A DNA stretch of 64,000 nt. Source: an uncultured Pelagibacteraceae bacterium (lineage in GTDB: Bacteria > Pseudomonadota > Alphaproteobacteria > Pelagibacterales > Pelagibacteraceae). The notes under the pieces were generated by a model. That model was not told the DNA's origin and ran no database searches. It was given only the letters and a program-made list of their open reading frames with translations. Below, in pieces: positions 1 to 64,000 of this stretch. Positions within the stretch are counted from its first letter, which is position 1, and every line of letters starts with the position of its first letter. Where the stretch lies: assembly GCA_902597055.1 (NCBI GenBank), contig CACJWG010000002.1, positions 1 to 64,000 on the forward strand. Reading direction: 5' to 3'. The translations under genes and the position numbers were made by a program.

Positions 1-47
1 AAGTAACGATCAAGCATGAGCTTTAAAAAAAGCCACAAAAATAACAG

Positions 48-2030
48 TTAATTGAAATTTATTGGATCAACATCAACTGAAAGTTTTATTCCTTTTGGGA
101 TTTTAAATCTTTTAAGAGCAATTTTTAAGTTTTTCTGAGCTGAAATATTCTTTGCAGATCTTAATAAAATCCTATTTCTATAATTTCCTCTTACTTTATA
201 GATCGGAGCATTTACTGGTCCGAGAATCTTGACTTTAAGGTTTTTTTTTAAAAATTCTGACAATTCAAATGATGCCTGGTCTGATTTTTTGCTATTTTGA
301 GCACTAACTATTATTGATATAAATCTCTCAAAAGGAGGCAATAAATTCTTTTCCCTCAGAATTAATTCTTTATCCAAAAAAATATAAGGATCAGGATTTA
401 CGATTTGTGATATGTAATCTGAGTTTAAATTCATTGTTTGAAAATAAACAGTTGAAGGCTTTCCTTCTCGACCGGCTCTACCTGATAGTTGGTGATAAAG
501 CTGTACAGTTTTTTCAGCACTTCTTAAATCGTAACCTCTAGAAGAATAATCAATATCCAATACAATAATACAGTTCAGATTAGGAAAATGAAAACCTTTT
601 GAAATCAGTTGAGTGCCAATTAAAATATTTATCTTATTATCTATTATCTCTTGGATTTTAGAAGATGAGTCCTTTTTATTCATGGTGTCACTTGAGAAAA
701 TTAAAGTGTTTTTATCAGGAAAAATCTTTTTAATTTCCTCAAGTATTTTTTCCACACCTGGACCACTAAAGCTAAAATCACATTGGAGGTCTTTTGAAGA
801 GCAGTCTCGTTTCATCTCTGCGGAATAACCACAATAATGACATAAAACTTTATTCTTTATCTTATGATAAACAAGATTAATTGAACAAAAAGGACAGTCA
901 AAAGTTTTTAAACAATTTTTACATAATACAAATGGTGAGTAACCTCTTCTATTTACAAAAAATAGAACCTGATTATTCCTAGATAAATTATCTTTTACTT
1001 TTTCAATCAATTCCTCTGAAATAAATGTTTGTTTTTTTTCACTTTTTTTTATTTTTATAATTTCATAATCTGGTAACTTTGCATCTCTAAATCGCTCAGT
1101 TAATCTAGATGAATGAAACTTTTTTGCTTTAATATTTTTATAAGTTTCTATAGATGGAACAGCAGAGATCAAATTTATAGGTATATTTTCAAAAGATGCT
1201 CTGGATATTGCCATATCTCTAGCATGATAGTTTACACCCTCATCTTGTTTGTAGGATTGGTCGTGTTCTTCATCTATTGTAATAAGACCTAACTTTTTAA
1301 AAGGTAAAAATAAAGCCGACCTAGCCCCTATGACAACTTTAATCTTTCCTGATTTCAAACCGCTCCAAATTATCTTTTTATTTTTCTTTGTAACTGATGA
1401 ATGCCAAATAGCTGGTTTAAAACCAAAAAAAGAAATGAAATTTTTTTCAAATTCTTTTGTGAGGCCAATTTCAGGAAGTAAAATTAAAGATTGATAACCT
1501 TCATTTAGTTTTTTTTTAATTGCATTAAAATAAACTATTGTTTTTCCTGAACCTGTAGTCCCTTGTAATACATGAACTCTAAAATTTTTATCCCCCTTTT
1601 CTATTTCTAATAAACTTTTTTTTTGCTGAATACTAAGACTGTAATCTTTGGTTGGGTGTTTTTTATTGAACTGATCGTAAGTGTCTGCTTTATAATCTTC
1701 TTCTAAAGAATTATTTGCTAAATGAAGCTTTAACGCCATCCCTTTTGGAACAATATTATAATCAGAAAACCAGTTTAAAAATTTAATTGTTTTATTTTCT
1801 AAAGGATCTTTTGTAAATTTTTTAATAATATCTTTGATTTTAAATTTTTTTTTAGGCCCTTCCTCAAAATCATCCCAGATAATACCTATCATTTTTTTTT
1901 TACCAAAAGGCACTTCTACATAATCGCCGATTTTAAGTTTTTCTTTTGAAGTGTATGTAAATGGGTAATCAAAAATGTTTGGTAATAGTACTGGTACTTT
2001 CATTTTTCTGTTTATTATATCGATTGGCAA
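48..2030 (-). CDS. priA: Primosomal replication-restart helicase PriA
   Basis: PriA is a 3'-to-5' DNA helicase that reloads the replisome at stalled forks. At 660 residues it is shorter than the roughly 730 of E. coli PriA. Visible are a Walker A motif (GTTGSGKT, about residues 157-164), a DEEH helicase box near residue 255 and a cysteine-rich zinc insert with CxxC pairs at about residues 370-420. The helicase C-terminal half includes a GRAGREG motif. It ends a minus-strand run, beginning 6 bases after the ion-channel gene stop. A second Met at residue 10 (start 2003) is an equally good start because PriA proteins often begin at that point. No clear Shine-Dalgarno sequence decides between them. 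Confidence 0.95.
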   Translation of the reverse strand: MPIDIINRKMKVPVLLPNIFDYPFTYTSKEKLKIGDYVEVPFGKKKMIGIIWDDFEEGPKKKFKIKDIIKKFTKDPLENKTIKFLNWFSDYNIVPKGMALKLHLANNSLEEDYKADTYDQFNKKHPTKDYSLSIQQKKSLLEIEKGDKNFRVHVLQGTTGSGKTIVYFNAIKKKLNEGYQSLILLPEIGLTKEFEKNFISFFGFKPAIWHSSVTKKNKKIIWSGLKSGKIKVVIGARSALFLPFKKLGLITIDEEHDQSYKQDEGVNYHARDMAISRASFENIPINLISAVPSIETYKNIKAKKFHSSRLTERFRDAKLPDYEIIKIKKSEKKQTFISEELIEKVKDNLSRNNQVLFFVNRRGYSPFVLCKNCLKTFDCPFCSINLVYHKIKNKVLCHYCGYSAEMKRDCSSKDLQCDFSFSGPGVEKILEEIKKIFPDKNTLIFSSDTMNKKDSSSKIQEIIDNKINILIGTQLISKGFHFPNLNCIIVLDIDYSSRGYDLRSAEKTVQLYHQLSGRAGREGKPSTVYFQTMNLNSDYISQIVNPDPYIFLDKELILREKNLLPPFERFISIIVSAQNSKKSDQASFELSEFLKKNLKVKILGPVNAPIYKVRGNYRNRILLRSAKNISAQKNLKIALKRFKIPKGIKLSVDVDPINFN

Positions 2031-2036
2031 ATAAAT

Positions 2037-3536
2037 TTATCTTAACGCCATCCAAGAAATTATCGCAGTTGAATTATTTGGGTTAATGCTAGCATTAATT
2101 AATATAATTACCAAAATTACAAAAAAATAGGACAAAACTCCATAACGTGTACTTATTTTTTCAACTTTTTTTCCTAAAAGTTGATTTATTGTAAGTAATC
2201 TAAAAGAGACAACACTTAAGATATTTGGAATTACTGCATAAATGTATGATGTCAAAATAATCCAATCCAAAACTGTTAAATACTCTAATTTAGGTAATTC
2301 TGAATCGATTACAAAATTATAAGCAATTAAAGACAGTAGACATACTATTGTGACAGTCAGCCTAGCTTCAAGCTCTTTTGGATCAATCCAAACTACTAAC
2401 CAACACACGGACAAAATTAGTACTATAGGTAGAATCACTTTGTACAAATAATAGCTATGTTTACGCTCAATAACCATTGATAACTCTAATCCGGTAGCGT
2501 AGTCATCTTTCATAAAAAATGGATTTTGATAACTTAAAATATTAAAATCAAAAGATTTTATATTCCATCCAGAAATATCGTTCTTATCTTTTATATTTGA
2601 TAATGATAAGGATGAAAGACCACTTTCATACAACATAGTATTTGGAATTTTTTGATAGTCATCAATAATTTTGATTGCTACAGTTTGCTTATCAAATGGA
2701 AATGTTTTTAAGTTAAATTTATTTTTTATAGTATATGTGCCCCCTAATTCAGAAGAAATAAGTAAAGAGTCATTTGGGTTTCCAATTTTTTGTGAGTACG
2801 GAGTCAGTTTATATGTTTTATCATCAATTAAATCTTTATCAGACTTAACAACATTAAGAATTTTAAATCCTTTTTCTGGAGGGTATAATTTTATTTCATT
2901 AAATTGTTTTTCCGTATAGTCACAAATAAAATAAGTATACGACCCATCATCTTTTTTAGGAATTATATTTTTCTCTACTGCATTCCAAAGTTCAGGGTGA
3001 CCTGCTGCACTATAATTTGAAAAAATATCATACTTAATGGAAAATTCGACGGTGCCATTTTTGGTATCAATTTTATTGAAGTCCAAATATTTTATATCTA
3101 GTGTTGGATCAAAAGAATAATATTTGGACTTATTAATTTTTTTTTTTATTATCCCGCCTATAGTCAATATTTCAAATTCAACTATGTCATTTTCGTTAAG
3201 TATTTTAGGATTAAAATTTTTTTGATTTGCTTTTAGAATTTGATCACCTGTTTTTAAATCTTTTAAAATATTACTATCGTAAATTCTTCCAACTAAAAAA
3301 TTTCCATCTTCTTTAACAAATTCCCAACTACCAGATTTTTTATTGTATTTTTCCATCAAATCAAAACCAAAATTATCAAATGGAACTGAATTTATAAAAT
3401 TATAATCTAATTGAGCCAAATCATTATTAAATGTCTCACAATCTGTTTCAGCTAATGTTGTATTTATATTTGATAAAAATAAAAAAATAAAAATGAATTT
3501 TAATTTTAATAAATTATTAAGTAATTTTTTTCTCAT
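2037..3536 (-). CDS. Prokaryotic pentameric ligand-gated ion channel (Cys-loop receptor family) with N-terminal PDZ-like domain
   Basis: A 499-residue membrane protein that I assign to the prokaryotic pLGIC family (relatives of GLIC and ELIC). It has a signal peptide (residues about 1-29), then a PDZ-like segment (about 70-135, with a KTGDQILKANQK core). A beta-rich extracellular region follows, bearing the family hallmark FPFD (279-282). Four membrane helices come next: M1 about 363-383 (containing ILP), M2 about 392-412, M3 about 423-447 and M4 about 464-482. The M1-M3 block aligns by eye with GLIC, including the DSELPK link between M2 and M3. The M2 gate residues and the ligand cannot be read from sequence. 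The gene overlaps the upstream protease gene by 20 bases, suggesting co-translation. The extra N-terminal domain is unusual. The family call is firm; ligand and ion selectivity are unknown. Confidence 0.85.
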   Translation of the reverse strand: MRKKLLNNLLKLKFIFIFLFLSNINTTLAETDCETFNNDLAQLDYNFINSVPFDNFGFDLMEKYNKKSGSWEFVKEDGNFLVGRIYDSNILKDLKTGDQILKANQKNFNPKILNENDIVEFEILTIGGIIKKKINKSKYYSFDPTLDIKYLDFNKIDTKNGTVEFSIKYDIFSNYSAAGHPELWNAVEKNIIPKKDDGSYTYFICDYTEKQFNEIKLYPPEKGFKILNVVKSDKDLIDDKTYKLTPYSQKIGNPNDSLLISSELGGTYTIKNKFNLKTFPFDKQTVAIKIIDDYQKIPNTMLYESGLSSLSLSNIKDKNDISGWNIKSFDFNILSYQNPFFMKDDYATGLELSMVIERKHSYYLYKVILPIVLILSVCWLVVWIDPKELEARLTVTIVCLLSLIAYNFVIDSELPKLEYLTVLDWIILTSYIYAVIPNILSVVSFRLLTINQLLGKKVEKISTRYGVLSYFFVILVIILINASINPNNSTAIISWMALR

Positions 3537-4203
3537 TTTCTTTTTCTTTTTTTCTCTGAGTCTTTTTTAATTTTGAAAACATTTGTAAAGCTACAACCCA
3601 CGAAACTATTACAAGAATAAGTGATATTAAAAAGTTAGACGCGGTAAATAAATTGTAGCATCCATGTAACGTGAAAGGGACTAAAAAAGCAAAGACTAGA
3701 TTATCGCCTCTTTTTACAAAAGTATATTTCATAAAAAAGTAACCCATGAAAACTCCAAATATCCCGTGTGCAGGTACAGCTGAAAAAGACCTCAGGAATG
3801 CCATGTAAATTGGCGTTGTTTCATAATAGTCAGCCAAAACATACACATAATAAAAGTTTTCTAAAGTTGCAAAACCAAGTGAGACTGTAACCCCATATAC
3901 TATGCCGTCGATAGGTTCATTAAAATCTTTCATTTTGTAAACAAGAAAATATAAAACAGCCAGCTTTAGACCTTCTTCAACTGGTGCTGCCGTGAAAAAA
4001 GAGGAACTAAGACCCTCGTCCATTTGTGTTGAGGCCCAAATTCCACCAAGATAAGTGTTAATAATAAAAGCAGGTATAGTTATCAAAATTCCATAAAAGA
4101 ATACTTTAATTATCTCAGAATTAGGTTCTTTAAACTTATCTGATAGAACAAAGAATACCACTATAAGTACTGATGGTAAAATTGTTGCTAACAGTAGAAT
4201 CAT
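3517..4203 (-). CDS. PrsW-family intramembrane metalloprotease homologue
   Basis: A 228-residue polytopic membrane protein with the PrsW pattern of putative metal-binding and catalytic residues: VEEGLK (Glu76-Glu77), GFATLEN (Glu115), PAHG (His146) and LHGCYN (His180), set in about seven hydrophobic helices. In Bacillus, PrsW cleaves an anti-sigma factor at the membrane; no anti-sigma factor is visible here, so the substrate is unknown. The start codon overlaps the stop of the upstream putative HTH gene by one base, and its 3' end overlaps the pLGIC gene by 20 bases. The three genes are therefore probably translated from one message. The C-terminus is Lys/Glu-rich and cytoplasmic. Confidence 0.8.
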   Translation of the reverse strand: MILLLATILPSVLIVVFFVLSDKFKEPNSEIIKVFFYGILITIPAFIINTYLGGIWASTQMDEGLSSSFFTAAPVEEGLKLAVLYFLVYKMKDFNEPIDGIVYGVTVSLGFATLENFYYVYVLADYYETTPIYMAFLRSFSAVPAHGIFGVFMGYFFMKYTFVKRGDNLVFAFLVPFTLHGCYNLFTASNFLISLILVIVSWVVALQMFSKLKKTQRKKEKENEKKIT

Positions 4204-4664
4204 TAACTTTTTTCAATTGTTGTTTTAATTTTTAAAATTTTATTCTCCAGTGCCTCAAAGGCATCGAAGATTTCCTTTTTTTCTACTCCAGAAATTTGTT
4301 CACCTTTATGACCCTCTGGATTTTTTGCGGTATTTATAACATCCATTAATTGCCCATGCAAAATTGTAAATTTTATGAGAAGTTCGTTTAAATCTTGCTG
4401 AGATCCTTTGGTATTTTTTATCTCTTTTAAGATGATGTATTCGTGAGCTCTTAAAAGATAGGGTGTTAATCCTCTCTCAACGCAAGCTTTATCAATTTTA
4501 ATGGCATCTTTATGATCTAATTGTTGGTCTAAATCAGGATCGCTACATTTTCTTAAAAATGACTCACTTTTTCCAGTTACCTCCTCAATAACCTTTGATT
4601 TAAGATTTTTAATTGCTTCTAAAAGTCCATGTTCAATTGACGATATTTGTCTAAGCTTTGCCAT
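4203..4664 (-). CDS. Putative HTH-type regulatory protein (phage CII-like fold)
   Basis: A 153-residue soluble protein. The N-terminal half (about residues 20-70) has the pattern of a lambda-CII/phage-regulator-like DNA-binding domain: a short helix, then SESFLRKCSDPD, then a helix ending in KACVERG. The C-terminal half (about 85-150) is amphipathic helix and may form an oligomerisation coil. No family name can be assigned with certainty. It is the first gene of the minus-strand set HTH-protease-channel-priA. A perfect 10-base inverted repeat lies 24 bases upstream of its start, in the region shared with the divergent mini-genes, so autoregulation is plausible. The regulatory role is inferred from the fold-like pattern only. 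Confidence 0.5.
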   Translation of the reverse strand: MAKLRQISSIEHGLLEAIKNLKSKVIEEVTGKSESFLRKCSDPDLDQQLDHKDAIKIDKACVERGLTPYLLRAHEYIILKEIKNTKGSQQDLNELLIKFTILHGQLMDVINTAKNPEGHKGEQISGVEKKEIFDAFEALENKILKIKTTIEKS

Positions 4665-4687
4665 AAAATGAAATTCTAATACAAATT

Positions 4688-4726
4688 TTGGACAAATAAA
4701 AACTAATAAAACATGGATTTGTCCAA
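4688..4726. promoter_or_regulatory. Inverted repeat, candidate operator in divergent promoter region
   Basis: Two perfect 10-base arms, TTGGACAAAT (4688-4697) and ATTTGTCCAA (4717-4726), are separated by 19 bases. They lie between the start of the putative HTH gene (4664) and the first mini-gene (4799). The centre-to-centre distance of 29 bases and the location suit binding by a dimeric regulator or pair of dimers. No T-run follows on either strand, so it is not a typical terminator. Confidence 0.5.
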
Positions 4727-4798
4727 TATTACCAGCCTCTTTTCACATACAAGAAATTTTAATCGTTATTATCTTAATTTTGTAACGAAAGGAAAAAA

Positions 4799-4882
4799 AT
4801 GAATAACTTTACATCTTTTAAACCAATTCAGATTAATGATGGTCTTAATTTGGTCGAAGTAAATAGAAAGGAGGTTGTATGA
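4799..4882 (+). CDS. 27-residue mini-ORF coupled to secreted peptide gene
   Basis: An ATG preceded by a purine-rich AAAGGA ribosome-binding stretch opens a 27-codon frame (starts MNNFTSFK, ends RKEVV). Its TGA overlaps the ATG of the next mini-gene by four bases (ATGA), the usual arrangement for translational coupling. The codons encoding its last residues contain the AAAGGAGG Shine-Dalgarno sequence of the next gene, so translating it would directly affect initiation there. It may be a real peptide or a leader ORF. I know of no family. Confidence 0.45.
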   Translation: MNNFTSFKPIQINDGLNLVEVNRKEVV

Positions 4883-5007
4883 AAAAGTTAGCTTTAGTGA
4901 TTGGTATAGTATCAATCTTAGCAACTAGCGCAAACGCTGCTGGTTATGTTTGTAAGCCTAATATCTATGGCGGTCAGACATGTGTGTATAGCGAATATGC
5001 ATTCTAG
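4879..5007 (+). CDS. Small secreted two-cysteine peptide (42-residue precursor)
   Basis: An ATG with a near-perfect AAAGGAGG Shine-Dalgarno 8 bases upstream opens a 42-codon frame. Residues 1-20 form a classic signal peptide: MKK, a hydrophobic core, then ATSANA with an Ala-X-Ala cleavage site. The mature part, about 21-22 residues, begins AGYVCKPN and contains two cysteines about ten residues apart, which could form one disulfide in the periplasm. A GC-rich hairpin follows the stop. The strong ribosome-binding site, signal peptide and hairpin together make this a credible gene despite its size. Function unknown; it is divergent from the regulator-protease-channel genes. Confidence 0.7.
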   Translation: MKKLALVIGIVSILATSANAAGYVCKPNIYGGQTCVYSEYAF

Positions 5008-5011
5008 TTTT

Positions 5012-5039
5012 ATGCCCCCTTTAAATAATTTTGAAGGGG
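5012..5039. terminator. GC-rich hairpin between convergent genes
   Basis: GCCCCCTT and AAGGGGGC form an 8-base stem around a 12-base AT loop in an otherwise AT-rich region. It sits between the secreted-peptide gene (ending 5007) and the convergent membrane-protein gene (ending 5047). There is no long T-run on either side, so it may be a weak bidirectional terminator or an mRNA 3'-end stabiliser. Confidence 0.55.
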
Positions 5040-5046
5040 GCAAAAT

Positions 5047-5364
5047 CTATACAGCGCCAGTAAGGATATCTCTAAACTGAATTATTATTCCTAAAACAAT
5101 TGCAACTTTTGCTAATACCGCCCAATGTTTTGGGCCTTTATATTTATCTGACGATCTCCATATACCAACAGACGTATATATTGCCCAAGGTATTATCAAA
5201 CCATAGACTGCATGAAAATGAAGTCCAATACTTAAGATTATGAGAGCACTAACAAAACCAAAAGCGTAACTCAATAGCACACCTACAAGCCAATAAGATT
5301 TTACTAAAGAAACATCTCCATTCCAAAAATCTACAAAGAAATTGTTATTTTTTTTTCTAGCCAT
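5047..5364 (-). CDS. Uncharacterised small inner-membrane protein
   Basis: A 105-residue protein with a short basic N-terminus (MARKKNN), a FWNGDVSLVKSYW stretch, then three hydrophobic helices (about residues 24-45, 50-68 and 83-100) and a conserved-looking WRSSDKYKGPKHW loop. The pattern resembles small uncharacterised membrane proteins common in marine alphaproteobacteria, but I cannot name a family. It lies 79 bases downstream of lpd in the same direction and could be transcribed from the TCA array or from its own promoter in that gap. I see no RNA gene in the gap. Confidence 0.7.
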   Translation of the reverse strand: MARKKNNNFFVDFWNGDVSLVKSYWLVGVLLSYAFGFVSALIILSIGLHFHAVYGLIIPWAIYTSVGIWRSSDKYKGPKHWAVLAKVAIVLGIIIQFRDILTGAV

Positions 5365-5443
5365 AACTTAATTTATATTAATAATAAGTGTTGGTAAACA
5401 GTTGAAATGAAATGAGAAGCTAGATGCATATTCAAAGGGACAA

Positions 5444-6844
5444 TTAAGAGTGTATTTGTCTTTTTTCAACAGATAAAGCCGCCTCTTTTATTGCCTCAGA
5501 AAATGTTGGATGAGCATGGCACGTTCGTGCGATATCCTCAGAGCTTGCTCCAAATTCCATTGCAACTGCCATTTCTGCTATCATTTCTCCTACATGAGGC
5601 CCTATCATATGTACTCCTAAAACTTTATCAGTATCTTTATCGGCTAAGATTTTTACGAATCCTTCAGGCTCATCAATTGCTTTAGCTCTTGAGTTGGCCA
5701 TAAAAGGAAACTTTCCAATTTTATAAGACTTATTCTTTTCTTTAAGTTGCTCTTCCGTTAAACCTATACTTGCTACCTCGGGAGTAGTGTAAATTACCCC
5801 TGGAATTAAATCGTAGTTTACATGACCAGATTGGCCCGCAATTATTTCTGCAACTGCGATCCCTTCCTCTTCAGCTTTGTGAGCTAACATTGGCCCATCA
5901 ATTACATCTCCAATAGCGTAAATATTTTTTGCTGAAGTTTGAAATTTTTTGTCGATTTTAATCCTTCCTTTTTCGTCTGATTTTACTCCTGCAGAACTCA
6001 AATTTAAATTAGATGTAAACGGTTTTCTTCCAATTGATATTAGGGCTACGTCACAATTAAATTCTTTGCTGTCTCCATTCTTATCTGACGTTGAAATTTG
6101 TACCCCATTGTTAGTTTTTTTAATGCTAGTTACTTTTCTATTTAAGTGAAACTTTATATTTTGTTTCTTCAATATTTTCATAAACTCTTCTGAAATCTCT
6201 CTATCCATCCCAGGTGTGATATGATCTAAAAATTCGATTACATTTACTTCAGCCCCTAAACGAGACCAGACAGAACCCATTTCTAAACCTATATAACCCC
6301 CACCAACAACAACTAGACTTTTCGGAACTTCTTTTAAAGATAGGGCGCCAGTCGAAGAGACGATTGTTTTTTCATCAAATTCTGCGTTGGGCATAGGCAT
6401 TGCCTCAGATCCAGTTGCAATAATAATATTTTTTGCCTCAATTTCTCTTTTTTTACCATCTTCAGCTTTTACTGATATTTTCTTGTCAGAAATAAAACTG
6501 CCAAAACCTTTTAGGTAAGTTACTTTGTTTTTTTTGAATAAAAATTCAACACCTTTGGTCAAGATTGAAACTGCTTTGTCCTTATTTTTCATCATCTTGT
6601 CTAAATTAAGTTTTACGTCTCCTGTTTCAATTCCAAGTTTAGAAAAATTTTTAGCTTTTTTAAAATTCTCAGACAAATTTAATAAGCTTTTTGAAGGAAT
6701 ACATCCAATGTTTAAACAAGTTCCACCCAGAGAACCTCTAGCTTCTATACAAGCAGTTTTTTGACCTAATTGAGCTAACCTTATAGCACAAACATATCCA
6801 CCAGGTCCGCCACCGATCACTACTGAGTCAAATTTTTCTATCAT
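5444..6844 (-). CDS. lpdA: Dihydrolipoamide dehydrogenase (E3)
   Basis: Flavoprotein that reoxidises dihydrolipoamide with NAD+ in the 2-oxoglutarate dehydrogenase complex and possibly other lipoyl complexes. An FAD dinucleotide fold (GGGPGGY, about residues 11-17) and the redox-active disulfide GGTCLNIGCIPSK (Cys43, Cys48) are clear. So are the NAD fold (GGGYIGLEMG), the second FAD motif (YAIGDV) and the C-terminal His-Glu dyad in HAHPTFSEA. 466 residues is the normal length. It starts 3 bases after sucB and completes the order sucA-sucB-lpd, so this copy most likely serves 2-oxoglutarate oxidation. Confidence 0.97.
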   Translation of the reverse strand: MIEKFDSVVIGGGPGGYVCAIRLAQLGQKTACIEARGSLGGTCLNIGCIPSKSLLNLSENFKKAKNFSKLGIETGDVKLNLDKMMKNKDKAVSILTKGVEFLFKKNKVTYLKGFGSFISDKKISVKAEDGKKREIEAKNIIIATGSEAMPMPNAEFDEKTIVSSTGALSLKEVPKSLVVVGGGYIGLEMGSVWSRLGAEVNVIEFLDHITPGMDREISEEFMKILKKQNIKFHLNRKVTSIKKTNNGVQISTSDKNGDSKEFNCDVALISIGRKPFTSNLNLSSAGVKSDEKGRIKIDKKFQTSAKNIYAIGDVIDGPMLAHKAEEEGIAVAEIIAGQSGHVNYDLIPGVIYTTPEVASIGLTEEQLKEKNKSYKIGKFPFMANSRAKAIDEPEGFVKILADKDTDKVLGVHMIGPHVGEMIAEMAVAMEFGASSEDIARTCHAHPTFSEAIKEAALSVEKRQIHS

Positions 6845-6847
6845 AAA

Positions 6848-8173
6848 CTATAAATTTAAAAATAATCTTCTTGGATCTTCTAAATTATCTTTTGTATTTT
6901 TTAAAAAAGAAACCGCTTCTTTCCCATCAATTATTCTATGATCATATGATAAAGCTATATACATTATTGGTCTTATTTTAATTTCACCATTTACCACATG
7001 CGGCCTTTCTACAATATTATGCATTCCTAAAACTCCAGATTGAGGTAAATTTAAAATAGGTGTTGATAACATTGACCCATAGACACCACCGTTGCTGATA
7101 GTAAATGTCCCGCCTTGAAGATCGTCAATTGTAATCTTTCCATCTCTTGCTTTATCAGACAATTCTTTAATTTTCTTTTCTATGTCTGCAAAAGACATTT
7201 CATCTGCATTTTTTAGAACTGGAACCACAAGACCTTTTTCGGTGCCTACTGCAAAACTTATATTATAGTAGTTCTTATAAATTATGTTCTCTCCCTCGAT
7301 TTCAGCATTAATTGCTGGAAAAAGTTTTAGACTTTCAATGCAAGCTTTAACAAAAAAGGACATAAAACCTAGTTTTATGCCAAACCTATCTTGAAAATCA
7401 CTTTGATTTTCTTTTCTCATGTCAATTATACCGCTCATATCAACTTCATTAAAAGTTGTAAGCATTGCTGCATTATCTTGAGCTTGTTTGAGTCTTTTAG
7501 CAATTGTTTGTCTTAGTCTTGTCATTTTTATTTTTTCTTCTTGGCCAAACTTTATTTTCCGCTCAGAAGGTCCAGGTTTAATGTTCATTAAACTTAGTAG
7601 ATCACCTTTTGAAACTCTTCCACCTCTGCCAGTTCCTTGAATTTTTTTTAAGTCAATTTTATTATCTGCAGCAATCTTTCTCACAGCAGGAGAAACAGAT
7701 ACATCTTTTGTTTTTTTAGATTTCTCTTTTTTATAGGATACTTCTTCTGTGAGGATTAATGGTTCTTCCTCACTTGTATTTTCATTAGGTTCTGAAATTT
7801 TTTCTTCCTTATCGAACAGTTTTGTCTCAACTTCTTTTGTTTCAACTTCTTTTTTTAAACTAATAATATTATCTTCGTTGTGTACTACTTTTTTCTCTTC
7901 TTTAGGTTCATTCTCAGTTTCATCTTTTTTTGAGCTTCCTCCAATTATTGATCCGAGAACGGCTCCTACCTCAACCGTTGAGCCGTTTTGAGCATTTATT
8001 TCACTTAATACACCATCTGAAGGGGATGGAACCTCTAAATTTACTTTATCAGTTTCAAGTTCAACAACAGGTTCATCGGCTTCAACACTATCACCTTTAT
8101 TTTTTAACCATTTAGCTACAGTTGCTTCTGTTATACTTTCTCCTAAAACTGGAACTACAATTTTATCTGACAT
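6848..8173 (-). CDS. sucB: Dihydrolipoyllysine succinyltransferase, E2 of 2-oxoglutarate dehydrogenase
   Basis: E2 core of the 2-oxoglutarate dehydrogenase complex, transferring the succinyl group to CoA. Domains in order: a lipoyl domain (residues 1-76, lipoyl Lys43 in ETDKVNLE), a long Glu/Lys-rich low-complexity linker (about 80-150), the E1/E3-binding domain ([18 protein letters not shown], about 157-193) and the catalytic domain. The catalytic domain ends with HRIIDG (His412, Asp416). It overlaps the sucA stop by one base. The linker is longer than usual and unusually acidic and basic in alternation. Confidence 0.97.
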
Positions 8174-11031
8174 TATTCTAAAATTTTATCTATAATTTCT
8201 TTTTGTTGTTTTGCATGTCTTTTCGCATATCCAGTAGCTGGTGAAGCTGAAGGATTTCTGCCAATAAACTTTAATTTCTTTTTAACCTCTAAATTATCTA
8301 AAGTCCATTGAATATAATCTCTTACTGAAAACCAAGCACCCATATTTTTAGGTTCTTCTTGACACCAAATAAACTTAGCATATTCAGCATATGGTTTAAT
8401 AGCTTTTGTCAAAGACCTTACTGGGAAAGGATAAAGTTGTTCTATTCTTATAAAAACAACATCATCAATTTTCTCTTTTTCTCTCGCAGCCAAAAGATCA
8501 AAATATATTTTTCCAGAACAAAGAATGACTTTTCTTATCTTTTTTGGTTTTTTTAATTCAATTAATTTGTTCTTTTTATTTAAGGCTTGATCCTCTAAAA
8601 CTCTATGAAATGAATTATTTTTATCAAAGTCCTCTATATTTGAAACACAGTATTTGTTTCTCAACAAAGATTTTGGAGTCATTATAACAAGTGGCTTTCT
8701 GAATTCTCTGTGAATCTGTCTTCTAAGAGCATGAAAATAATTTGCTGGAGTTGTACAATTAAGCACTTGCATATTTTCTTGAGCACAAAGTTGTAAAAAT
8801 CTTTCAAGTCTTGCTGAAGAGTGTTCAGGACCTTGTCCCTCATAACCATGAGGAAGCAATAGAACTAATCCTGAGGCTCTAAACCATTTTCTCTCTCCAG
8901 AGGCAATGAATTGATCAATTACGACTTGAGCTCCGTTTGCAAAATCTCCAAATTGCGCCTCCCAGATCGTTAAGGTTTCTGGCTCTACTAAGCTGTATCC
9001 ATACTCAAATCCTAGTACTGCTAGTTCAGATAAAAAACTATCTACAATCTCAAATTTTTTCTGTTTTGTAGATACATGATCTAACGGCAAGTATCTTGAG
9101 TTATCTATTTGATTTCGTAAAACTGAGTGTCTTTGGCTAAATGTGCCACGACCACTATCTTGACCAACTAATCTCACAGGAAATCCCTCTTCGAGTAATG
9201 TTGCAAATGCTAGAGTTTCTGCATTAGCCCAATCAATATTTTTTTCATCTTGTACACACTTATCTCTATTTTCAAAAACTTTTTGTATAGTTTTATGAAT
9301 ATTAAGCTCTGGTTTTAAAAAATTTATTTTTGCAGAGAGCTTCTTTAATTTCGTCGTATCAACTCCTGTCTGTCCTCTTTTATCCTTACCTTTCTTTGGT
9401 TGATATCTTGACCAGGTCCCTTCAAACCAATTCAGTTTCGGTTTGTAATCATTTGCAGTTTTAAATTGATCATCCAAAAGTTTTTTAAAGTCGTTTACTT
9501 TATTTTTGAATTGATCTTCAGTTATACTTTTATTTTTAATAAGTTTTTTCCCATATATATTTAAAGTAGATGGATGTGATCTTATTTTTTTATACATTAA
9601 AGGCTGAGTAAAAGATGGTTCATCTCCTTCATTATGACCAAATCTTCTGTAGCAAATCATGTCAATCACAACATCTTTGTTAAATTTTTGTCTAAACTCA
9701 ATTGCGATTTTAGCACAATGAACAACTGCCTCTGGATCATCTCCATTACAATGAAGAATAGGAGCCTCTACAATTTTTCCTAAATCAGATGGGTATGGGC
9801 TTGATCTGGCAAACCTTGGGCTAGTGGTAAAACCAATTTGGTTATTTACAATTATATGAATTGTTCCACCTGTATTGTGACCTTTTAAACCTGACATCGC
9901 AAAACACTCTGCAACAACTCCTTGACCTGCAAATGCTGCGTCCCCATGAATAAGCAAAGGTATTACTTTTTTTCTTTCTGTATCTTTATGAAAATATTGT
10001 TTTGCTCTAGTTTGACCAAGAACTACAGGGTTTACTGCTTCCAAATGAGAAGGGTTATCCGTAAGACTAACATGTACAGAGTTTCCATCAAAAGTTCTAT
10101 CTGATGAAGCACCTAAATGATATTTTACATCACCTGTAGAGTCTTCGCTTGAGGAAGCAAATTCACCAGCAAATTCGTTAAAAATTCTTTTATAAGACTT
10201 TTGAAGAACATTTGCTAAAACATTTAATCTACCTCTATGTGACATTCCAATTTTAATTTCTTTTACCCCTAACTGGCCTCCACGTTTTATAATTTGTTCT
10301 AATGCTGGAATTAAAGACTCTGCACCATCAAGACCAAATCTTTTTGTGCCAACATATTTTTTTGCTAAAAACTTTTCAAAACCTTCAGCTTGAATAATCT
10401 TATTTAATATTGCGTCTTTTCCTTTTTCAGTAAAATTTATTTGGTTCTCCTCTTTTTCCATTCTTTCTCTAAACCAAACTTTCTCCGTCGGATTTGTTAT
10501 ATGCATATATTCAGCACCTATTGATGAGCAATATACTTTTCTTAATTTTGTGATAATTTCATTTATTGAGGCATAACCCACATCCATATATGAATTAAGA
10601 TAGATTTTTCTGTCAAAGTCCTCAGTTTTGAAACCATAGTCATTTGGATGTAATTCATAAAGATATTCTCTTTTCATTAAACCAAGAGGATCAAGGTTTG
10701 CTATAAGGTGGCCTCTGATTCTATATGCCCTTATCAATGCGATCGCTTTAATAGAGTCTATTTTTTCCCTCTCAGAACCATTTAGATTTTCCTCAAGTTT
10801 TTTATTTTTTTTTGGATCTATCGATATCTTTTTTGGACTCCATGAAGGGCCTGATATTTCTTTTGAAACTGAATTTAGATCTTCATTTAAATCACTAAAG
10901 TATTTTTTCCAACTATCTGGTAATTTCGGGTCATTTTCTATAAATCTCACATACATTTCTTCTATGAACTGACTGTTAGATTTATTAAGAAAAGATTGCT
11001 GCTTAAATTCTAAATTTTTTGAAGAGCTCAT
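8173..11031 (-). CDS. sucA: 2-oxoglutarate dehydrogenase E1 component
   Basis: Thiamine-diphosphate enzyme that decarboxylates 2-oxoglutarate and succinylates the E2 lipoyl group. 952 residues matches the large homodimeric E1o class. The N-terminus carries the E2-binding segment (FIEEMYVRF, then PDSWKKYF). The ThDP-binding region contains [10 protein letters not shown] and [10 protein letters not shown], and an [14 protein letters not shown] motif lies near residue 105. The order sucC-sucD-sucA-sucB-lpd is typical of alphaproteobacteria. A 31-base gap separates it from sucD, one of the larger gaps in the array, but no promoter is obvious. Confidence 0.97.
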
Positions 11032-11062
11032 TTACGATTATTATAGTATTAACATTAAATTA

Positions 11063-11938
11063 TTAAAGGCCCAATTTATTTTTTAATGTAATTCCCATTT
11101 CTGCAGGAGATTTTGCAATGGTAATACCTGCGTCTGTCATTGTATCAATTTTATCTGAAGCTCCACCTTTGCCACCAGAAATTATCGCCCCTGCATGTCC
11201 CATTCGTCGTCCAGGAGGTGCTGTTATACCAGCAATAAATCCTACCATAGGCTTTTTGATTTTATGATTTTTAATAAATTCTGCTGCTTCTTCCTCTGCA
11301 TTTCCCCCAATTTCACCAATCATCAAAATAGACTCAGTTTCTGGATCGTTTAAAAACAAGTCTAAACAATCTATAAAATTGGTACCATTAATTGGATCTC
11401 CTCCTATTCCGATACATGTTGACTGACCTAATCCGTTTTCAGTTGTTTGTGCGACAGCCTCATAAGTTAAAGTTCCTGATCTTGAGACTATACCAACGGA
11501 TCCCTTCTTATGAATATTTCCTGGCATGATACCAATTTTACATTCGTCTGGAGTGATAATTCCTGGACAATTTGGTCCAATCAATCTTGAAGCTGAGTTT
11601 GATAATTTTTCTTTTACTTTTAACATATCCAAGATTGGAATCCCTTCAGTTATACAAACTATCAATTCGATCTTAGCCTCAATTGCCTCGATTATTGCTG
11701 CAGCAGCAAATTTTGCAGGGACATAAATCATTGTTGCATTTGCATTAGTCTTATCTTTTGCTTCTTTTACAGAATTAAAAACGGGTTTATTTAAATGTAT
11801 TTGTCCACCCTTGCCTGGAGTTACGCCTCCAACTAGATTTGTTCCATATTTTATTGACTGTTCAGAATGAAAGGTTCCATGAGAGCCTGTGAACCCTTGG
11901 CATATAAGTTTAGTATTTTTATTTATTAAAACTGACAT
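11063..11938 (-). CDS. sucD: Succinyl-CoA synthetase alpha subunit
   Basis: Alpha subunit of succinyl-CoA ligase (substrate-level phosphorylation, succinyl-CoA to succinate). The N-terminal CoA-binding fold has [10 protein letters not shown] (about residues 16-25), and the phosphohistidine lies in [15 protein letters not shown] near residue 248. 291 residues is standard. The start is one base downstream of the sucC stop, so the two subunits are probably made in equal amounts. Confidence 0.97.
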
Positions 11939-11939
11939 T

Positions 11940-13100
11940 TTATTCCACTTGTTTTACAATTTTTTTTGCTGCATCTCCTAAATCGCTAGCAGAGATTATT
12001 TTTAATCCAGATTCATCTAATATTTTTTTTCCTTCTTTTGAATTGGTTCCTGCAAGTCTTACTACAAGAGGAATATTTATTTTAGTTTCTTTTGCAGCCT
12101 CTACAATTCCTTGGGCAAGGACATCACACCTCATAATACCTCCAAAAATATTTATCAGTATTCCTTTTACATTTTTATCTGATAAAATTATCTTAAACGC
12201 AGCTGCAACTTTTTCTTTAGATGCGCCGCCTCCTACATCTAAAAAATTTGCAGGTTCTTGACCATGCAGTTTAATTATATCCATTGTAGCCATTGCTAAT
12301 CCTGCTCCGTTTACCATACATCCAATAGATCCATCTAATTTTATGTAAGCTAAATCGTGTTTGCTTGCCTCTATTTCTGTAGGATCCTCTTCATTCAAAT
12401 CTCTTAATTCCAGTAATTCTGGATGTTTGAAAATTGCATTGTCATCAAAGCTAATTTTTGCATCCAAACACACAATATTGTTTTCCTTTGTAAGTATTAG
12501 TGGATTGATTTCAATTAAGCTTGCATCGGTAGAAACAAATGTTTTGTAAATTGATTTAATAATCTTGATACATTTTAGATTAGCATCATCATCTAGATTG
12601 AAATTACGAATAATTTTTTTACAATCCTCATCTTCAATATCTGCCTTGAAACTAATTTTTACAGTATTGATTTTATTAGGATTGCTTTTTGCAACCTCTT
12701 CGATGTCCATCCCGCCCTGATCGCTAGAAATAAAAGCAATTTTAGAACTTGCCCTATCAATAAGACAAGATAAATAGAATTCTTTTTTTATGTTGGATGG
12801 CTCCTCTAGATAAAGTCTTTTAACTTCTTTGCCACTTGGCCCTGTCTGATGTGTAATTAATTTTTTTCCTAACAAATCCTTTGCAGCTTTTTCTAGATCA
12901 GATAAATTGTCTAATATTTTAACTCCGCCCGCTTTACCTCTCCCACCTGCATGTATTTGTGCTTTTAGAACATATTTTTTAAGATTGAGTTTTTTTGCTT
13001 TTTCTAAAACTTCTTGAACAGTAAAACAAGCTTCTCCATTAGGAACAATTGCGCCAAATTTTTTTAATAATTGTTTAGCCTGGTGTTCGTGAATATTCAT
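11940..13100 (-). CDS. sucC: Succinyl-CoA synthetase beta subunit
   Basis: ATP-grasp beta subunit that binds nucleotide and pairs with SucD. Characteristic segments are [12 protein letters not shown] at the N-terminus, [15 protein letters not shown] in the nucleotide-binding region, and [11 protein letters not shown] plus [11 protein letters not shown] in the C-terminal domain. 386 residues is the usual length. The ATG overlaps the mdh stop by one base. Confidence 0.97.
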
Positions 13101-14062
13101 TACTTTTTCAAGCTAGGGTCAATTTTTAGTGCTGCCTCCCAAAGTTTATTCACAGCATTGACAGAATTAACAAATTCTGTTTTTTCTTTTTCGTCAAGTT
13201 CAATTTCAACTATTTTTTCTACTCCATTTTTTCCTATAACGACTGGAACACCTGCGTAAACTCCTTTAAAGCCATATTGACCCTCTAAGTGCGCGGCGCA
13301 AGGTAGTTGCAGTTTCTTATCACCCAAGAATGCTTCGGCCATTTGTACTCCTGAAGCAGCTGGCGCATAATATGCGGAGCCTTTTTCTAAAAATTTTACA
13401 ATTTCAGCTCCACCATCTCTTGTTCTTTGATTAATGCTTTCGAGTTTTTCTTTTGAAATAACACCTGAATTGACAAGATCTAATAAAGGTTTTCCAGATA
13501 CTTTAGTGAATCTTGGCATAGGTACCATCGTATCTCCATGGCCCCCCATGACCATTGCATCTATCTCTTTTACGGGAACCTTTAGCTCTTCTGATAAAAA
13601 AAGTTTAAATCTCGAGCTATCTAATATTCCCGCCATACCAACGACCTTTTTGGCATCAAGCTGAGAATATTTTTGGAAAGCCATTACCATAACATCGAGA
13701 GGATTTGTTATACATATTATAAAAGCTTCCGGAGAATTTTTTTTAATTCCTTCTGCAACTTGTTTAATTATTTTAAGATTGATACCTAGTAAATCGTCTC
13801 TACTCATGCCAGGTTTTCTTGGGACTCCAGCTGTTATAATTATGACATCAGAGTTTTTAATATCTTCGTATTTATCCGTCCCTGAAAATTTTACATTGAA
13901 ACCATCAACTGATGATGATTGGGCAATATCAAGAGCTTTTCCTTTAGCAATACCACTAGCTACATCAAAAAGAACTACTTCATTTACTAATTCTTTAACC
14001 CCTATCAAGTGAGCTAAAGTTCCACCAATTTGTCCTGCTCCAATCAAACTTATTTTTTTCAT
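13100..14062 (-). CDS. mdh: Malate dehydrogenase (LDH-like type)
   Basis: NAD-dependent malate to oxaloacetate oxidation. The Rossmann fold is [11 protein letters not shown] (residues 7-17), with an Asp at the end of beta-2 (LFDVA) that favours NAD. The substrate loop is [13 protein letters not shown] and the catalytic His is in [10 protein letters not shown]. 320 residues matches the LDH-like malate dehydrogenases of alphaproteobacteria. It precedes sucC directly, and 13 bases separate it from mmsA upstream. Confidence 0.97.
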
Positions 14063-14075
14063 ATCTTCCTTTATG

Positions 14076-15569
14076 TTATTTCATTGTTGGCATTATGAAC
14101 TCGGGATCTGAACCAATTCCTGACGGCCAACGTGATGTGATAGTTTTTAGTTTAGTGTAAAACTTTACACCTTCAGGTCCATGCATATGCAAGTCCCCAA
14201 ACAAAGATCTTTTCCATCCTCCAAAACTGTGGAATGCAACAGGGACAGGAATAGGTATATTTATGCCTACCATCCCAACTTTAATTTTATTTGCAAAAGT
14301 TCTTCCTACATCTCCATCTCTGGTATAAACGCTTGTCCCATTACCGAATTCATGATCGTTAATCAATTTAATCGCATCATTAAAATCTTTAACTCTTACG
14401 ACAGAAAGCACAGGACCGAAAATTTCTTCATTATAAATTCTCATATTTTTTGTGACATTATCAAATAAGCAACCACCAATGAAAAAACCATTCTCATATC
14501 CTTGAAGTTTAATGTCTCGACCATCCACGACTAATTTTGCACCTTCTTTTACTCCTAAATCAACATAACCCTTAACTTTTTCTAAATGCTCTTTTGTAAC
14601 CAAAGGTCCCATTTCAGAATTTTTATCTAGGCCCGGACCAACCTTTAAAGCTTCAACTTTTTTTGATAATTTTTCTACAAGTTTGTCCCCAATCCCTCCT
14701 ACTGCTACTGCAACAGATTGAGCCATACATCTTTCTCCTGCAGAACCATAAGCTGCTCCCATAAGACCGTTGACAGCTTGATCCAAATCGCAATCTGGCA
14801 TTACTACACAATGATTTTTTGCTCCACCCAATGCTTGCACCCTTTTTTCATTTTTCGCAGCATTTTCATAAATATATTTTGCTATTGGTGTTGAACCTAC
14901 AAAACTTACAGCTTTTATATCTTTATTTGTTAATATTGAATCAACTACCTCTTTATCACCATTTACAACATTTAAAACCCCATCGGGTAAACCAGCTTCT
15001 GAAAAAAGTTGAGCGAGACGAATAGAGCATGATGGATCTTTTTCAGAGGGTTTTAAAATAAAAGTATTTCCACAGGCAATTGCCATTGGAAACATCCACA
15101 TTGGAACCATCGCAGGGAAATTAAAAGGTGTGATTCCTGCACAAACACCTAAAGGCTGTCTCATAGACCAGCTATCTATGTTTGTTCCAACATTCTCAGT
15201 AAATTCTCCTTTAAGCATTTGAGGAATACCACATGCAAACTCAACTATTTCAAGACCTCTTGTAAGAGAACCTTTTGCATCCTCATAAACTTTTCCATGT
15301 TCTGAAACAATCAGTTTAGTCAATTCATCATAATTTTTTTCAATTAATTCTTTGTATTTAAAAATTATCCTAGCTCTTTGAAGGGGAGTAACTTGAGACC
15401 ATTTTTCAAAAGCTTCTTTTGCATTTTCTACAGCATGGTCCAAATCAGATTTTGTTCCAAGTATTACTTCTGACTCTTGAGCGCCCGTCGCCGGGTTGAA
15501 AACTTTACCTTTCCTTGACGACGATCCTTTGTAAATCTTACCGTTTATATAATGTTGAATTAAATTCAT
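14076..15569 (-). CDS. mmsA: CoA-acylating methylmalonate-semialdehyde dehydrogenase
   Basis: Aldehyde dehydrogenase superfamily, 497 residues, converting (methyl)malonate semialdehyde to propionyl- or acetyl-CoA. Family marks are the [19 protein letters not shown] block near residue 134 and the AGERCMAQS segment with the catalytic Cys near residue 285. Elsewhere the family takes part in valine, inositol and beta-alanine breakdown. The same reaction (malonate semialdehyde to acetyl-CoA) is used downstream of acrylate from DMSP cleavage, where the enzyme is called DddC. Its place between sdhB and mdh, a few kilobases from dmdA, makes a propionate/acrylate role attractive but unproven. Confidence 0.9.
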
Positions 15570-15593
15570 CGGCGAAATTATTTAATTAAGTAA

Positions 15594-16367
15594 TTAGCTA
15601 GTTGCAAGCATTTTCTTAATTGAGGCTATTGCTTTTGCTGGATTTAAACCTTTGGGGCAAGCATTAGTACAATTCATAATGGTATGGCACCTATATAACT
15701 TGAGTTCATCTGCAACTTTTTTTAATCTCTCTTTTCTATCTTCATCTCTTGAATCAATTATCCATCTGTAAGCCTGTAAAAGAACGGCAGGCCCTAAATA
15801 TTTATCACCGTTCCACCAATAACTTGGACAAGAAGTTGAACAGCATGCACACATTATACACTCGTAAAGCCCATCTAGTTTTGCTCTGTCTTCTTTGGAT
15901 TGAATATTCTCTTTTTCAGTTTTTGAGGTTGTTTTTAACCACGGTTCCACAGACTCATATTGTTTATATAAGGTGCTGAGGTCCCCAATCAAATCTTTTA
16001 AAACTTTTAAATGTGGTAATGGATAAATATTTATATCTCCTTTAATTTCAGCGTGTGGCTTTGTACAAGCTAATCCATTTTTACCATCCATATTCATAGC
16101 ACAAGAACCACATACTCCATGTGCACAGGACCTTCTGTAGGCAATTGATGGATCTATCTCATTTTTAATTTTATTTAGTAAATCCAAAACTTTCGAAGGA
16201 CAATTATCCATGTCTACTTCGTATGTATCAATCCTTGGATTATCTCCAGTAGATGGATCCCATCTATAAATATTTACTTTACGAATGTTTTTTGAGCCAG
16301 TCTTATCTTTAAAATACTTACCTTTTTCAACTTTGGAATTTTGTGGTAAGTTTATTTGGACCATCAA
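15594..16367 (-). CDS. sdhB: Succinate dehydrogenase iron-sulfur subunit
   Basis: Complex II subunit carrying three Fe-S clusters. Cluster ligands are visible as [18 protein letters not shown] (2Fe-2S), [12 protein letters not shown] (4Fe-4S) and [14 protein letters not shown] (3Fe-4S). 257 residues is normal. The ORF starts MMVQ; the first ATG overlaps the sdhA stop by four bases (ATGA), supporting coupling. It transfers electrons from SdhA to the membrane anchors. Confidence 0.97.
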
Positions 16368-18139
16368 TAAACTCTTTCTTGTGGTGGAAAGTATTGAACA
16401 TCATTTGAAAGCGTTGATCTGTGAACAGGTCTATAGTCAATTTTAGTCTTTTTACCATCACACCATGATAATGTATGCTGCATGAATTTTTCGTCATTAC
16501 GTTTTGGAAAATCTTCTCTAGCGTGAGCACCTCTGCTTTCTTTCCTATGATAAGCAGAATCCATTGTTGTGATCGCTTGTCTAATCAAATTGTCGAATTC
16601 CAATGTTTCTACAAGATCCGTATTAAAAATTAGAGATTTATCTTTTACAGAAAGATCATCCATGCCCTCAAAAGGTTTTCTAATTTCATTTACGCCCTCT
16701 TTTAAAGTTTTTTCAGTTCTGAAAACAGCACACTTAGACTGCATTGTTTTTTGCATTGCCAATCTTAAATCTGCAGTACTATTTGATCCAGATGCATTCC
16801 TTAGTCTATCAAATCTCTCTAGGCATTTGTCAGTCTCAGATTGTGAGATTTCTTCATGAGGTGTGCCTGGTTTTACTAACTCTGCTGCTCGCTTAGCGGC
16901 AGCTCTTCCAAAAACTACTAGATCAATTAAAGAATTTGATCCTAGCCTGTTAGCTCCATGAACTGACACACACGCTGCTTCACCAATTGCCATCAACCCC
17001 GGAACAGTTTTTTCTGATCCGTTTAAAGTTAAAACTTCAGCTTTATAATTTGTGGGAATACCTCCCATATTATAGTGAACAGTTGGAACTACTGGTATAG
17101 GTTCTTTTGTTACATCTACATTAGCAAATAATCTTGAAGACTCTGATATACCTGGCAATCTTTCTTCTATAACTTTTGGATCTAAATGGTTTAAGTGTAA
17201 ATGTACATGATCTTTTTCTTTTCCAACACCTCTTCCCTCATTAATTTCAACCGCTATTGATCTGCTTACCACATCTCTTGAAGCGAGATCTTTAGCTTTT
17301 GGAGCATATCTTTCCATAAATCTTTCACCTTTAGAATTTACTAAATAACCTCCTTCACCCCTTACACCTTCTGAAATTAAAGTTCCATGACCATAAATTC
17401 CTGTTGGATGAAATTGGACAAACTCCATGTCTTGTAAAGGTAAGCCCGCTCTAAGTACCATAGCATTTCCATCTCCAGTACATGTATGTGCAGAGGTTGC
17501 AGAGTAATAAACTTTTCCGTAACCACCTGTTGCAATTATCGTTATGTGAGATCTAAATCTATGGATAGTTCCATCATTCAAATTCCAAGCAATTAATCCT
17601 TTGCACTGACCATCTTTCATTAAAAGATCCAACGCAAAATACTCAATGAAAAATTCTGTGTTATGTTTTAAAGCTTGACCATATAAGGTGTGCAAAATAG
17701 CATGGCCAGTTCTGTCTGCGGCGGCACAAGTTCTTTGAACAGGCTCGTTACCATAATTCTTTGTCATTCCTCCAAAAGGACGCTGATATATTTTTCCATC
17801 TTCAGTCCTGCTGAAAGGAACACCGTATTTTTCTAATTCTAAAACTGCTCTTGGAGCTTCTTTACACAAATACTCGATACAATCTTGATCACCTAACCAA
17901 TCTGAACCTTTAACTGTATCGTACATATGCCATCTCCAATCATCTTCACCCATATTACCAAGAGCTGCAGAGATGCCGCCTTGTGCTGCAGAAGTATGAC
18001 TTCTTGTTGGGAAAACTTTAGAAACGCATGCAGTTTTTAATCCTGCTTCGCTTAATCCAACCGCAGCTCTTAAACCTGAGCCTCCTGCGCCTAAAACAAC
18101 TACATCATATTCGTGGTCGATAATTTTGTAAGATTTCAT
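16364..18139 (-). CDS. sdhA: Succinate dehydrogenase flavoprotein subunit
   Basis: Catalytic subunit of complex II, succinate to fumarate. The FAD dinucleotide fold is [10 protein letters not shown] (about residues 17-26), and the covalent flavin-binding His is in [12 protein letters not shown]. Active-site segments include [15 protein letters not shown] and [11 protein letters not shown]. 591 residues is typical. It follows sdhD by three bases and overlaps sdhB. Confidence 0.98.
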
Positions 18140-18142
18140 ATT

Positions 18143-18466
18143 TTATAAGTTAGATATAAGTATTATTGTAAATAATGGAATAATCAAAGATGACAAAAAA
18201 ACACCAATGTTTAGAAGCTTTTTTGTGCTCTCTACGTGAATATAGTCCTCAAAGACTTCACTTATGCTCAAAGCTGAATAAAAAAACATTGAGACAAGGA
18301 ATAAAGAAAAAAATAATTTTGAAGGTTGGGAAGATAAAAAGGCTAAGATTTCATTATAGCTAGAGTCATAAAGTGAAACAAAATTCACTAAGAACCACAG
18401 CATTAGGGGCACCATTATTAAAGAAGATATTTTTAAAAAAAGCCATTTCTTTGTTGCTTTAATCAT
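18143..18466 (-). CDS. sdhD: Succinate dehydrogenase membrane anchor subunit D
   Basis: A 107-residue protein with three membrane helices (about residues 13-32, 51-70 and 83-105). SYNEIL lies between helices 1 and 2, and a heme/quinone-side motif SISEVFEDYIHVE contains the conserved histidine. Identification rests on these features and on its place between sdhC and sdhA. The start overlaps the sdhC stop by four bases. Confidence 0.9.
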   Translation of the reverse strand: MIKATKKWLFLKISSLIMVPLMLWFLVNFVSLYDSSYNEILAFLSSQPSKLFFSLFLVSMFFYSALSISEVFEDYIHVESTKKLLNIGVFLSSLIIPLFTIILISNL

Positions 18467-18849
18467 AATTGTAAAAAACCCCTAGAAGAATATATTAATA
18501 TTGTTAATAGAAAAGAACCAAAGATAACTAAAAGCCCTGTTATTTTTGAAGTTTTTAATTCAAAACCTAAACCAACATCCCAAAACCAATGTCTTATTTC
18601 ACTCAAAATTTGAAAAAGGTAAGACCATATAAAACCAATGACAAAAAATTTTCCAAATAATGAATTTAAAAATAGTTTGAAAATACCATATGCGTCTTCA
18701 CCAAAAAATATACTTCCAGCCCAAATACAGATAAAAATTAACAAAAAATAATTTAAAATACCTGTAATCCTATGTGAAATAGACACAAGGGATGACACAT
18801 GCCAATTGTATATCTGAATATGAGGAGATAATGGATTGTTTTCTTTCAT
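18463..18849 (-). CDS. sdhC: Succinate dehydrogenase cytochrome b556 subunit C
   Basis: A 128-residue heme-b anchor. The N-terminal signature PLSPHIQIYNW and the SISHRITGILNYF segment (quinone site and helix 1) are family hallmarks, and IRHWFWDVG precedes the third helix. Three membrane helices are apparent. Only two bases separate it from asd upstream, so the sdh genes probably depend on a promoter further upstream. Confidence 0.95.
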   Translation of the reverse strand: MKENNPLSPHIQIYNWHVSSLVSISHRITGILNYFLLIFICIWAGSIFFGEDAYGIFKLFLNSLFGKFFVIGFIWSYLFQILSEIRHWFWDVGLGFELKTSKITGLLVIFGSFLLTILIYSSRGFLQL

Positions 18850-18851
18850 AT

Positions 18852-19844
18852 TTATCTTTTAATATAAGCTTCAGCAATTTCAACAGCATTTAAAGCTGCG
18901 CCCCTCAATAAATTGTCAGAAACAATCCACATATTTAAAGAATTTTTCTTACTATTATCTTTTCTAATTCTTGAAATAAAAGTCTCGTTTTTACCCTCTG
19001 CATCTACTGGTGTGATATAACCACCATCAGAATTCTCATCGACTACTTTACAGCCCTCTGCAGTATTTAATAATTCTTTTACTTTTTTAATAGAGAAATC
19101 ATTTTCAAATTCAATATTTACTGATTCTGCATGTGAAACGAGAACAGGAATTCTTACACATGTTGCAGTAATATCAATTTTAGTACCTAATATTTTATTA
19201 GTTTCTTTAATCATTTTTAGTTCTTCTTTAGTGTAACCATCGTCAGAAAAACTATCTATATGAGGTATTGCATTAAACGCAATTTGTTTTGTAAAATTTT
19301 TTACCTCAAAACTTTTATTATTCAATATCGATTTTGTTTGATCAATTAACTCATCCATAGGTTTTTTTCCAGCCCCAGAAGTAGACTGATAAGTGGAAAT
19401 CACTATTCTTTTAATTTTGAAGTTATCATTAAGTGATTTTAAAACAATAACTAGCTGTGCAGTTGAACAATTAGGATTTGCAATTATATTTTTTTTAATG
19501 TTTTTTAAATGGTCTTTATTAACTTGAGGAACTATCAAAGGTACGTCAGGGTCCATTCTGAAAAAACTTGAGTTATCAATTACAACTGAATGTTTTGCTG
19601 CTAGAGGAACATATTTTTCAGAGATTGTTTTTCCAGCTGAAAAAAAAGAAATATTCACTTTAGAAAAATCAAAATTTTCCAAATTTTCAACTTTGATTTC
19701 TTTACCACCAAATTTAAGAGTAGATCCTGCGCTATTAGACGACGCTACAAAATATAAATTATCAATCGAAATTTTTTTATTATGTAAAACTTCAATTATT
19801 TTCCTACCAACATTTCCTGTGGCACCTACAATTGCAATATTCAT
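18852..19844 (-). CDS. asd: Aspartate-semialdehyde dehydrogenase
   Basis: NADPH-dependent reduction of aspartyl phosphate to aspartate semialdehyde, the branch point to lysine/diaminopimelate, threonine and methionine. Visible are the nucleotide fold GATGNVGRK (residues 7-15), the catalytic Cys in NPNCSTAQL near residue 126, and TYQSTSGAGKKPMDEL. 330 residues is normal. It sits between dmdA and sdhC with gaps of 15 and 2 bases. dapF, of the same pathway, is 12 kb away on the other strand. Confidence 0.95.
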   Translation of the reverse strand: MNIAIVGATGNVGRKIIEVLHNKKISIDNLYFVASSNSAGSTLKFGGKEIKVENLENFDFSKVNISFFSAGKTISEKYVPLAAKHSVVIDNSSFFRMDPDVPLIVPQVNKDHLKNIKKNIIANPNCSTAQLVIVLKSLNDNFKIKRIVISTYQSTSGAGKKPMDELIDQTKSILNNKSFEVKNFTKQIAFNAIPHIDSFSDDGYTKEELKMIKETNKILGTKIDITATCVRIPVLVSHAESVNIEFENDFSIKKVKELLNTAEGCKVVDENSDGGYITPVDAEGKNETFISRIRKDNSKKNSLNMWIVSDNLLRGAALNAVEIAEAYIKR

Positions 19845-19859
19845 GATGTTTTACTTATA

Positions 19860-20969
19860 CTAGATGAAGGGTAAATCGCAAACTGTTCCTAAATATGTTT
19901 TATCGTTAATTTCGATCTTAAATTGATTTTTGCTATCCCAATAAGGTTTATTAATCATAGCAATACCAATAATCTTTTTAAAATTTGGCGAATAAGCGGC
20001 TGATCTTAAATATCCAACAATATTATTCTTTTCATCGAACAATTCCTTTTCTTTGTTCATATCGATTTTGTTATGATCAATCTTAACACCCATTAATTTT
20101 CTAGACACTCCATCTTTTTTAATTTTTTTTAACTTTTCTTTTCCTAGAAACTTAACATCGGTATCTAAGTTTATATACTTATCGAAATTTGCTTCAAATG
20201 GGTTATCTCCATTATCAAAATCGTTTCCATAAGATAAAAGCGCTGACTCAATTCTTTCAATTAAATTTGGGCAACCGGCTTTAACATTAAGGTCTTTGCC
20301 GTATTCAAATAAGCTATCATATAATTTTTGACCAGCAGAATCATTTTCAACGTATACCTCAAATCCTCCTTGTTTTGACCAACCAGATCTTGCTATGAAG
20401 TATTTATCTTGTTTAAATTCAAAGTAATTAAAATTGAAAAATTTTAGTTGTCTTATTTCATCACCAAACAATTTAGCCATTAGGTCATCTGAAAGAGGGC
20501 CTTGAATTGCAAGTATATTAACATTCGGCTCATGAATTTTGACGTCAAAATTGTGTCCTGCGGCTAAGCCTTTTGCAAAAAAAATAACATCAGAGTCAGC
20601 AATCGAAAGCCACCATCTATCATTTTCCAATTTGTTTATTACTGGATCATTTACTAAACGTCCTTCATGATCAATTAATGGAGCGTAGTAACATTTTCCA
20701 ATTTTAGATTTTGACAAATCCCTACATGTCATTAATTGGACAAGTTCTGCTGAGTCTTTACCTGATATTTCTACTTGTCTTTCTGCAGCAACATCCCAAA
20801 CTTGAACATATTTTTTTAAATGATTATAGTCATCTTCAATAGATTTGAAGGATACTGGTAATAACATATGATTATAGACTGTATATCCGCTTACACCATG
20901 TGCTTCTATTCTTTCCGTATAAGGTGTACTTCTAAGTCTTCGTGATCTTATAATTGGAAAATTTTTCAT
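19860..20969 (-). CDS. dmdA: DMSP demethylase
   Basis: A GcvT-like tetrahydrofolate-dependent enzyme that removes a methyl group from dimethylsulfoniopropionate, giving 3-methylmercaptopropionate and 5-methyl-THF. At 369 residues it matches what I recall of the characterised Pelagibacter DmdA. The N-terminal part ([18 protein letters not shown], then [10 protein letters not shown]) and the [12 protein letters not shown] and LMTCRDLSK blocks are, as I recall them, DmdA signatures rather than glycine-cleavage T-protein ones. Downstream enzymes of the same pathway (DmdB-like, DmdC-like) lie immediately upstream in the same transcript. Its start overlaps the alpha/beta hydrolase stop by four bases. 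Confidence 0.93.
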
Positions 20970-21742
20970 TTTTTTAAAAATTCTGCTACCTTTTCTCTCA
21001 TTTCAAAAGCTTTTTCAAACATAATCATATGTCCGCACTCATTAATTATTTGGGTCTCTGAATTTTTAATTAAATTTGCGAATTTTTTTCCATTCTCAGA
21101 GGGAACCATTTTATCAAGGGCCCCAAAAATTAGTAAAGTTGGACAGTCAATTGCTGCAGAGGCTTCTTTGCCATTTTTATAGTTATTGCATGCTTTTAAG
21201 TCTGTAGCTAATATTTCTTTAACCTCTCTTGAAGAATTTATAATTTTTTCAACAGGGTTACCTCCTATAAATTTCCTTGAACCTTCATAACCCCATTTCA
21301 TCATTAAATGTACAGCTTTTTTATCTCCGGAGTCTGCGAGATCAATTAAATCTTGGTTCACTGGCATTTTATATGAACCAGCTAAAAAAACTAATTTGTG
21401 TATACTTTTTTTAAAACGAGAACCATATTCTAAAGCCTCTAAACATCCTTGTGAATGTCCTACTATTGAAACCTTCTCAGTTTTTAAAAAAAGTCTTACA
21501 CTTTCAATCCAATCTGCAATTTTTTCAATTGAGTCAATACAAGGACCTTCTGAATTTCCATGACCAGGTAAATCTAAAGATAAAATATTTAGATCTTTGT
21601 TAGATAAAAATTGTTCGGTAAGAGACCACACAATATGAGATAAACCACTTCCATGCAAAAGAAAGACTGTTTGCTTTGCTTGATCAAAATCTTTCCCTGC
21701 TGTAGACGCAAATACCTGCTTCTTATCTATTTCAAAATTCAA
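20966..21742 (-). CDS. Alpha/beta hydrolase in the DMSP demethylation cluster
   Basis: A 258-residue soluble alpha/beta-hydrolase. The oxyanion HGSG (about residues 30-33), nucleophile elbow GHSQGC (Ser near residue 98), acid in ALDKMVP and catalytic His in ECGHMIMFE are all present, so it should be active. It overlaps both neighbours by four bases (dmdB-like upstream, dmdA downstream), so it is likely co-translated with them. No hydratase (DmdD) is present, so a thioesterase, lactonase or methylthioacrylate-handling role is possible. The substrate cannot be read from sequence. Confidence 0.85.
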
Positions 21743-23367
21743 GTTAATTCCTTGGCCTTTTTTCTTAACTCAAATTTCTGAATTTTTCCTGTTGAAGTTT
21801 TTGGCAATTCACAAAATGCAATCTTTTTTGGAATTTTGAAGCCTGCTAATGTTTCTCTACAAAAATCAATAAGTTCTTTCTCAGTTGTTTCTTTATCCTT
21901 TGCTTTTTCAATAAAGGCACATGGAACTTCGCCCCATTTTTCATCTGGTTTAGCAACAACTGCTGCTATTGAAACACTAGGGTGTTTGGCTAATGTATTC
22001 TCTATTTCAATAGAAGATATGTTCTCACCACCAGAAATTATTATATCTTTTGATCTATCCTTGATCTTTATGTAACCATCCGGGTGTACTACAGCTAAAT
22101 CCCCAGAATGAAACCAGCCATGAGCCATAGCTTTATCAGTTGCATCTTTATCTTTAAAATAACCTTTCATCACGATGTTTCCTTTAATCATAATTTCTCC
22201 AATTGTTTTGCCATCTCTTGGCACAGGTTTCATAGTTTCTGGATCTATTACTTTTGTATCTTCTGTATTTGGATATCTAACACCTTGTCTAGCTTTGATT
22301 TCATTTTTTTTGTCATCATCAAATGAATTCCATTCGTCATTCCACGCGCATTGTAAAATATGACCATAAGTTTCAGTTAATCCGTAAACATGCATAACTT
22401 CAAAACCTAAATTTTCCATCTTTTTAAAAATTATACTTGGTGGTGGAGCACCAGCGGTTAAAACAAAAACTTTTTTCTTTAGCTTTTTTCTTTCAGATTC
22501 TGAAGCACCTGTAATCATATTAAGAACTATTGGTGCACCACCAAAGTGACTGATGTCATGTTTTTCAATTAATTCAAAAATTTTTTTAATGTCTATGGCT
22601 CTTAAACATATAGTTTTTCCATTTAACATTGGAATTGTCCAAGGGTATCCCCATCCATTACAGTGAAACATTGGAACAACTGTTAAAAAATTTAATCTAT
22701 TAGGCATATTCCATGCAACTGCACTTCCAGTTGACATAAGATAAGAACCTCTATGGTGATATACTACGCCTTTTGGATTGCCTGTTGTACCTGAAGTATA
22801 ACTTAACGAAATTGCTTGCCATTCATCTTTTGGTTTTTTCCAAACATAATTTTCATCTCCTGTATTCAAAAAATCTTCGTATTCTTTATCACCAATTTTT
22901 TTAAGCAAAGACTGATCTGCATTATCGTCTTGAATATCAATGATCAAAGGCTTAGATTTTACATTTTCTAAAGCTTTATTTACTACTGAATGAAGTTGTC
23001 TATCGACTATAAGAACTTTTGCCTCAGCGTGGTCCAAAATATAAGAGACTGTTTTTGCGTCTAATCTTGTGTTGATGGTATTTAGAACTGCTCCAGTCAT
23101 TGGAACAGAATAGTGAGCCTCAAATATTTCAGGAGTATTAAACGCCATCACTGAAACAGTATCACCCTCCTTAATTCCAATCTTCTCTAATGCACTAGCA
23201 AACTTAATACAGCGATTGTAAATTTGTGACCAGGTGTAAGAACGATTTTCGTATACTAGTGCTTCATAATTTGGATATATATCTTTTGCTCTTTCAAGAA
23301 AACTTAAAGGAGTTAAAGGTACAAAATTAGCATTATTTTTATCTAAATTTTGATTATATTTGTTCAT
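21739..23367 (-). CDS. dmdB: Acyl-CoA ligase, probable 3-methylmercaptopropionyl-CoA ligase (DmdB-like)
   Basis: ANL-superfamily ligase of 542 residues. The P-loop SYTSGTTGNPKGVVYHH (about residues 187-203), the GWFHSGDLAVVHPDGYIKI hinge region and the C-terminal catalytic Lys in KTSTGKIQKFE are complete. As DmdB it would activate 3-methylmercaptopropionate to its CoA thioester. That specificity is inferred from its position between dmdC-like and dmdA, since related medium-chain ligases share all these motifs. The start overlaps the dmdC-like stop by one base. Confidence 0.8.
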   Translation of the reverse strand: MNKYNQNLDKNNANFVPLTPLSFLERAKDIYPNYEALVYENRSYTWSQIYNRCIKFASALEKIGIKEGDTVSVMAFNTPEIFEAHYSVPMTGAVLNTINTRLDAKTVSYILDHAEAKVLIVDRQLHSVVNKALENVKSKPLIIDIQDDNADQSLLKKIGDKEYEDFLNTGDENYVWKKPKDEWQAISLSYTSGTTGNPKGVVYHHRGSYLMSTGSAVAWNMPNRLNFLTVVPMFHCNGWGYPWTIPMLNGKTICLRAIDIKKIFELIEKHDISHFGGAPIVLNMITGASESERKKLKKKVFVLTAGAPPPSIIFKKMENLGFEVMHVYGLTETYGHILQCAWNDEWNSFDDDKKNEIKARQGVRYPNTEDTKVIDPETMKPVPRDGKTIGEIMIKGNIVMKGYFKDKDATDKAMAHGWFHSGDLAVVHPDGYIKIKDRSKDIIISGGENISSIEIENTLAKHPSVSIAAVVAKPDEKWGEVPCAFIEKAKDKETTEKELIDFCRETLAGFKIPKKIAFCELPKTSTGKIQKFELRKKAKELT

Positions 23368-25127
23368 TAATTAAATTTAGCATTCATGGTTGTGTGGCTG
23401 CCACTTGTTCCAACAACATAATGAGACTGTGCTCTTGGTAAAATTTTTTCAAAATAATACTTTCCTGTATTAATTTTATCTTCATAAAATTCTTTATTTG
23501 AATTTTGTTTTTCAAAACTTATTTTTAAAGTCTTAATCCAAGCAAAGGCTAATGCTGTGTAACCTAATACTTTTAAATAATCATTGCATGCTGCACTTGC
23601 ATCATCCTTATTTGAGTTGATTTTTTCTCTCATCCACTTCGTAAAAGATACCAAGATTTCTTTATATTTTTCAAAAATGTTTAAAAAACTTTCTAAATTT
23701 TTTTCGTTGTTATAATTTTTGATTTCATTATCCATTGATTTTATAAAGTTTTCAAATATGCCTTCTGAAGAAATTTTTCGGTACACAAGGTCAATTGCCT
23801 GAACAGAATTTGTGCCTTCGTATATTGGTGTTATTCTATTATCTCTGAATAATTGTTCGATCCCTTGATCTTTTGTATAACCATAGCCACCAAATACCTG
23901 AATTGCATCGTTGGTAATTTCTACACCATTATCTGTAAAAAATGATTTAATAACTGGAGTGAGCAATGCAACCATATTTGATGCATCGCCTCTTACATTT
24001 TTATCATCGTGAGATAAACTTACATCAATTTGCTGTGACAACCAAAAGGCAAAAGATCTTTGGCCCTCAATAATTGATTTCATATTCATTAGACTTCGTC
24101 TTATATCTGCATGTTTGATAATTAAATCTGTTTCTCCATTTTTGCTGTTATTTGCTTTTCCTTGCTTTCTCTCTTTTGAATATGCAACAGCGTTTTGGTA
24201 AGCAGTTTCAGCAATTCCTAAACCTTGTACACCAACTACAATTCTTTCTAAATTCATCATTGTGAACATGGCGTTCAAACCTTTGTTTTCAGGTCCAATC
24301 ATAATACCTTTCGAATTTTCAAAATTTAGAACACAAGTTGGTGAACCTTTAATTCCCATCTTGCTCTCAATTGAGTTTGTGCTGACACCGTTTCTAGAAC
24401 CTACAACTCCATCGTCACTGACCTCAAATTTTGGTACAAGAAATAAGCTTATTCCCTTTGTTCCTTTTGGTGCATCTGTTGTTCTTGCTAAAACTAAATG
24501 AATTATATTTTCCGTTAAATCATGGTCCCCAGAAGTAATAAAAATTTTTTGTCCAGTTATTTCATAGGTTCCATTGCCTTTTGGAACTGCTTTTGTTTTT
24601 AATAAGCCTAAATCAGTTCCACACTGTGGTTCTGTTAAGCACATTGTTCCGCTCCATTTTCCCTCTACTATTTTTGGAAGAAATTTATCTTTTATGCTTT
24701 GCTCAGCATGAGTAAGTATACAATTATAAGCGCCAATACTAAGTTCACTATATAATTTAAATGCTAAACTTGACGATGACAGCATTTCCTCAAAAAAAGT
24801 GCTTACAGTTTTTGGGATACCTTGACCACCATATTTTGGGTCACAAGAAAGGGAAGTCCAGCCATCTTCTATAAACTTTTTATAGACTTCTTTATAGCCT
24901 GGGGGTGTTCTCACAACACCATTTTCATACACGCAAGGATTTTCATCTCCTGCTTTAGCTAGTGGTAAAATAAGCTCTTGGTTTATTTTTGCTGCTTCCT
25001 CTAAAATTCCTTTAACAAGTTCCGAATTAATTTCTTTGTATTTTTCAATTTCTTTATATCTTTGATTATCTTTAAGATTATCAAAGAGGAACATCATTTC
25101 TTCAACTGGTGCAGTATAAATAGTCAT
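23367..25127 (-). CDS. dmdC: Acyl-CoA dehydrogenase, probable methylmercaptopropionyl-CoA dehydrogenase (DmdC-like)
   Basis: A 586-residue FAD enzyme of the long acyl-CoA dehydrogenase subgroup to which DmdC belongs. Features are the FAD/substrate segment MCLTEPQCGTDLGLLKTKA, QKIFITSGDHDL, the flavin-contact VFGGYGYTKDQGIEQ and the catalytic Glu in IYEGTNSVQAIDL. A C-terminal extension of about 130 residues is typical of this subgroup. It would form methylthioacryloyl-CoA from the DmdB product. A 34-base gap separates it from leuB upstream. Confidence 0.8.
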   Translation of the reverse strand: MTIYTAPVEEMMFLFDNLKDNQRYKEIEKYKEINSELVKGILEEAAKINQELILPLAKAGDENPCVYENGVVRTPPGYKEVYKKFIEDGWTSLSCDPKYGGQGIPKTVSTFFEEMLSSSSLAFKLYSELSIGAYNCILTHAEQSIKDKFLPKIVEGKWSGTMCLTEPQCGTDLGLLKTKAVPKGNGTYEITGQKIFITSGDHDLTENIIHLVLARTTDAPKGTKGISLFLVPKFEVSDDGVVGSRNGVSTNSIESKMGIKGSPTCVLNFENSKGIMIGPENKGLNAMFTMMNLERIVVGVQGLGIAETAYQNAVAYSKERKQGKANNSKNGETDLIIKHADIRRSLMNMKSIIEGQRSFAFWLSQQIDVSLSHDDKNVRGDASNMVALLTPVIKSFFTDNGVEITNDAIQVFGGYGYTKDQGIEQLFRDNRITPIYEGTNSVQAIDLVYRKISSEGIFENFIKSMDNEIKNYNNEKNLESFLNIFEKYKEILVSFTKWMREKINSNKDDASAACNDYLKVLGYTALAFAWIKTLKISFEKQNSNKEFYEDKINTGKYYFEKILPRAQSHYVVGTSGSHTTMNAKFN

Positions 25128-25161
25128 ATTTTTTCTAATTATCTAGGGTAAGTTAATTTAT

Positions 25162-26271
25162 TTATTTTTGCAAACACGCAATAATCGCATCTCCCATCTC
25201 TGAAGTAGAAACTTCTTTTTTTCCCTTAGAAATAATATCTTTTGTCCTTAATCCATCATCCAATACCTTTTGAACAGCGTTATCTAAGGCTTTAGATTCT
25301 TTATCTAAATTTAATGAATATTTTAATGCCATTGAGAAACTTAGTATAGTTGCAATAGGATTTGCAATTCCTTTACCAGTTATATCAGGAGCTGAACCAT
25401 GCACAGGTTCATACATCGATCTCATATTTCCATCTTTGTCTTTAGCTCCTAATGATGCAGATGGTAATAAACCTAAAGAGCCTGTCAACATTGCAGCTTC
25501 GTCTGATAGGATATCTCCAAATAAATTATCAGTTACGATTACATCAAATTGCTTTGGATTTCTTAATAATTGCATAGCACAATTATCTGCTAACATATGA
25601 GTTAGCTCTACATCTTTATATTCTTTGTCATGTAAAATTTGAACTTCTTCTTTCCAAAGCTGACCTGCTTCCATCACATTAGATTTTTCACAAGATGTAA
25701 CTTTATTGCCTCTTTTTTTTGCTAAATCAAAAGCAACTCGCGCAACTCTTTCAATTTCTTTTGTAGTATAAGTATGGGTATTAATTCCTTTTCGTTCACC
25801 ATTATCTATCGGTTTGATCCCTCTCGGCTCCCCGAAATATATTCCGCCTGTCAATTCTCTTACTATCATAATATCTAAACCTGAAACAATTTCTGGTTTT
25901 AAACTTGAAGCGTCCACTAATTGCTTAAAGCAAATGGCAGGTCTTAAATTAGCAAAAAGTTTTAATTCTTTTCTAAGTTTAAGAAGTGCTCTTTCAGGTT
26001 TTTTTGAGAATTCAAGCTTGTCCCATTTAGGTCCTCCTACAGCACCAAGTATTACTGCTTCACTCTCTAAAGCTTTGTAAAACACTTCATCTGTTATGGG
26101 TGTCTTGTATTTATCATATGCTGCTCCACCAACAAGATCTTCGTCAATTTCAAAATCTAAGGATTTGTTTTTGTTAAACCACTGAATAATCTTTTTAACT
26201 TCCGCGATAACCTCTGGACCTATTCCATCTCCTGGTAAAAGAAGAATTTTTCTTTTTTTAACTTTAATCAT
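25162..26271 (-). CDS. leuB: 3-isopropylmalate dehydrogenase
   Basis: NAD-dependent oxidative decarboxylation in leucine synthesis. The open frame extends to 26310, but the extra 13 residues are unlike the family. The next ATG (26271) gives [20 protein letters not shown], the normal LeuB beginning, and overlaps leuD by 8 bases. The resulting 369 residues is the usual size. The [19 protein letters not shown] motif and [14 protein letters not shown] loop confirm the family. Confidence 0.95.
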
Positions 26272-26869
26272 TAAAAATCCAAGGCCTTGCTGACTTAACC
26301 TTTTTTTCAAATTCGTTAATATGTGATGATTTTTCTAAAGATAAAGCAATATCATCTAGACCTTCAATCAAGCATTTCTTTTTAAATGGATCTATTTTAA
26401 ATTTTAATTCATTATTTCCAAAAAGAATTTTTTCTTCTTTTAAATCAATTTCAATTTCTTCTTTTCTCTTTGAATATTCAGCTAACTCTTTTATTTTTTC
26501 CTCATCAAGAATTATCGGCAAAATACCATTTTTAAAACAATTATTATAAAAAATGTCTGCATAGCTTGAGCTTATTACACATGTTATTCCGAAGTCTAAA
26601 AGTGCCCACGGAGCATGTTCTCTCGATGATCCACAGCCAAAATTATTTCCAGCTATTAAAATTTTTGAATAATTGTACGGGGATTTATTTAATATGAAAT
26701 TATCGATATTTTTTCCATCATCATCGTACCTCATTTCATGAAATAAGTTTTTTCCTAATCCTGTTCTTTTAATAGTCTTTAAAAACTGTTTAGGAATAAT
26801 CATGTCCGTGTCTATATTTACAATCGGTAAATAAGCTGGAATGCTTTTAAGTGAGGTGAATTTTTTCAT
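26264..26869 (-). CDS. leuD: 3-isopropylmalate dehydratase small subunit
   Basis: Swivel-domain subunit of isopropylmalate isomerase. Family marks are [14 protein letters not shown] near residue 18 and [17 protein letters not shown] near residue 74. 201 residues is normal. The start overlaps the leuC stop by one base, and the end overlaps leuB, so leuC-leuD-leuB is a tight unit with leuA elsewhere. Confidence 0.97.
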
Positions 26870-28272
26870 TAGTTTTGATATTTTCTAACATCATCTAGAT
26901 TTCCAGCAATAGCTGCAGCAGCTGCCATACCTGGGCTTACTAAGTGGGTTCTTCCTCCTCTTCCCTGTCTTCCTTCAAAGTTTCTATTCGAAGTAGATGC
27001 GCATCTTTCTTGAGGTTTTAATTTATCGGCATTCATTGCTAAACACATTGAACATCCAGGTTCTCTCCATTCGAAACCGGACTCTATAAATATTTTATCA
27101 AGACCTTCTTGCTCAGCTTGTTCTTTAACTAAACCAGAACCAGGGACCACCATTCCATGTACATGTGAAGCCTTTTTCTTATTTTTTAATATTTGTGCAG
27201 CCTCTCTTAAGTCCTCAATTCTTCCATTCGTACAACTTCCTATAAAAACTTTATCAATTTTAATGTCTTGAACTTTCACATCAGGTTTAAGCCCCATATA
27301 ATCAAGAGATCTATTTATCGAATTCTTTTTATCAATATTTTTTTCATTTTCTGGATTGGGGATTTTCCCATTAATTGAAACTACGTCCTCAGGCGAAGTT
27401 CCCCATGTAACCATAGGCGCTATTTCATCACCTTTTAAATTAATTTCTTTATCAAATTTTGCATCGCTATCACTTTTTAATTTACTCCAATAATCAAGTG
27501 CTTTTTCCCAGTTTTCTTTTTTTGGAGACATTGGTCTATCTTTTAAATAATTAAAAATCTTTTCATCAGGTTGGATTAATCCTGCTCTAGCTCCACCTTC
27601 TATAGACATATTACAAATAGTCATTCTCTGTTCGACAGAAAGATTAGATATGACTGAACCAGCATATTCTAACACACATCCCGTTCCTCCAGCAGTTCCT
27701 ATTTTGCCAATGATTTGAAGAATTACATCTTTTGATGTTACTCCTAAAGGAAGTTTTCCATTAACATTAATTCTAAAATTTTTTGCTTTTTTCTGAACAA
27801 GAGTTTGTGTTGCTAAAACGTGTTCAACTTCTGAGGTTCCTATTCCAAACGCTAAGGCCCCAAAAGCGCCATGAGTTGCCGTGTGACTGTCTCCGCAAAC
27901 AATAACTGTTCCTGGTTGAGTAAATCCTTGCTCGGGTCCTACTATATGAACTATTCCTTGTCTTTTATCATTCATTCCAAAAAGTTTGATGTCAAAGTCT
28001 TTGCAATTTTTTTCAAGTGTTTCTACTTGAATTCTAGAGTCGTTGTCATCAATTCCTTTAGATCTATCAGTTGTAGGTATATTATGATCAACAACAGCAA
28101 GGGTTAAGTTTGGATGTCTTACATCTCTTTTACTATTTCTAAGTCCTTCAAAAGCTTGTGGGCTAGTCACCTCATGTATCAAATGTCTGTCCACAAATAG
28201 CAAAGATGTTCCATCATCTTGTTGGTGGACTAAGTGATCACTCCAGATTTTATCGTATAAAGTCTTTGGCAT
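26869..28272 (-). CDS. leuC: 3-isopropylmalate dehydratase large subunit
   Basis: Aconitase-family 4Fe-4S protein catalysing isomerisation of 2- to 3-isopropylmalate with LeuD. Cluster ligands are in GSCTNGR and GCSMC, and the substrate/cluster regions include [13 protein letters not shown] and [18 protein letters not shown]. 467 residues is standard. It follows rplS by 11 bases, so leucine genes appear to read through from the rpsP-trmD-rplS ribosomal block. Confidence 0.97.
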
Positions 28273-28283
28273 TTAAAAAAAGA

Positions 28284-28832
28284 TTATTTTTTTAATTCAG
28301 TAGAAATCTTACTATCTTCTTTTTTCTCTTCAAGTTTTTTGGGTGTCTCAGCGACTTTTGTCTCGGTTTTTTCCTCAGTATTCTTTTGTTCTGTTGCTGG
28401 TAACACATTTTCTTCTGTAACCTGCTCAGGTTTGGCCTCAATATCAATACCAATTTTCTTTTTTATCTTTTCTGCAATTCTTGCTGATTTACCGGTTCTT
28501 TCTCTTAAATAGTACAATTTTGCACGTCTTACTTTACCAGATCTTATAACTTTGATTGTATCAACTATTGGACTATAAAGTGCAAAAGTTCTTTCAACAC
28601 CTTCTCCAAAAGAAATTTTTCTGACTGTAAAGGATGAATTTAAGTCTCTGTTTTTCTTTGCTATGCAAACACCCTCAAAATACTGAATTCTATCTCTTTT
28701 TCCTTCGGTAATTTTAACACCAACTTTTATAATATCTCCTGGAAAAAACTCTGGGAGTTTTTTTTCAGCTGAAATTTTTTTAACATTTGCTTTATTTATG
28801 TCTTCTATATTTTTCATGTTTAAATTTTGCAA
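28284..28832 (-). CDS. rplS: 50S ribosomal protein L19 with C-terminal extension
   Basis: The L19 core (residues about 1-125) is clear: [20 protein letters not shown], then [13 protein letters not shown], and [18 protein letters not shown]. Residues 126-182 form a Glu/Lys/Thr-rich tail absent from typical L19 proteins of 115-125 residues. It may be disordered and may contact neighbouring ribosome elements. The rpsP-trmD-rplS order is widely conserved, here with gaps of two bases. Confidence 0.96.
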
Positions 28833-28834
28833 TT

Positions 28835-29521
28835 TTAATCCTTTTTATATTTTTGCCATAAATCAGGTCTTCGGTGCCGTGTTATAGCCTCAGATTGTGA
28901 CAAACGCCAGCTTTTAATTTTGTTATGATCTCCGGATAAAAGTATGTCGGGAACACTTAATTTCTCCCATATTTGAGGTTTGGTATATTGTGGATACTCC
29001 AAAAGCCCATTTTCAAAGCTTTCATCTTTTGTAGAATTTAGATTTCCTAACACTCCAGGCACTAATCTTAAAACTGTGTCTAAAACAACAAAAGAAGCCA
29101 TCTCTCCTCCAGAAAGGATAAAGTCACCTATACTTATCTCCTCTACATTTCTTGAGTCTAGAACTCGTTGATCAACTCCCTCGAAGTGCCCACATAAAAT
29201 ATTAACTTTGTTTTTTTTAACAATACCCTTTGCAATATCTTGATTAAAAATTTTACCTTTTGGTGTTAGATAATAAACTGTTTCTTTTTCATCCAAATTT
29301 GCGTCCAAAGATTTTGCTACTACATCCGGTCTCATTAACATGCCTACACCACCGCCATATGGAGTATCATCAACAGTTTTATGTTTATCATCTGCGTAAT
29401 CCCTAATATTTATAAGTTTTAAATCCCAAAGCTTTTTTTCAAAAGCTTTTTTGCAAATACCTATTTCGAAAGGTCCTGGAAAATATTCAGGATACAAAGT
29501 AAAAATTTTCGCTTGAAACAT
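28835..29521 (-). CDS. trmD: tRNA (guanine-N1)-methyltransferase
   Basis: A SPOUT-class enzyme that methylates G37 of tRNAs using SAM to prevent frameshifting. Visible family motifs are [28 protein letters not shown] and the knot region [12 protein letters not shown]. 228 residues is close to the usual length. The start is two bases downstream of the rpsP stop. Confidence 0.97.
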
Positions 29522-29523
29522 AG

Positions 29524-29650
29524 TTATTTTTTTTTCTCCTCCTTAGGTGCATCCGCTTTCTTTTCTGCTTTTGGTGCATCAGCTTTTTTCTCTTCCTTAG
29601 GGGCCTCTGCTTTCTTGTCCTCTTTTGGTGCTTCAGAAGCATCTTTCTTT
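29524..29650 (-). repeat. Imperfect 24-27-base coding repeats in rpsP tail
   Basis: Four or so degenerate in-frame copies encode KKADAPKE-like octapeptides at the S16 C-terminus. Third positions vary while the protein pattern is kept, which suggests selection on composition rather than a recent duplication. The opposite strand shows a long spurious open frame here because of the repeat. Confidence 0.7.
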
Positions 29651-29949
29651 CTGTCTTTTTTCGGAACAGCTTTATTTGGATTATTTCCTGGTTTAGGCAT
29701 TTCCATTAAATTATTTTCTCCAAGTAATCGAGCAACTCTAGTTGTCGGTTTTGCTCCTTGGCTAAGCCAATATTTTATTCTTTCTGACTGCAATCCAACT
29801 CTTTCCTTTTTTTCTTTTGGCATAAGGGGATTAAAAAAACCTAATTTTTCTATAAATCTCCCATCTCTTGGGAATCTGCTGTCTGCAACCACAATTTTAT
29901 AAACTGGTCTTTTTTTTGTTCCTCCCATTGATAATCTTAACTTTAACAT
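29524..29949 (-). CDS. rpsP: 30S ribosomal protein S16 with repetitive Lys/Ala/Glu tail
   Basis: The S16 core (residues 1-82) begins [19 protein letters not shown] and includes [19 protein letters not shown]. The tail (about 95-141) is built of imperfect copies of an eight-residue unit like KKADAPKE and is strongly basic and acidic. The encoding DNA at about 29524-29650 is therefore repetitive. Many alphaproteobacterial S16 proteins carry a short tail; this one is long. The gene is 13 bases downstream of ffh. Confidence 0.96.
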
Positions 29950-29962
29950 TTGTTTCTCCTTT

Positions 29963-31321
29963 TTATTTAAGTTGATTGAATAGCTCAGGTGGAATTCCTT
30001 TTTCCATTAAGCCTTTTGTATTTCCTTTTGACATCTTTTTCATCATGTCAGACATCATTTTAAATTGTTTTAACAATTTATTGATAGTGGCAATATCTGT
30101 TCCAGAGCCATTAGCAATTCTTTTTTTTCTTGAACCATCGATAATTTTTGGATTTTCCCTTTCTTTTTTAGTCATTGAAAGTATTACCGCTTCATTTTGT
30201 GTAATTATTTTTTCGTCAACACCAGCTTGGTCCATTTGCGATTTTATTTTTGAAACTCCAGGTAAAAAAGACATAACACCCTCTAGTCCTCCCATTTTTT
30301 TCATTTGTCTTAATTGTGAAAGATAGTCCTCTAAAGAAAACTGACCTTTCCTTAAACTCTCCTCAGTTTCTTTGAGTTTTTCCTCGTCAATTTCGTCAGC
30401 TGCTTTTTCTACAAGGGATACAATATCCCCCATTCCCAAAATTCTGTTAGCAATTCTATCAGGATGAAAACTTTCAAAATTTTCTATTTTTTCTCCAATA
30501 CCTAAAAATTTTATTGGAACATTTGCAATATGTTTCATGCTTAATGCAGCTCCACCTCTACCATCACCGTCAGCTCGAGTTAATATTATTCCAGTAACCT
30601 TTACTGTATTAGAAAATTCTTTAGCAACACTCGCAGCTACTTGTCCAGTTAATGAGTCTGCAACAAGTATAGTCTCTGTTGGTTTAATTACTTCTTCGAT
30701 TTGTTTTATCTCAGACATCATCTGTAGATCTATTTGAGTTCTTCCAGCAGTATCAAAAATAATTACATCTGACCCATTTAAATTAGCTGCAGATAGGGCT
30801 CTTCTGCAAATGTCAGCTGGAATTTGATCTTTTATAACTGGCAAGGTTTGGATATTATTTTGCTCGCCCAAAATTTTTAGTTGTTCCTGAGCAGCTGGTC
30901 TATAAATATCTAAACTTACCATCATAATTTTTTTCTTATTATTTTTTTCTAAAAATTTTGAGAGTTTTGCAGTTGTGGTTGTTTTTCCTGAACCTTGTAA
31001 ACCAACCATCATTATTGTTACCGGTGGATTGGACTTTAAATTAATTTCTTGATTGCTATCACCTAAAAATGAAACAAGCTCATCGTGAACAATTTTAACA
31101 ACCATTTGTCCTGGAGCTGTGGATCTTATTATTTCTTTTCCTAATAATTTTGGTTTAACTTTTGTTTCAAAGTCTTTTACTACCTCTAGCGATACATCTG
31201 CTTCTAGTAAAGCTTGTCTAATAAGCTTAAGACCCTCATCAACCTGTTTTTCATTTAGGGATGGCGCCTTTTTAAATGTATCGAGTATTCCCTCGAATTT
31301 ATTTGTCAAATTTTCAAACAT
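29963..31321 (-). CDS. ffh: Signal recognition particle GTPase Ffh
   Basis: SRP54-type GTPase that targets nascent membrane proteins to FtsY. Domains: N (from [11 protein letters not shown]), G ([31 protein letters not shown]) and a methionine-rich M domain containing the RNA-binding RIANGSGT segment. The frame is open to 31402, but the added 27 residues lie inside a stem-rich leader and are unlike any Ffh. The ATG at 31321 gives the canonical N-terminus, 452 residues, preceded by GGAAG 5 bases upstream. It opens the 26-kb minus-strand run. Confidence 0.97.
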
Positions 31322-31418
31322 AATTTCTTCCAGCAGCAATCGCACCAGTGGGCGAACCCTCGCTGACTGGTGTCGATCTCTTTGTTTCCAAAGACACCGC
31401 AAAATGCTGTTTTTGCGG
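31322..31418 (-). ncRNA. Structured ffh 5' leader, candidate cis-regulatory RNA
   Basis: Read on the minus strand, three hairpins precede ffh. A: 8-base stem CCGCAAAA/TTTTGCGG (31397-31418). B: six-base stem with GAAA tetraloop (31379-31394), extendable to 31369-31398. C: CACCAGT/ACTGGTG (31343-31372) enclosing GGG-UUCG-CCC. The long forms of B and C share bases and would be mutually exclusive. The loop of A (ACAGCA) can pair with UGCUG just upstream of the GGAAG ribosome-binding site, a pseudoknot-like contact. It does not contain the GGAA/AGCAG core of SRP RNA. Function and any ligand are unknown. Confidence 0.55.
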
Positions 31419-31430
31419 AAGTTGTGAGAA

Positions 31431-31456
31431 ACTATAATAGAGGTTCAAAAAGTCAA
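31431..31456 (-). promoter_or_regulatory. Candidate ffh promoter, overlapping dapF -10 element
   Basis: On the minus strand, TTGACT (31456-31451) precedes TATAGT (31436-31431) with a short 14-base spacer. A shifted, weaker -35 (TTATTG) gives 17. On the plus strand a perfect TATAAT (31433-31438) sits 41 bases before the dapF ATG. The two promoters would overlap back to back. Short-motif evidence only. Confidence 0.35.
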
Positions 31457-31478
31457 TAAATAAGTTAAGTATTATTAT

Positions 31479-32291
31479 ATGGATTTTAAAGCTTATAAAA
31501 TGGATGGACTTGGAAATGACTTCGTCATAATTGATCAACGTGAAAAAAAATATGATCTAAACAATTCTCAAATAAAAAAAATTTGTGACAGAAGCAATAT
31601 TGGTTGTGATCAACTAATTCTTATAGATAAAAGTGATAAATTTGATGCATTTCTTACTTTTAAAAATTCAGATGGCTCAGACTCCGCAGCATGTGGAAAT
31701 GGAACTAGATGTGTAGCTAGCTTGTTATCAAAAGAAAGTTCAAAAAACTTTATTACTGTTGAAACTTCTTCAGGAAAATTAGAGTCGAAAATATTAAAAA
31801 ATAATTTGATTCAAACAAACATTGGAAAACCAAAAACTAATTGGGATCAAATACCTCTAAGCGAGAAAATTGATACAAAAAAAATTAAAGTTATGGTTGG
31901 TGATATTGGGTTTTTAGGAACAGCAATTAATGTTGGAAATCCTCACATTATTTTTTTTATAAACGAATTAGAAAAAATCGAAATTGAAAAAGTTGGACCG
32001 ATCGTAGAAAATCATGAATTATTTCCTGAAAAAGTTAATGTTACTTTTGCAAAAGAGCAAAGTAAAAACCATTTTAAAGTATTACACTGGGAAAGGGGAG
32101 CTGGTCTTACAAAAGCATGTGGAACTGCAGCATGTGCAACCGCTGTAGCTGGTGAAATTAATGGTATTTCAAAATTTCCAACTGAAATAGAATTTAAATT
32201 AGGAAAAATTAAAATCAATAAAGATGAACAAGGAAACGTTATTATGGAAGGTTTGGTCTCAGAAGTTGAGCATATTGATATAAATTTATGA
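31479..32291 (+). CDS. dapF: Diaminopimelate epimerase
   Basis: PLP-independent racemase converting LL- to meso-diaminopimelate for peptidoglycan and lysine. The two catalytic cysteines are visible in SAACGNGTRCVA (about residue 73) and KACGTAACATAV (about residue 211). The N-terminus YKMDGLGNDFVIID is the family hallmark. 270 residues is normal. No strong Shine-Dalgarno is seen; a TATAAT lies 41 bases upstream. Its stop overlaps the ftsY start (ATGA). Confidence 0.96.
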   Translation: MDFKAYKMDGLGNDFVIIDQREKKYDLNNSQIKKICDRSNIGCDQLILIDKSDKFDAFLTFKNSDGSDSAACGNGTRCVASLLSKESSKNFITVETSSGKLESKILKNNLIQTNIGKPKTNWDQIPLSEKIDTKKIKVMVGDIGFLGTAINVGNPHIIFFINELEKIEIEKVGPIVENHELFPEKVNVTFAKEQSKNHFKVLHWERGAGLTKACGTAACATAVAGEINGISKFPTEIEFKLGKIKINKDEQGNVIMEGLVSEVEHIDINL

Positions 32292-33202
32292 TTAATATTT
32301 TTCAAAAATTTAAGGATGGCTTAAAAAAAACTACGTCAAATTTTTCAAAAGGTATAAAAGACATTGTAGTTAACAAAGAAATTGACGATAAAACTTTAGA
32401 AGAAATTGAGGAATTTTTAATTCAATCAGACGTTGGAGTTGAGGCTTCATCAGAGATTAGACAACAAATAGCTAATAGTAGAATTGATCCAAGTAAAAAT
32501 AAACTGGATGAGATTAATAAAATTCTTAAAGAATATATTCTCTCATTAATGAAACCTTTAGAAAATAAAAATTTTTTTCATCAATCTAATGAAAATAGAA
32601 CAATTTTAGTTTCAGGTGTTAATGGAGTAGGAAAAACAACTACAATTGGGAAAATGTCTAAAATATTTCAAAATAATAATAATAAAACAGTGCTAGCTGC
32701 TTGTGACACCTTTAGAGCTGCAGCAATAGATCAATTAGAAAACTGGTCAAAAAAAGTTGGAAGCGAAATAATAAAATCAGAGGCAGGAAGTGATCCTGCG
32801 TCTGTTGCTTTTAAGGCAATGGAATATTCAAAAAAAAATAAAATTCATACAGTTTTGATAGATACAGCTGGTAGATTGCAGAACAAGAAAAACTTGATGG
32901 ATGAGTATAAAAAAATTGCAAAAGTTGTTAAAAAAGTTGACAACAATGCGCCTCATGATGTTGTTCTAATCTTGGATGCAACCTCAGGACAAAATGTAAT
33001 AAATCAAGTGACAGAATTTAATAATATTATCCCTTTAACTGGCCTAGTTATGACAAAACTTGATGGCACTGCAAAAGGAGGAATACTAATTGCTGCTGCA
33101 AAAAAATTTAAACTTCCAATAATTGCAATAGGTCTTGGTGAAAAAGAGGATGATTTACAATCTTTTGATGCTGTAACTTTTGCAGAAAATTTTTTAAGTT
33201 AA
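32288..33202 (+). CDS. ftsY: Signal recognition particle receptor FtsY (short form)
   Basis: SRP receptor GTPase, partner of Ffh. The NG domain is complete: GVNGVGKTTTIGKMS (G1), DTFRAAAIDQLE (I-box), DTAGRLQ (G3) and TKLDGTAKGG (G4). At 304 residues it lacks the long acidic A domain of E. coli FtsY. Membrane contact would rely on an N-terminal amphipathic helix (FQKFKDGLKKTTSNFSKGI). It is co-transcribed with dapF and lies head to head with ffh. It ends 6 bases from the convergent hydrolase gene. Confidence 0.96.
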   Translation: MINIFQKFKDGLKKTTSNFSKGIKDIVVNKEIDDKTLEEIEEFLIQSDVGVEASSEIRQQIANSRIDPSKNKLDEINKILKEYILSLMKPLENKNFFHQSNENRTILVSGVNGVGKTTTIGKMSKIFQNNNNKTVLAACDTFRAAAIDQLENWSKKVGSEIIKSEAGSDPASVAFKAMEYSKKNKIHTVLIDTAGRLQNKKNLMDEYKKIAKVVKKVDNNAPHDVVLILDATSGQNVINQVTEFNNIIPLTGLVMTKLDGTAKGGILIAAAKKFKLPIIAIGLGEKEDDLQSFDAVTFAENFLS

Positions 33203-33208
33203 GAAAAA

Positions 33209-34021
33209 TCAATTTAATTCATTAATAAAATTTTTAATATTCCCTAAAAGTTCTTGATCAAAATCCATCATGTGATCATCCCCTGACTTAAAATAACTAA
33301 ATTTTGGCTCTGAAAAACTTTCAAACATTCTTTTTCCCATACTAAATGGAACAATGTTATCTTTATCTCCGTGCATAACTAGTTTAGGGGAAGTTATTTT
33401 GCTAATTTTATTAATGGAGTCATATCTATCTTTCAACAATAAGTTCACTGGTAAATAAGGATAATAAATTTTTGAAAGTTCTACCATTGAGGTAAAAGGG
33501 GACTCTAATATTATTCCCGCAAATGGAAATTTAGAACCAAGGTCCACTGCAACAGCTGTTCCTAGAGATTCTCCGTAAAGAATGATATTGTTATCACCAA
33601 TGTTGTTTGAATTTAACCACCTCTTCGCTGCCATTGAGTCGTTGTACAAACCTTCCTCTGTTGGTTTTCCCTCATTTCCACTGAAACCTCTGTAAGCAAT
33701 AATTAAATAATTTACCTCTAGTTCAGCTATCTCGTTTAGTTTGTAAATTCTATTTTGTAGATTTCCTGCATTCCCATGAAAAAACAGCAATGTCTTATAT
33801 TTCTTGTCTTTAAAATGGTGCCAACCAATTAATTTATTATCTGACTTAACGAACACCTTTTCAATCTTATGTGTCAGTTTGTTCTCATCTAAATAGTTAT
33901 TTTCGTTAGGATGATATAATAATTTTCTCTGCAACAGAAAAATTACCAAACAAACAATTACATAAATAGTGATTAAACTAATTAAAATATTGAAGATAAG
34001 CATAATTTTTTTATTAAACAT
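33209..34021 (-). CDS. Membrane-anchored alpha/beta hydrolase (BEM46/S33-like)
   Basis: A 270-residue protein with an N-terminal membrane anchor (residues about 7-29) and a serine-hydrolase domain. The oxyanion segment is FFHGNAGNL, nucleophile GESLGT (Ser near residue 150), acid MHGDKDNIVPF and His in SGDDHMMDF. The pattern fits the alpha/beta-hydrolases often named BEM46-like; the true substrate is unknown. It is one base from the EamA gene and last in the organic-acid block. Confidence 0.85.
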   Translation of the reverse strand: MFNKKIMLIFNILISLITIYVIVCLVIFLLQRKLLYHPNENNYLDENKLTHKIEKVFVKSDNKLIGWHHFKDKKYKTLLFFHGNAGNLQNRIYKLNEIAELEVNYLIIAYRGFSGNEGKPTEEGLYNDSMAAKRWLNSNNIGDNNIILYGESLGTAVAVDLGSKFPFAGIILESPFTSMVELSKIYYPYLPVNLLLKDRYDSINKISKITSPKLVMHGDKDNIVPFSMGKRMFESFSEPKFSYFKSGDDHMMDFDQELLGNIKNFINELN

Positions 34022-34022
34022 T

Positions 34023-34907
34023 CTAAGCCTTTTTTCTTACCAGATAAACTCCAAGGAAAACAAGAAATGTTCCATATAAATGGAAAAGTTCTAATGTCTC
34101 ACCAAAAAATAATATGCCATAAAATGCTCCATAAACTGTAAATAAATACAAAGTAAATCCTGTCGTTGTAGCACCGAGATATTTTTGAGTGTAAGTATAC
34201 AATATAAAAGCAATTATTCCTGGTGAAATTGCAGCAAATATAACCCAAAAGAAAAATTTCAAATCAAATGTAGTTACGTTAATAAAATTTTGTTCAAATA
34301 TATAAAATGGTAATAAGCTTAATGCTCCAAAAAAAGAAATGGCTGTAAACCTTTCAAAAACATTTAGGGAAGATTTCCAATTAAAAAGAAATATAGAATA
34401 TAATGCCCAGCCAATTGAAGCTCCCAACATCCATAAATCTCCCTTTGTAAATTTTAAAGATATCAAAGTAGAATATTCACCTCTTACAATAATAATTAAA
34501 ACTCCTAGAAGGCATGATGAAAGGCCAATGAATTTGAAAAAATTCATTTTTTCTTTAAAAAAAAAATAAGAAATTAAAATTATAAAAATAGGTGAGGAAG
34601 TATAAATAATTCCCATGTTTATTATTGTAGTTGTCTGACCAGCTATAAATGGAAAAGCTCCACAAACTCCACAACCCATTAATCCTAAAAAGAAAAGTTC
34701 TTTATATTCTTTTAATAAAATTTTTTTTTTGGATAAAATTCCGTAATTGAACAGCATCAATAAAAGGAATACTGATAACCATCTCCAAAAAGCTAGGGAG
34801 ATAGGAGGAACAAATTCTACACCCCCTCTTGCAACTACAAGATTGCTAGCCATAAAAATAGGTTGAATAAAAAGAAGTGTGTAAGGTAAAAAATCCTTTT
34901 TTTTCAC
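34023..34907 (-). CDS. EamA/DMT-family permease
   Basis: A 294-residue protein with about ten hydrophobic helices in two EamA repeats (about residues 7-135 and 150-290), the drug/metabolite transporter architecture. It starts with FLPYTLLFIQPIFMASNLVVAR, where a short first helix leads into an Arg-Gly. Substrate unknown; members export amino acids, nucleotides or other small metabolites. It is separated from the 59-residue peptide gene by four bases and likely belongs to the amidase/TRAP transcript. Confidence 0.85.
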   Translation of the reverse strand: MKKKDFLPYTLLFIQPIFMASNLVVARGGVEFVPPISLAFWRWLSVFLLLMLFNYGILSKKKILLKEYKELFFLGLMGCGVCGAFPFIAGQTTTIINMGIIYTSSPIFIILISYFFFKEKMNFFKFIGLSSCLLGVLIIIVRGEYSTLISLKFTKGDLWMLGASIGWALYSIFLFNWKSSLNVFERFTAISFFGALSLLPFYIFEQNFINVTTFDLKFFFWVIFAAISPGIIAFILYTYTQKYLGATTTGFTLYLFTVYGAFYGILFFGETLELFHLYGTFLVFLGVYLVRKKA

Positions 34908-34911
34908 TTAG

Positions 34912-35091
34912 TTACTTAGACTTGTCAAAAAAAGCTTCGTAAATCATCATGACAATTGCACAGCCCATTAATATGTAAACAGGCAATACATCAAGAAAAC
35001 CAATCATCATTGATCTTGTTAATGTAGTAGCTAGTCCTATTAAAAAGAAGATCGCAAAAGATAATCCAACTAGTGTAGTAATTTTATTCAT
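34912..35091 (-). CDS. 59-residue two-helix membrane peptide
   Basis: A short gene filling the gap between the amidase and the EamA permease. It begins MNKITTLVGLSFAIFF, has two hydrophobic helices (about residues 6-23 and 33-51) separated by TLTRSMMIG, and ends EAFFDKSK. Its ATG overlaps the amidase stop by 8 bases and its stop is four bases before the EamA start. This exact fit within the operon supports it being expressed. It might be an accessory subunit of the permease; I recognise no family. Confidence 0.65.
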   Translation of the reverse strand: MNKITTLVGLSFAIFFLIGLATTLTRSMMIGFLDVLPVYILMGCAIVMMIYEAFFDKSK

Positions 35092-36421
35092 TAAATTTTT
35101 TACTTTCTTTTTCTAGCCAATTAGCAACACCTAAAAATCTTTGATCATCATATTTGTCACCAATTAACTGAAGTCCTAATGGTAAATTATTTTCTCCCTG
35201 AAGTAAAGGAAGAGAAATTGCAGGTGTGTGCATATAAGACCAAACTCTGTTGAAATCAGCACTTCCAGTGCTTTTCAAACCTTTATCAGCCACACCCGTG
35301 CTACATGGACTTAATACTCCATGATAGTCCTCAAAAACTTCTTTATATGACTCATAACTTCTGCTCATAAAATCAACTGCATCGAGATATTCTTTTGCTG
35401 AATGTTTCATTCCTCGAGAAATTGCCGTTTGCATTTCTTTTGAAAGTTTATTTTTAGATTTCTTATAATAAACTTGAAAATTATTTGCTAAATCAGTTTC
35501 ATGAATAATCCGATGGTATTTATCAATATCTTTAAAATAAGAGGGTGTATCAAATACTTCTATATTTTTTTTAAAAGATTTTATAAAAAATTCAAAAGAC
35601 TCTCTCGATTTTTTATCAATTTTTTTCCAACTTTCAGTTTTATAAAATATAAATTTTGGATCAAACATTGGGCCTTTTTTACATTCCTCCAACATAAATT
35701 CGGATGAATAATGAATAGTTGCTTTATCGTATGAGTCTTTTTTAATTAAAACTTTAGCTAATAAAGCAACATCTTCTACAGTTTTTCCAAAAACTCCAAT
35801 ATGGTCCAAATGATAGGATGTTCTTAAAACTCCATTTCGTGAAATTAAACCATAACTTGGTTTATAACCCACTACCCCACAGTAAGATGCAGGTCTTATT
35901 ACCGAACCTCCAGTTTGTGATCCAATTGATAGTGGTGCCATGTGGGATGCTATAACAGCAGCAGAACCACTTGAGGATCCACCTGGTGTTCTAGAATAAT
36001 CATGAGGGTTTCTAGTTTCTGGAGGAGCAAGAAATGCTAGTTCCGATGTATTAGTTTTACCCATTATAAGGGCTCCAGCAGATTTTAATAAGTCTACTAT
36101 TTCAGCATTTTGAGACTCGGTTTTACCTTTTCTTAAAACAGTTCCACATTCAGTTGGCATATCGTAGGTTCCAATTATATCTTTAAGTGCTACTGGAATG
36201 CCATGAAGAGGTCCAACCGACTTTCCAGATCTTCTATGCTCATCCGCCTCTTCAGCTTTTTCTAAAAGAAGTTTTTTATCAAAATGAGCCCATGCCTTTA
36301 CATCTTTTTCAAATTTATTTATTTGCTCAATATATGATTTACATAAATCAACAGAGTTTAAATCTGAATTTCTAATTTTTTCCGCAATTTCGGAAACTGA
36401 TAATGTAAAGATATTGGACAT
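35084..36421 (-). CDS. Amidase-signature family hydrolase
   Basis: A 445-residue Ser-cisSer-Lys hydrolase related to GatA. The catalytic Lys is in VALKDIIGT (about residue 78). The Gly/Ser-rich signature GGSSSGSAAVIAS and nucleophile region GSQTGGSVIRPASYCG (about 150-185) are intact. There are no gatB or gatC neighbours, and the gene sits directly after the TRAP transporter M gene (5 bases). A metabolic amidase acting on an imported amide or related compound is therefore more likely than the tRNA amidotransferase. Substrate unknown. Confidence 0.85.
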   Translation of the reverse strand: MSNIFTLSVSEIAEKIRNSDLNSVDLCKSYIEQINKFEKDVKAWAHFDKKLLLEKAEEADEHRRSGKSVGPLHGIPVALKDIIGTYDMPTECGTVLRKGKTESQNAEIVDLLKSAGALIMGKTNTSELAFLAPPETRNPHDYSRTPGGSSSGSAAVIASHMAPLSIGSQTGGSVIRPASYCGVVGYKPSYGLISRNGVLRTSYHLDHIGVFGKTVEDVALLAKVLIKKDSYDKATIHYSSEFMLEECKKGPMFDPKFIFYKTESWKKIDKKSRESFEFFIKSFKKNIEVFDTPSYFKDIDKYHRIIHETDLANNFQVYYKKSKNKLSKEMQTAISRGMKHSAKEYLDAVDFMSRSYESYKEVFEDYHGVLSPCSTGVADKGLKSTGSADFNRVWSYMHTPAISLPLLQGENNLPLGLQLIGDKYDDQRFLGVANWLEKESKKFNE

Positions 36422-36426
36422 TAAAT

Positions 36427-37788
36427 TTACTCTGCAAATAAAACATCAGGTAGCCATAAAGCTATACCAGGAAATATGTACATCAAAACCATTGCAAGAA
36501 TTACTATTGCTAAGAAAGGCATTATTCCAGTGAATATTTGCATAAGCTCTACATTTCTACTCTGAACACCTTTTAAGTAATAAGCAGACATTGCCATTGG
36601 TGGTGTTAAAAAAGAAGTTTGTAAATTTAAAGCAATTAGCATTGCAAAGAAGTAAGGATTTACCCCGAAAAACTCAACAAGTGGCAAGAATATTGGAACA
36701 AAAATAATTAAGATTTCTGTCCATTCAAGAGGCCATCCTAACAAGAAGATTATTATTTGGGTAATTACTAAAAATTGCCATGGTTGAATATCCATTGCCT
36801 TGAAAAAAGTTTCAAAAACCTCGTGTCCTCCAAGGTATGAAAACACAGAAGCGAAGGTCCATGAACCCACAAATAACCACATTATCATCGCACTTGTTTT
36901 TGCAGTTAGAAAAACTGACTCTTTAAAATTTTTCCATTTTAAAGATTTATAAAAATATGAAAGTACTAAAGCTCCAAAAGCACCAACTGCAGCAGCCTCA
37001 GCTGGAGTGGCAAGTCCTGCCAAAATTGTACCGAGTACTAAAATTATCAAAGAAAATAATGGAACAAAAGATACTAAAACCTCTTTTAAAATTTCCGCTC
37101 TAGGAGGTATTTCCTCAGCGGCAGGTCTAGGTGCTAAAGATGGATTGAAATATGCTCTTATGATTACATAAAGAATGTACAATCCAGCTAACATTAAGCC
37201 TGGAAATATTGCAGCTGCAAAAAGTCTTAAAGGCGACAGCTGAGCTATAACAGCGTAAACAATCAACATAATGCTTGGTGGAATTAGTATTCCTAAACAA
37301 CCTCCAGAACAAATCACACCTGATGCAAATTTTTTATCATACCCAGCTCTTATCATTGCCGGCCAAGCTAGAAGTCCCATTAAAGTTACAACAGCACCAA
37401 TTATACCTGTTGCTGTCGAAAATAAAGCACAAGTTACAAGTGCTGCAACAGCCATTGATGCTGGCAGTCGATGAGATGCTAATCTTATCGCAAAAAATAA
37501 TTTTGCTACAATTCCTGCTCTTTCAACGAGATAACCCATAAAAAGAAACAAGGGGACTGCAGTTAAAACGGTGTTATCCATTATTGTATAAGTATTTTGA
37601 ACTAATAAAGAAAATATCCGATTATCGAGTAAATGATCCATCCTACTTGGATCAAAGTAAGCATAATAACCAAATCCAACTCCCATCGCTAATAAAGTGA
37701 ATGCAATTGGAAAACCTAGTAAGACAGCAAATAGAAATAAGCTCATCATTAAAATTGCTATCTCAGGATTTGTAAGTTCAAATAACAT
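36427..37788 (-). CDS. TRAP transporter large permease subunit (DctM-type)
   Basis: A 453-residue membrane protein with about twelve helices, including the DctM family segments PLFLFMGYLVERAG and SGGCLGILIPPSIMLIVYAV and a C-terminal TPPMAMSAYYLKG. It forms the sodium-driven transport channel with the small Q subunit, whose gene it overlaps by 11 bases. The matching periplasmic binding protein is encoded upstream. The TakP-like binding protein and neighbouring oxidoreductases point to a 2-oxo or 2-hydroxy acid, but this is inference. Confidence 0.95.
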   Translation of the reverse strand: MLFELTNPEIAILMMSLFLFAVLLGFPIAFTLLAMGVGFGYYAYFDPSRMDHLLDNRIFSLLVQNTYTIMDNTVLTAVPLFLFMGYLVERAGIVAKLFFAIRLASHRLPASMAVAALVTCALFSTATGIIGAVVTLMGLLAWPAMIRAGYDKKFASGVICSGGCLGILIPPSIMLIVYAVIAQLSPLRLFAAAIFPGLMLAGLYILYVIIRAYFNPSLAPRPAAEEIPPRAEILKEVLVSFVPLFSLIILVLGTILAGLATPAEAAAVGAFGALVLSYFYKSLKWKNFKESVFLTAKTSAMIMWLFVGSWTFASVFSYLGGHEVFETFFKAMDIQPWQFLVITQIIIFLLGWPLEWTEILIIFVPIFLPLVEFFGVNPYFFAMLIALNLQTSFLTPPMAMSAYYLKGVQSRNVELMQIFTGIMPFLAIVILAMVLMYIFPGIALWLPDVLFAE

Positions 37789-38365
37789 CTGCTTGATCGT
37801 CCTTTTGTGAAGTTCTCATTAATACTTTTTCTGTTTCTTCAGCGTCTGCTGATAATCTTTCTGGCCAGTGACCTGTTTTAATACATATAATCGCTCTACA
37901 CACTTCGCTGATACCCTGAATTGCTAATAACAATCCAGACAAAGGTATTATAGATTTTGCCATATAAATTTGTATTTGTGCTGGACTATTCCAGCTAGTT
38001 TCTTTTATTTTCCAAGCCAATGCTGCATATTCATATCCGTAAAATACTAAAGCTAAAATACCTGGAAAGAAAAAAATAAAATATAAAACTAAATCAATCC
38101 AACCTTGAACTCTTGTTGGAAATAATCTGTAAATAACATCTCCTCTAACGTGCGCTTCAGTTGATAAACAATAAGCGCCTGCCATCATGAAAATTGCTCC
38201 ATACATTTGCAAACTAAAATCAAAATTCCATAAAGTTGGGCTGTTAAAAGCATAGGCCATTATTACTTCATAACACGTTCCACCCATTAAAATTACTATG
38301 CACCATGAAAAAGCTTTTCCCATTGATGCACTTAAAGTGTCTGCAAATTTTATGAAAGATTTCAT
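37778..38365 (-). CDS. TRAP transporter small permease subunit (DctQ-type)
   Basis: A 195-residue membrane protein with four predicted helices and the DctQ pattern TEAHVRGDVIYRLFPTRVQGWID between helices 2 and 3. The C-terminal tail is cytoplasmic and acidic. It lies 86 bases downstream of the binding-protein gene, with a strong terminator-like hairpin in between, and overlaps the M gene. Confidence 0.93.
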   Translation of the reverse strand: MKSFIKFADTLSASMGKAFSWCIVILMGGTCYEVIMAYAFNSPTLWNFDFSLQMYGAIFMMAGAYCLSTEAHVRGDVIYRLFPTRVQGWIDLVLYFIFFFPGILALVFYGYEYAALAWKIKETSWNSPAQIQIYMAKSIIPLSGLLLAIQGISEVCRAIICIKTGHWPERLSADAEETEKVLMRTSQKDDQADVI

Positions 38366-38402
38366 AGTACTACTTTATGTTAAATTCTACCTATTAATCA
38401 AA

Positions 38403-38430
38403 CAAAAAAAAGGGGGCCAAAGGGCCCCCT
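38403..38430 (-). terminator. Intrinsic terminator between TRAP P and Q genes
   Basis: On the minus strand, GGGGGCC and GGCCCCC form a 7-base GC stem with a CTTT loop (38412-38429), followed at once by an uninterrupted T-run (38411-38403). This is the clearest intrinsic terminator in the window. It stands inside the P-Q-M operon, so partial read-through would give a large excess of binding-protein mRNA over permease mRNA. It could also protect the 3' end of the P message. Confidence 0.85.
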
Positions 38431-38451
38431 TAATTTAATTAAGATAAATCT

Positions 38452-39606
38452 TTAGATTTTAACTTTTCCTAAAGGTCCGAACTCATTTTCATAAGCTAGT
38501 CTGTAATTAGGCTGATTCATCAGCAAGTACTTCATTACTCTCTTAGCATATGCTTTTTGAGAATCGACGATTTTCTTAAAGAAAGCATCTTTCTTATTGA
38601 AATCACCGATAACTTTATCCCAACCTTTTAATTGTTGAGCTAAAATTTCATCAGACGTTTGGTAAACGTTTACTTTATGTTGGTTCATTAGTTTAGATAA
38701 ATCTGCTGAATATCTTACTAATGCTTTAAAGTAGTTATCTGTGTTCGCAGCATAAGCAGCATTTTTCAATATTGCTTGGTTTGCTGGAGACAGACCGTTA
38801 AACGTTTTATTGTTAATTGGTATTTCAAACATCTCTTGTGATTGGTGGAAGCTTCCTAAGTGATAATGCTTAGAAACATCTTGCATACCAAACTGAGAGT
38901 CTGAAGTTGGGTTGTTAAACTCAGCTGCTTCAATCAAACCAGTCTTCATAGCTGGCTGGATTTCACCACCTGGTAACTGTCTTACGACCATTCCCATTGC
39001 AGTAAGAACGTTAGTAGCAAGACCAACTGTTCTGTACTTCATACCTTTAACATCAGATACTTTTGTTACGTTCTTTTTAAACCAACCGAAAGGTTGAGCT
39101 GGCATAGGCATATGGAAAACACCTGTGTAGTCGAAACCTACTTTTCTTAAAGTTTCTTCATACAGTTTTCTTCCTCCACCGTACTCCATCCATCCCATAA
39201 CTTCTTGAGATGACATTCCGTATGATGGTCCAGTTCCGAATAAAGATGCGGCTGGATTTTTACCATACCAATAAGCAGTTACCCAGTGTCCCATATCAAC
39301 AGCACCTGAGCTTACAGCTTGACCGATCTCACTAGTCTTTACAACTGCTCCAACTGGTTGAAGATCGATTTTTAAAGAACCGCCAGACATGTCGCTAACC
39401 ATTTTGCAATAGTCTCCTGCCATTTCAAAAAAGATGTTAGCACCACTTGGCCAAGCAGCTTGCATTTTTAGAGTTTGTGGAGCTCCGAATGCAATGTTTG
39501 GCATTGCTACCGCTGCTGTTGCTGCTGCACCAGTTGCTGCCGCTGCCTTAAAGAACTTACGTCTTGAAGGAATTTTTCCCTTCAACGATTTTTTTTCTTT
39601 AATCAT
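38452..39606 (-). CDS. TRAP transporter periplasmic substrate-binding protein (TakP/DctP-like)
   Basis: A 384-residue binding protein with a twin-arginine-like leader (SRRKFFKAAAATGAAA, residues about 14-29) and cleavage near AFGAP. The mature domain resembles TakP, a 2-oxo-acid-binding protein: AAWPSGANIFFEMAGDYC, QAVSSGAVDMGHW and YWYGKNPAASLFG. Ligand type (2-oxo or 2-hydroxy acid) is inferred from that resemblance and the neighbouring hydroxyacid oxidases. A GAGGAG ribosome-binding site lies 7 bases upstream, stronger than most in the window, consistent with high expression. Confidence 0.93.
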   Translation of the reverse strand: MIKEKKSLKGKIPSRRKFFKAAAATGAAATAAVAMPNIAFGAPQTLKMQAAWPSGANIFFEMAGDYCKMVSDMSGGSLKIDLQPVGAVVKTSEIGQAVSSGAVDMGHWVTAYWYGKNPAASLFGTGPSYGMSSQEVMGWMEYGGGRKLYEETLRKVGFDYTGVFHMPMPAQPFGWFKKNVTKVSDVKGMKYRTVGLATNVLTAMGMVVRQLPGGEIQPAMKTGLIEAAEFNNPTSDSQFGMQDVSKHYHLGSFHQSQEMFEIPINNKTFNGLSPANQAILKNAAYAANTDNYFKALVRYSADLSKLMNQHKVNVYQTSDEILAQQLKGWDKVIGDFNKKDAFFKKIVDSQKAYAKRVMKYLLMNQPNYRLAYENEFGPLGKVKI

Positions 39607-39622
39607 TATTTTCTCCTCTTAT

Positions 39623-39638
39623 TAAGTTAATTAACTTA
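39623..39638. promoter_or_regulatory. 16-base perfect palindrome upstream of TRAP binding-protein gene
   Basis: TAAGTTAATTAACTTA lies 17 bases upstream of the binding-protein ATG, within a 120-base gap that likely holds its promoter. The position overlaps or follows the transcription start, suitable for a repressor operator. Perfect 16-base symmetry is notable, although AT-rich palindromes also arise by chance in this genome. Confidence 0.4.
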
Positions 39639-39726
39639 CAACTATTTAAGCACAATAATGAAAGAGAGTCCTAGTGTTAATTCGCGCTCAGGTAATTTAT
39701 TTACAACTTTAAGTGGTATTATTTTA

Positions 39727-40680
39727 TTAATTTACTTTATTTTTGCACGAACCTGTCTCAAAAAATTCACTGATATTATCTATCGCTAAATTTGCCATTG
39801 CAGTTCTCGTTTCTTTCGTAGCACTTCCTAAATGGGGAAGAATAAAAGCACTTTTGTGTTTTAAATAACCAGGATTTAGATTTGGTTCATTTTTATAAAC
39901 ATCTAATCCAACTGCGTAAACTTTTCTTCTATTTAATGCATCAATTAAAGCTTCATCATCTACGATATCTCCCCTTGCAACATTGGTGACAACTGCGCCT
40001 TTTGGTAAAAGCTCTAAACTATCCTTATTAATTAAATTAATTGTTTCTTTTGAAGCTGGACAACAAACTGAAAGTACATCTGAAACAGACAACAAGCTTT
40101 CTAATTTTTCATGATAGATGGCCCCTTGCTCTTTCTCAGAATTTAATTTTGATCTGTTATGATAATGAATAATCATTCCTAAAGATTTTGCGATTTTAGC
40201 AATTTTTTGACCAATTCTTCCCATTCCCAAAATACCCAATCTTGATCCTGTCAGCTGTTTTCCAATCAAGTAGTCTGCTGACCACTTCCAATCTCCAGCT
40301 CTTGCTCCCTCTATGCCCTCTGAAGCTCTTCTGCATGCCCCAAGAATTAAAAGAATGCCTATTTCTGCTGTAGCATCTGTCAAAACTTCTGGTGTATTTG
40401 TAACGGTAATATTTCTTTTTTTTGCAGCATCAAGGTCAATATTACCAAATCCAACAGCAAAGTTGGAAAGAATTTTCACACTTTCCGGTAACAAATTTAT
40501 AGTTTCTTTGTCTAATTTATCAGTCAATGCAGAAAGAATACCATCACAACCTTGGCTCATTTCTATTAATTTTTTTTGAGAATATAATTCATCATTTGAA
40601 TTTAGTTTCACATCATAAAGTTTTTTTAATTTTTCCTCATTCGAGTCAAGTAATTTTCTAGTAACTAATATTTTTTTCAT
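39727..40680 (-). CDS. D-2-hydroxyacid dehydrogenase (glyoxylate/hydroxypyruvate reductase-like)
   Basis: A 317-residue NAD(P)-dependent dehydrogenase. The dinucleotide fold is LGILGMGRIGQKIAKIAKS (about residues 149-167). Catalytic residues are the Arg in VARGDIVDDEAL, the Glu in YKNEP and the His in LPHLGSATKETR. The sequence pattern suits glyoxylate or hydroxypyruvate reduction with D-glycerate or glycolate as the partner. It follows the GlcD-like oxidase by 7 bases and precedes the TRAP binding protein by 120 bases. Confidence 0.88.
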   Translation of the reverse strand: MKKILVTRKLLDSNEEKLKKLYDVKLNSNDELYSQKKLIEMSQGCDGILSALTDKLDKETINLLPESVKILSNFAVGFGNIDLDAAKKRNITVTNTPEVLTDATAEIGILLILGACRRASEGIEGARAGDWKWSADYLIGKQLTGSRLGILGMGRIGQKIAKIAKSLGMIIHYHNRSKLNSEKEQGAIYHEKLESLLSVSDVLSVCCPASKETINLINKDSLELLPKGAVVTNVARGDIVDDEALIDALNRRKVYAVGLDVYKNEPNLNPGYLKHKSAFILPHLGSATKETRTAMANLAIDNISEFFETGSCKNKVN

Positions 40681-40687
40681 AGTTTAA

Positions 40688-42061
40688 CTAATTAAGGTCA
40701 AAAATTTTACCAGGATTCATTATGTTGTTTGGATCCATAGTTCTTTTAATTAATTTCATTGTTGGAAGATTATCCGCGTGTTCTTTTTTAAGATACTCTT
40801 TTTTATGTAATCCCACTCCGTGCTCACCGGTAATTGTTCCCTCAAGTTCTAATGTTTTCTCAATTAAAATGTCACTGAATTTTCTTATCTTTTCGTAAGT
40901 TTCTTTTTTTTCAGGATTGTAAGGGAGTAAAACATGAAAATTTCCATCTCCTAAGTGACCTACCATTGGGGCTCTTAATCCAAATTTTTTAACCTCTTCT
41001 TCCGCGAATTTTACACATTCAGTTATTTTTGAGATTGGCAAACAAACATCTGTTGAATAAACCCTACCATTATCTATTAAAGCTTTAACTGAATAATATA
41101 CATCCCATCTTGCTTTCCATAATTTATTTCTTTCCTCTAAACTTTTTGCCCACTTGAATGAACTTCCATTATTATTTTTTGATAATTCTTCCACTATTTT
41201 GATAGATTCTTTATTTGATACCTCTGAACCGTGAAATTCAAAAAATAATGTTGGGAGCGCTTTAACATCCTCCAATTTTGAATAATTAATACTTATTTCC
41301 ATTTGATCTTTATTAAGCATCTCAATTCGAGCAATTTGGATACCATATTGAATAACTTCTTGTGCAGTTTTCACTGCATCTTCTAAAGTTGAAAAATGAC
41401 AAACAGCACTCATTATACTTTCTGGAATAGGAGATAATCTTAATTGAATTTCAGTTATAATTCCTAAAGTACCTTCTGATCCTACAAATAAATTTGTTAA
41501 ATTATATCCAGCAGAAGTTTTTTTTGTTCTTCCTCCTGTATTCATTATTTCTCCATTAGGAAGGACAACGGTTAAACCAGTTATAACGGTTTTCATTGTA
41601 CCGTATTTCACTGCCATTGTTCCAGAAGCAGAAGTTGAAGCCATACCTCCTATTGCGGCGTTTGCACCAGGGTCAATTGGAAAAAAGACTCCATCCTCTC
41701 TTAAATAATCATTTAGTTGTTCTCTTGTTACGCATGCTTGAACTCTGCAGTCAAAATCTTGGTTATTTACACTCAAAATCTTATTCATTTTTTCTAGCGA
41801 AATTGTTATGCCTTTATCATTACCGACTACATTTCCTTCAAGGGACGTACCGGTACCAAAAGGAACGACCGGTACCTTGTGTTCGTTGCAAAGTTTAAGT
41901 ATTTTGGACACCTCTTCATTTGTTTCTGGGAAAACTACTGCTTTAGATAAAATCGGATCGTAAGTATCTTCTCCTCTAGAATAATTTAAGCGTGTAGACT
42001 CTGATTGAGAAAATCTGCCATTCAAAATTTTTTTTAATTCTTGTTGAAGAATGGTGTTCAT
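40688..42061 (-). CDS. FAD-linked D-2-hydroxyacid dehydrogenase (GlcD/D-lactate dehydrogenase type)
   Basis: A 457-residue flavoprotein with a VAO-type FAD domain (PVVPFGTGTSLEGNVVG about residues 70-86; GANAAIGGMASTSASGT about 132-148) and a C-terminal domain with metal/substrate residues in GHLGDGNFHV and EGTITGEHGVG. It oxidises D-lactate, glycolate or a similar acid and passes electrons to the respiratory chain. No glcE/glcF follows, which favours the single-chain D-lactate-dehydrogenase type. It is 43 bases downstream of the aminotransferase. Confidence 0.88.
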   Translation of the reverse strand: MNTILQQELKKILNGRFSQSESTRLNYSRGEDTYDPILSKAVVFPETNEEVSKILKLCNEHKVPVVPFGTGTSLEGNVVGNDKGITISLEKMNKILSVNNQDFDCRVQACVTREQLNDYLREDGVFFPIDPGANAAIGGMASTSASGTMAVKYGTMKTVITGLTVVLPNGEIMNTGGRTKKTSAGYNLTNLFVGSEGTLGIITEIQLRLSPIPESIMSAVCHFSTLEDAVKTAQEVIQYGIQIARIEMLNKDQMEISINYSKLEDVKALPTLFFEFHGSEVSNKESIKIVEELSKNNNGSSFKWAKSLEERNKLWKARWDVYYSVKALIDNGRVYSTDVCLPISKITECVKFAEEEVKKFGLRAPMVGHLGDGNFHVLLPYNPEKKETYEKIRKFSDILIEKTLELEGTITGEHGVGLHKKEYLKKEHADNLPTMKLIKRTMDPNNIMNPGKIFDLN

Positions 42062-42104
42062 AAGATTTGATATTATCTAATATTTTTTGGAAATACTATT
42101 AAAA

Positions 42105-43268
42105 CTATTTCAGCATTTTTTTGATATTTTCTAATGCTTGAGAAATATTATCTCTTGATGCAGCAAAACTGAATCTAACATAATTTTGGCAAGTTTCGCC
42201 AAAAGCTGATCCAGGAACTATTGCTACTCCAGCTTCATGCATAGCCTTCCTTGCAAATTCAGCACCGTTCATGCCAGTCCCAATTACTTTTGGAAATGCA
42301 TAAAAAGCTCCACCTGGTAAGCTACATTCGACACCTGGTAAATCATTTAACCCTTTATGAATTAAATCTCTCCTTTGAGTAAATTTTTCCATCATTGCGT
42401 TGATCGAATCATCTGGTCCATCTAGTGCAGCAATACCTGCAAACTGAGCTGCAGCATTAACACATGAAACACTATTGATTAATAATTTATTAACGTGCTC
42501 GATTAAATGTTGAGGCCAAAAACTCCAACCAAGCCTCCAACCTGTCATAGAATAAGCTTTACTCCATCCCTCTAAAACAATTAATCTTTCTCTTAATTCT
42601 GGATAATGGAAAAATGATGGCATTTCTTTATTATCAAAAATTTGTCTGCTATAAATTTCGTCACTTAATATTGTTACGTGAGGATATTTTTTTAAACCAT
42701 CAGCTAAGAAATCAATATCTTTTTTTTCAACAAAGCTTCCTGTCGGATTGTTTGGATTAATTAAGACTAACAATCTAGTTTTGTCAGTAATTAAAGATAA
42801 TATTTTATCCGGGTTAAATTTTAAATCTTTATCCTCTGTTAAATCATAAGGTACAGATGTTGAGCCAGTATAATTTATCATCGACTCATATATTGGAAAC
42901 GCAGGTGTAGGATGTATTATTTCTGCCCCTGGTTCACCAAAACATTGGATAGCATAGCTCATAGTAGGTTTTCCACCTGGCATGATGAGAATTCTGTTGA
43001 AATCAATATCAACATTGTAACGTCTTTTTATCCACCTTGTGACTGCCTGACGACATTCAGGAATACCATTTGACATTACATATCCATGATGTCCATCATC
43101 AAGTGCTTTCTTTGCTGCTTCAACAACATGTTTTGGAGTTTTAAAATCTGGTTGACCTAATCCTAAATGGATCATGGGTTTACCTTGAGCCTCCAATTTT
43201 TTTGCCTCTGCAAGGACGGTAAATGCAGACTCAGTTCCCAACCTATCTAGGCTTCTAGCCAATTTCAT
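42105..43268 (-). CDS. PLP-dependent aminotransferase, class I/II (aspartate aminotransferase-like)
   Basis: A 387-residue fold-type I transaminase. The PLP Lys is in EGWSKAYSMTGWRLGW (about residue 236), the Asn/Asp pair in NPNNPTGSFV and LSDEIYSRQIF, and the carboxylate-binding Arg in YVRFSFAAS. In context, it could interconvert an amino acid with the 2-oxo acid produced by the neighbouring hydroxyacid oxidases (for example glycine/glyoxylate or alanine/pyruvate). The exact amino donor is not visible. Confidence 0.88.
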   Translation of the reverse strand: MKLARSLDRLGTESAFTVLAEAKKLEAQGKPMIHLGLGQPDFKTPKHVVEAAKKALDDGHHGYVMSNGIPECRQAVTRWIKRRYNVDIDFNRILIMPGGKPTMSYAIQCFGEPGAEIIHPTPAFPIYESMINYTGSTSVPYDLTEDKDLKFNPDKILSLITDKTRLLVLINPNNPTGSFVEKKDIDFLADGLKKYPHVTILSDEIYSRQIFDNKEMPSFFHYPELRERLIVLEGWSKAYSMTGWRLGWSFWPQHLIEHVNKLLINSVSCVNAAAQFAGIAALDGPDDSINAMMEKFTQRRDLIHKGLNDLPGVECSLPGGAFYAFPKVIGTGMNGAEFARKAMHEAGVAIVPGSAFGETCQNYVRFSFAASRDNISQALENIKKMLK

Positions 43269-43307
43269 AAAATTATTCTATAAATTAATTTTAAACTATT
43301 CAACTCT

Positions 43308-44459
43308 TTATCTTCTAAATCTTAAATTGTTTCTATTGAGATCTGAAATTTTTGTACATCCCATTAATTTCATATTTCTTTGTAATTCTGCTTTATATTG
43401 TCCTAAAGCTCTTTCAACACCTGCTTGACCAGCTGCAGCTAAAGCATAAAGATATAATCTTCCTCCTGCACAGGCCTTAGCACCAAGAGATAAAGCTTTT
43501 AACATATGTGTTCCTCTTTGAAATCCACCCTCACAGATAACATCTAATTTGTCTCCAACTGCATCTACAATTTCTGCAAGTTGATCGAAAGGTGATCTAG
43601 ATCCATCAAGTTGTCTTCCCCCGTGGTTCGAAACCATTATGCCTGTACATCCAATATCGACAGCCTTTTTTGCGTCTTCTACGCTCATAATTCCTTTTAA
43701 TGCAAAGTGACCTCCCCATTGAGAACAAAGTTTTTCTGCATCTTTCCAATTCATAGATTGATCTAACATAGTAGAAAAATAATTTCCGATTGAAGAATTC
43801 GTGCTTGTACCTTCCTTAACGAAATCTTGAAGATGAGGTAATTCAAACTTTCCTTTTGTTAAGTAGTTAATTCCCCACATTGGTTTAGTGGCAAAACTAA
43901 ATAAACTTGATAAAGTTAATTTAGGCGGAGATGTAAAACCAGTTCTTAAATCCCTTTCACGGTTTCCTCCAGTTATAGTATCAACTGTCAAAGCCATAAC
44001 ATCAAACTTTGCAGCTTTTGCTCTTTCCAAACATGAAGTATTTAATCCTCTATCTTTGTGAAAATAAAATTGAAACATCTTAGGAGTATCTATCATAGAC
44101 GATATTTCTTCTACACTAACTGTAGCTAAAGCTGAAACTCCAAACATTGTATTAAATTTTTGTGCCGCCTTTCCTACTGCTCTTTCTCCGTCGTAATGGA
44201 AAAGTCTTTGTAATGCTGTTGGTGAACAATAAAAAGGTAGGTCAAGTTTTTTTCCAAATATTGTTGTTGATAGATCAACGTTCTCTACACCCCTCAATAC
44301 ATTTGGAACTAAATCAACATCATCAAACGCACTTGTATTTCTTGCGTAAGTGATTTCGTCATCTGCAGCCCCATCAATATAGTGAAATATCGGTGAAGGA
44401 AGCTTTTTCTTTGCTAGTTTTCTAAAATCACGAAAATTATGACAATTTGAAAGTTTCAT
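43308..44459 (-). CDS. FMN-dependent alpha-hydroxyacid oxidase/L-lactate dehydrogenase
   Basis: A 383-residue flavoprotein of the L-lactate dehydrogenase/glycolate oxidase/mandelate dehydrogenase family. The signature SNHGGRQLDGSRSPFDQL carries the catalytic His and Arg (about residues 277-294). The N-terminal FRKLAKKKLPSPIFHYIDGAADDE and the FMN Lys in FALKGIMS are also typical. It probably oxidises an L-2-hydroxyacid to the 2-oxo acid. With the downstream D-specific flavoenzyme, both enantiomers would be covered. Confidence 0.9.
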   Translation of the reverse strand: MKLSNCHNFRDFRKLAKKKLPSPIFHYIDGAADDEITYARNTSAFDDVDLVPNVLRGVENVDLSTTIFGKKLDLPFYCSPTALQRLFHYDGERAVGKAAQKFNTMFGVSALATVSVEEISSMIDTPKMFQFYFHKDRGLNTSCLERAKAAKFDVMALTVDTITGGNRERDLRTGFTSPPKLTLSSLFSFATKPMWGINYLTKGKFELPHLQDFVKEGTSTNSSIGNYFSTMLDQSMNWKDAEKLCSQWGGHFALKGIMSVEDAKKAVDIGCTGIMVSNHGGRQLDGSRSPFDQLAEIVDAVGDKLDVICEGGFQRGTHMLKALSLGAKACAGGRLYLYALAAAGQAGVERALGQYKAELQRNMKLMGCTKISDLNRNNLRFRR

Positions 44460-44468
44460 AAGGCTATT

Positions 44469-44990
44469 TTAAAAACTTTTCATGAAATTAAACATGTAAC
44501 TATCTGCCCCAGGATTTTTATCCCCTAAATCAGCGTTGGATAAGTGACTTTGTGAATAGCCCAGTTTAGTGCCAGGTAGAAGATCTACAGATAGTTGAAG
44601 TTCAGATTTAAATTCTAAGGGTGAACCTAAATCTTTTCCATCTCCCATGGAATATATGCCAGGTGAGAAACTTGGAGTTAAATTTAATTTACCAATTTTA
44701 TATTCCGCTTGGACTCCAGTATAAAAGTAAGATGCCGAATCCGCTGTCATCATAAAGCCTGTTATTGGACTTAATTTTCCTAAAAAGGTATCTCTAAACA
44801 AATCTTCATTTGTATGTTGTACACCGAATAGTTCTGAACTTTTTTTAGGACTAGTGTTGATGTCAAACACTCCTGAAAAAAAATTAAATTGATGACTGTC
44901 AGAAGGTTTCAGTTCATCAGCATTAATGCTTTTTGTCAATCCGACAAGTATTAAAAAAATTGATAAAATTTTCATTATTGTATTATTCAT
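44469..44990 (-). CDS. PagL-like lipid A 3-O-deacylase (acyloxyacyl hydrolase-related)
   Basis: A 173-residue outer-membrane protein with a signal peptide (cleavage after SINA, about residue 24) and alternating beta-strand character. The near-C-terminal SHLSNADLGDKNPGADS matches the PagL active-site pattern His-x-Ser-Asn-Ala...Asn-Pro-Gly. PagL has Glu 14 residues after the His; here that position is Asp. It would trim an acyl chain from lipid A. The ATG overlaps the ccmH stop by four bases; an ATG at 44975 is a possible alternative start. The functional link to cytochrome maturation is unclear. Confidence 0.75.
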   Translation of the reverse strand: MNNTIMKILSIFLILVGLTKSINADELKPSDSHQFNFFSGVFDINTSPKKSSELFGVQHTNEDLFRDTFLGKLSPITGFMMTADSASYFYTGVQAEYKIGKLNLTPSFSPGIYSMGDGKDLGSPLEFKSELQLSVDLLPGTKLGYSQSHLSNADLGDKNPGADSYMFNFMKSF

Positions 44991-45391
44991 ATTTTTCTAA
45001 AAATTTTTTTTGCTATTATGACACCTCCAATTAAAAATAACAACAAGGGCAAAGCCCACAATAAAAGGGTATTTCGGGATATACCAGGGTCATATACTAT
45101 CCACTGACCATATTTTTCAATGAGGGATGAAAATACTTCATCATTTGTTTTTCCATTCTCTAATTCGCTTTTAATATATTTTTTCATACTTTCAGCAAAA
45201 TCTGAATTAGACTCGTGAATAGTTTGACCTTGACAAATTAAACATCGTAAATTTTTAGTAATATTTACAGTTTGTTCTTCAGAAAAAGAAGATGATACTG
45301 CGGTATTTTTAAAACTTAAAAAGGTTAAAATAAGAATTATTAAGATTTTAATTTTTAGTAATTTTTTTGATTTCATAAACATCCTCATCAT
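44987..45391 (-). CDS. ccmH: Cytochrome c maturation protein CcmH (CycL)
   Basis: Membrane-tethered thiol oxidoreductase that reduces apocytochrome c cysteines. The redox motif LRCLICQG lies after the signal/anchor, followed by the family pattern ESNSDFAESMKKYI and KYGQWIVYDP, with a C-terminal membrane helix. 134 residues is the short CcmH type without the CcmI-like TPR part. Four closely spaced ATGs (45391, 45388, 45382, 45376) leave the start uncertain. All overlap ccmG. Confidence 0.92.
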   Translation of the reverse strand: MMRMFMKSKKLLKIKILIILILTFLSFKNTAVSSSFSEEQTVNITKNLRCLICQGQTIHESNSDFAESMKKYIKSELENGKTNDEVFSSLIEKYGQWIVYDPGISRNTLLLWALPLLLFLIGGVIIAKKIFRKI

Positions 45392-45890
45392 TTAATGGAC
45401 CAATATATTTTTTCAACACTTTATTATCATTATTAATTAAAAATGTTTCTGGAACACCGTAAGCACCAAAATTAATTGATATCAATCCTTGTTTATCAAC
45501 AAAAATTTTTTCAAATGGATCTCCATATAATTTTAAAAAGTTTAAGGCATTTTTTTTTTTATCTTTATAATTTATTCCAATCATCATAATTGGAGTATTA
45601 TTTTTCAATTCTAAAAGATATTTACTTTCATCTTTACAGGGTTCGCACCATGAAGACCAAATGTTAATCAAATAAAAATTTTTTCCTGTAAGCACTTTGT
45701 TAAAATTTACTTGCTTTTCATCAATCAAAAACTGAACCTTAAAATCAGTAAAAATTTGGTTATCGGTAATTTTTGGGGTATAAATTTTTTCTTTTTGAAG
45801 AGCAAATTTAAAAACAAAAAATGATATTATTAAAAGAATTAATATAATTAAACTAAATATTGACTTCTTTATTTTTTCTAAAAATTGCAA
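45348..45890 (-). CDS. ccmG: Thiol:disulfide interchange protein CcmG (DsbE)
   Basis: Periplasmic thioredoxin-like protein anchored by one N-terminal helix (about residues 11-29), with the active site WSSWCEPCKDES (about 73-84) and a cis-Pro in GVPETF. 180 residues is usual. It feeds reductant to CcmH during heme attachment. It overlaps ccmF by 38 bases, among the largest overlaps in the window. Confidence 0.95.
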   Translation of the reverse strand: MQFLEKIKKSIFSLIILILLIISFFVFKFALQKEKIYTPKITDNQIFTDFKVQFLIDEKQVNFNKVLTGKNFYLINIWSSWCEPCKDESKYLLELKNNTPIMMIGINYKDKKKNALNFLKLYGDPFEKIFVDKQGLISINFGAYGVPETFLINNDNKVLKKYIGPLNDEDVYEIKKITKN

Positions 45891-47739
45891 ACATCCCTCC
45901 CAGCATTATTATTAAAGTTGAAATCCAGATCCAAATCATAAAAGGCTTATGCTGATATCTTACGTTAAAAAAATTTTGATCTTTAATTATGTTAATTGTA
46001 ATAAATCTATCTTTAAATAATGTTGTTTTTATTGATGCTTCACTAGTAGCTGTTTCTGGTTCATTATAAATTCGTATCTCAGGTTGAAGATTAATAATTC
46101 TATTTTTGTCATCAAGTATTTCAAAAAAACCAACAATTGACTCATAATTTTTTTCTTTTTCTATTGCGATTTTTTTAAAAATTATCTTTTCATTTTTTAA
46201 AGTAAAACTCTCCCCAACTTGAATATTCTTAATGATCTCTTTTGATGAAAAACTATTTAATAATATGGAAATTAAAAGTAATGAAAATCCAGTATGTGAA
46301 AATATTTGTGCAAAATTTTTTGTTTTCTCTCTTAATTGATCTAAACTTTTTAGAAGCAAATAAAAAAACCCTATAAATAATAAAAGAATGAATATATTTT
46401 TTTCTCCGACAAAATAAACAGTAAAGAAAGATAAAATCAGTGTAAATATGATTACAAGAAAACTTTTAGCTTTAATTTTAAAGTTTGTTTTAATCCATTT
46501 CATGCTAGGGCCAATAGACATAAAAAGGACGAATGGAATTAGGAAAGGTAAAATGAGTTTATTATAAAATGGTGGCCCCACCGAAATTTGCTCATCTAAT
46601 ATTACGTCAAGAAATATTGGGTAAATCGTACCAATTAAAACTACACTTAAAAAATATAATATAAACCAATTATTAATTAGAATTGCAGTTTCTTTGCTTA
46701 ATGTAAAAATTCCACTCTCTTGAGTAAAGTTTTTATTTTCATAAATCATAAATATTACAAATGATAATAAAACTAAAACTAATAAAAATGTTAATATATA
46801 GATTCCTCTAGATGGATCATTCGCAAAAGTATGAACCGAATTTAGAATTCCAGATCTTACCAAAAAAGTTCCAACCATACTCAATGTAAATGTAATTATG
46901 CATAAAACAATTGTCCATTTTTTGAAAAGCTCTCTTTTTTCTAAAGTTACAATACAGTGAAGCAATGCAGTTAAACTTAACCATGGCATTAAAGATACAT
47001 TTTCAACTGGGTCCCAAAACCAAAATCCACCCCAGCCAAGTTCATAATACGCCCAAACCGAGCCTAGTAAAATTCCACCTGTTAGGAATATCCAAGAAAA
47101 TAAAATCCAAAACTTTATATTTTTAGCCCAGCTTTTGTTTAAATAATTTGAAATCATTGAAGCTAATGCAGCTGAAAAAATTATCGATGTTCCAACATAA
47201 CCTAAATATAAAATTGGAGGATGAATACCTAATGCTGGATCTTGTAATATAGGATTAAGTCCGAGTCCCTCTTGTTGAACTGGAAAGATTTCATTAAAAG
47301 GATTTGATGTTTTTAAAACAAAGACAAAAAAACCGATTACAATAATTTGATGCAATAATGTAGTTAACAGTCTGTAATTAGTAGGTTCATTTCTAGATTT
47401 AAAAATGAATCCTAGCAACACTCCGCTTAGTACCAATAACCATAAAAGTAAACTTCCTTCATGATTTCCCCAGGTCCCTGTAATTTTATAAAACAGAGGT
47501 TTTGTAGTGTGAGAGTTGTTATAAACAGTCTCGTTGCTAAAATCTGAAATTATAAAAGAATAAATTAAGGAAATAAAAGAGATAAAAACAAAAAAAAACT
47601 GGAAACCAATTAAGCCAGTTATTTTATCAGAAATAATTGGGTTGTTTTTTTTTAATTGAATTGAGGAATTAAAAAAAATAAATATTGATGTCAACAAGCC
47701 AAAAATTAATGAATAATATCCTAATTGTGAAATAATCAA
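45853..47739 (-). CDS. ccmF: Cytochrome c heme lyase CcmF
   Basis: A 628-residue polytopic protein with about fifteen helices. The WWD heme-handling domain reads WGGFWFWDPVENVSLMPWL near residue 235, with further motifs TGTWGNHEGSLLLW and NDPSRGIY. It attaches heme from CcmE to apocytochrome. It is one base from ccmE upstream and overlaps ccmG. Confidence 0.97.
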   Translation of the reverse strand: MIISQLGYYSLIFGLLTSIFIFFNSSIQLKKNNPIISDKITGLIGFQFFFVFISFISLIYSFIISDFSNETVYNNSHTTKPLFYKITGTWGNHEGSLLLWLLVLSGVLLGFIFKSRNEPTNYRLLTTLLHQIIVIGFFVFVLKTSNPFNEIFPVQQEGLGLNPILQDPALGIHPPILYLGYVGTSIIFSAALASMISNYLNKSWAKNIKFWILFSWIFLTGGILLGSVWAYYELGWGGFWFWDPVENVSLMPWLSLTALLHCIVTLEKRELFKKWTIVLCIITFTLSMVGTFLVRSGILNSVHTFANDPSRGIYILTFLLVLVLLSFVIFMIYENKNFTQESGIFTLSKETAILINNWFILYFLSVVLIGTIYPIFLDVILDEQISVGPPFYNKLILPFLIPFVLFMSIGPSMKWIKTNFKIKAKSFLVIIFTLILSFFTVYFVGEKNIFILLLFIGFFYLLLKSLDQLREKTKNFAQIFSHTGFSLLLISILLNSFSSKEIIKNIQVGESFTLKNEKIIFKKIAIEKEKNYESIVGFFEILDDKNRIINLQPEIRIYNEPETATSEASIKTTLFKDRFITINIIKDQNFFNVRYQHKPFMIWIWISTLIIMLGGMFAIFRKNKEVNI

Positions 47740-47740
47740 T

Positions 47741-48157
47741 TTATTCTCCTAAAGATTTTTTAACCTCTGGTGGCATATAATTTTCATCATGCTTAGCCAA
47801 AATTTTATCTGCTACCAGAAATTTTTTATCATTAAGAAATCCTTCTGCAACAACTCCTTTTTCTTCTTCAAACAAATTTGGAACTGTTCCAGAAAAAGTT
47901 ACATAAAGCTCATTTTTAAAATCAGTAATTATGAAGTTAATTTTATTATTATTCATTATTACTGAGTCTTTTTTTACCATGCCTCCGACTCTAATTTTTT
48001 TGCTTGAAATTTCTGTCAATAGATTAATTTCACTTGGAGATTTAAAATATACGACATTATCTTTCAAAACTTTTAGAACTGCGAAGGTTGTAAGCACTAT
48101 TAATGTTAAAAATACGAAAATGAATAAAAATCTAAACTTAACTTTTTTGCTGTACAT
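47741..48157 (-). CDS. ccmE: Heme chaperone CcmE
   Basis: A 138-residue periplasmic OB-fold protein with one N-terminal anchor (about residues 9-28). The covalent heme-binding His is in [13 protein letters not shown], with the conserved Tyr four residues later. VGGMVKKDS and VAEGFL mark the fold. It lies 9 bases downstream of ccmD. Confidence 0.95.
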
Positions 48158-48166
48158 TAGTTTAAA

Positions 48167-48397
48167 TTAGATTTTTTGTGCAGCGTTACTTGAAACTAAT
48201 ACCTGGTTAGTTCTTTGTTTGTATGCCTCTGTGTATTTAATTTTTTCTAAATGATTAAATTTTAATTCAAATTTTTTGTTTTCTTTTATTAATTGTCGAT
48301 TGATTATTATGTATAGTGCAAAAAAGTTGATTAGCGTAAATGCAAACGCCGACCATACAAACAATCCGTAACCATTCATTATTAATAAGTTAATCAC
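48167..48397 (-). CDS. ccmD: Heme exporter accessory protein CcmD
   Basis: A small one-helix protein (helix about residues 12-34) assisting release of holo-CcmE from CcmC. The typical CcmD beginning NGYGLFVWSAF is present, followed by a long basic tail, making it larger (76 residues) than usual. The frame opens at a GTG overlapping the ccmC stop (GTGA); the ATG at 48379 six codons later is an alternative and would match the family N-terminus better. Confidence 0.85.
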   Translation of the reverse strand: MINLLIMNGYGLFVWSAFAFTLINFFALYIIINRQLIKENKKFELKFNHLEKIKYTEAYKQRTNQVLVSSNAAQKI

Positions 48398-49101
48398 AAT
48401 CTATCTAATCCTTTAGTCTTAATCTTTATCAATTCTATATTATATTTCATTAAAAAAATTAATATTGAGAATAGTGCAAATGCCGCAGTCATTAGCAATA
48501 ATGGTGTCAACATCGATGAATGAATTGTAGTTTCGGAAAGAATTTTGACTGAAGACGGTTGATGAAGACTCGCCCACCAATCTACAGAAAATTTAATTAT
48601 AGGCACATTCACAAAACCAGCGATGGCCACTAAACTAGAAATTTTTGCGGCTTTATCATTTTCAAATAATCTCCACGATGCGATATAAAGGATATAAAAC
48701 AAAAATAGCACCAACATCGAAGTAATTCTAGGATCCCAAGCCCACCATGTTCCCCAAGTTGGTTTACCCCAAATAGATCCAGTCACTAAAGCAATGAGGT
48801 TAAAAACCAAACCCGATGGTGCAAAACTTTTCGCAATGATTGCAAAATTTTTATTTTTAAAAATGAAAATACCTAATGATAGGAAAGCTATGAATGAAAA
48901 TATTCCTAAAGAAATCCATGCTGCCGGAACATGAACATACATGATTCTCACTGCATCACTTTGAATATAATCTTCTGGTGAAAGAAATAAAGATTCCAAA
49001 AGACCTAAAGTAAGAAAAATAACGAAAAGTGAGAATACAATAATTCTCGTTAATTTCGAAAGTGAAATCATTTTTAGTATTTCAAAAATTTTGTTCAGCA
49101 T
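48394..49101 (-). CDS. ccmC: Heme exporter/handling protein CcmC
   Basis: A 235-residue, six-helix protein that loads heme onto CcmE. The WWD-type motif is WGTWWAWDPRITSML (about residues 115-129), and HVPAAW and HSSML carry the flanking heme-ligand histidines. It is the first gene of the ccmCDEFGH set; ccmA and ccmB are not in this window. A 162-base gap with an inverted repeat precedes it. Confidence 0.95.
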   Translation of the reverse strand: MLNKIFEILKMISLSKLTRIIVFSLFVIFLTLGLLESLFLSPEDYIQSDAVRIMYVHVPAAWISLGIFSFIAFLSLGIFIFKNKNFAIIAKSFAPSGLVFNLIALVTGSIWGKPTWGTWWAWDPRITSMLVLFLFYILYIASWRLFENDKAAKISSLVAIAGFVNVPIIKFSVDWWASLHQPSSVKILSETTIHSSMLTPLLLMTAAFALFSILIFLMKYNIELIKIKTKGLDRL

Positions 49102-49137
49102 TTATGTAATTGAAAAGATTTTATTATAAAGAAATTA

Positions 49138-49195
49138 ACTGATCAAGAACGTTGAGGGAGATAATGTTGGGAAATATTTAACATCCTTGATCAGT
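49138..49195 (-). other. Long-range 10-base inverted repeat in ccmC upstream gap
   Basis: Perfect arms ACTGATCAAG (49138-49147) and CTTGATCAGT (49186-49195) enclose 38 bases that themselves contain a weak inner hairpin (ATGTT/AACAT). It lies between hspQ and ccmC in a 162-base gap. It could be a structured leader of the ccm operon, an operator pair or a small RNA. There is no T-run, so an intrinsic terminator for hspQ is less likely. Confidence 0.45.
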
Positions 49196-49263
49196 AATCA
49201 TAATGTAGACCAAAGGTATGTCTAAGATTTGAGAGAATTGTGTTTAAATGATGACCCTACCAA

Positions 49264-49584
49264 TTAATTTGACTGTTTAAAGTATGAAGAGCCTTTTTTT
49301 CCAGAAAATATCTCGTTAATTAATGGATGTTTAATTGGTTCTTTTGAATCATCTTTAAGAAGATTTTGTTCGGAAACGTATGCTTCATAAGTCACATCCT
49401 CATTTTCAGCTAACAGGTGATAAAATGGTTGGTCTTTTCTAGGTCTTACATTCTTTGGGATAGATTCATACCATTCTTCAGAATTATTAAACTCAAAGTC
49501 AACATCGTAAATAACACCTCTGAAATCAAAGTGCTTATGCTTTACAACGTCGCCGATTGAAAATTTTGCTTTTTGAATACTCAC
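49264..49584 (-). CDS. hspQ: HspQ/YccV-family heat-shock, hemimethylated-DNA-binding-type protein
   Basis: A 106-residue protein matching the HspQ fold: KFSIGDVVKHKHFDFRGVIY at the N-terminus, then FYHLLAENEDVTYEAYVSEQNL. In E. coli the protein regulates Lon protease and was once linked to DnaA gene control. It is divergent from yciB. The 162-base gap downstream separates it from the ccm genes, which may be independent. Confidence 0.9.
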   Translation of the reverse strand: MSIQKAKFSIGDVVKHKHFDFRGVIYDVDFEFNNSEEWYESIPKNVRPRKDQPFYHLLAENEDVTYEAYVSEQNLLKDDSKEPIKHPLINEIFSGKKGSSYFKQSN

Positions 49585-49662
49585 ATTAAATAATATGGGT
49601 ATTTGAGATAAAAAATCAATAAAAAAATTATTAAAAGTTTATAAATCTGATAATATTAAGTT

Positions 49663-50214
49663 GTGAATAAGTCGCTAATAAAATTTTTAACTGACTTTGG
49701 TCCCTTAGTAATTTTCTTTTACTTTTACTATAATTCTGGAAAAGATCTTCAGGTAGCTATACCTCCTCTTATAATTGCGACAATAATTTCTATTTTAATT
49801 GTTTGGTTTTTCGAAAAAAAAATTCCTATGGTGCCCCTTACAGGAGGTATTCTTATAACTCTTTTTGGAGGATTAACTATCTACTTCAATAATCCAATTT
49901 TTATTTACATGAAACCAACAATAATCAACATCTTATTTGGTTTGTCACTTTTCTTCGGAAAATATTTTACCAAAGAGCCTCTTTTAAAATTAATTTTGGG
50001 AAAATCATTACCTTTAAATGATGAAGGATGGAATATTTTAAATTTTAGATGGATATGGTTTTTTTTCGCATTAGCCATTTTGAATGAACTTGTATGGCGG
50101 ACACAAACTGAGGAATTTTGGGTAAATTTTAAGGTTTGGGGTATGCTACCAATTACTTTTATCTTTACAGCTTTTCAAATTCCATTAATTAAAAAATACT
50201 CTCAGAATGAATAG
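49663..50214 (+). CDS. yciB: Inner-membrane septation protein A family (YciB/IspZ)
   Basis: A 183-residue protein with about five membrane helices. Family hallmarks include LTDFGPLVIFFYFYY, VPLTGGILITLFGGLTIYF, the KPTIINILFG loop, and WRTQTEEFWVNFKVWG near the C-terminus. The frame begins with GTG at 49663, the only start that gives the full conserved N-terminus. It overlaps the DUF2794 gene by 8 bases. It affects cell-envelope integrity and division in enterobacteria. Confidence 0.93.
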   Translation: MNKSLIKFLTDFGPLVIFFYFYYNSGKDLQVAIPPLIIATIISILIVWFFEKKIPMVPLTGGILITLFGGLTIYFNNPIFIYMKPTIINILFGLSLFFGKYFTKEPLLKLILGKSLPLNDEGWNILNFRWIWFFFALAILNELVWRTQTEEFWVNFKVWGMLPITFIFTAFQIPLIKKYSQNE

Positions 50215-50545
50215 AAATTTAAAACTAGTTATTAATAATTCTATTAAAAAATACGAAGAAAAATTTTTTTTCGAAAAGGCTGAACTTAAGATAATTTTAG
50301 ATTTATACGCAAAAATGGTTTCAAACGGTTCTTGGAAAGATTATGGTCTTAATATTTCAAACAAACAAGTGAGTTTTAGTGTTTTTAAAAATGCTGCTGA
50401 AAACGCAATTTATAATATTTGTAAAAATTTCAAACCAAATAGCAAAAACTTAAAGTATTGTATTACTGATAGTAGGGGCCGTATATTAAAAAATTCTCAT
50501 GACCTTGAAAATTTGATTAATAAAATAAATTGGAAAAAACTTTAA
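50207..50545 (+). CDS. DUF2794 family protein
   Basis: A 112-residue protein resembling the alphaproteobacterial DUF2794 family: FFEKAELKIILDLYAKMV followed by WKDYGLN, FSVFKNAAENAIYNI and RGRILKNSHDLENLI. It is soluble with no signal peptide. Function unknown. It is translated with yciB (8-base overlap) and ends directly against the convergent BI-1 gene. Confidence 0.8.
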   Translation: MNRNLKLVINNSIKKYEEKFFFEKAELKIILDLYAKMVSNGSWKDYGLNISNKQVSFSVFKNAAENAIYNICKNFKPNSKNLKYCITDSRGRILKNSHDLENLINKINWKKL

Positions 50546-51298
50546 TTATCTTCTTTGACCGAAAAGTCTTAAAAGCATGATGAAAAGATTTATAAAGTCT
50601 AAGTAAAGTGTTAATGCACCCATTATTGCTTTTTTACCAGACACTTCGATAGTATCTGAAGCTGAGTACATATTTTTAATTTTCTGTGTATCATATGCTG
50701 TCAGACCTACAAAAATTAAAACTCCTAAAATTGAAATTACGAAATGCATCATTGTCGATTTTAAAAAGATATTTACAAGTGAGGCGATTATAATTCCAAT
50801 TAAACCCATCATTAAAAATGAACCTAATTTTGTTAAATCTCTTTTAGTTGTGTAACCGTAAATACTCATCGCTCCAAAAGTTGCTGATGTAATAAAGAAT
50901 ACTCTCGCAACACTTATCTCTGTAAAAACAATCAGCACCCATGAAAGAGAAAGACCCATTAAAATAGTAAAAATCCAAAATACAGTTTGAGCTTTACTTG
51001 TACTCATTTTATTAATTCCAAAACTCATGTAAAAAATTACTGCCAAAGGAGCAAGCATGATAATCCATTTCAAACCCGAGTTAAAAATAGCATTTCCATA
51101 TGGCTTTAAAGCAATAATTTGACCTGTCGCACTAATGTCAGCCGATAGTTTAAAAGATATTAGTGAAATAATTCCAGTTAAAAGCACTCCAGTTGCCATG
51201 TAGTTATATACTTTCAACATATAAGCTCTTAAGCCGGCATCCCAGACTGCAGTTTTTGCAGAAGTTGCTTGGAAAATATTTTGTCTGTTAAAATCCAT
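50546..51298 (-). CDS. BAX inhibitor-1/YccA family membrane protein
   Basis: A 250-residue protein with seven hydrophobic helices, the BI-1 hallmark segments KVYNYMATGVLLTGIISL, VLIFVGLTAYDTQKIKNMY (conserved Asp in the last pore helix) and a C-terminal LYLDFINLFIMLLRLFG. Related bacterial YccA modulates FtsH and BsYetJ is a calcium leak channel. Which applies here is not known. It is divergent from the aldo/keto reductase. Confidence 0.93.
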   Translation of the reverse strand: MDFNRQNIFQATSAKTAVWDAGLRAYMLKVYNYMATGVLLTGIISLISFKLSADISATGQIIALKPYGNAIFNSGLKWIIMLAPLAVIFYMSFGINKMSTSKAQTVFWIFTILMGLSLSWVLIVFTEISVARVFFITSATFGAMSIYGYTTKRDLTKLGSFLMMGLIGIIIASLVNIFLKSTMMHFVISILGVLIFVGLTAYDTQKIKNMYSASDTIEVSGKKAIMGALTLYLDFINLFIMLLRLFGQRR

Positions 51299-51363
51299 AG
51301 TTTGAATATATTAATTTTACAAAAATTTTCAATGGTCTAAAGGTACCAAAATATTATATTTTT

Positions 51364-52404
51364 ATGAATTATAAGAAACTAGGCAGTACAGACGTCGATG
51401 TAAGTACAATTTGTCTCGGAACCATGACTTGGGGGGAGCAAAACTCAAAGGCAGATGGTTTTGAGCAAATGGATTATGCAATCGATAATGGGGTAAATTT
51501 TTGGGACACAGCAGAAATCTATGCAATACCAATGAGAGAAGAAACTTATGGTGAGACTGAAAACATCATAGGTGAATGGTTCAAAAAAACAAAAAAGAGA
51601 GATAAAGTCATTTTAGCTACAAAGGTTTCGGGTCCAACTAGTAAAGAATATATAAGGGGTGGTGGATGCAGTTATGATAAAAAAAGTATGTCAGAGGCAT
51701 TAGAGAAAAGTTTGAAAAGAATGCAAACTGATTATATAGATTTATATCAATTACATTGGCCTGAAAGAAATACTAATTTTTTTGGTAAGCAGGGATATGA
51801 ACACGACTCAAATGAAAAAAATTGGATTGCTTTTGAGGAAATTTTAGAAAATTTAAAAAAATTTGTGGATGCAGGTAAAATTCGATATGTGGGCCTTTCA
51901 AACGAAACAGCATGGGGATTAGCAAAATGCCTAGAGCTTTCAAAATTAAAAAATTTGCCAAAAATGATGGCTGTTCAAAATCCTTACAACTTACTCAATA
52001 GAACTTATGAAGTTGGTCTTGCAGAAATCTCGGTTAGAGAACAAAGTGGTTTGCTGGCTTATTCTCCATTAGCTTTTGGTTACCTCACAGGAAAATATAG
52101 AAATAATAATATGCCAAAAGGTTCAAGGATCGATCTTTTTAAAGATTTCACTCGCTACAATAATGAAAATAGCATTAAAGCTATCGAAAAATACTATAAA
52201 ATTTCTCAAAAATTTAATTTGGATTTTGCTCAAATGTCCATAAAATTTTGTGAAATACAGCCTTTTGTTACTAGTGTAATAATAGGTGCTACGACTATGC
52301 AACAGTTGAAAACAAATGTAGAAAGTGTAAATGTAAAATTAAATAATGAAATTATTAATGAAATTAACGAAGTTCAAAAAATATATCCAAATCCATGTCC
52401 TTAA
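51364..52404 (+). CDS. Aldo/keto reductase (Tas-like)
   Basis: A 346-residue NADPH-dependent oxidoreductase of the AKR family. The catalytic tetrad is visible: Asp and Tyr in FWDTAEIYAI (about residues 48-57), Lys in VILATKVSG and His in YQLHWPERN. The NADPH-binding C-terminal IIGATTMQQLKTN is intact. The Tas-type signature RGGGCSYDKKSM is also seen. Substrate unknown. It overlaps the IalB-like gene by 10 bases. Confidence 0.92.
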   Translation: MNYKKLGSTDVDVSTICLGTMTWGEQNSKADGFEQMDYAIDNGVNFWDTAEIYAIPMREETYGETENIIGEWFKKTKKRDKVILATKVSGPTSKEYIRGGGCSYDKKSMSEALEKSLKRMQTDYIDLYQLHWPERNTNFFGKQGYEHDSNEKNWIAFEEILENLKKFVDAGKIRYVGLSNETAWGLAKCLELSKLKNLPKMMAVQNPYNLLNRTYEVGLAEISVREQSGLLAYSPLAFGYLTGKYRNNNMPKGSRIDLFKDFTRYNNENSIKAIEKYYKISQKFNLDFAQMSIKFCEIQPFVTSVIIGATTMQQLKTNVESVNVKLNNEIINEINEVQKIYPNPCP

Positions 52405-52901
52405 TAAATAAAATAACAGTATTATTATTTTGTATTTTAATTGTTTCTGAGGCCTCAGCACAAGAGATTAAAAAGGTCGGTAAATTTAAAGACTGGGAAA
52501 CGATAGTAGTTACTGATGGAGCAAAGAAACTATGTTTTGCACAATCGAAACCAGTTTTACAATCACCGAAAAAAAATCCAAGAGAAGCAAGATTATTTAT
52601 TAGTTTTAGACCAGCGGATAAAATTAAGGATGAAGTAAGTATTACATCTGGTTACCAATATAACACACAAAATTCAATTACAGCTAAATCTGGAAAAAAT
52701 AAAATTAAGTTTGATGTTAAAAAAGAAAACTTTGCTTGGATAGGTGACACAGGTTTAGAAAGAAAGATGGTAAATGTAATGAAAAAAGGATCAAGAATTA
52801 TGATTACAGGTTATAATCAATCTGGATCCCAAACGATTGACCACTATTCTTTAATGGGTTTCACAAAGGCTTACAATACTGCAAAAAAAAGCTGCGCTTA
52901 A
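52395..52901 (+). CDS. Invasion-associated locus B (IalB)-family periplasmic protein
   Basis: A 168-residue secreted protein, signal peptide to about residue 22 (ASAQ cleavage). The mature part has the IalB-family features KDWETIVV and KLCFAQSKP, then the beta-rich core and a final KSCA with a second Cys likely disulfide-bonded to the first. Although named for Bartonella invasion, homologues are widespread in free-living alphaproteobacteria and of unknown role. Confidence 0.85.
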   Translation: MSLINKITVLLFCILIVSEASAQEIKKVGKFKDWETIVVTDGAKKLCFAQSKPVLQSPKKNPREARLFISFRPADKIKDEVSITSGYQYNTQNSITAKSGKNKIKFDVKKENFAWIGDTGLERKMVNVMKKGSRIMITGYNQSGSQTIDHYSLMGFTKAYNTAKKSCA

Positions 52902-52909
52902 TATCTTAA

Positions 52910-54094
52910 ATGAAAAAAAACAAAAAAATTGTTTTAGCCTACTCAGGCGGACTTGACACATCCATAATTCTAAAATGGTTACAAGAGAATTATGATTGTG
53001 AAGTAATTGCCTACACTGCAGATATCGGTCAAGAAATGGACCGAAAGAAAATTATTAAAAATGCAAAAAAACTTGGTGTTAAAAAAATAATAATTAACAA
53101 TTTAAAAAACACATTTGTAAAAGAATATGTCTTCCCAATGATTAGGGGTCATGCAATTTATGAAGGGGTTTACCTTCTTGGAACATCAATTGCAAGACCA
53201 TTAATTGCAAAAGATCAAATTAAAGTTGCTAAAAAATTTAAAGCATTCGCTGTTTCGCATGGTTCAACAGGTAAAGGAAATGACCAAGTTAGATTTGAAC
53301 TTGGATATCATTACTTTGGTCCTAAAATAAAAGTGATAGCTCCTTGGAGAATTTGGAAGTTAAAATCAAGAACTGATTTAATTAATTATGCCAAAAAAAA
53401 TAACATACCTATTCCAAAAGATAAAAAAGGTGCACCACCTTTTTCAGTAGACGATAATTTATTTCACACGTCTACTGAAGGTAAAGTTTTAGAAAATCCA
53501 AAAAATTCAGCCCCTGAATTTATTTTTCAAAGAACAACTTCTCCTGAAAAAGCACCTAATAAACCTACTTATGTTACTATTAGTTTCAAAAACAGTGATC
53601 CAGTAAGTATCAATGGAAAAAAATTAAATCCAGAAAAACTTTTAGAAAAATTAAATCAGATTGGTGGAAAGAATGGAGTTGGAAGAGTTGATTTAGTTGA
53701 AAATAGATTTATCGGAATTAAATCAAGAGGTGTTTATGAAACACCAGGTGGGACGTTACTTTTAATCGCCCATAGAGCTATAGAGTCTGTGACATTAGAT
53801 AAAGATACTATGCATAAAAAAGATTCTATTATGCCAAGATATGCAGAATTGATTTATAATGGTTATTGGTTTTCAAAAGAAAGATTTAAATTACAAAAAA
53901 TTGTGGATCTAAAAAAAAGTAAAGTAAATGGAAGTGTTAAGTTAAAACTTTATAAAGGAAATGTTACAATTCAATCAAGAATTACAACAAGCAGTGCTTA
54001 CTCAATGAAAAAAGTTTCTTTTGAGGAAAATAAAACTTTTAACAAATCGAATGTTGAAAGATTTATAAATTTCCATAAAAAAAAATTAAAGTAA
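52910..54094 (+). CDS. argG: Argininosuccinate synthase
   Basis: Condenses citrulline with aspartate using ATP in arginine synthesis. The PP-loop LAYSGGLDTSIILKWL (residues about 9-24) and GSTGKGNDQVRFELG are diagnostic. 394 residues is normal. It follows the IalB-like gene by 8 bases and precedes the photolyase-like gene by 4. argH is not in this window. Confidence 0.97.
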   Translation: MKKNKKIVLAYSGGLDTSIILKWLQENYDCEVIAYTADIGQEMDRKKIIKNAKKLGVKKIIINNLKNTFVKEYVFPMIRGHAIYEGVYLLGTSIARPLIAKDQIKVAKKFKAFAVSHGSTGKGNDQVRFELGYHYFGPKIKVIAPWRIWKLKSRTDLINYAKKNNIPIPKDKKGAPPFSVDDNLFHTSTEGKVLENPKNSAPEFIFQRTTSPEKAPNKPTYVTISFKNSDPVSINGKKLNPEKLLEKLNQIGGKNGVGRVDLVENRFIGIKSRGVYETPGGTLLLIAHRAIESVTLDKDTMHKKDSIMPRYAELIYNGYWFSKERFKLQKIVDLKKSKVNGSVKLKLYKGNVTIQSRITTSSAYSMKKVSFEENKTFNKSNVERFINFHKKKLK

Positions 54095-54098
54095 AAAA

Positions 54099-55241
54099 AT
54101 GAATTTCGAAACATCTAGAGCGAAAGCTATTGATAAACTAAATAATTTTGTAGAAAAAAATCTTTCAGATTATTCAAAATTGAGAAACTTCGATTTTGGG
54201 CCTGATAAAAGAAATAATGTTTCGTGCTTATCGCCTTATGTTACTCATGGGATTCTTAACGAAATTGAAATTATTAAAAAATCACTTTCGAAGTTTTCTT
54301 TTTCAAAAAATGAAAAATTTATCCAGGAAGTTCTTTGGAGAACTTATTGGAAAGGTTGGCTTGAGTTAAGACCGAACGTATGGACCGATTATTTGGTAAG
54401 TTTAAACAATATAAGAGAAAAATTTGGGAATAATAAAAAATACTTAAATGCGATAGAGGGAAATACTAATATCGAATGCTTCAATGAGTGGGTAAAAGAA
54501 TTAAAAGAAAATAATTATCTTCATAATCACACCAGAATGTGGTTTGCAAGTATCTGGATATTCACATTGGATTTACCTTGGCAACTAGGCGCAGAATTTT
54601 TTATGCAACATCTTTATGATGGTGATGCTGCATCAAATACACTTGGATGGAGATGGGTTGCTGGAGAGCAAACTCAAGGAAAACATTATTTAGCAAGTGA
54701 ATGGAATATCAAAAAATTTACTAATAATAGATTTAACAATATTAAATTGAATGAAAACGCGCCACCAAAAGTTTCTGGAAAGACATACTCAATTGTAAAA
54801 CAAAATTTTGCTAATCCTCAAGATATCAATTCTGATAATTTATTAATTTTTGAAAATAACCTATCTTTTGAAATCACTGATTTTAAAGATTTTGAATTTA
54901 AAAAGATTTATTTAGTATCAAACAAAAATGAAAACAGGTCCATCAAATTAAGTAATAAAGTAATCGAATTTAAATCCCATTTAATCAAAGACCAAGAACA
55001 AAGAATAAATAATCAATCACTAGAGTGTGAGATTATAGATATAAGTGAGGTCAAAAAAATAGGTGAAAATATTATTGGTTTATATCCAACAGTTGGTGAA
55101 AATTTAGATTATTTAAATTCGAATGATATTACATTTGATTTTTTATACAGAAAGCTTGATCAATATTCCTGGCAGTATTGCAATAAAGGTTTTTTTAATT
55201 TTAAAAATTATATTCCAAAAATTATTACAATGTTCACTTAG
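54099..55241 (+). CDS. Photolyase/cryptochrome FAD-domain protein lacking the N-terminal antenna domain
   Basis: A 380-residue protein that begins directly with the helical FAD-binding domain of DNA photolyase: [41 protein letters not shown] and [11 protein letters not shown] (about residues 80-205). The usual N-terminal alpha/beta antenna domain is absent. In its place, residues about 228-345 form an alpha/beta stretch beginning [14 protein letters not shown] that loosely resembles the antenna start (LVWFRRDLRLxDN), suggesting a swapped domain order. Whether it repairs DNA or senses light is unknown. Confidence 0.75.
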
Positions 55242-55359
55242 ACGAACATCTTTTTGAACAGTATTTGACTTTATCCCAATTCAATCTCCATTTTTTTCTC
55301 CATTTAAATGGCCTTTGACAAACTGGACAAATTTTAGTTGGAAGGTTTTGTTTCTTCAT
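55234..55359 (-). CDS. DUF2256 zinc-ribbon-like mini-protein
   Basis: A 41-residue protein beginning [18 protein letters not shown], with CPVC and C-x3-C cysteine pairs (CSKRC) and the [15 protein letters not shown] core, matching DUF2256. This family is often encoded beside photolyase/cryptochrome genes, as here. It overlaps the end of the photolyase-like gene by 8 bases (convergent) and the DUF393 gene by 26 bases (same strand). Confidence 0.85.
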
Positions 55360-55705
55360 TAAGTTGATGTTTGTTTTTCAAAAAAAGAAAGTAGGCAACA
55401 AATTCATAAAGATAATGAAAAATTATAAATAAAGGTTTGAAACTAAATATTTTAGCTAAAAATTTATATTTTGGAATTTTAGACCAAATAATCACAAATG
55501 CTTTTGCACCGCCTATTACTTCTCCATTTTCGATGACATGCAATCTTCGTAGAAGCTCTGCTTGGGATTTTGAAGTCAAATTAATTGCTTCCTGATTATT
55601 TGTAATATCAACCCACTCTAAGTTTTCATCAGAATTTTTTTTATAATGATCAATTTCCATTTTACAAATGTTACAAGAGTTATTGAAAAAAACCTTAATT
55701 GGCAT
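55334..55705 (-). CDS. DUF393 thiol-disulfide oxidoreductase-like protein
   Basis: A 123-residue protein with thioredoxin-fold-like start [20 protein letters not shown], containing CxxC (Cys11, Cys14), and the DUF393 pattern [20 protein letters not shown] hydrophobic segment follows (about 85-110). DUF393 proteins commonly accompany photolyase genes. It overlaps the photolyase-related gene start region by 11 bases and is downstream of it. Confidence 0.85.
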
Positions 55706-57188
55706 TTGTATTTTCTTTAATAAATTTATCTGCTGCAGCCAGAATCATTTTTTTTCTAGGAGCGTTCATTTTATCATAAATTCTGACCATCATCGATAGT
55801 CTTGGATTTTTTAAAAAAAATTTTCTATTTTTATTGATAAATCTCCAATAAAGACCATCCATAATATTACACCAATCACCCTTTTTAAAATCCATCATTT
55901 TTAAAAAATAGCTTGAACCACAGATATATGGTTTGGTTGCAAATATCCCCCCATCGCTGAAGAGTCCCATACCGTAAACGTTTGGTGACATTACCCAGTC
56001 AGATGAGTCAACAAACATTTCCATAAACCATTTGTAGACAAAGATTGGCTTAATCTCGCAAAGATTCATTATATTAGATAAAATCATTAATCTTTCAATA
56101 TGGTGAGACCAACCATGATCATTAGCATTTTTAATTGCATAATCTAAAGGAGGTAAACCTGTGTTTCCTTCATACCAAGAAGGTTTCATTTTTCGGTTAT
56201 GTTTAAAAAAATTCCCAGTTTCTAATTTATTATCAAAATTTTGATAAATTCCTCTCATAAACTCACGCCAACCTATTACCTGTCGTATGTAACCTTCCAA
56301 AGAATTAATTCTTATTTTTTTCTTTTTGTGACTGGTTAAAATTCTATCTAATATTATTTCAGGTGTAATTATCCCTAAGTTCAAATAAGGACTGAGTGCA
56401 CTGTGAAATAATATATTATTACTCTGATCAACAGCATCTTCATAATCCCCAAATAAATTTGATTTCTCTTTGATAAAAAAATCCAATAATCTCATTACAT
56501 CTTTAAATTCGGTTGCAAACCAGAAATTTTTTGTTGAACCAGGATGTTTTGCAAAATTTTTTTCTATAATCTCTTTTAAATTTTTCGTGTGAGAAGTTTC
56601 ATTTATTTTTGGAAAAGCTGGAATTTTAGTTCCTTTAGGAAGTTTTTTTCTATTATCTTCATCAAAACTCCATTTTCCTCCAACTGGATCTTCACCATTC
56701 ATTAAAATATTCATTTTTTTTCTTGTCTCTTTATAAAACACTGCCATGAAAGGTTTTTTGGATTTAGATAAATATTTTTTAAAATCATCTCTAGAATTTA
56801 AAAACATTGGGGTTTTGATTATATTTAATTTTATTTTATGTTTTTTAACAAAATCTAAAATTTTCTTCTCAAATAGTTTGTCTTCTATTTCAAAAATAGA
56901 AATTTCTTTTATTTTGCTGTTTTTAACGACCTTTTGTATTTTTGTTAAATAGTCACTTTTAAAATCAGCACTATCAATCCTTGAATAAATTAATTTAAAA
57001 CTATTTTTCTTTAAATTGTCTGCATATGATCGCATTGAAGATAAAAATAGTAATATTTTTAATTTATGATGTTTTTCATAAGTGCATAAGCCATAATCTT
57101 CTGCCATAAAAAAAAGATGGTCATTTTTGAAGCGGCTTAAGTATTTTAATGGAAATAATTGGTTTCCAAGTGTAATAAACAATTTCAT
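55695..57188 (-). CDS. Deoxyribodipyrimidine photolyase-related protein (PF04244, PhrB/CryPro-like)
   Basis: A 497-residue protein of the bacterial (6-4) photolyase-like family. The N-terminal Rossmann part begins FITLGNQLFP; the FAD/catalytic part has VIGWREFMRGIY, NANDHGWSHHIERLMILSN and FVDSSDWVMSPNVYGM. In PhrB an Fe-S cluster is held by four cysteines. Here only Cys377 is clearly in place. The CxxC-containing loop is shortened by about twelve residues, leaving Cys423 and Cys440. The cluster is therefore missing or bound differently. Divergent from the SDR gene. Confidence 0.9.
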   Translation of the reverse strand: MKLFITLGNQLFPLKYLSRFKNDHLFFMAEDYGLCTYEKHHKLKILLFLSSMRSYADNLKKNSFKLIYSRIDSADFKSDYLTKIQKVVKNSKIKEISIFEIEDKLFEKKILDFVKKHKIKLNIIKTPMFLNSRDDFKKYLSKSKKPFMAVFYKETRKKMNILMNGEDPVGGKWSFDEDNRKKLPKGTKIPAFPKINETSHTKNLKEIIEKNFAKHPGSTKNFWFATEFKDVMRLLDFFIKEKSNLFGDYEDAVDQSNNILFHSALSPYLNLGIITPEIILDRILTSHKKKKIRINSLEGYIRQVIGWREFMRGIYQNFDNKLETGNFFKHNRKMKPSWYEGNTGLPPLDYAIKNANDHGWSHHIERLMILSNIMNLCEIKPIFVYKWFMEMFVDSSDWVMSPNVYGMGLFSDGGIFATKPYICGSSYFLKMMDFKKGDWCNIMDGLYWRFINKNRKFFLKNPRLSMMVRIYDKMNAPRKKMILAAADKFIKENTNAN

Positions 57189-57216
57189 AATTCATTTATA
57201 AATATTATTATAAGAT

Positions 57217-57933
57217 ATGTCAGGAAAATATTTAATATTCGGTGCGACAGGTTCTATCGGCTCAAATTTATCAAAAATGATGGCTGAAAATAATGAAGAT
57301 GTTCAGCTAATTGGAAGAGATGAAGAAAGCTTAAAAAATATTTCTTCTGAAACAGGTTGCAAATATACCGTTGTGGACGTTCTTGACACTACAAAAATTG
57401 AAAGTTTAAAAAATGAGTTTGCTAATGAAGAAATTAAAGGAATTGCATATTGTGTAGGTTCAATAGACCTTAAGCCAATTAGAATGGTAAAAAAAGAAGA
57501 CTTTCAAAAGTGTTTTGATTTAAACTTTTACCCAATCGTAGAAACAATCAAAAATTTTCAAGAAAGTTTAAAAAAGAATAAAGGCTCTGTAGTAATTTTT
57601 TCAACAGTTGCTGTCAGAAGAGGGTTCACAAATCACAGTATCATTGCATCTGTAAAAGGGGCTTTGGAGGGATTGACTGTATCTTTAGCCGCAGAGTTTG
57701 CTCCAAATATAAGAGTAAATTGTATTGCGCCTAGTTTAACTAAATCCAAAATTGCTGAACCAATGCTTAAGAATAAATTAATTGCTGAAGGTATAGCAAA
57801 AGCACACCCAATGAAAAGAATAGGTGAAGGTAAAGATGCTGCAGCAATGGCAAAGTTTTTACTAACTGATGAAAGTTCCTGGATAACAGGTCAAATAATA
57901 GGTGTGGACGGTGGAAGATCAAAATTAACTTGA
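57217..57933 (+). CDS. Short-chain dehydrogenase/reductase-like protein lacking catalytic Tyr
   Basis: A 238-residue Rossmann protein with the nucleotide site FGATGSIGSNLSKM (about residues 7-20) and the C-terminal SSWITGQIIGVDGG typical of SDRs. The Lys is present in IASVKGALEGL, but the residue four before it, normally the catalytic Tyr, is Ile. It may be a reductase with an altered mechanism or a non-catalytic binding protein. It lies divergent from the photolyase-related gene, a common SDR partner in marine light-responsive loci. Confidence 0.85.
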   Translation: MSGKYLIFGATGSIGSNLSKMMAENNEDVQLIGRDEESLKNISSETGCKYTVVDVLDTTKIESLKNEFANEEIKGIAYCVGSIDLKPIRMVKKEDFQKCFDLNFYPIVETIKNFQESLKKNKGSVVIFSTVAVRRGFTNHSIIASVKGALEGLTVSLAAEFAPNIRVNCIAPSLTKSKIAEPMLKNKLIAEGIAKAHPMKRIGEGKDAAAMAKFLLTDESSWITGQIIGVDGGRSKLT

Positions 57934-57986
57934 TCTAAATTATTAAAATACCATTTTTGTAAAAATAATATATTCTTTTTGGTATT

Positions 57987-59666
57987 GTGAACAAATATTC
58001 AGCAGATAAAATTTTTAAAATAGCTTTTGACCATCTCCAAAAAAAAAATTTTGGAAAATCCGCAGGTCTTTTTGAGAAACTCATAAGTGTTTATCCAGAA
58101 AATTTATCTATACTTAGAAATTTAATTAATTGTTATATGCAATTGGGGCAATTTGAAAAAGCGGAAACTTACATAAAAAAGCTGATTATTATTAAACCGG
58201 ATGAACCTTATGTATATCAAACTCTTGCATCTGTCTTAAAAGATCAAGATAAATTGGAAGAAGCAGAATTAGTTATTAATCAGGGTTTAAAAAATAAATT
58301 AATTAATGAAAAATGGGAAATTCAAAAAAATTTTTTTTTTCCTAAAATTCCATTCAATAGGAATGAAATTAAAAAATATAGACAAAAAATAAAAGAGGAA
58401 ATTGAAAAAATATTAAATATAAATTTCCAGACAAAACTAGATTACGACAAAGATCAGATAATTGTCCCACCTCATGTTGATCTATCCTATAGTGATCATG
58501 ATAATCTAGAATTGAATAAAAAAAACGTGCTAGCCTTTAAGAAATTGTTTGGAGTACTAAATGATGAATATTTCTCTAAAAGAAAAATTCAAGGAAAAAT
58601 AAGAATTGGAGTGATATCAGAATTTTTTACTGATCATACAATTGGTAAACTCTATAAAGATATTATTTTCAGTCTTGATAAAAATAAGTTTGAAACTTTT
58701 ATTTTTCATTCTCAAAAAACTTATCCTGGTGAAATATTTAATGAATTCAAAAAAAAAGAAGAAGAGGGCATTTTAAAAAATGAGTTACTTCCAATAAAGC
58801 TTTTTGAAAAAATAAATGTTATAAAAAATTTTGAGTTTGACATAATTTTTTATCCAGACATAGGTCTTTCTATAGAGTTTTATTATCTTGCTCTAATGAG
58901 ATTGGCAAGATATCAAATTACTACTTTTGGACACCCAGAAACAACTGGTAGTAAATCTATTGATTATTATTTGATCTCTAAAAACTGTGTCAATAAAAAT
59001 ACTCAAAAACACTACTCTGAAAAATTACTTTTGATGAATTATCTGCCAATGGTTTACCCTAAGCCAATAGTTAAAAAAAAACTTTCTAAAAATGATCTTC
59101 AAAGGAAAAACATTTATTCTTGTCCACAAACTTTATTTAAAATTCATCCAGATTTTGATCAAATAATTTTTGATATAATTGAAATGGATAAAAAAGCGAT
59201 TGTATATTTGATTAAAGATAGAAACAAAGTATGGTATAAAAAATTAATAAACCGATTAAGTAACAACAACAAATATGACCCAACAAGAATAATATTTCTA
59301 GATCCTCTAAATTACGAGGATTATCTTCTACATATTGGAAAGGCCTCTGTTCTACTCGATCCAATTTATTATGGAGCAGGAAATTCTTTTTTTGAGTCAA
59401 TGCTTTTTGGTACTCCTACTATCACATTTCCAACCGATCATATTAAATCAAGATTAGTGTTGGGTGCCTATAAACAAATGGAAATCGCAGATCCTCCAAT
59501 TGCAAAAGATATTAAGAATTATGTTGATTTAGCTGTTCATTATGCGAACAGAGATGACATCGGTAAATTAAAAAAAATTTATCAAGAAGCTGCAGAAAAA
59601 AAATTGTTTAATACAAAAGAAGCAGGTGAGGAGTTCAATAGGATTTTATTAAATTTATTTAAATAG
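57987..59666 (+). CDS. TPR protein with OGT/SPINDLY-like glycosyltransferase domain
   Basis: A 559-residue protein. Residues about 8-100 contain three TPR-like helical pairs (FAKAETYIKKL-type spacing). The C-terminal part (about 200-555) resembles the GT41/SPINDLY family: RIGVISEFFTDHTIGKL at the first half and LLDPIYYGAGNSFFESMLFG with FPTDHIKSRL in the second. These suggest UDP-sugar transfer to proteins or surface carbohydrates. It starts with GTG at 57987 and ends overlapping folD convergently by 8 bases. Confidence 0.75.
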   Translation: MNKYSADKIFKIAFDHLQKKNFGKSAGLFEKLISVYPENLSILRNLINCYMQLGQFEKAETYIKKLIIIKPDEPYVYQTLASVLKDQDKLEEAELVINQGLKNKLINEKWEIQKNFFFPKIPFNRNEIKKYRQKIKEEIEKILNINFQTKLDYDKDQIIVPPHVDLSYSDHDNLELNKKNVLAFKKLFGVLNDEYFSKRKIQGKIRIGVISEFFTDHTIGKLYKDIIFSLDKNKFETFIFHSQKTYPGEIFNEFKKKEEEGILKNELLPIKLFEKINVIKNFEFDIIFYPDIGLSIEFYYLALMRLARYQITTFGHPETTGSKSIDYYLISKNCVNKNTQKHYSEKLLLMNYLPMVYPKPIVKKKLSKNDLQRKNIYSCPQTLFKIHPDFDQIIFDIIEMDKKAIVYLIKDRNKVWYKKLINRLSNNNKYDPTRIIFLDPLNYEDYLLHIGKASVLLDPIYYGAGNSFFESMLFGTPTITFPTDHIKSRLVLGAYKQMEIADPPIAKDIKNYVDLAVHYANRDDIGKLKKIYQEAAEKKLFNTKEAGEEFNRILLNLFK

Positions 59667-60507
59667 TTTTAACTCTCTTAAAACAATCTATTGTATTTTT
59701 TATCAAGCATGCAATTGTCATCGGACCAACTCCACCAGGAACTGGCGTTAATGCTTTAGCCTTTTTTGAAACTTGTTCAAAATCCACATCTCCAACTATA
59801 CCTTCGTCAGTTTTATTTATACCGACATCAATAATTATGGCATCTTTTTTTATCCAATCACCTTTTACCAATTTTGGAATACCTACAGCGGCAATAATTA
59901 TATCTGCCATAAGGCATTCTGATTTAAGATTTTTTGTTTTAGAATGAGTGATTGTAACAGTACAATTTTCTTTAAGAAGTAATTGTGCCATTGGTTTTCC
60001 ATTTAAGTTAGATCTGCCAATAATTACAGCTTTTTTACCACTTAAATTTGGTTCAATTTTTTTTAATAAAAGATAACACCCGAGCGGTGTGCAGGGTATT
60101 GAGCTTTCATAACCAGATGATAAATTTCCTACGTTAATAGGATGAAAACCGTCAACATCTTTACTAGGTATGATTGCTTCGATCACTTTTTTTTTGTTAA
60201 TATGCTTTGGAAGGGGCAACTGAACAAGGATCCCAGATACTGAGTTATCCCTATTTAAATCATTTATTTTTTGTAAAATAGTTTTTTCATCAACATCATT
60301 TGGATACCTTATAACATGAGAATTTAAACCAACTTCATTAGCAGATTTTTCTTTATTTCGAACATAGATTTGGCTCGGTGCAAGCTCACCTATTAATATT
60401 ACGGTTAAACCAGGTACATTATTAAACTTTTTTTTTAATTCAATAACTTCATCTTTAAGTTTTAGTCTAAGTGAGGCTGCCTCTTTTTTTCCATCAATTA
60501 AAATCAT
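59659..60507 (-). CDS. folD: Bifunctional methylenetetrahydrofolate dehydrogenase/cyclohydrolase
   Basis: Interconverts methylene-, methenyl- and formyl-THF. The signature PSQIYVRNKEKSANEVG contains the conserved Tyr-Lys pair (about residues 52-56). VQLPLPKHI, DVDGFHPINVG and the NADP site VIGRSNLNGKPMA are intact. 282 residues is normal. It could help recycle the methyl-THF released by DmdA into the one-carbon pool. Confidence 0.97.
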   Translation of the reverse strand: MILIDGKKEAASLRLKLKDEVIELKKKFNNVPGLTVILIGELAPSQIYVRNKEKSANEVGLNSHVIRYPNDVDEKTILQKINDLNRDNSVSGILVQLPLPKHINKKKVIEAIIPSKDVDGFHPINVGNLSSGYESSIPCTPLGCYLLLKKIEPNLSGKKAVIIGRSNLNGKPMAQLLLKENCTVTITHSKTKNLKSECLMADIIIAAVGIPKLVKGDWIKKDAIIIDVGINKTDEGIVGDVDFEQVSKKAKALTPVPGGVGPMTIACLIKNTIDCFKRVKTI

Positions 60508-60508
60508 T

Positions 60509-60796
60509 TTATAAAATTGGTCTTATATAGTATTCCATACACATTTGCATAATCCATATCAACATAAGTAATATTACAGGTGAAATATCAAATGCTCCAA
60601 GATTTGGTAAAAAGGTTCTTATTCTATTAAGGAAAGGTTCGGTCATCCGATAAGTAAAGTCTAAAAGTGAATAAACAAATCTATTTCCGGTATTAATTAT
60701 ATTAAAAGCAACTAACCAACTTAAAATGACATTTGCAATTACTACATATGAGTAATACTTGAGAATTGTCATAACGACTATGTAAATTATAATCAT
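60509..60796 (-). CDS. YggT family membrane protein
   Basis: A 95-residue protein with two long hydrophobic segments (about residues 2-26 and 70-92) and the YggT pattern FTYRMTEPFLNRIRTFLPNLGAFDISPV. YggT-like proteins have been linked to osmotic tolerance and membrane organisation in other organisms. It overlaps the MscS-type channel gene by four bases and is one base from folD. Confidence 0.9.
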   Translation of the reverse strand: MIIIYIVVMTILKYYSYVVIANVILSWLVAFNIINTGNRFVYSLLDFTYRMTEPFLNRIRTFLPNLGAFDISPVILLMLIWIMQMCMEYYIRPIL

Positions 60797-61878
60797 TTTT
60801 TTTCTACGTAAATTGATTGACTAGGAAACGCAAACGATGCTTTATTAGTTTCTACAATTTCCTTTATACCAATTGCTAATCTTTCCTTAACTTTAAGCCA
60901 CTCAATCCAGCTATCTGTTTGTGTAAAACATCTCACATACATGTCTATTGAGCTATCCGAAAATTTATCTACTCTTACAGCTAAGCCAACTTTTGTGTCA
61001 AAATCTTTGCTTTCTTTAATAAAATTTTCAATTTGGTCCCGTACATTTTTTAATTGCTCGATGGTAGTGTCGTACTGAAGTGTTATTGTCCAGCTTATAA
61101 GCCAGTTTGTGGTTTGGCTTATGTTTATTACAGCGTTTTCAGCAAATTGAAAATTGGGTATTATAGCCAATGATTTATCAAACTTTCTTATAGTAGTTGA
61201 TCTAAATCCAATTTTTTCAACAATGCCTTCTATTGTGCCTTCAACTAAAATCCAGTCACCCATTTTAAATCTTTTTTCAACAAGTACTAAAATCCCTGAA
61301 ATCAAGTTTTTAAATAAGTCTTGTGCACCGAGTGCTACCGCAACACCGAATAAACCTAGTCCTGCTATAATTGGACCGATCTTAATTCCCCATAATTCTA
61401 ATACAGCGGCAGCTCCAAGTATAAAAATAAGTATTTTTAAAGATTTAATTATCCAGCCAATTAATTCACGTGTTAAAATTCTATCTAGTCCACTTAAGAT
61501 ATAAGAAATTGGTTCTATTATCTGATGAATAATCCAGAACAATAATATGGTAATCAATGTTCTATTAACAGTATCAACGAATGAACTAGTTTCATCACTA
61601 AATGTCATATAATAACTTGCAAAAAAGAAACCTAACACTATTGGCAAAAATCTTGCTGGGCCAACTAAAGATTTAACGAATGTATCATCTAATTTATTAG
61701 TTGTTTTTTTTGATATAACTTCCAATTTTTTAAGAATTAGTTTGCTAATAAGGCCTCTGAAAATTAAGAATACTAAAAAAATTCCTAAACCAATAAGAAT
61801 TTGACCAATATCAATTCCAAGAATTCCCTGGTCCCAAACCGAAATAAATAGATCTTTAAAATTTATAAAAACTTCCAT
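60793..61878 (-). CDS. Small-conductance mechanosensitive channel (MscS family)
   Basis: A 361-residue membrane protein. Several N-terminal helices (about residues 20-165) lead to the pore helix region GLGLFGVAVALGAQDLFKNL and the beta domain GDWILVEGTIEGIVEKIGFR, the central MscS signature. It releases solutes on hypo-osmotic shock. The adjacent YggT gene suggests a shared osmotic-stress role. Confidence 0.93.
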   Translation of the reverse strand: MEVFINFKDLFISVWDQGILGIDIGQILIGLGIFLVFLIFRGLISKLILKKLEVISKKTTNKLDDTFVKSLVGPARFLPIVLGFFFASYYMTFSDETSSFVDTVNRTLITILLFWIIHQIIEPISYILSGLDRILTRELIGWIIKSLKILIFILGAAAVLELWGIKIGPIIAGLGLFGVAVALGAQDLFKNLISGILVLVEKRFKMGDWILVEGTIEGIVEKIGFRSTTIRKFDKSLAIIPNFQFAENAVINISQTTNWLISWTITLQYDTTIEQLKNVRDQIENFIKESKDFDTKVGLAVRVDKFSDSSIDMYVRCFTQTDSWIEWLKVKERLAIGIKEIVETNKASFAFPSQSIYVEKK

Positions 61879-61880
61879 AA

Positions 61881-62579
61881 CTAAATTTTATATAATAAAA
61901 ATTCTTCTTCACCAGGATTAAATAAGAAGATTTTCTTCCATTTTAGCTCATTTAATACTGATGAAGATTTTTCACCTATGCACATTAAATTGGTTTTCAT
62001 CCAATAATCGTCCAGCTCGTACTTTTTAATCAAATTTAAAAAACTTACTGCACTATTTTGAGAATAAATATAGACAATATCAGGAATTTTTTTTTTAAGT
62101 TCACTTAAAAAATCAGAACTTAAACTCTCGATGTGAGAAACGCTATAACTAATTAATCTTTGAACATTCAAACCTTCTTTAATAAGGTCTTTATCCAGAT
62201 CGTATGAAACTACTTCACCACTAATATATAAAATCTTCTCAGTTTTTTTTTCTAAATTTTGCAAAATTAATTCCCTCAAATTCTTTACGTTTCCACCGGC
62301 CGAAAATGTATTATGAAAACCTTTTTGTTTTGCAGTTTTTTCTGTTGCATCTCCAACACAAAAACATAAAATATTTTTATCAAAATCCTTGGTATCTAAA
62401 TTTCTAATTGCATTTGAGCTTGTAAAAACGAGGATTTTATATTCTGAAGCATTAAGTTTAGGATAGTTTAGTTTATTTATTTTAATTAAAGGGAGATGAG
62501 ACACAGTAAAACCCTTATCTTTAAATCTCTTTATAAGTTCTATTGAATCCTCTAAAGGTCTAGTTAACAAAACATGCAT
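61881..62579 (-). CDS. hemD: Uroporphyrinogen-III synthase
   Basis: A 232-residue protein with the divergent HemD fold: N-terminal LLTRPLEDSIELIKRF, the central LVFTSSNAIRNL-like KILVFTSSNAIRN segment and the late IVYIYSQNSAVSFL. It cyclises hydroxymethylbilane. HemD is poorly conserved, but position directly after hemC (one base) supports the call. Confidence 0.9.
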   Translation of the reverse strand: MHVLLTRPLEDSIELIKRFKDKGFTVSHLPLIKINKLNYPKLNASEYKILVFTSSNAIRNLDTKDFDKNILCFCVGDATEKTAKQKGFHNTFSAGGNVKNLRELILQNLEKKTEKILYISGEVVSYDLDKDLIKEGLNVQRLISYSVSHIESLSSDFLSELKKKIPDIVYIYSQNSAVSFLNLIKKYELDDYWMKTNLMCIGEKSSSVLNELKWKKIFLFNPGEEEFLLYKI

Positions 62580-63479
62580 TTATTTATCCATCTCGAACTG
62601 TTTTTTTAAATCATCACCGGCTTTTTTAGCAATTTTCATCGCTTCTTCAATTTTACATTCGTCTTTATAAGTAAATTTTTTATTTCCATCATCAGAAAAT
62701 AATTCAGCTATAATGTTTACATTCTTATCTTTTACATTAGCATATATACCTGCTGCAGTGTTGCAGTCACCCTCTAAAACACTTAAAATTTTTCTTTCAA
62801 CTTTAGCTTCAATTGAAGTTTCAAAATGGTTAATTTTTGAAAGGATGCTATTTAATTTATCATCTTTTTCTCTAGACTGTATAACAATTGTTCCTTGGCC
62901 AGCTGGAGGAACTATTTTCTTACATTCAAAAACTTCTGATATTCTGTTTTCTATAGATAGAGAAAATAGACCAGCCTTTGCTAAAATAATCGAGTCATAT
63001 TGATCTTCATCTAATTTTTTTATTCTGGTATCAATATTTCCTCTGATTAATTTAAATTTTAAGTCTGGTCTTAAATGTCTTAACTGAAATTCTCTTCTTA
63101 ATGAAGAGGTACCAATTACTGAATTTTTTTTAATTTTATTAAGTGTTAAGTTTTCTTTATTTATTAAAACCTCTTCAGGATCATTTCTCTTAAGAAAACA
63201 CTCAATCCTTAGACCTTGGGTTTTAACGGATGGAACATCTTTTAAAGAGTGAACAGCTAAATCAATATTTTTATTTAAAAGTTCCTTTTCAATATTTTTT
63301 ATGAATTCCCCTTTGCCACCGATCTCACTAGTTCTTCTATCTAAAACTAAATCACCCTCTGTTGTGATCTTTTTTATTTCTATTTCTATATCAAGTTCTT
63401 TAAGAAAAGCTTTTTTTGCGATTTCAGCATATTTCAATGCCAATTTACTTCCTCGAGAACCAATTATAAGTTTTTCCAT
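62580..63479 (-). CDS. hemC: Porphobilinogen deaminase (hydroxymethylbilane synthase)
   Basis: Polymerises four porphobilinogens in heme synthesis. The N-terminal IGSRGSKLALKYAE, the DLAVHSLKDVPS loop and the dipyrromethane-binding Cys in LEGDCNTAAG (about residue 241) are all present. 299 residues is normal. It is divergent from tsaD, an order common in alphaproteobacteria. The 51-base gap should hold both promoters. Confidence 0.97.
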   Translation of the reverse strand: MEKLIIGSRGSKLALKYAEIAKKAFLKELDIEIEIKKITTEGDLVLDRRTSEIGGKGEFIKNIEKELLNKNIDLAVHSLKDVPSVKTQGLRIECFLKRNDPEEVLINKENLTLNKIKKNSVIGTSSLRREFQLRHLRPDLKFKLIRGNIDTRIKKLDEDQYDSIILAKAGLFSLSIENRISEVFECKKIVPPAGQGTIVIQSREKDDKLNSILSKINHFETSIEAKVERKILSVLEGDCNTAAGIYANVKDKNVNIIAELFSDDGNKKFTYKDECKIEEAMKIAKKAGDDLKKQFEMDK

Positions 63480-63530
63480 TTATTTAATTTTTTTTATTTT
63501 TAGAATAAATTATATTAATAAAAACCTTTT

Positions 63531-64000
63531 ATGAAAAAAAAAATAATCATTATTGGCATAGAAACTAGTTGTGATGAGACAGCTGTATCAATATTGAGAG
63601 ATAATGGAAAAAATAGACCTGAAATTTTATCAAGTGTTGTTTCGAGTCAATTCGAAGTTCATAAAAATTTTGGTGGAGTAGTACCAGATTTAGCTGCAAG
63701 GGCGCATCTTGACAAAATTGACATTATGACAAAAAAAGCTTTAAAGATTAGTAAGGTAAGTTTAAAAAATATAGACGCTGTAGCGGCGACAGCTGGACCC
63801 GGTTTGGTTGTTTGTCTGTCGGTTGGTTTAAATTTTGCCAAGGCTTTATCTTTATCTCTAAAAAAACCTTTAATAGCAATTAATCATTTAGAGGGACATG
63901 CATTGAGTCCAAAATTAAATTTTAACATAAAATATCCATATCTTCTTTTTTTAATATCGGGTGGACATACGCAATATTTAACTGTGAATAAATTAGGTAA
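63531..64000 (+). CDS. tsaD: tRNA N6-adenosine threonylcarbamoyltransferase (partial)
   Basis: The first 156 codons of TsaD are present and the gene runs off the window. It begins MKKKIIIIGIETSCDETAVS; the metal-binding His pair is in NHLEGHAL (about residues 117-124), with SGGHTQYL following. It transfers the threonylcarbamoyl group to A37 of ANN-decoding tRNAs. Divergent from hemC. Confidence 0.97.
   Translation, partial: MKKKIIIIGIETSCDETAVSILRDNGKNRPEILSSVVSSQFEVHKNFGGVVPDLAARAHLDKIDIMTKKALKISKVSLKNIDAVAATAGPGLVVCLSVGLNFAKALSLSLKKPLIAINHLEGHALSPKLNFNIKYPYLLFLISGGHTQYLTVNKLG

Follow-up and report, generated by a model that had tools for sequence, protein, structure and literature searches.

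The window, a 64,000-nucleotide stretch of DNA from an uncultured Pelagibacteraceae bacterium, carries near its start a compact group of three genes, all on the reverse strand. The gene at positions 2037 to 3536, delimited by an ORF call and profile searches, begins with ATG and encodes a 499-amino-acid homologue of the pentameric ligand-gated ion channels (pLGICs). Upstream of it lies prsW (3517 to 4203), which encodes a PrsW-family intramembrane protease of 228 amino acids and shares 20 bp with the channel gene. Its product is recognized by PF13367 (4.5e-35) and by an EExxK motif, and it matches NCBIfam NF033739 (PrsW) at 9.2e-42 with 143 bits, below the equivalog cut-off of 225 bits. The third gene (4203 to 4664) encodes a CII/CP76-like putative regulator of 153 amino acids, and its stop codon ends on the base with which the prsW start codon begins. 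Together the CP76-like gene, prsW and the channel gene form one tightly packed run that is likely an operon.

The channel protein consists of several segments. A putative signal peptide (residues 1-29; 3450 to 3536) is recognized by eye, the hydrophobic leader stopping near TLA-ETDC. It is followed by a short segment with a conserved cysteine (3375 to 3449, from the clade-A alignment described below), a PDZ domain (about residues 55-138; 3123 to 3374, placed by family profile and alignment), an extracellular ligand-binding-type domain (about residues 146-358; 2463 to 3101, from a profile search and hhalign) and a transmembrane domain with helices M1 to M4 (about residues 361-497; 2046 to 2456), the last delimited by matches to PDB entries and by helices in low-confidence AlphaFold models.

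Channel homologues in the SAR11 family

Relatives were collected from 397 genomes that belong, like the window, to the SAR11 family of GTDB, with ORFs called mechanically and a pLGIC counted at 1e-3 or better; 42 of the 397 contain one. A tree of 54 pLGIC sequences of at least 350 residues, with the fragments L076 and L115 left out, contains four clades with supports of 99/97 (A), 98/99 (B), 100/99 (C) and 100/100 (D). Clade A is the type found in the window, clade B has no PDZ domain, clade C has a PDZ-like N-terminal domain, and clade D is short and PDZ-less; the grouping of A with C is weak (80/40). Clade A occurs in 12 genomes, clade B without A in three, clade C in 18 and clade D in 11, with C and D present together in two genomes. 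Two more clade-A members come from named Pelagibacteraceae records, giving 14 clade-A loci. Of 385 genomes drawn from the class, 15 have a match to the clade-A profile. Besides the window genome, eight match it in the channel part, and in six the match is confined to the N-terminal part. One IMG/VR scan found no viral relatives of this profile.

The attribution to SAR11 in the original prediction agrees with two named relatives from uncultured Pelagibacteraceae, which are 86 and 80% identical to the window protein. Its description of such channels as poorly explored is fair, yet they are not wholly unknown, as Pelagibacter is named among pLGIC-bearing plankton in PMC4795631. The presence of pLGICs in Pelagibacter is thus already known, and it is the genomic context that is new. 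Channels of different clades can occupy a common chromosomal neighbourhood, as with L041 (clade A) and L060, L062 and L064 (clade C), or L036 and L042 (clade A) and L053 and L055 (clade C), which suggests that the modules are exchangeable cassettes.

Sequence comparison makes the identity of the channel gene as a pLGIC homologue secure. With the window protein as query, phmmer matches a PDB entry of the proton-gated channel GLIC over residues 273-444 (E 5.7e-15). A profile built from the 14 clade-A sequences has as its best PDB match 6hjx, a 'Cys-loop ligand-gated ion channel' (5.8e-24), and it also matches ELIC-named entries (1.2e-21), 6v4a, which we take to be DeCLIC (1.3e-21), and proton-gated (GLIC) entries (5.4e-21). 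NCBIfam LGIC_1 matches at 8.6e-30 with 104 bits, under its 500-bit cut-off. Direct homology to solved pLGICs runs from about residue 268 on and includes the transmembrane domain, while for the earlier half of the ligand domain the link passes only through the PDZ-less clade B (hhalign 1.2e-57, from residue 146). These results uphold the predicted GLIC-type channel. The proposed check against Pfam came out mixed: PF02932 is significant (E 3.6e-4) but at 21.3 bits falls under its curated cut-off of 28.1 bits, which is the sensitivity criterion of one model and no biological feature, and PF02931 is not reported in the Pfam scan of the window protein. The outcome named in the original prediction as refuting it, a PF02932 search with nothing significant, thus did not occur.

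According to Table 1 of Jaiteh et al. (PMC4795631), the seven most conserved residues of the superfamily are those of the F/YPxD motif, the β9 Trp, the pre-M1 Arg, the M1 Pro and the M2-M3 Pro. All seven can be assigned in the window protein from motifs and the GLIC alignment (F279, P280, D282, W324, R358, P370 and P415), and they are invariant in 14 of 14 clade-A rows. The FPFD motif of the Pro-loop (residues 279-282; 2691 to 2702, from the clade-A alignment) and the ELPK motif of the M2-M3 link (residues 413-416) are both found as first proposed. AlphaFold models of the channel are of low confidence, with a pLDDT of 36.4 from one sequence and 36.1 from three. The protein is probably a subunit of a homopentamer seated in the inner membrane, its ligand and PDZ domains facing the periplasm.

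The PDZ assignment is made through the family profile, as the window protein's own N-terminal domain gives no Pfam match when searched alone. PF00595 matches eight of the 14 homologous clade-A N-terminal domains (best 1.2e-6), PDZ_6 matches six of the 14 and PDZ_2 five. Against the PDB, the profile of these domains matches a tandem-PDZ entry from the Aquifex site-2 protease at 6.8e-12 summed over two PDZ copies, the best single stretch reaching 7.8e-5; DegP and other PDZ proteins come next, and the matches shown are mostly PDZ, with a few non-PDZ entries near 0.02. Since the clade-B ligand domain aligns with the window protein from residue 146, the PDZ domain is placed between the leader and the ligand domain. 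The predicted arrangement of a leader and a PDZ-like segment ahead of the ligand domain is therefore retained, the PDZ domain from profile searches and the leader by eye. The residues GF (57-58) sit at what we take to be the position of the PDZ carboxylate-binding loop, and Gly57 is kept in 13 of the 14 clade-A rows. PDZ domains of HtrA and DegS bind exposed or newly cut protein C-termini, and the domain described here may likewise read protein C-termini. The clade-C N-terminal domain is homologous to the clade-A PDZ set (hhalign E 3.6e-8). It was rejected as a PDZ domain in its own right and is taken only as a homologue, as searches of the clade-C domains alone against the PDB give no significant PDZ match (best 0.54) and Pfam PDZ matches occur in two of 17 members, at 0.039 or worse.

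The M2 pore helix extends from Glu390 at position -2' to about residue 411 (2304 to 2369), with Arg392 at 0', Val at 6' and Leu401 at 9', the prime numbers being set in this analysis from the GLIC alignment. Position 0' is Arg in clade A, with Lys in two of the 14 rows. The acid at -2' is Glu in 14 of 14 clade-A rows and Glu or Asp in 17 of 17 aligned clade-C rows. The pore is predicted to be cation-selective because this clade-A Glu aligns opposite a Glu of GLIC M2. Two cysteines of the window protein, Cys33 (in 14 of 14 rows) and Cys205, are invariant in clade A, and inspection by eye shows cysteines at similar places in clades B and D. The pair constitutes a candidate disulfide that would link the N-terminus to the ligand domain and is not the Cys-loop of the animal receptors.

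Protease genes beside the channels

The most informative feature of the channel locus, and one on which the original prediction is silent, is its protease gene neighbourhood. From this gene context, the channel may couple periplasmic or intramembrane proteolysis to cation flow, with the PDZ domain reading C-termini, a reading that we favour tentatively and with somewhat less than even confidence.

In the clade-A loci prsW overlaps or abuts the start of the channel gene in 12 of 14 cases, and in the remaining two it is found on the same strand at distances of 393 and 2589 bp. PrsW, counted at 1e-5, is found in 50 of the 397 genomes. It lies within 3 kb of a pLGIC in all 15 clade A/B genomes and occurs anywhere in 35 of the 382 others (Fisher 4e-15, kinship ignored); a pLGIC match accompanies it in 29 of the 50 genomes and is lacking in 21. 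As PrsW lies near the PDZ-less clade-B channels as well, it is not tied to the PDZ domain. The CP76-like gene is present in seven of 80 pLGIC-free genomes. Three loci show a further overlap, between PrsW and a protein of 325-339 amino acids (L045:5419-6435, with a pLGIC; L082:2-976 and L084:187-1197, without one), part of which resembles DUF805 by similarity to a neighbouring gene.

In two of the clade-A loci, the run of PrsW and pLGIC genes also holds a flavin amine oxidase gene (L034:7897-9297 and L035:6830-8170) and another pLGIC gene that lacks a PDZ domain. The oxidase might hint at an amine ligand, and in this respect it bears on a different view of the channel, as an ordinary chemoreceptor for a small molecule such as an amine, an amino acid, protons or calcium, where the PDZ domain would anchor, cluster or assemble the protein and PrsW would serve processing or quality control. 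Chemoreception has been proposed for bacterial pLGICs by Tasneem et al. (PMC549065). With the oxidase confined to two of 14 clade-A loci, and with the recurrence of three different protease families beside channels left unexplained, we consider the chemoreceptor possible but rather unlikely.

The usual gene order in clade C is a caspase (PF00656), a trypsin-like protease (PF13365), a CP76-like gene in opposite orientation, and then the channel. By NCBIfam, the trypsin-like protein has a protease domain of the HtrA/DegP family. Of the 18 clade-C loci, 15 have the trypsin-like gene no more than 1.2 kb away, 14 have the caspase no more than 2.5 kb away and 16 have the CP76-like gene no more than 0.9 kb away; no caspase is seen in four, and neither protease of the pair in three. 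L053 to L055 have PrsW and DUF2167 genes in place of the caspase-trypsin pair, and L061 has a PrsW gene downstream, its stretch ending before a caspase could appear. Across the 397 genomes a caspase is found in 16, of which 14 have it within 2.5 kb of a clade-C pLGIC (Fisher 2.5e-13, kinship ignored); the exceptions are G170, with a caspase and a trypsin-like gene and no channel on the stretch, and G281, where the caspase accompanies a sigma-like gene.

A dedicated HtrA-like protease was defined as a match at 1e-50 or better, all other matches being at 6.7e-23 or worse. Such a protease is present in 18 of the 42 pLGIC genomes, never more than 1.2 kb from a pLGIC, as well as in one (G170) of 80 pLGIC-free genomes taken in handle order as a control (Fisher 3.5e-9, kinship ignored). 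In three clade-A loci, including L044 and L043 on the two deepest and longest branches, the HtrA-like gene lies directly downstream of the channel gene and overlaps it. No PDZ domain was detected on the HtrA-like proteases of L050 and L037, which belong to modules of the SAR11 family, or on that of L044, the three scanned with Pfam to E 0.1. Catalytic motifs are largely in place: all 18 dedicated proteases contain TNWHV and GNSGG, 14 of the 18 show a KD[LI]A pattern, and the caspases have YY[SA]GHG in 13 of 14 loci (absent from L062) and DSC in all 14, the L051 caspase being interrupted by stops. By eye, most clade-C protease leaders resemble signal peptides. None of the 11 clade-D loci has a PrsW, caspase or HtrA-like neighbour on the fetched stretches. 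In the window genome, which is 71% complete, no caspase match was obtained, and the search for the HtrA-like protease gave only a DegP-type match.

The C-termini of the trypsin-like proteases were considered as PDZ ligands and rejected; many are alike (WDKYEKIS-like), and most end in Ser, Gly or Thr and not in a hydrophobic residue. Several other gene families were encountered around these modules. Arrays of one to seven copies of a family of about 200 amino acids lie beside the caspase-trypsin-channel module in L063 (875-5695), L051 (6481-10203) and nine other clade-C loci; its members have export leaders by eye and the sequence DIxDFQIEGMSIGDSLLD, and the one member searched has no Pfam, NCBIfam or PADLOC match. 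Two uncharacterised families, of about 500 amino acids (eight loci) and about 374 amino acids (six loci), occur near clade A and C modules, such as L044 (1396-4021), L050 and L060 to L065, and give no convincing Pfam match. In L098 (G281), positions 681-7928 hold a cluster without a pLGIC, composed of an HtrA-like protease, a sigma-like gene with a weak Sigma70_r4_2 match and two caspase-domain genes; the neighbour of the sigma-like gene resembles an anti-sigma factor by eye.

A caspase, a trypsin-like protease and a membrane channel in one cluster also evoke an effector of abortive infection or programmed death, in which a protease cascade would open the channel and kill or stall the cell, in functional analogy to bacterial gasdermins and their caspase-like proteases. 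The catalytic motifs in most of the proteases fit this scheme, as do the channels of different clades that occupy the same chromosomal neighbourhoods in the manner of swapping cassettes. Most of the proteases, however, have export leaders by eye and so would act outside the cytoplasm. PADLOC, applied to three proteins of the window plus seven relatives or neighbours, returned nothing for the channel, PrsW or the regulator and only generic assignments for the proteases, and no open-access paper was found that pairs 'pentameric ligand-gated' with 'phage defense'. A death effector is accordingly judged quite improbable.

A second family, f31, has a pLGIC match in 31 of 52 genomes, and its neighbourhoods were examined in 15 regions from 14 genomes together with L116 and L117. 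A CP76-like gene lies directly upstream of 15 f31 channel genes. All five pLGIC genes of a second type (L143, L144, L145, L148 and L152) have a PrsW gene no more than 30 bp away; in four cases PrsW is downstream of the channel, unlike the upstream prsW of the window, and three of the five look like close copies with the same score (331.1 bits). PrsW is present in 13 of the 52 genomes, the other eight not being beside a pLGIC match. Five f31 channels were scanned for PDZ domains, giving two weak matches (best 0.0015 and 0.028) and three without any; the two PrsW-linked channels scanned have no PDZ domain, and the PDZ-type channel adjoins the CP76-like gene instead. The PF02932 cut-off is passed by three of five f31 relatives (29.7, 30.7 and 34) and missed by two (24.4 and 24.1). 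A large caspase-domain protein is encoded about 2.6 kb from f31 pLGIC genes in L153 (9828-12356), where it carries Sel1 repeats, and in L157 (824-3337).

Chance adjacency is rejected on the counts for PrsW, the caspase and the HtrA-like protease, although relatives are not independent in them. The proteases could still be passive neighbours, inherited together with the channels and having no functional link to them: small genomes can keep gene order, the counts ignore phylogeny, and some clade-A loci have flanking genes in common. Yet the overlap or abutment of prsW and the channel gene persists in clade-A members merely 30-37% identical to the window protein, several different flanks are found outside the module, and the adjacency of PrsW and pLGIC genes recurs in f31, so that passive inheritance appears very improbable.

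Proposed role and comparison with known systems

If the channel does couple proteolysis to cation flow, the trigger could be envelope damage or unfolded or cleaved exported proteins. The PDZ domain would bind the exposed or newly cut C-termini, and binding would shift the ligand domain so that cations enter, an entry that might signal to the cell or shut it down. The proteases encoded alongside would create such ends or take them away; PrsW could trim or release a partner, or reset the channel. In the related clade, the same job would fall to two secreted proteases, one caspase-like and the other HtrA-like and PDZ-less, as if protease and peptide-reading domain had been divided between two genes, in a manner recalling HtrA and DegS. 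A narrower version, in which peptides or C-termini made by the protease (PrsW, or the caspase with the PDZ-less HtrA-like protein in the related clade) themselves bind the PDZ domain and open the cation pore, is unlikely as it stands; if true, it would amount to HtrA-to-channel signalling in split form and would give pLGICs a gating input that is new for them.

To our knowledge, the native role of bacterial pLGICs is largely unknown. That PDZ-bearing pLGICs of marine bacteria with streamlined genomes are repeatedly linked to proteases, and to proteases of three kinds, provides a tangible way to approach it; the linkage suggests that a neurotransmitter-sensing family can be wired to proteolysis, and it names partners for reconstitution. 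Given the great abundance of SAR11 bacteria in the ocean, the question also has ecological relevance. In the open-access literature no link of PDZ-bearing pLGICs to proteases was found and nothing pairs SAR11 with 'pentameric ligand-gated'; judged by titles and listings, nothing related appeared for PrsW with 'ligand-gated ion channel' or for pLGICs with PDZ domains in prokaryotes, and bacterial ligand-gated channels in operons with a caspase and trypsin led to nothing but a volume of abstracts from an insect symposium.

Among known channels, ELIC and GLIC share with the window channel the second half of the ligand domain, the channel domain, the Pro-loop, the M1 Pro and the M2-M3 Pro, and GLIC also shares the acid at -2'. 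The window channel differs in having Val at 6', and we know of no N-terminal PDZ domain in ELIC or GLIC. DeCLIC of Desulfofustis is likewise a pLGIC with extra periplasmic N-terminal domains; according to PMC9897478, its extra part is two jelly-roll lobes, whereas that of the window channel is a PDZ domain, and the word PDZ is absent from the main text of that paper. Other bacterial pLGICs are fused to PBP-I, Cache and MCP-N sensing domains or stand in operons with sensor genes (PMC549065). Like the window channel, these fusions are bacterial pLGICs that carry an additional domain for sensing at the N-terminus; the main text of that source contains neither 'protease' nor 'PDZ'.

For the proteases, the nearest comparisons lie elsewhere. 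Bacterial gasdermin systems, the subject of PMC9079055, likewise place a caspase-like protease gene beside a membrane-pore gene; they use another pore family, whereas here the pore protein is a pLGIC for which PADLOC has no match, and the proteases are apparently exported. The window's prsW has the family match and the EExxK motif of the glutamic-type intramembrane proteases, and its neighbour is a channel gene. PrsW itself acts on the anti-sigma factor RsiW. The HtrA/DegS systems are approached from two sides, as the protease beside the related channels has a DegP/HtrA-family domain and the PDZ profile of the channels matches the PDZ domains of site-2 protease and DegP, with the difference that here protease and PDZ domain reside on separate polypeptides.
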